Shown here: one piece after another, positions 1 to 15,702 of the stretch | Position numbering within the stretch: position 1 is the first letter of the stretch | Layout of the letters: each line of letters opens with the position of its first letter | Origin: Firmicutes bacterium UBA1426 | GTDB lineage: Bacteria > Bacillota > Clostridia > Peptostreptococcales > Anaerovoracaceae | Assembly: GCA_002329675.1 (NCBI GenBank) | Contig: DCUA01000115.1 | Span: 1-15,702, forward strand | Length of the DNA stretch: 15,702 nt | Direction: 5' to 3' | Made by a program: the position numbers and the translations under genes | The notes under the pieces: generated by a model | Told to the model about the DNA's origin: nothing | Database searches by the model: none | The model's input: only the letters and a program-made list of their open reading frames with translations

Positions 1-40
1 AATATATAACTTTTCCATAGAAGAGATAGTGTCAAGCGAT

Positions 41-54
41 GTTCGCAATTTCGA
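41..54 (+). repeat. IS terminal inverted repeat, left copy
   Basis: GTTCGCAATTTCGA, an exact reverse complement of 1335-1348. It lies 17 bases beyond the transposase stop codon, as expected for the 3' end of an IS256-type element. Confidence 0.75.
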
Positions 55-71
55 GGTACTCCGCCAATGAA

Positions 72-1259
72 TTAAGCCGCTTGGGGCAACAGGGTACGAA
101 CCGACTCTTCGCTGAGATAAGCTCTGGAAACCGACCAATCTTCCGCATATTCCATGAGAAACGTGGTAACCAAGCGGAGATATGAGTCTGGATTCGGGAA
201 GATTCCGACAACCCTTGTTCGCCGTCGTATCTCCTCGTTGAGCCGCTCCAACATGTTGGTCGAGGCGATCTTACGGGCATCCAGCTTAGGGAAGGCGTAG
301 AAGGAAAGGGAATCCTCCAGCCCGTCCTCCAGCGTTTCAATGGCTTTGGGATATTTGTCTGCATACTTCTCACCCAGCGCCGCAGCGCGCGCCCTTGCCC
401 CCTCCGCGGAGGGGGCAAGCCAAATCTCCTTGAGCTGCCCAGCGAATTCTGCCTTGTCGCGGTGAGGGATGTGGGCGAGGATATTTCGCATGAAATGCAC
501 CTTGCACCGTTGCCACGATGCGCCGACAAAGCTTGTCCGAATGGCGGCAATCAGCCCCTTATGCGCGTCCGAAACGACCAGCGAAGGCGTCCGCAAGCCA
601 CGCGCCTTCAGGCTATCAAACAGCTGCTGATAGGTGTCTTTGGATTCTTCCAGCATGGGCTCAACCGCCAGTACTTCACGATGCCCCTGAGCGTTTACGC
701 CGCAAACGATCTGAATGGCCATGCTGATGACACGGCCAGCATAGCGCACTTTCTCATACAGCGCGTCGACCCAGAGCACGGGATATGCTTCATCCGTCAG
801 GGAACGTTCCCTGAACGACTGTACCTGCTCGTTGAGCCCTTTGGTCATCTCACTAACCTGACTGCGGGACAGGTTTTGGATGCCCAGACTCTTGGCGAGC
901 TTATCCATCTTGCGCGTGGATACCCCTTGCACGAAAGCTTCCTGTACTACCTGAATCAAGGCTGCTTCACTGCGCTTGCGCTCGGTTACGAAGAAGGGGA
1001 TGTAGCCGCCGTTTCTGACTTTGGGGATCAGCAGGTACATGGTACCCATCCGAGTATCGTAGCGACGTGGACGATACCCGCTCCGACTGCTGGTTCGATC
1101 GTTACAGTGTTCATTTTTCTCTGCCCCCAATTTGCCTGAAACCTCCGCTTCCATCAATTGAGCGCAGAGCCATTCCAGCATGCTGAGCATCGGATCCGCT
1201 TCTCCCATACACCGCAGTAGCAATTCTGTGAGATTTGTGGTATCGTTTTTCTTGGCCAT
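72..1259 (-). CDS. IS256-family transposase
   Basis: DDE transposase of the IS256 (Mutator-like) family, expected to cut and rejoin the ends of the surrounding element. The start chosen is the ATG at 1259 (MAKKNDTT), because a GGAGGAG ribosome binding site sits just upstream; the ATG at 1277 overlaps that site. The 395-residue protein has the usual family length and no frameshift. The catalytic triad is visible: D165 in WVDALYEKV, D231 in VVSDAHKG and E338 in NMLERLNEEIRRR, with spacing close to that of the IS256 enzyme. The N-terminal third carries the basic stretch SRSGYRPRRY, in the DNA-binding part of these proteins. It is probably functional. It has no role in polysaccharide synthesis but may have altered the end of the adjacent vanZ-like gene. 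Confidence 0.95.
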   Translation of the reverse strand: MAKKNDTTNLTELLLRCMGEADPMLSMLEWLCAQLMEAEVSGKLGAEKNEHCNDRTSSRSGYRPRRYDTRMGTMYLLIPKVRNGGYIPFFVTERKRSEAALIQVVQEAFVQGVSTRKMDKLAKSLGIQNLSRSQVSEMTKGLNEQVQSFRERSLTDEAYPVLWVDALYEKVRYAGRVISMAIQIVCGVNAQGHREVLAVEPMLEESKDTYQQLFDSLKARGLRTPSLVVSDAHKGLIAAIRTSFVGASWQRCKVHFMRNILAHIPHRDKAEFAGQLKEIWLAPSAEGARARAAALGEKYADKYPKAIETLEDGLEDSLSFYAFPKLDARKIASTNMLERLNEEIRRRTRVVGIFPNPDSYLRLVTTFLMEYAEDWSVSRAYLSEESVRTLLPQAA

Positions 1260-1314
1260 TGGTTTTCTCCTCCTCATTTGAATGCTTGGACATCATTCAT
1301 TCTAGCGGAGTGCC

Positions 1315-1329
1315 AATGGCTTTGCCATT
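1315..1329 (-). other. Small hairpin inside the IS end, upstream of the transposase
   Basis: AATGGC and GCCATT form perfect 6-bp arms around a TTT loop, between the inverted repeat and the transposase start. Subterminal hairpins that limit read-through transcription into the transposase are known in several insertion sequences. Whether this short one does so is inference. Confidence 0.3.
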
Positions 1330-1334
1330 ACTTT

Positions 1335-1348
1335 TCGAAATTGCGAAC
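1335..1348 (-). repeat. IS terminal inverted repeat, right copy
   Basis: Reverse complement of 41-54, with all 14 positions matching. The vanZ-like stop codon (1353-1355) is only a few bases outside this repeat. Confidence 0.75.
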
Positions 1349-1352
1349 TTGA

Positions 1353-1850
1353 TTATACTCGACCCTTCTCGCCAAAGCGCCAAGAACAATACGCACCGAT
1401 AAAGCCACCAAGAAAATTGTTTATAATGTCATCAACGTCGCAAAGCCCGCGACCAGTAAAATATTGAGATATTTCTATTATGATTGACAAGCACAGACTC
1501 GCAATCATAGTAAATCTATATGGTTTCCCCCAACGAAAACTCTTAAAAGAATCATACAGCAAGTATCCAAGCGGTATGAATAATATAATATTTAAAAAAA
1601 TAGATTTCCGGTAGTCAAGTCTTCCAGTGAACCATTCATTATAAGACCAAAATGGTGTACACCTAACAACTGATGTCAGATTTGCATTCCTTGAGAATAG
1701 GGTTATATAGATAAGACAGCCAAGGAATGCTACTGTGAAGTAATGTGCATACGAATTTCTATTTGAATGCACTCTCTTCCTCCTCACGAATAAAACTTGA
1801 AACAATTGGAGGTTCTTATTGCGTGAACTCACTATGTGACCCATTGTCAA
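1353..1850 (-). CDS. VanZ-family membrane protein, possibly altered at both ends
   Basis: Small integral membrane protein of the VanZ-like family. VanZ itself gives low-level teicoplanin resistance; the wider family has no settled biochemical role and often lies beside polysaccharide genes. Diagnostic stretches are ITLFSRN at the end of the first membrane helix, LNIILFIPLGYLLYD, and SIIIEISQYFTGRG followed by CDVDDIINNFLGG. Four hydrophobic segments are visible. The start is uncertain: TTG at 1850 and ATG at 1844 are possible, neither has a clear ribosome binding site, and the frame stays open with hydrophobic codons back to a TGA near 1925 without an ATG. The stop falls 4 bases from the IS inverted repeat, so the last residues may have been changed by the insertion. 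Confidence 0.75.
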   Translation of the reverse strand: MTMGHIVSSRNKNLQLFQVLFVRRKRVHSNRNSYAHYFTVAFLGCLIYITLFSRNANLTSVVRCTPFWSYNEWFTGRLDYRKSIFLNIILFIPLGYLLYDSFKSFRWGKPYRFTMIASLCLSIIIEISQYFTGRGLCDVDDIINNFLGGFIGAYCSWRFGEKGRV

Positions 1851-1935
1851 AAGGTATCGAAGATATAATATGATTATTTTGAAAACATCTATCAGCGCTA
1901 TATACTGTGGACCGATGACTTTTGATCAATGGATC

Positions 1936-1965
1936 ACTATAGTGTTAATGGATAGACAGTTTCAA
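1936..1965 (-). promoter_or_regulatory. Possible sigma-70 promoter for the vanZ-like gene
   Basis: On the coding strand TTGAAA (1960-1965) and TATAGT (1936-1941) are separated by 18 bases, close to the TTGACA/TATAAT consensus. The -10 box lies inside the perfect palindrome CACTATAGTG (1935-1944), which could also be an operator half-site or chance. If real, the vanZ-like gene has its own promoter in the 183-base gap behind the polysaccharide operon. I see no convincing hairpin-plus-T terminator in that gap. Confidence 0.35.
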
Positions 1966-2033
1966 AATAAAAGTGATTTTTGTGACATTCATGAGTTTCT
2001 TCGATTTTAATTTAAAAGTACTTGATAACTAAT

Positions 2034-2438
2034 TTACTTTGTTAGTTCTTTCTTAATATCAGATGAAGCAATCCCCGGTGTTCTCTTGAGTCTTACAACC
2101 TGCTTCCCATGTTCTTCGCACCACGCGACCGCCTCATCAAATCTACCACCTTTGTGATCTTCTCCGAGTGCCAAGGTATCGAAATCTATCTTTTCAAGAG
2201 CTTCTGCTCCAACACTCTGATATACAACAACCTCATCGACGACCCTAAGTGCTTTGATGATTTCAACACGTTCCTCTGTACTGTAGAGCACCTTTGCGTC
2301 TGGCTTATACTTCAAAATATAGTCGCCATCCTGGACGGCAACGATTAGGTAATCCCCATACTTCTTTGCTTGTTCAAATAGACGAAGATGTCCGAGATGG
2401 AAGTAATCATATACGCCAAATGTAACTATCTTATTCAT
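2034..2438 (-). CDS. TagD-like cytidylyltransferase (HxGH nucleotidyltransferase)
   Basis: Small nucleotidyltransferase of the class that includes glycerol-3-phosphate cytidylyltransferase (TagD/GCT) and phosphoethanolamine or phosphocholine cytidylyltransferases. At 134 residues it is as long as TagD. The HxGH nucleotide-binding motif is at residues 14-17 (FHLGH), and RTPGIASSDI near the C terminus corresponds to the RTxGISTT signature. The expected reaction is CTP plus an alcohol phosphate giving a CDP-linked product and pyrophosphate. Its ATG overlaps the end of the racemase homologue by 8 bases, so the two are probably co-translated. It is the last gene of the module that begins with licD and may make the CDP donor used by LicD. 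The substrate cannot be read from the sequence; glycerol phosphate is the default guess, and adenylyl transfer is an alternative. Confidence 0.85.
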   Translation of the reverse strand: MNKIVTFGVYDYFHLGHLRLFEQAKKYGDYLIVAVQDGDYILKYKPDAKVLYSTEERVEIIKALRVVDEVVVYQSVGAEALEKIDFDTLALGEDHKGGRFDEAVAWCEEHGKQVVRLKRTPGIASSDIKKELTK

Positions 2439-3135
2439 TGTCGTACTCCTTCTTTAGCTCCATAACGCCTAAAAGCAAAGGATCATATATGAGCTCACAA
2501 GTTACATCTTCCTTGTACTTCTCATATAGAATTGGCAATTCAGTACATCCTAAGATGCAAGCTGGATAACGATTCACCAGTTCAAGAAATACCGACTTTA
2601 CTTCGTCAGAATACTTATTCTGCTTTACCGCTTCTATGCAGTCTCGCAGCATCGAGTACTCTTTCGGCTTTGGAACAATGCATTTAATACGACGTTCTGC
2701 AAGGGCGTTTTGATATATTTGGGAATCTATAGTTCCTTCAGACCCCAGCAGATAGATCTCTTGAATTCCATCAGAAGCAATTTGGCTTACACAAGTATGT
2801 ATGATATGAACAACGCGGTTCTCCAGTTCGGGAACCTTCTCATATATACGAGGCAAGAAAAGATGCGAAGTATTACAAGCCAAGATGATCTTTGTGCATC
2901 CTGCATTCACTAGTCCCTGCATCGAATCGGCCATTTCATCAACAAGCTGATCCACTTTCTCGTTGTACAGGAACGCTCGTACTCTACTGGGCATTGTGCA
3001 ACGATTGTCAATTACTATTCTTGGCCTGTCCCATTCCTTCTCAGCCGGGAAAACATCTGCATACTGTTGGAATAGATGAATGGTGGCATATGTGCCCATT
3101 CCTCCAAGAACTCCGATAACAAAGTCTTTTTTCAT
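2431..3135 (-). CDS. Aspartate/glutamate racemase-family protein
   Basis: PLP-independent racemase of the Asp/Glu/hydantoin racemase family, 234 residues, usual for the family. The two catalytic cysteines are in place: C87 in LACNTSH and C197 in LGCTELP. The N terminus has the family's GVLGGMGTYAT pattern. The start at 3135 (MKKDFV) is preferred because GGAAGG lies upstream; the ATG at 3150 gives five more residues. It sits 20 bases behind the LicC-like gene and overlaps the cytidylyltransferase. Within a sugar cluster it could supply a D-amino acid (D-Asp or D-Glu) for an amide- or phosphate-linked glycan substituent, or act on a related acid. It is unlikely to be the housekeeping MurI, given the GGMG N terminus typical of the aspartate racemase branch and its position. 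Substrate unknown. Confidence 0.85.
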   Translation of the reverse strand: MKKDFVIGVLGGMGTYATIHLFQQYADVFPAEKEWDRPRIVIDNRCTMPSRVRAFLYNEKVDQLVDEMADSMQGLVNAGCTKIILACNTSHLFLPRIYEKVPELENRVVHIIHTCVSQIASDGIQEIYLLGSEGTIDSQIYQNALAERRIKCIVPKPKEYSMLRDCIEAVKQNKYSDEVKSVFLELVNRYPACILGCTELPILYEKYKEDVTCELIYDPLLLGVMELKKEYDNE

Positions 3136-3155
3136 ATAATTCCTTCCCATTGAGC

Positions 3156-3806
3156 CTAACCCATCATTCCGTTTTCAAACCACTCTATTGCCCGATCATA
3201 ATCATCAGGAGTGTCGATTTCTCTCGTCCTCATATTAAACGCTGGAAGAGGAAGCACTTCATTTAATACATCGTATACATGACAGGATGTTCCTTTAAGC
3301 TTATCTGCCCTTATCTTCACTATTCCTGACCACTGATAATTGCCTGATTTCTTAGAGAGGTTCACGACAGAGCCGTCCTCAACTGCGGCCATCACGGGTT
3401 CAGCTGATGTGATCGGAGAGATACCCAGGCACTCATTCTTGCATGCAAGAAACGCAGTGAAATCTTCTGGATTTTCTAAAGTATCTCCATCAAGAGATAT
3501 TACATACTCTCGTACACCTACTAATGCTTTTCTGAGGCTATCCGCCACGCCGGTAGTTTCATAGTCATAGTTAAAGGCAAACATTATATCCTTACGGAAC
3601 TCAGTAACAACATGGATCAGTCTTTCTGCCTGGAAGCCAACAACTATACGTATATCATCGTATTCATGCAGATTCTCAAGCAAGCGGATAATCAGTGGCT
3701 TCCCACAAATATCAACTAATGCTTTTGTCGTCCCAATACCAAGACGTGTCCCCATACCTGCACAGCAGATAATTACGGTCGTATTCTTTGGGTCAAAGGC
3801 GTTCAT
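3156..3806 (-). CDS. LicC/IspD-like nucleotidyltransferase
   Basis: GT-A-type NTP transferase of the group that includes LicC (CTP:phosphocholine cytidylyltransferase) and sugar-phosphate nucleotidyltransferases. Nucleotide-binding residues are CCAGMGTRLG (14-23) followed by K28 in TTKALVDICGKPL; the metal-binding DGD is at 107-109. TPDDYDRA near the C terminus is common in this family. The ATG at 3806 is used because AAGGGGGT lies 4-5 bases upstream; the frame runs further but overlaps the HAD gene. The protein is 216 residues, close to LicC-like enzymes. With LicD in the same transcript, a role in making a CDP-alcohol or CDP-amino-alcohol donor is reasonable, but two unrelated nucleotidyltransferases occur in this module, so they probably activate different substrates. 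Which of them feeds LicD is undecided. Confidence 0.85.
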   Translation of the reverse strand: MNAFDPKNTTVIICCAGMGTRLGIGTTKALVDICGKPLIIRLLENLHEYDDIRIVVGFQAERLIHVVTEFRKDIMFAFNYDYETTGVADSLRKALVGVREYVISLDGDTLENPEDFTAFLACKNECLGISPITSAEPVMAAVEDGSVVNLSKKSGNYQWSGIVKIRADKLKGTSCHVYDVLNEVLPLPAFNMRTREIDTPDDYDRAIEWFENGMMG

Positions 3807-3816
3807 GGTTACCCCC

Positions 3817-4419
3817 TTATAAGAGCTTCCACAAGAAGTCAGTACAACGCTTATCGTCATAGAAAGCAAAATCGCTACTCCTCAAAAGCGATGGAGCAAT
3901 AGGGCGCACTCCGCCAAATCCGATGCCAATATCAGCCATTCTGACCATGCCTGAATCGTTATCTCCATCTCCTATTGCCACCAATGGCTGAACGAATTGT
4001 TTGACCATCAGTTCCTTGTCAACGACACTTATGACCTTGGATATTCTGTCGTTCACTACTTCAGCCTTTGAGCAGTATGTGTGGTTCTCCATCCCAAGCT
4101 TTTTCATCAAGCCGCTAATCCATACGTCAATATTGCCGGTCAAAACATAACAACGGTCTTTATTCTCACGTATGAATTCCGCTATCGATTCATTCAACGG
4201 TATATCAGCAACAATATCATTGACTTCTCGTACAGATATATCAGACAAGATTTTCACGCGCCGAAGAAAACTCGTTTTAAACGGAATCTCCCCGCGCATT
4301 GTTGCCTCTGTCAGTTGACGCATCTCTTCTAACTTATTGATCTTTTGTGCTATCTCCGGTAAAACTTCTTTTCGGGTAATGGTTGAATCCATATCGAAAA
4401 GAAAAATATAATCTGACAT
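3817..4419 (-). CDS. HAD-superfamily phosphatase, SerB-like
   Basis: Haloacid dehalogenase-type hydrolase of 200 residues. All four HAD motifs are visible: DMDST (9-13, nucleophile D9 and acid D11), TGN (94-96) as motif II, K140 as motif III, and GDGDND (150-155) as motif IV. The DMDST start and the insert of about 60 residues after motif I resemble phosphoserine phosphatase-like enzymes, which act on small phosphate esters. The ATG at 4419 is chosen because GAGGG sits 5 bases upstream. It lies 13 bases after licD and 10 bases before the LicC-like gene, clearly inside the operon. The role may be to release an alcohol or hydroxy acid from its phosphate in the decoration pathway; the substrate is not predictable. 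Neighbours argue against ordinary serine biosynthesis. Confidence 0.85.
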   Translation of the reverse strand: MSDYIFLFDMDSTITRKEVLPEIAQKINKLEEMRQLTEATMRGEIPFKTSFLRRVKILSDISVREVNDIVADIPLNESIAEFIRENKDRCYVLTGNIDVWISGLMKKLGMENHTYCSKAEVVNDRISKVISVVDKELMVKQFVQPLVAIGDGDNDSGMVRMADIGIGFGGVRPIAPSLLRSSDFAFYDDKRCTDFLWKLL

Positions 4420-4432
4420 ATTTACCCTCGAC

Positions 4433-5236
4433 TTAATCAAGATAGTAAGCCTTAAATCTGTGATGGGATACTTGTTTTTCAATAGGCGGAAGCTTCATAT
4501 AATCTCCATAAAAAGATCTTAGCCATTCATCATAACCAGCAGGTACCCGATACTTCCTTCCTTCAAACTCTGCTACAGTAAAGGACTGAAACACATTTTT
4601 GGAACATACCTGCCGGGTTTCTGAAGTAAAGTTCCCCACTCTATTCGTTGACACATTCATATACTTTTTTGAATTCTGAATTATCTTGCCAATGAAATAG
4701 CTGTTGGGAATTACAGCAAGACAGTAATGCAATAGTATTTTTAGGCATTTCGTTACGGACGTTTTCTCAGGTAAATGTTTTGTTGTTTTAATCAAATATA
4801 ATTTTTTATATAAGTCTCTTCTTTCAAATTGTTTTTGCAACTCAGTGTCATCATCCGGAGCATTATCATAAACAAAAACATCAATATTCACTCCCGTCTT
4901 AAAACCATTTTCATCTGGTTCATACAGAACTGTTCTTGTATCTAATATCTTGGCGAATGCTACATGAAAAGCCTTGTCTATTTCTAGACAAGATAATTTA
5001 TATCTGCTATTCAGATTTTTTTTCGGGAAAACTGATATGAATCTATCATAATCATCCCTCAGCATACCAATATCAATGTCATCATCCCAGGGAATATATC
5101 CCTTATGTCTAATTGCACCCAGAAGTGTCCCACAATCAATCCAATAATGAATACTGTTATCCTCACAAAACTGAGCAACAAAGTCTAGAATGTCAAGTTG
5201 CGCTGCTTTAAGCTCATCTAATGTCATTTTTTTCAT
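4433..5236 (-). CDS. LicD-family phosphotransferase
   Basis: Member of the LicD family, which transfers phosphocholine or similar phospho-groups (phosphoethanolamine, phosphoribitol in relatives) from a CDP donor onto surface glycans at the cytoplasmic side. The signature is clear: YWIDCGTLLGAIRHKG (31-46) followed by YIPWDDDIDIGM (48-59), with the acidic cluster DDDID at 51-55 expected to bind metal. The protein has 267 residues. Its ATG (5234-5236) overlaps the capG stop in an ATGA arrangement, and GGAG lies 9 bases upstream, so the start is secure. It is noticeably A+T-richer than capG next to it. With two nucleotidyltransferases downstream it probably adds a phosphate-linked substituent to the FucNAc-containing repeat unit. 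The substituent is unknown. Confidence 0.9.
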   Translation of the reverse strand: MKKMTLDELKAAQLDILDFVAQFCEDNSIHYWIDCGTLLGAIRHKGYIPWDDDIDIGMLRDDYDRFISVFPKKNLNSRYKLSCLEIDKAFHVAFAKILDTRTVLYEPDENGFKTGVNIDVFVYDNAPDDDTELQKQFERRDLYKKLYLIKTTKHLPEKTSVTKCLKILLHYCLAVIPNSYFIGKIIQNSKKYMNVSTNRVGNFTSETRQVCSKNVFQSFTVAEFEGRKYRVPAGYDEWLRSFYGDYMKLPPIEKQVSHHRFKAYYLD

Positions 5237-6402
5237 ACATTTTTTCTCCACACCATCTTATTCACGACGCCAACGTAGCTCTGGATAATCCGTACAACCT
5301 TATCGGATACATTGGTGTCCACATAGTCCGGGACGGGGATTCCAAGATCTCCGTTCTGAACCATCTCAACGGCAAGGTCTACGCTCTGCAGCAAGCCAAC
5401 TGTGTCGATACCACTCAGGACGAAGCATCCCTTGTCCAGGGCTTCTGGCCTTTCTGTGCTCGTTCTGATGCACACAGCCGGGATCGGATGGCCGATAGAC
5501 GTATAGAAGGAACTCTCTTCCGGCAACGTGCCGCTGTCGCTTACAACGCAGAACGCATTCATTTGCAGGCAGTTGTAATCATGGAAGCCAAGCGGCTCAT
5601 GTGCGATAACCCTCTTATCCAGTTCAAATCCGCTGCTTTCCAGACGCTTCCTGGATCTCGGATGGCAGGAATAAAGGATCGGCATATCGTATTTCTCCGC
5701 CATCTTATTGATTGCAGAAAAGAGAGAAGTGAAATTCTTCTCCGTATCAATGTTCTCCTCGCGATGAGCAGAAAGCAGGATATACTTTCCCTTCTCCAGA
5801 CCAAGTCTCGCGTGGATGTCGCTCTTTTGAATCTGCTTCAGATTCTCCGTCAGCACTTCCGCCATCGGACTTCCCGTCACATACGTTCTTTCCTTCGGCA
5901 GACCGCAGTCAGCGAGATATCGTCTTGCGTGTTCGCTATAAGCCAGATTCACATCGGATATTATGTCAACTATGCGCCGGTTGGTCTCCTCCGGCAGACA
6001 CTCATCCTTGCAGCGATTTCCGGCTTCCATGTGGAAGATCGGAATATGCAGGCGCTTCGCTCCGATTACAGACAGACAACTGTTCGTATCACCGAGGACA
6101 AGCACGGCATCCGGCTTTGTAGCAACCATCGCCTTATAGCTTCGGTCGATGATGTTCCCCATCGTTGCACCGAGGTCATCGCCAACTGCGTCCAGATACA
6201 GCTCAGGATCGTCAAGACCGAGGTCCTTAAAAAACACACCATTCAGGTTGTAATCATAGTTCTGACCGGTATGCCACAGCTGAGTATCAAAATACTTCCG
6301 GCACTTTTTGATGACGGCAGCCAAGCGGATGATCTCAGGTCTTGTGCCGACAATAATGGCCAGTTTAATCTTTCCGTTTTCTTTCCAACTCGGATATTCC
6401 AT
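5233..6402 (-). CDS. capG: UDP-N-acetylglucosamine 2-epimerase-family enzyme, last step of UDP-L-FucNAc synthesis
   Basis: WecB-like 2-epimerase of the CapG/WbjD/FnlC branch, 389 residues. It is expected to convert UDP-N-acetyl-L-pneumosamine to UDP-N-acetyl-L-fucosamine in the cytoplasm. Visible family motifs are VGTRPEIIRL (18-27), HTGQNYD (44-50), LGDTNS, HMEAGNRC, LPEETNRR, SAHREENID, and SDSGTLPEESSF near the C terminus. Presence of capE and capF in the same operon decides for the FucNAc pathway over plain ManNAc formation by WecB. The ATG at 6402 has a strong AAGGAG site 7 bases upstream that overlaps the end of capF. The stop overlaps the licD start. Confidence 0.9.
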   Translation of the reverse strand: MEYPSWKENGKIKLAIIVGTRPEIIRLAAVIKKCRKYFDTQLWHTGQNYDYNLNGVFFKDLGLDDPELYLDAVGDDLGATMGNIIDRSYKAMVATKPDAVLVLGDTNSCLSVIGAKRLHIPIFHMEAGNRCKDECLPEETNRRIVDIISDVNLAYSEHARRYLADCGLPKERTYVTGSPMAEVLTENLKQIQKSDIHARLGLEKGKYILLSAHREENIDTEKNFTSLFSAINKMAEKYDMPILYSCHPRSRKRLESSGFELDKRVIAHEPLGFHDYNCLQMNAFCVVSDSGTLPEESSFYTSIGHPIPAVCIRTSTERPEALDKGCFVLSGIDTVGLLQSVDLAVEMVQNGDLGIPVPDYVDTNVSDKVVRIIQSYVGVVNKMVWRKNV

Positions 6403-6406
6403 ACTC

Positions 6407-7615
6407 TTACTCCTTCACAACCGGCTCAAAGAATGTATCCGGATGATCCTTATCCAATAGCTCTGACGCGAACATCACGGTAACCAGGTCTTCCGTCTCG
6501 CTCAGGTTAATGATATTATGCGTCCAGCCGGGTTTCATGTAAACGCCCTGGATCTTCTCACCAGACACATCATACTCTTCGATCTCGCCGTCCTTCAGAT
6601 TCCTCATCTGGATCAGGCCATGACCGTGAACCACAATGAAGATTTCCCACTTTGACTGATGCCAGTGCTGACCCTTCGTGATACCCGGCTTGCTGATATT
6701 GATGGACACCTGCCCATGGTCCAGCGTGCGGATCAATTCTGTAAAGCTACCACGCTGATCCACATTCATCTTGTAATCGAAGACGGTTTTCTCACGAGGC
6801 AAGTAACTGAGATACATCGCGTATAGTTTCTTCTCAAATGATCCTGGCGTCAGGCTGTTGATGATATAGTCCTGCGGGAAATCATGGAACTTATGGAGAA
6901 GATCAACGATCTCCCCCAATGTTGCCTTGTGCTTCACCGGGCAGTGGCAGTAACGCCCAGATTCATCCGGAACAGCCTCCACACCTTCATAATGGCATCG
7001 ATGTGGGTGGCCCTCCATAGCATCATAGATTTCGTCGCAGATGTCATCGAAGAAAACCATCTCCATCAGGACCGAGGGATCGTTAACGGTAATAGGTTCT
7101 TCTCTTGCAATGCAATAGCAGAAGGTACCAACTGCGCTGTTATACCGTGGCCTAATCCACTTTCCAACCATATTCTCGAAGCGATAGACATACACAGGAG
7201 CACCGGTCTCCTCGCCATACTTGAACATCAGTTCTTCACCGGCAAGTTTGGAGCGGCCATACTCGGAGTTTCCGAATCGACCAGAGAGTGTTGCCTGGAC
7301 AGAGGAGGTGATCATGATCGGAGCCTTGTTGTTATGCTTCTTCAGACAATCGAGAAGTGTGGATGTGAATCCGAAATTGCCCTCCATGAACTCAGAGGTC
7401 TCTTTCGGCCGGTTTACTCCTGCAGCATGGACGATGAAGTCACAGTCAGAGCAGAAACGGTCAAGGTCATCCTCTGTGTTATTCCTGTCGTACTCATAGA
7501 TCTCGTCGATCTTCAGGTTAGGCCTTGTCCGGTTTTTTCCGTCCCTGATTGCCTTTAAATTCTCTACCAGATTACGGCCTAATGCTCCTGCCGCGCCTGT
7601 AATTAATATGTTCAT
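6407..7615 (-). CDS. capF: Bifunctional CapF: UDP-sugar epimerase/reductase with C-terminal cupin
   Basis: Second enzyme of UDP-L-FucNAc synthesis (CapF/WbjC/FnlB). Residues 1 to about 270 form a short-chain dehydrogenase domain with nucleotide-binding TGAAGALGRN (6-15) and Y119-xxx-K123 in EYGRSK. Residues from about 285 to 400 form a cupin domain: RGSFTELI, then KPGITKGQHWHQSKWEIF with H317, H319 and E324, and H366 in GWTHNI, the expected zinc ligands. In Staphylococcus aureus CapF the cupin epimerises and the SDR domain reduces the CapE product using NADPH. Length (402 residues) and domain order match. The start at 7615 has GGGAAATAAGG upstream. It is separated from the NeuD-like gene by 86 bases, the longest gap inside the operon, and from capG by 4. 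Confidence 0.92.
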   Translation of the reverse strand: MNILITGAAGALGRNLVENLKAIRDGKNRTRPNLKIDEIYEYDRNNTEDDLDRFCSDCDFIVHAAGVNRPKETSEFMEGNFGFTSTLLDCLKKHNNKAPIMITSSVQATLSGRFGNSEYGRSKLAGEELMFKYGEETGAPVYVYRFENMVGKWIRPRYNSAVGTFCYCIAREEPITVNDPSVLMEMVFFDDICDEIYDAMEGHPHRCHYEGVEAVPDESGRYCHCPVKHKATLGEIVDLLHKFHDFPQDYIINSLTPGSFEKKLYAMYLSYLPREKTVFDYKMNVDQRGSFTELIRTLDHGQVSINISKPGITKGQHWHQSKWEIFIVVHGHGLIQMRNLKDGEIEEYDVSGEKIQGVYMKPGWTHNIINLSETEDLVTVMFASELLDKDHPDTFFEPVVKE

Positions 7616-7654
7616 GTGGCCTTATTTCCCTTTCTCGATATTCTGAGTTCTTGG

Positions 7655-7671
7655 TTGACCACATGGGTCAA
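7655..7671 (-). promoter_or_regulatory. Short inverted repeat in the gap before capF
   Basis: TTGACC and GGTCAA are perfect 6-bp arms around a 5-base centre, within the 86-base non-coding gap between the NeuD-like gene and capF. There is no following run of T, so it is not a clear terminator. It could be an operator, part of an internal promoter (TTGACC resembles a -35 box) or chance; I see no well-placed -10 box. Confidence 0.2.
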
Positions 7672-7701
7672 GGCAAACAATATTATAAAAGTTGTTCCTC
7701 A

Positions 7702-8259
7702 TCAAGTCCCAACAGTATTTCCGTCTTCAACTCTCCCATCGGACGAAACACTCGCAGATGTTGATATCGTAGAATTTGATCCGATCCACACACGATCACC
7801 AACGTAAGCTAAGCTTTTTACGACTGAGTTCGTATAGATCAAGCAGAAGGAACCAATGGTGCTGTCATGATGAAGTTCTACTCCCGGATTGAGAATGCAG
7901 CCATCACCACAGGTTGCGTTGTTCTGGACAACTGCATTGTTCAGGATTACGCAGCCGGTGCCGATGTGAGCATGAGGGCTGATGTAAGCCGATGGATGGA
8001 TGATATTCGGGAACGAGAAGCCGATAGATGCGGCCTCCTTGTATAGCCGATCCCGGAGTACGTTGTTCCCGATGGTTACCAGAAGCAGCTTGTACTCCGG
8101 GTAGAAGGATGCCATCTCACTTGTTCTGCCTATCACAGGCATTCCATCAACAACGGTTGCGTTTCCATCATCAAGAAATGCGCAATCATATTGTAGGCTT
8201 GCATGTTCCAGCACTACTCTTCCGAATCCGCCTGCTCCTACGAGTAATAGTTTATCCAT
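7702..8259 (-). CDS. NeuD/PglD-like sugar O- or N-acyltransferase
   Basis: Acyltransferase of the NeuD/PglD family, 185 residues. The N-terminal nucleotide-sugar binding part shows LLLVGAGGFGRVVLEHA (4-20). From about residue 90 onwards there are left-handed beta-helix hexapeptide repeats, such as HPSAYISPHAHIGTGCVI, NPGVELHHDSTIG and AYVGDRVWIGS. The family transfers acetyl, usually from acetyl-CoA, to an amino sugar or hydroxyl. The protein is slightly shorter than the usual 200-215 residues and ends soon after the last hexapeptide turn, so the C-terminal cap is short. The ATG at 8259 follows capE by 12 bases, with AAGGG upstream. Its place between capE and capF suggests it acetylates a sugar of the same repeat unit, but CapE/F/G do not need it. 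Confidence 0.82.
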   Translation of the reverse strand: MDKLLLVGAGGFGRVVLEHASLQYDCAFLDDGNATVVDGMPVIGRTSEMASFYPEYKLLLVTIGNNVLRDRLYKEAASIGFSFPNIIHPSAYISPHAHIGTGCVILNNAVVQNNATCGDGCILNPGVELHHDSTIGSFCLIYTNSVVKSLAYVGDRVWIGSNSTISTSASVSSDGRVEDGNTVGT

Positions 8260-8271
8260 CCGTCTCAGCCC

Positions 8272-9318
8272 TTAATTGTGTCTAATGCCTTTCAGTTCTT
8301 CCTGTACATAATCTGTTGTCAGAATCTTCTTTACAACACCGTCAACGTCCAGCCTTACAGTATTGTGGCTTGTATAGCTTTCCTCTGCTTGGGTTTCTAC
8401 CTTGCCTTCAACAAAATACTTGTCATAATTCAAGTCGCGGTTATCAGCGGCTACTCGGAAATAGTGACCCATATCTTCTGAGCGGAGTCGCTCTTCTCTT
8501 GTCATAAGAGTTTCATACAATTTCTCTCCATGGCGCGTTCCAATGATATTCGTTCCTGTGTCACCAAATAGCTGCTGAACACCCTTGGCGAGATCTCCAA
8601 TCGTACTTGCATCTGCCTTCTGGATGAACAAATCGCCGGGATTAGCGTGCTCAAAAGCAAAGCGAACCAGCTCTACAGCCTCGTCCAAATTCATGAGGAA
8701 ACGGGTCATCTCAGGATTCGTTATGGTAATCGGGCTACCAGCATGAATCTGATCGATAAAGAGCGGAATAACGGATCCACGAGAACACATAACATTACCG
8801 TATCGTGTACAGCAGATTACGGTTTCAGACCGCTCAGCGGCCACACGAGCATTGGCATATATGACATGCTCCATCATCGCTTTACTGATACCCATGGCAT
8901 TGATAGGATATGCCGCCTTGTCTGTGGACAAACATACGACCCTCTTTACACCGGCATCAATGGCGGCATGGAGAACATTATCCGTTCCTTCAACATTTGT
9001 CTTAACTGCCTGCATCGGGAAGAATTCGCAGGACGGAACCTGCTTAAGAGCAGCAGCATGGAAGATAAAATCCACACCTGGCATTGCGTCCGCTACAGAC
9101 CTGGGATCTCTCACATCTCCTACATAAAATTTGACCTTTTTGGCAGCGTCTGGATGCTTCGCCTGAAGCTCATGACGCATGTCGTCCTGTTTCTTCTCAT
9201 CCCGAGAGAATATACGGATCTGTCCAATGTCTGTTTCTAGGAAATGTTTTAAAACGGTGTTGCCGAAACTGCCGGTACCACCAGTAATCATTAATGTTGC
9301 CCCACTGAATGCTGACAT
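8272..9318 (-). CDS. capE: CapE-type UDP-GlcNAc 4,6-dehydratase/5-epimerase
   Basis: Cytoplasmic SDR-type enzyme that starts UDP-L-FucNAc synthesis from UDP-GlcNAc (CapE/WbjB/FnlA). The 348-residue protein has the NAD(P)-binding motif TGGTGSFGN (12-20), GDVRD (67-71), HAAALKQVP (87-95) and STDKA (131-135). The usual YxxxK is replaced by M142-xxx-K146 in AMGISKAM; the presence of CapF and CapG in the operon supports the CapE assignment over PseB/FlaA1, which keep the tyrosine. HGEKLYE and MTREE in the C-terminal half are common to this group. The ATG at 9318 is used because GGAGGG lies 6-8 bases upstream; the ATG at 9336 precedes that site. It starts 24 bases after the GT2 gene. Confidence 0.93.
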   Translation of the reverse strand: MSAFSGATLMITGGTGSFGNTVLKHFLETDIGQIRIFSRDEKKQDDMRHELQAKHPDAAKKVKFYVGDVRDPRSVADAMPGVDFIFHAAALKQVPSCEFFPMQAVKTNVEGTDNVLHAAIDAGVKRVVCLSTDKAAYPINAMGISKAMMEHVIYANARVAAERSETVICCTRYGNVMCSRGSVIPLFIDQIHAGSPITITNPEMTRFLMNLDEAVELVRFAFEHANPGDLFIQKADASTIGDLAKGVQQLFGDTGTNIIGTRHGEKLYETLMTREERLRSEDMGHYFRVAADNRDLNYDKYFVEGKVETQAEESYTSHNTVRLDVDGVVKKILTTDYVQEELKGIRHN

Positions 9319-9342
9319 TGCTCTCCCTCCGACCATAAACGC

Positions 9343-10284
9343 TCATTTTTTTCTAAGCGAGTTCTTATATGTATTCCTAACTATTCTTTTCAGTCCGCCT
9401 TCGATGCCCCAGCGGCATATTGAAATTCTTGTTCTTACATCAAGTTTTCCTTGCTGTTGGAGCTTCTGTTGAATTAACTTACCAAGTTTTGGATGCTGTC
9501 TTTTTACCGCAAAATAGCAAAGCTGCTCTAAAAAACCATCTGCTTGAGTATTAATATCAGAATATTCCTTAATCAGCATTTCTTCTTCTTGATAAAGACT
9601 GTCCTGAGCTTTTACTGTGACTTGCTGCTCATGCACCCTTGATATGACTAATGCCTCATCAGCATAGCAGTAGCTGTACCCGTTCACAGCGATACGCATC
9701 CAAAGCTCTCTGTCCAGTAAGTGTTTATAGTCAATCCGAAAGTCACCAACCTCTTGAAGAATCGTCTTTGGAATCAAAAGTCCGCATCCGTTAAACGTTT
9801 TTTTATTCAGCGTCTCACCAAATGCTTGTACTGGACTAAGGACGCCTATCGAATTATTAAATAGATTGGAAGTTGTTTTTCCACTCGGCCTCATAATTAA
9901 ATCGTTGCATCCAAGGACTGTGGTATCAGGATTCAGATTATAACGATCAATAAGCGCAAGAAGCGTTTCTATCTTTTTGGGCAAGTAAAGGTCATCATGG
10001 GAAAGCCATGAAAACCAGAATCCTTCCATCTGTTTGATCCCATAATTTAGTGCTGAAGCACATCCACCGTTGGGCTTTTCAAAATATCGGATTTTATCCC
10101 CATATGATTCTGCGACCCGCTTCGTTGCGCCATCATCTGGAGACCCATCATTCACAACGATAATCTCTATGTTTTTATATGATTGCGCAAGTGCTGAATC
10201 TATAGCCTCGGCCAGATAATTGGAGGCATTATACGCTGGGATAACAATTGAAACTTTTTCTCTGTCCATTATATTTATCTCCAT
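9343..10284 (-). CDS. GT2-family glycosyltransferase
   Basis: Inverting GT-A glycosyltransferase, about 310 residues, expected to add one sugar of the repeat unit to the lipid-linked intermediate at the inner membrane face. Typical motifs in order: VSIVIPAYNAS, EIIVVNDGSPDD, KPNGGCASALNYGI, the metal-binding SHDD (the DxD equivalent) and LLDRELWMR around the catalytic base. It has no membrane helices. The start may be the ATG at 10284, overlapping the flippase stop (GTGATG), or the ATG at 10269 (MDREKVS), which has GGAG 9 bases upstream; the second is somewhat better by ribosome binding site. Donor and acceptor sugars cannot be deduced. Confidence 0.9.
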   Translation of the reverse strand: MEINIMDREKVSIVIPAYNASNYLAEAIDSALAQSYKNIEIIVVNDGSPDDGATKRVAESYGDKIRYFEKPNGGCASALNYGIKQMEGFWFSWLSHDDLYLPKKIETLLALIDRYNLNPDTTVLGCNDLIMRPSGKTTSNLFNNSIGVLSPVQAFGETLNKKTFNGCGLLIPKTILQEVGDFRIDYKHLLDRELWMRIAVNGYSYCYADEALVISRVHEQQVTVKAQDSLYQEEEMLIKEYSDINTQADGFLEQLCYFAVKRQHPKLGKLIQQKLQQQGKLDVRTRISICRWGIEGGLKRIVRNTYKNSLRKK

Positions 10285-11591
10285 CACTTATGCTTCCTCT
10301 GTTCGACAAAACTCTTGACAAATTCAATACCCCAAGCGGGATTCAAACCTTTTATCATGAGGGTATTGCTGAATCTTATGCTCTTGAAGATATAGCCTGT
10401 AACAACATTAGTAAAAAATTGTGTTATCAAGGAGGCAATTGCGGCTCCTATAATACCTAACGGTGGAATTAACACAGAATTCAAAATAACATTTGCCAAA
10501 GCTCCTGTAAGATTAATTTTCCAAAGGATGCTTTGCTTGTTTTCGGCCAAGACCCATATGTTTCTAACTGATCCAAGATAAGAAAAAGTTGTGTACCATA
10601 TCACTATTTGAAGAGCTGGTACTGCAGGAGCATATGCTGCACCGTAAAGAATCTTAATAATCAACCGTGCAAAAAGCGTAAAGACCACGCTTTGCGCGAG
10701 CGAAAAATATATAATAATGGAGTATAGTTTTGTTAATTTTTCTTCGAATACAAGGTTATTATTTTTTTTACTTTCAAAAATAGAAGGCCTTGCCGAGTCA
10801 ATAATTGCAGCAAACACAAAATTTGTCATTGCGGCTATGGTTACTGCTGCAGAATAATAACCCGTGGCCGATTCGTCGATTAGCATCTTCAGCATAATCT
10901 TGTCTGTTTGGGCAAAAATTACAATCATAATATTAGACAAGATATAATGTTTACTTTTGTTGAGCATCCTCCTAGCATGTTCTATAGAGAACCTCAGTTT
11001 GCTTGTTCCAAGTTTATGGTACAAACCTATCAGAATAGCATCAACAATCATCACATCAAGCGTTTTAACAAATACGAACCAATAGATATTTTTACTAGTG
11101 GCCAGCAAAAAAATCTGGTAGGCAGTCGTTATCACATACGCAATCAGCATTGTAATAGACGTGTATTTTGATAATAATTTGGCTTGGAACCAATACTGCA
11201 TCAATTCCAACGCATAGAATAATAAGATTAGGCTGTAAATATAACAAACGATATGAGTGGTTGTCTCTCCGGGATTTGCTATCGTTGCAAAGGCTGCAAC
11301 TGCTATTATGCTTATAACGCTGGATAAGCATGTCAGGGTGATGACTGTCCCGAGAATCGTACCCTCATTCTTTTCTTCACTATTGATTATTTCTTGAACA
11401 ACAATGGAATCCAATCCAAGTTTCATGATGGGTGTCAAAAATGCCACAAGTGAAATCGCATAGTTTATTAACCCATAATTTGAAGGCCCCAGATAACGTG
11501 CTGTCAGCATACTGACCACTAGGCCGAGCAAAGCTTGCACAATCTTGCAGCCAATAATCCACATGGCATTATTTACTACTCTGTTCTTCAT
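10284..11591 (-). CDS. Wzx-like polysaccharide flippase
   Basis: Integral membrane protein of the MOP/polysaccharide-transport family, about 435 residues with roughly 12-14 hydrophobic helices, expected to flip undecaprenyl-linked repeat units to the outer face. Family features are the N-terminal segment with LTARYLGPSNYGLINYA, QTDKIMLKMLIDESATGYYSAA in the middle, and APAVPALQIVIW later. The ATG at 11591 is taken; a TTG two codons upstream (11597) is possible and neither has an ideal ribosome binding site. The gene follows the orphan glycosyltransferase domain by 42 bases and ends overlapping the GT2 start. With the Wzy-like gene it defines a Wzy-dependent pathway. Confidence 0.9.
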   Translation of the reverse strand: MKNRVVNNAMWIIGCKIVQALLGLVVSMLTARYLGPSNYGLINYAISLVAFLTPIMKLGLDSIVVQEIINSEEKNEGTILGTVITLTCLSSVISIIAVAAFATIANPGETTTHIVCYIYSLILLFYALELMQYWFQAKLLSKYTSITMLIAYVITTAYQIFLLATSKNIYWFVFVKTLDVMIVDAILIGLYHKLGTSKLRFSIEHARRMLNKSKHYILSNIMIVIFAQTDKIMLKMLIDESATGYYSAAVTIAAMTNFVFAAIIDSARPSIFESKKNNNLVFEEKLTKLYSIIIYFSLAQSVVFTLFARLIIKILYGAAYAPAVPALQIVIWYTTFSYLGSVRNIWVLAENKQSILWKINLTGALANVILNSVLIPPLGIIGAAIASLITQFFTNVVTGYIFKSIRFSNTLMIKGLNPAWGIEFVKSFVEQRKHK

Positions 11592-11633
11592 CCTCAACCT
11601 ACTCTTCTTTCTCCAAGGAGAATCAACTGCTAT

Positions 11634-12152
11634 TTATACTGTCGCGTAAATCTCTAAATAATCTGTATAGCGGCTGTTCATATCAAATATTTTCGCTCTA
11701 GTCATGCAGGCCTCTGATGAAAACGGGTGGTCTTCACAAATGCGCATTATCTCTGCTTTTAATGCAGACAAATCATCACAATCAATAGTGATCCCACACG
11801 TTTCATCAATGATCTCGGGGCTTCCGCCCGTTCTAAAAGTCACAACCGGAGTGCCACAAGCAAGTGATTCAATATTAGTAGTGGGAAAATTATCCTCTCG
11901 AGTTGGATTCACAAATACATCTGCGGCTGTATAAATTTCAGCCAGTTCCTTCTGGTTATGCGTCCTGTGGATTGAAATAATGTTTTCCGGTAGTCTCCTA
12001 TCAATTTCCTCATTTGTGCCAACAAGAATAATTTGATATTCTTCCGGCAGGTCTCTAGCTAGCCATTCAAAAACGTCAAGGCCTTTACGTTTTTCCCAAC
12101 TAAAAGCAACACCTAAAACCATATATTTCTTTTCACATTCATGTTTTTTCAT
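11634..12152 (-). CDS. Stand-alone GT4 C-terminal (donor-binding) domain, paralogue of the upstream enzyme's C domain
   Basis: The 172-residue product is only the C-terminal half of a GT-B, family 4 glycosyltransferase. It begins about ten residues before the first C-domain strand (YMVLGVAFSWEKRKGLDVF, 10-28) and continues through LVGTNEE, AEIYTAADVFVNPTRED and NIESLACGTPVVTFRTGG to a natural end. No N-terminal acceptor domain precedes it. It is strongly similar to residues 235-397 of the enzyme encoded just upstream, but its active-site loop reads DNFPTTNIE where the neighbour has EVLGMTNIE, so donor preference may differ. The ATG at 12152 overlaps the upstream gene by 14 bases, with GAGGAG 13 bases before it; the ATG at 12173 lacks a site. 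It could be a remnant, or the partner of a separate N domain, as in Alg13/Alg14-type split enzymes. Confidence 0.82.
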   Translation of the reverse strand: MKKHECEKKYMVLGVAFSWEKRKGLDVFEWLARDLPEEYQIILVGTNEEIDRRLPENIISIHRTHNQKELAEIYTAADVFVNPTREDNFPTTNIESLACGTPVVTFRTGGSPEIIDETCGITIDCDDLSALKAEIMRICEDHPFSSEACMTRAKIFDMNSRYTDYLEIYATV

Positions 12153-13332
12153 ATAGTTTAAGGTACTCCTCATATTTTAAAGTTGCAGCAAAAACATGGG
12201 CTCTGTCAATGCAGGATGCTTCATGAAAAGGTTTCTTCTCGCAGATATACTTGACTGCATCTAACATGGCGTCCCGATTATTGTATGGAACAATTATTCC
12301 GCATTCCTCAGTCACAATCTCTGGACATCCACCAGTTCGAAACGTTACTACAGGAGTGCCACATGCAAGTGACTCTATATTCGTCATACCTAATACTTCT
12401 TCTCTAGTCGGATTAACAAAAACATCAACTGCGGTATAAATCTCTGCCAATTCGTGCTGATCATTAGTTTTATGTATGGAGATGATTTTTCTAGGTAACT
12501 CCCTATCTGTAGTGTCATTCGTCCCCACTAGTACAATTTGATAGTCTTCTGGAAGATTCTCAGAAAGCCAAACAAATACGTCAAGTCCCTTTGCCTTTCC
12601 CCAAGTGAAAGCAACACCCAGTATGAGTTTTACCCCCCCCCTAATACCATAGCGGGTTCTGAAGTCGCTGTCTGTCGGATGGAAAACTGCCAGGTCAATT
12701 CCGTTATTGATGACTTTAATTGGATATTCTCCGAGAAAAGATTCTCTGACAAGTCCTGCAAGCCATTCTGAAGGCGTTACAATAGTTAGACGATTGCCCA
12801 ATGAAGTCAGCCACTTTTTTTTGTCTTCAAAGCATTTCTTACTCCTGTCAAAAAAATAGCTCTTGGGATACACTCCCCACTGTGGACAACCTCCACATCC
12901 TGTCTTCCATTTTTCACACTGTACAAAGGTAAACCAAGCGCACTTTCCTGTAAACCACCAGCAATCATGCATCGTTATGATGATTTTTGCCCGTGTATTC
13001 CTCAAATACTTAAAGAGAATCGGAAGACACAGGTAGTTTCCATGTAGATTATGCAGATGTATTATGTCAGGATTTTCTTCCTTTAGTTTTCTAATCAACT
13101 GGACGGTCCTGAGTGCAGAAAAATATCCCTGCTTTCCTGTGATCTTGGAAAGCTGATCATGTATATGCGATTCGACCCAATTGCTCAGGCATATCGAATT
13201 CTCATCATCATAATGGCCAATTCCGTATGCGAAAAAATACTCATTGCCAGATTCTTTCAATACAGAGCATAAAGATCTTGCAATTTTACCTGTACTTCCA
13301 TTACAGGATGAATTAATTAGGAATACTTTCAT
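12139..13332 (-). CDS. GT4-family glycosyltransferase with a 9-G tract at the domain hinge
   Basis: Full-length GT-B enzyme, 397 residues. The N domain (1-228) starts MKVFLINSSCNGSTGKIA and carries a cysteine-rich segment typical of one GT4 subgroup (C124, C131, C139, C146, C149 around HDCWWFTGKC and TGCGGCP), then TPSEWLAG and NNGIDLAVFHPTD. The C domain (about 234-397) has LILGVAFTWGKAKGLDV, the EX7E motif E312-E320, and SLACGTPVVTFRTGG. Between them is YGIRGGV, encoded through a run of nine G (12633-12641). One G fewer gives an immediate TAA after the tract; one more gives a TGA about 18 codons later. The ATG at 13332 has GAGGGG 10 bases upstream and overlaps the polymerase gene by 20 bases. 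The donor sugar is unknown. Confidence 0.92.
   Translation of the reverse strand: MKVFLINSSCNGSTGKIARSLCSVLKESGNEYFFAYGIGHYDDENSICLSNWVESHIHDQLSKITGKQGYFSALRTVQLIRKLKEENPDIIHLHNLHGNYLCLPILFKYLRNTRAKIIITMHDCWWFTGKCAWFTFVQCEKWKTGCGGCPQWGVYPKSYFFDRSKKCFEDKKKWLTSLGNRLTIVTPSEWLAGLVRESFLGEYPIKVINNGIDLAVFHPTDSDFRTRYGIRGGVKLILGVAFTWGKAKGLDVFVWLSENLPEDYQIVLVGTNDTTDRELPRKIISIHKTNDQHELAEIYTAVDVFVNPTREEVLGMTNIESLACGTPVVTFRTGGCPEIVTEECGIIVPYNNRDAMLDAVKYICEKKPFHEASCIDRAHVFAATLKYEEYLKLYEKT
12633..12641 (-). repeat. Homopolymeric tract of nine G (coding strand) in the GT4 hinge
   Basis: Nine consecutive C on the plus strand, in frame as AGG GGG GGG GTA. A run this long is prone to slipped-strand mispairing in bacteria. 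Deletion of one G makes the next codon TAA, ending the protein exactly between its two domains. Confidence 0.85.
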
Positions 13333-14551
13333 ATTCTTCGATCCCCTCATTTGTTGTGTCCGTCTCTTGGTTGACATTTCCTTTAAGCATTAAACAAGGT
13401 GTCAGGAAGAACACTACAGAAATTGAATTCATATCATTAAACGTGTTAAACAATGTCAGGAATAATGTAAGTATCTCCAACATATTGATATATTGTTTAT
13501 GGATATATCTCCTCATGACGGAAAAAGCAGAATGTAATAATCCTACATAGCTAATGCCTCCGATCCCCATGTAAGCAAGCTGCACCAATATTTGCGAATC
13601 TATACCCGCTTCGCTGGATCCAAATAGAGGATGAGCTAGGAATGATGTCCACGACTTATAGAAATAATTAAATCTTGAAAGCTGCAATATGTTGGATGCA
13701 TCTAAAGCACTGGAAATTTTCCCGATTTTCTCTGTAAAGATATCAACCCCAAATGCATCTCCGATTATATAAATCAGATTCATAAAGTACTGATAGAACG
13801 CCAAAACAAAGATCAATATAATAAAAAGTGCTAACATGCCTGAGCTGCTCTTTTCCGTTCTCGCGTAGAAGAACAGCAATAGGGCTGACAGCAAAAGCAT
13901 AATAATAGCTGTAGTAAATCCAGCTTTTATGATCGTAATGCCGAATATAACTATTGGTACAATGTACAGGATACGACGCTGACCAAGCTTCTCTCTCCGA
14001 AACAGCTTGCAAAAAAGAGCGATACTAATGAACACAAGCCCATAAATAAATCCGTAACCACCGCATCCTATCGAATGAAGAAAAGAAGTATCCATTGCCA
14101 TAGAAGTATTTCCGTACATAGCACGAGATGCCAATGGGTACATATTTATTGCTCTCATGGTCGCAAATGACCAGAACGCCATGAGTAAAATATGAATTTT
14201 TAAGTGTGCTTCTCTCTCTCCATCTTCAAAGTTCAAGGCAACTATTTCAAAGCACAAAGTCCAGAAAACAATGTGGAGGTAACCCGCAAAGAACGTTACC
14301 CATTGGTATGATCCACCATGTAAATATAGCAGAATAGAAAACAATAAAACAATAAAAAACCACTTCAGAAGCGGAGAATGTAAGAAATCTGATCCTATTA
14401 AAAGTCCAGACTGTAAAGCCCAAAGAAACACTATGACATACGTGAAGGCAGCAAGATAAAAACTGTATTGCAACCGAATAAATGTACACGTGCTATACAC
14501 AAACAGGGCTGATATTATTAATAGAATAAGACTTGAGACTCGAACTTTCAT
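13313..14551 (-). CDS. Wzy-like repeat-unit polymerase
   Basis: Polytopic membrane protein of 412 residues with about ten to eleven hydrophobic helices, little sequence similarity to a named protein, and a position among glycosyltransferases and a flippase. Features of O-antigen polymerase/ligase-like proteins are the periplasmic-side segment KSWTSFLAHPLFGSSEAG (the nPlfGxG-like pattern) followed by SQILVQLAYMGIGG. It is expected to join flipped repeat units at the outer face of the membrane. The ATG at 14551 has GGAG about 9 bases upstream; the 3' end overlaps the next glycosyltransferase start. Linkage specificity is not predictable. A ligase is the main alternative, less likely in a Gram-positive cluster. 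Confidence 0.85.
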   Translation of the reverse strand: MKVRVSSLILLIISALFVYSTCTFIRLQYSFYLAAFTYVIVFLWALQSGLLIGSDFLHSPLLKWFFIVLLFSILLYLHGGSYQWVTFFAGYLHIVFWTLCFEIVALNFEDGEREAHLKIHILLMAFWSFATMRAINMYPLASRAMYGNTSMAMDTSFLHSIGCGGYGFIYGLVFISIALFCKLFRREKLGQRRILYIVPIVIFGITIIKAGFTTAIIMLLLSALLLFFYARTEKSSSGMLALFIILIFVLAFYQYFMNLIYIIGDAFGVDIFTEKIGKISSALDASNILQLSRFNYFYKSWTSFLAHPLFGSSEAGIDSQILVQLAYMGIGGISYVGLLHSAFSVMRRYIHKQYINMLEILTLFLTLFNTFNDMNSISVVFFLTPCLMLKGNVNQETDTTNEGIEEYESIPN

Positions 14552-14572
14552 ATAACCGCTCCGTTAGCTTTA

Positions 14573-15112
14573 TTATGAGATCGCATGAAATGACGCCCTG
14601 ATTTTTCTGGCATACTCTATATTGGACATCTTTTCGGCAAAGGCTCTGCCGCTTACAGTCATCCGGTCTCGGTTCTTTTGTATCGTTTCGATTGCGCGGG
14701 CAGCATCCTCAACATCATCTTCTTTGAAACACGCTCCGTCTCCGCTGACACGAATAAACTCTTCGGCACCGGCCACATTACATGCTGCCACTGGGACTCC
14801 CGCTGCCGCAGCCTCCAGACCAGCCAATGGAAAACCTTCAAACGCCGACGGAATCATCAGCACATCTATCATCTTGAGAAGATCCGGAATATCGTTACGG
14901 CGTCCAAGGAAAGTGACTTGCCCTTTTAATCCATATTCTTCAACCTTGCGCTCCAAGTAAGCCATGTAATCCGGCTCTCGACATTCTCCGGCAAAAACGC
15001 CTATTGCGTCATAACCTTTTTCTCGAAGAGCATTAATGAGTCTAAGCGTAAACCATTGTTTCTTCGACTCCTGTATAAGAGCAACATGTCCGATTAAAAG
15101 CGTTTTTGACAT
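14573..15112 (-). CDS. Second stand-alone GT4 C-terminal domain
   Basis: The 179-residue protein starts directly at the first strand of a GT-B C domain (TLLIGHVALIQESKKQW, 4-20) and continues with GQVTFLGRRNDIPDLL, IDVLMIPSAFEGFPLAGLEA (EX7E at E92-E100) and AAGVPVAACNVAGAEEF. There is no N-terminal domain: the frame is closed by a TGA about 21 bases upstream of the ATG. The start is convincing, with GGGAGG 5 bases before the ATG. The EX7E motif and donor-binding half are intact, so it is not an obviously decayed fragment. It follows another GT4 gene by 32 bases, the same order as the pair at 11634-13332, and is only moderately similar to that neighbour's C domain. It may be half of a split enzyme or inactive alone. 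Confidence 0.82.
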   Translation of the reverse strand: MSKTLLIGHVALIQESKKQWFTLRLINALREKGYDAIGVFAGECREPDYMAYLERKVEEYGLKGQVTFLGRRNDIPDLLKMIDVLMIPSAFEGFPLAGLEAAAAGVPVAACNVAGAEEFIRVSGDGACFKEDDVEDAARAIETIQKNRDRMTVSGRAFAEKMSNIEYARKIRASFHAIS

Positions 15113-15117
15113 CTGAT

Positions 15118-15123
15118 CCTCCC
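15118..15123 (-). promoter_or_regulatory. Ribosome binding site of the orphan GT4 C-domain gene
   Basis: GGGAGG, 5 bases before the ATG at 15112. It matters because it shows that this half-enzyme has its own translation start rather than being a 3' fragment of the gene before it. Confidence 0.7.
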
Positions 15124-15144
15124 GTTTATCAAGGGCAGATCATT

Positions 15145-15702
15145 TCATGTCATAAACATTCCATGCACACCCTTGCTGTAGTTTTCGTAGCTTTGCCGTA
15201 GGCAAAATCTATACCCGGTCTCCAGACTGCTTTCTCCTTGCTTCATGGCCCTGAGAACAGCATCAGCAACTTCTGTTGCTGCCCCGCCTGCTGGAAACAG
15301 TTCTCCGCATCCCGCGGATATCAGCACTTCTTTCGAACCTCCCTGATCCATGCCAACAACATGGGTTCTCGCTGACATCGCCTCAAGGACAGTCAGGGGC
15401 ATCCCCTCTGACGATGGAACAACAACACAATCTGTTGCTGCCAAAATGTCTCCGATATCACGACGGAATCCCGGAGCATAGATATCATTCTTCATTCCGT
15501 TATCCTGGATGAACTTATCGATGCTCTTCTTGTAGTCCCGGTCTGCATCAGTAACTACATCACCGATCATAAGGCCGATTACAGCCGTACCGCGTTTTTT
15601 GATTTCATGTACTGTCCTGACAAACAAATCCTGGCATTTATTCTTCGTGATCGCGCCTATATGAGTGAGGATCAGTACCCCCCCCCCGCACGATTTTCCG
15701 GC
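15145..15702 (-). CDS. GT4-family glycosyltransferase, 5' part outside the window, with a 10-G tract at the domain hinge
   Basis: Only the C-terminal half is in the window. The frame is open from the stop at 15145 to the window edge, so the gene continues beyond 15702 and the TTG at 15627 is not the real start. Readable features are AGKSCGGGVLILTHIGAITK at the hinge and first C-domain strand, IGLMIGD, YAPGFRRDIGDILAATDCVVVPSS, the EX7E motif EGMPLTVLEA, and VVGMDQGGSKEV. The triple glycine is encoded by ten consecutive G (15678-15687), at the hinge just before the VLILTH strand, the same place as the 9-G tract in the other GT4 gene. It presumably transfers a sugar to the lipid-linked intermediate in the cytoplasm; specificity is unknown. 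Confidence 0.85.
   Translation of the reverse strand, partial: AGKSCGGGVLILTHIGAITKNKCQDLFVRTVHEIKKRGTAVIGLMIGDVVTDADRDYKKSIDKFIQDNGMKNDIYAPGFRRDIGDILAATDCVVVPSSEGMPLTVLEAMSARTHVVGMDQGGSKEVLISAGCGELFPAGGAATEVADAVLRAMKQGESSLETGYRFCLRQSYENYSKGVHGMFMT
15678..15687 (-). repeat. Homopolymeric tract of ten G (coding strand) in the GT4 hinge
   Basis: Ten consecutive C on the plus strand, read as TGC GGG GGG GGG GTA CTG. Loss of one G gives GGG TAC TGA, so translation would end one residue after the tract; gain of one leads to TAA about 14 codons later. Like the tract at 12633-12641 it is followed by TA on the coding strand. Confidence 0.85.

Follow-up and report, generated by a model that had tools for sequence, protein, structure and literature searches.

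We identified two lone GT4 C-terminal domains, O1 and O2, in a bacterial polysaccharide cluster, each directly behind a GT4 coding region that bears a long G tract. What is new here is that, as judged by sequence identity, these orphans match the C domains of one-piece relatives better than do the domains that are now fused behind the tracts. At one of the two sites the tract coincides with the hinge of a complete two-domain enzyme (GT4-1), and we tentatively favor the view, with a confidence somewhat short of even, that slippage in this tract switches the acceptor domain (N1) between a fused, probably non-native donor domain (C1) and the probably native, separately encoded and adjacent O1.

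The window, that is, the whole 15,702-nucleotide stretch of DNA analyzed, is an entire contig (C80) of a 2.23 Mb assembly that comprises 236 contigs and is 86% complete. Pfam profile searches and a list of reading frames placed the polysaccharide cluster on the minus strand, in the order G10 tract and GT4 C domain (C2), O2, a membrane protein, GT4-1 with its G9 tract and O1, followed by a flippase-like protein (Polysacc_synt), a GT2 enzyme and nucleotide-sugar genes (Table 1). By its position and look, we take the membrane protein to be Wzy-like. Runs of seven Gs were in excess in the window (seven overlapping matches versus a shuffle mean of 0.72; seven or more in 0 of 200 shuffles). A Mutator-type transposase (PF00872) was detected at positions 72-1277, at the contig end opposite the G10 tract.

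Table 1. Positions of the features discussed, in the window unless another contig is given
Feature	Position	Strand	Basis or remark
C2, GT4 C domain behind the second tract	15145..15702	minus	PF13692/PF00534; in frame as assembled
G10 tract, directly before C2	15678..15687	minus	sequence
O2, lone GT4 C domain	14573..15112	minus	counterpart of the C domain in the one-piece L068 GT4 3602-4762
Membrane protein between the two GT4 units	13313..14551	minus	syntenic with L068:4782-6020; no Pfam match
GT4-1, two-domain GT4 glycosyltransferase	12139..13332	minus	397 aa, in frame as assembled; PF13439 (N) and PF13692/PF00534 (C)
N1, acceptor (N) domain of GT4-1	12642..13332	minus	67-79% identity to P0002-P0007
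G9 tract, GT4-1 hinge	12633..12641	minus	sequence and AlphaFold2 model
C1, fused donor (C) domain of GT4-1	12139..12632	minus	probably not the native one
O1, lone GT4 C domain	11634..12152	minus	C-domain families only (Pfam); probably N1's native donor domain
Pyruvyl transferase tract, same genome	G000:C99:4676-4683		
FrhB-like poly-C tract, same genome	G000:C99:18271-18278		

GT4-1 consists of N- and C-terminal Rossmann domains that both match GT4 families, as is characteristic of GT4 enzymes with the GT-B fold. Its AlphaFold2 model (mean pLDDT 91.7, pTM 0.88) gave GT4/GT-B enzymes, e.g., BshA, as the best PDB matches. In this predicted structure, residues 231-233 encoded by the G9 tract lie between a helix (224-227) and the strand that opens the C domain (235-240), and in the model the tract is thus the coding sequence of the linker between the two Rossmann domains; it starts 14 nt ahead of the C-domain match. 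As in contingency genes, the homopolymer is located within the coding frame and changes in its length would truncate the product: with eight Gs, translation would stop right after RGG (233 aa), and with ten Gs after 17 more residues. The start codon (ATG) of O1 overlaps the stop codon of GT4-1 and is preceded by GAGGAG at a distance of 13 nt. Structure prediction for the 172-aa O1 gave a complete donor domain (pLDDT 85.2) whose fold matches glycogen synthase C domains, BshA and 2f9f. Confidence in this model was lower at the beginning of the chain and for its last helices; in GT-B enzymes, the last helices of the C domain pack against the N domain.

At the second site, the G10 tract starts 12 nt ahead of the C-domain match, and a GGGAGG motif lies 5 nt upstream of the O2 start codon (ATG). 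Loss of one G would lead to GGGY and then a stop, and gain of one to 18 residues before a stop. Because only 15 nt (encoding AGKSC) remain between the G10 tract and the contig end, the N domain of this enzyme (N2) is outside the window. We infer that the second enzyme is likewise a GT4 with a tract at its hinge, the N domain of which lies beyond the contig end, and that the design of the first site is probably repeated here. A search with PF13439 (13 matches) did not find N2 in the 86%-complete assembly. The possibility that N2 is located at another contig end was examined with the four PF13439 matches lacking a paired PF00534, none of which was N2; we take them to be a MurG-like protein with a masked stretch (contig C46), an epimerase-like protein (C19), a full glycosyltransferase-like frame (C66) and a formyltransferase-like protein (C186). 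The window ends 15 bases past the G10 tract, and a contig from another genome (L113, G068:C76) ends approximately 20 bases after a G tract. Such contig ends beside G tracts are perhaps assembly breaks at variable tracts.

A preliminary description of this DNA had proposed hinge G tracts in two GT4 genes, truncation at or one codon past the domain junction upon loss of one G, and a gene encoding only a C domain directly after each GT4. The first proposal holds for GT4-1, for which both the domain matches and the model place the tract at the hinge, and at the second site it can be followed only for the C-domain half. The predicted truncation was found at both sites (RGG and GGGY, each followed by a stop), and both orphans matched C-domain families only. 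O1 and O2 are therefore free-standing C-domain genes of the kind present in split GT-B enzymes, of which PssD/PssE are one pair.

We next consider which C domain is native to N1. The single genome-contig relative found was JAFYIZ010000033.1 (hereafter L068), from isolate RGIG7134 of water buffalo abomasum. Its genes, labeled by likeness to those of the window, follow the order GT4, Wzy-like, GT4, GT2, a further transferase and a flippase-like protein. Both of its GT4 enzymes are one-piece proteins without a tract and without an orphan. The second of them, which is P0002, is 69% identical to GT4-1. The C domains of L068 were 65% and 64% identical to O1 and O2 (the latter value computed over 173 residues), versus 58% and 28% to the fused domains C1 and C2. 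A similar relationship was observed for P0002-P0007, which ranked next to the window's own protein (P0001) as closest homologues among the database matches listed: their C domains were 56.6-70.6% identical to O1 versus 46.5-58.1% to C1, and O1 was closer in all six cases.

Phylogenetic analyses pointed in the same direction. In a 122-row tree of C domains, O1 was placed inside a clade of exactly these six homologues (100/99) and C1 was outside. For tree tests, P0008a/b were dropped and near-identical rows were thinned, which resulted in sets of 93 and 49 rows; in the 49-row tree, P0006 was the nearest neighbor of O1. In the direct comparison based on the 49 rows, O1 as the native domain outscored C1 by 38 lnL (AU p 0.079, RELL 0.021). 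With this AU value, which is not significant at 5%, the alternative of a native C1 is not formally rejected. Other topologies gave AU p values of 0.325 (C1 and O1 both in the native clade, 49 rows), 0.157 (C1, O1 and the six homologues held together) and 0.168 (C1 with the six homologues without O1; 0.334 in the 93-row set). The free search of the 93-row set was imperfect, as a tree holding O1 with the six homologues scored 47 lnL higher.

Given that O1 was closer in six of six cases, that its L068 counterpart is fused to an N domain and that it is predicted to have a full fold, O1 is likely the native donor domain of N1, which is favored but not proven by identities and tree. This indirectly strengthens the suggestion of the preliminary description that a free N domain could pair with the orphan C domain. 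Both origins can be envisaged for C1, which may be either a captured domain or an old, diverged copy. C1 and O1 share 59% protein identity and 60.7% DNA identity, and identity between C2 and O2 is 26%. Gene conversion between C1 and O1 was considered and discarded (longest run P 0.69; penalized scores P 0.11-0.44), the longest exact match being 11 bases.

G tracts in the same genome were analyzed for their gene context. Thirteen distinct tracts of at least eight Gs were identified (18 overlapping matches), nine of which were located on the eight contigs with PF00534 matches, which together make up 9.0% of all bases (binomial P 1.9e-7); when the window contig is excluded, GT4-bearing contigs carry 7 of 11 tracts (P 6.7e-6). 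This clustering is the same as in phase-variable surface loci. In the assembly, the coding sequence of a polysaccharide pyruvyl transferase is broken into two frames by its G8 tract, and a poly-C tract early in an FrhB-like gene seems to coincide with a frame change. Other tract genes encode two hexapeptide-type proteins and a TupA-like ATP-grasp protein. Tracts were also present in the final codons of a CDP-glycerol transferase fused to a cytidylyltransferase and of another GT4, and a G7 run was found at the start of an acyltransferase-3 frame.

Occurrence of the arrangement itself was limited. Additional GT4 genes with a hinge tract and an orphan, whose existence the preliminary description had left to further searches, were not found: only 2 of 99 occurrences of tracts of eight or more Gs in 82 scanned sources (some overlapping) were at a GT4 hinge, and both were those of the window. 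Relatives of GT4-1 (E value of 1e-30 or better) were detected in 3 of the 197 family genomes, one of which is its own. The same threshold yielded 30 O1-like domains, distributed over 28 of 391 class genomes. Of O2-like and C2-like domains, only the window's own were detected in the 391 and 351 class genomes searched, respectively. Among 117 readable hinges in 120 listed proteins, GG was present in two, the window's own P0001 and P0113; the cluster of P0001 lists one contig. A different architecture was seen in P0008 (604 aa, 57-member cluster), in which an N domain, a C domain and, after LGGV, a second C domain occur in one chain.

Tracts absent from close homologues and orphans lacking counterparts elsewhere had been named in the preliminary description as arguing against a switch, and both were partly observed. 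No run of seven Gs was present in the 13 kb of L068 and none in frame in the 31 GT4 relatives examined, and none of the 28 O1-like matches other than O1 and C1 was a C-only gene, one of the 28 being cut by a contig start. The joint absence of tract and orphan in these sequences fits a linked arrangement, which is known from one genome. Among the matches listed from the open-access literature, we found no report of a GT4 that is phase-variable and accompanied by a donor-domain orphan.

Because the G9 tract is at the joint and the probable original second half of N1 adjoins it, slips in the tract would likely change the second half with which N1 works. In the mechanism that we propose, a tract in frame would yield N1 fused to the newcomer C domain, and a tract out of frame would yield a free N1 that may pair in trans with the native one. 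This presupposes that tract length varies between cells, that truncated N1 is stable and associates with O1, and that C1 and O1 differ in donor sugar or efficiency. Surface polysaccharide would then toggle between two forms rather than simply lose a sugar. The wider proposal, that two glycosyltransferases of one operon are reversible exchangers which, without DNA rearrangement, select either a newcomer C domain in cis or the native one in trans and thereby toggle the sugar added, appears rather unlikely.

Donor-domain exchange is supported by the hinge tract with clean truncation at both sites, by the resemblance of the orphans, greater than that of the fused domains, to the C domains of one-piece relatives, and by the one-piece state of these relatives, which lack tract and orphan. 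The predicted ability of O1 to fold alone, concentration of tracts on GT4-bearing contigs and the pyruvyl transferase split at its tract also support it, and NgoAV and GT-B domain assembly (see below) are precedents. Against it are the occurrence in one genome, the absence of an N domain at the second site and the AU value obtained for C1 as the native domain.

Plain on/off phase variation is nearly as likely as donor-domain exchange, and is a serious contender although itself less than probable. Here, the tract would switch the fused N1-C1 enzyme, and the orphan would be a leftover of domain replacement that has no catalytic role. Phase-variable glycosyltransferases are usually described as on/off, and most surface genes with tracts are known to behave in this way; further tract genes of the same genome look on/off, and no other O1-like match was an orphan. 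However, O1 and O2 are intact frames with their own start signals, the start of O1 even overlapping the upstream stop, and O1 is as close to P0006 (70.6%) as is N1 (67.4%) and thus has no sign of decay. In addition, the tract is at the hinge, whereas on/off tracts are often near the start.

It is improbable that the locus is a static relic with a G run that does not function as a switch, its extra C domain deriving from domain replacement or from a tandem duplication in which the second N domain was lost. The tree tests do allow C1 to be a diverged native copy (both domains in the native clade, as above), in keeping with its protein identity to O1, but tracts cluster on GT4 contigs, the same layout is seen at two sites, and the low identity of C2 and O2 argues against a recent tandem duplication at the second site. 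Very improbable is a simultaneous supply of the fused enzyme and the free N domain in one cell through slipping of RNA polymerase or ribosomes at the G run: a -1 slip does meet a stop at once at both sites, but many tracts in family genomes are upstream of genes, where translation is irrelevant.

The nearest working analogue of donor-domain exchange is the type I restriction-modification system NgoAV of Neisseria gonorrhoeae (hsdS1/hsdS2). In this system a poly-G tract marks the joint between domains; truncated HsdS, the N part, serves as an active subunit, and when one G is lost it becomes fused to another domain, which changes specificity (PMC9577141, PMC6789123). By analogy, the GT4-1 tract is also at the joint of two domains that would bear specificity. 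However, the enzyme class is different, and the NgoAV fusion takes in the same downstream domain, which is otherwise inactive, whereas fused C1 and free-standing O1 are two distinct domains and activity of free N1 is putative. In Helicobacter canadensis, C-terminal phase variation was described for HCAN_0660/0661, where the state of a tract may determine whether one protein is made or two (PMC2823697). These are hypothetical proteins, with neither domain exchange nor a native-domain orphan.

Donor and acceptor domains on separate polypeptides make one enzyme in the split GT-B pair Alg13/Alg14 (PMC10937113). There, the split is fixed and the enzymes are MurG-related rather than GT4, with neither tract nor competing fused domain, whereas N1 would be free only in a slipped frame. 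The same source reports that N and C domains of UGT74B1 and UGT74C1, when severed at the linker and produced as individual proteins, can join to form an active enzyme. NB1//CC1 was the only active combination; native NB1//CB1 was inactive, and no purifiable dimers were obtained with NC1 (PMC10937113); activity of one of two purified pairs, with the native re-pairing inactive, counts against exchange at our locus, although these constructs are artificial and derive from plant GT1 enzymes.

Orphan modules of Rhs proteins are displaced C-terminal domains located downstream of genes that have come to carry a different one; switching occurs by recombination through a 522-bp near-identical block, and the orphans usually lack start signals (PMC3967940). 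In contrast, C1 and O1 share no more than 11 identical bases in a row, and O1 and O2 have start signals. A lone N-terminal domain of the polysaccharide glycosyltransferase EpsF of Streptococcus thermophilus was reported to influence chain length (PMC7023835); this differs from the window in being an artificial truncation, with no tract or orphan.

If donor-domain exchange is true, a hinge tract and an adjacent, likely native donor domain would provide a choice between two enzymes, and GT-B enzymes would have a natural route to trade donor domains with the old one kept usable. It predicts that the N domain together with the orphan represents the ancestral enzyme. Poly-G loci in glycan genes are also extended beyond the usual Gram-negative pathogens.

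G tracts are widespread in the family, 145 of 197 genomes matching the G8 pattern used at least once. We inspected 60 loci (73 tracts), which were hand-picked among the matches listed with preference for TA-flanked tracts, together with earlier matches, and are thus not a random sample; in these, many tracts were upstream of genes, ahead of TATA-like boxes. A role of the window tracts as internal promoters was discarded by a consensus scan of positions 11600-15702 (11 promoter-like sites versus 10.7 expected, none at the tracts). A G tract followed by TAC gave seven matches in the genome of the window versus none for the reversed control, and was dropped as a special site because TAC, TAT and TAA were all common after tracts in the family among the matches listed. 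In another family member, five tandem genes (L085, G180:C46:28000-43500) each have a G8-G9 tract and then TATACT approximately 40-65 bases upstream of a long frame; from this sequence context, these tracts are of promoter type. The long frames begin MKKKLVAFAVTAAM, and we presume from their look that they encode secreted proteins. Repeated G9-G12 tracts followed by TACTAAATCT or CACTACTTAA were observed in similar arrays of hypothetical genes at three places of one genome (L087, L088 and L089; G147:C56, C2 and C206).
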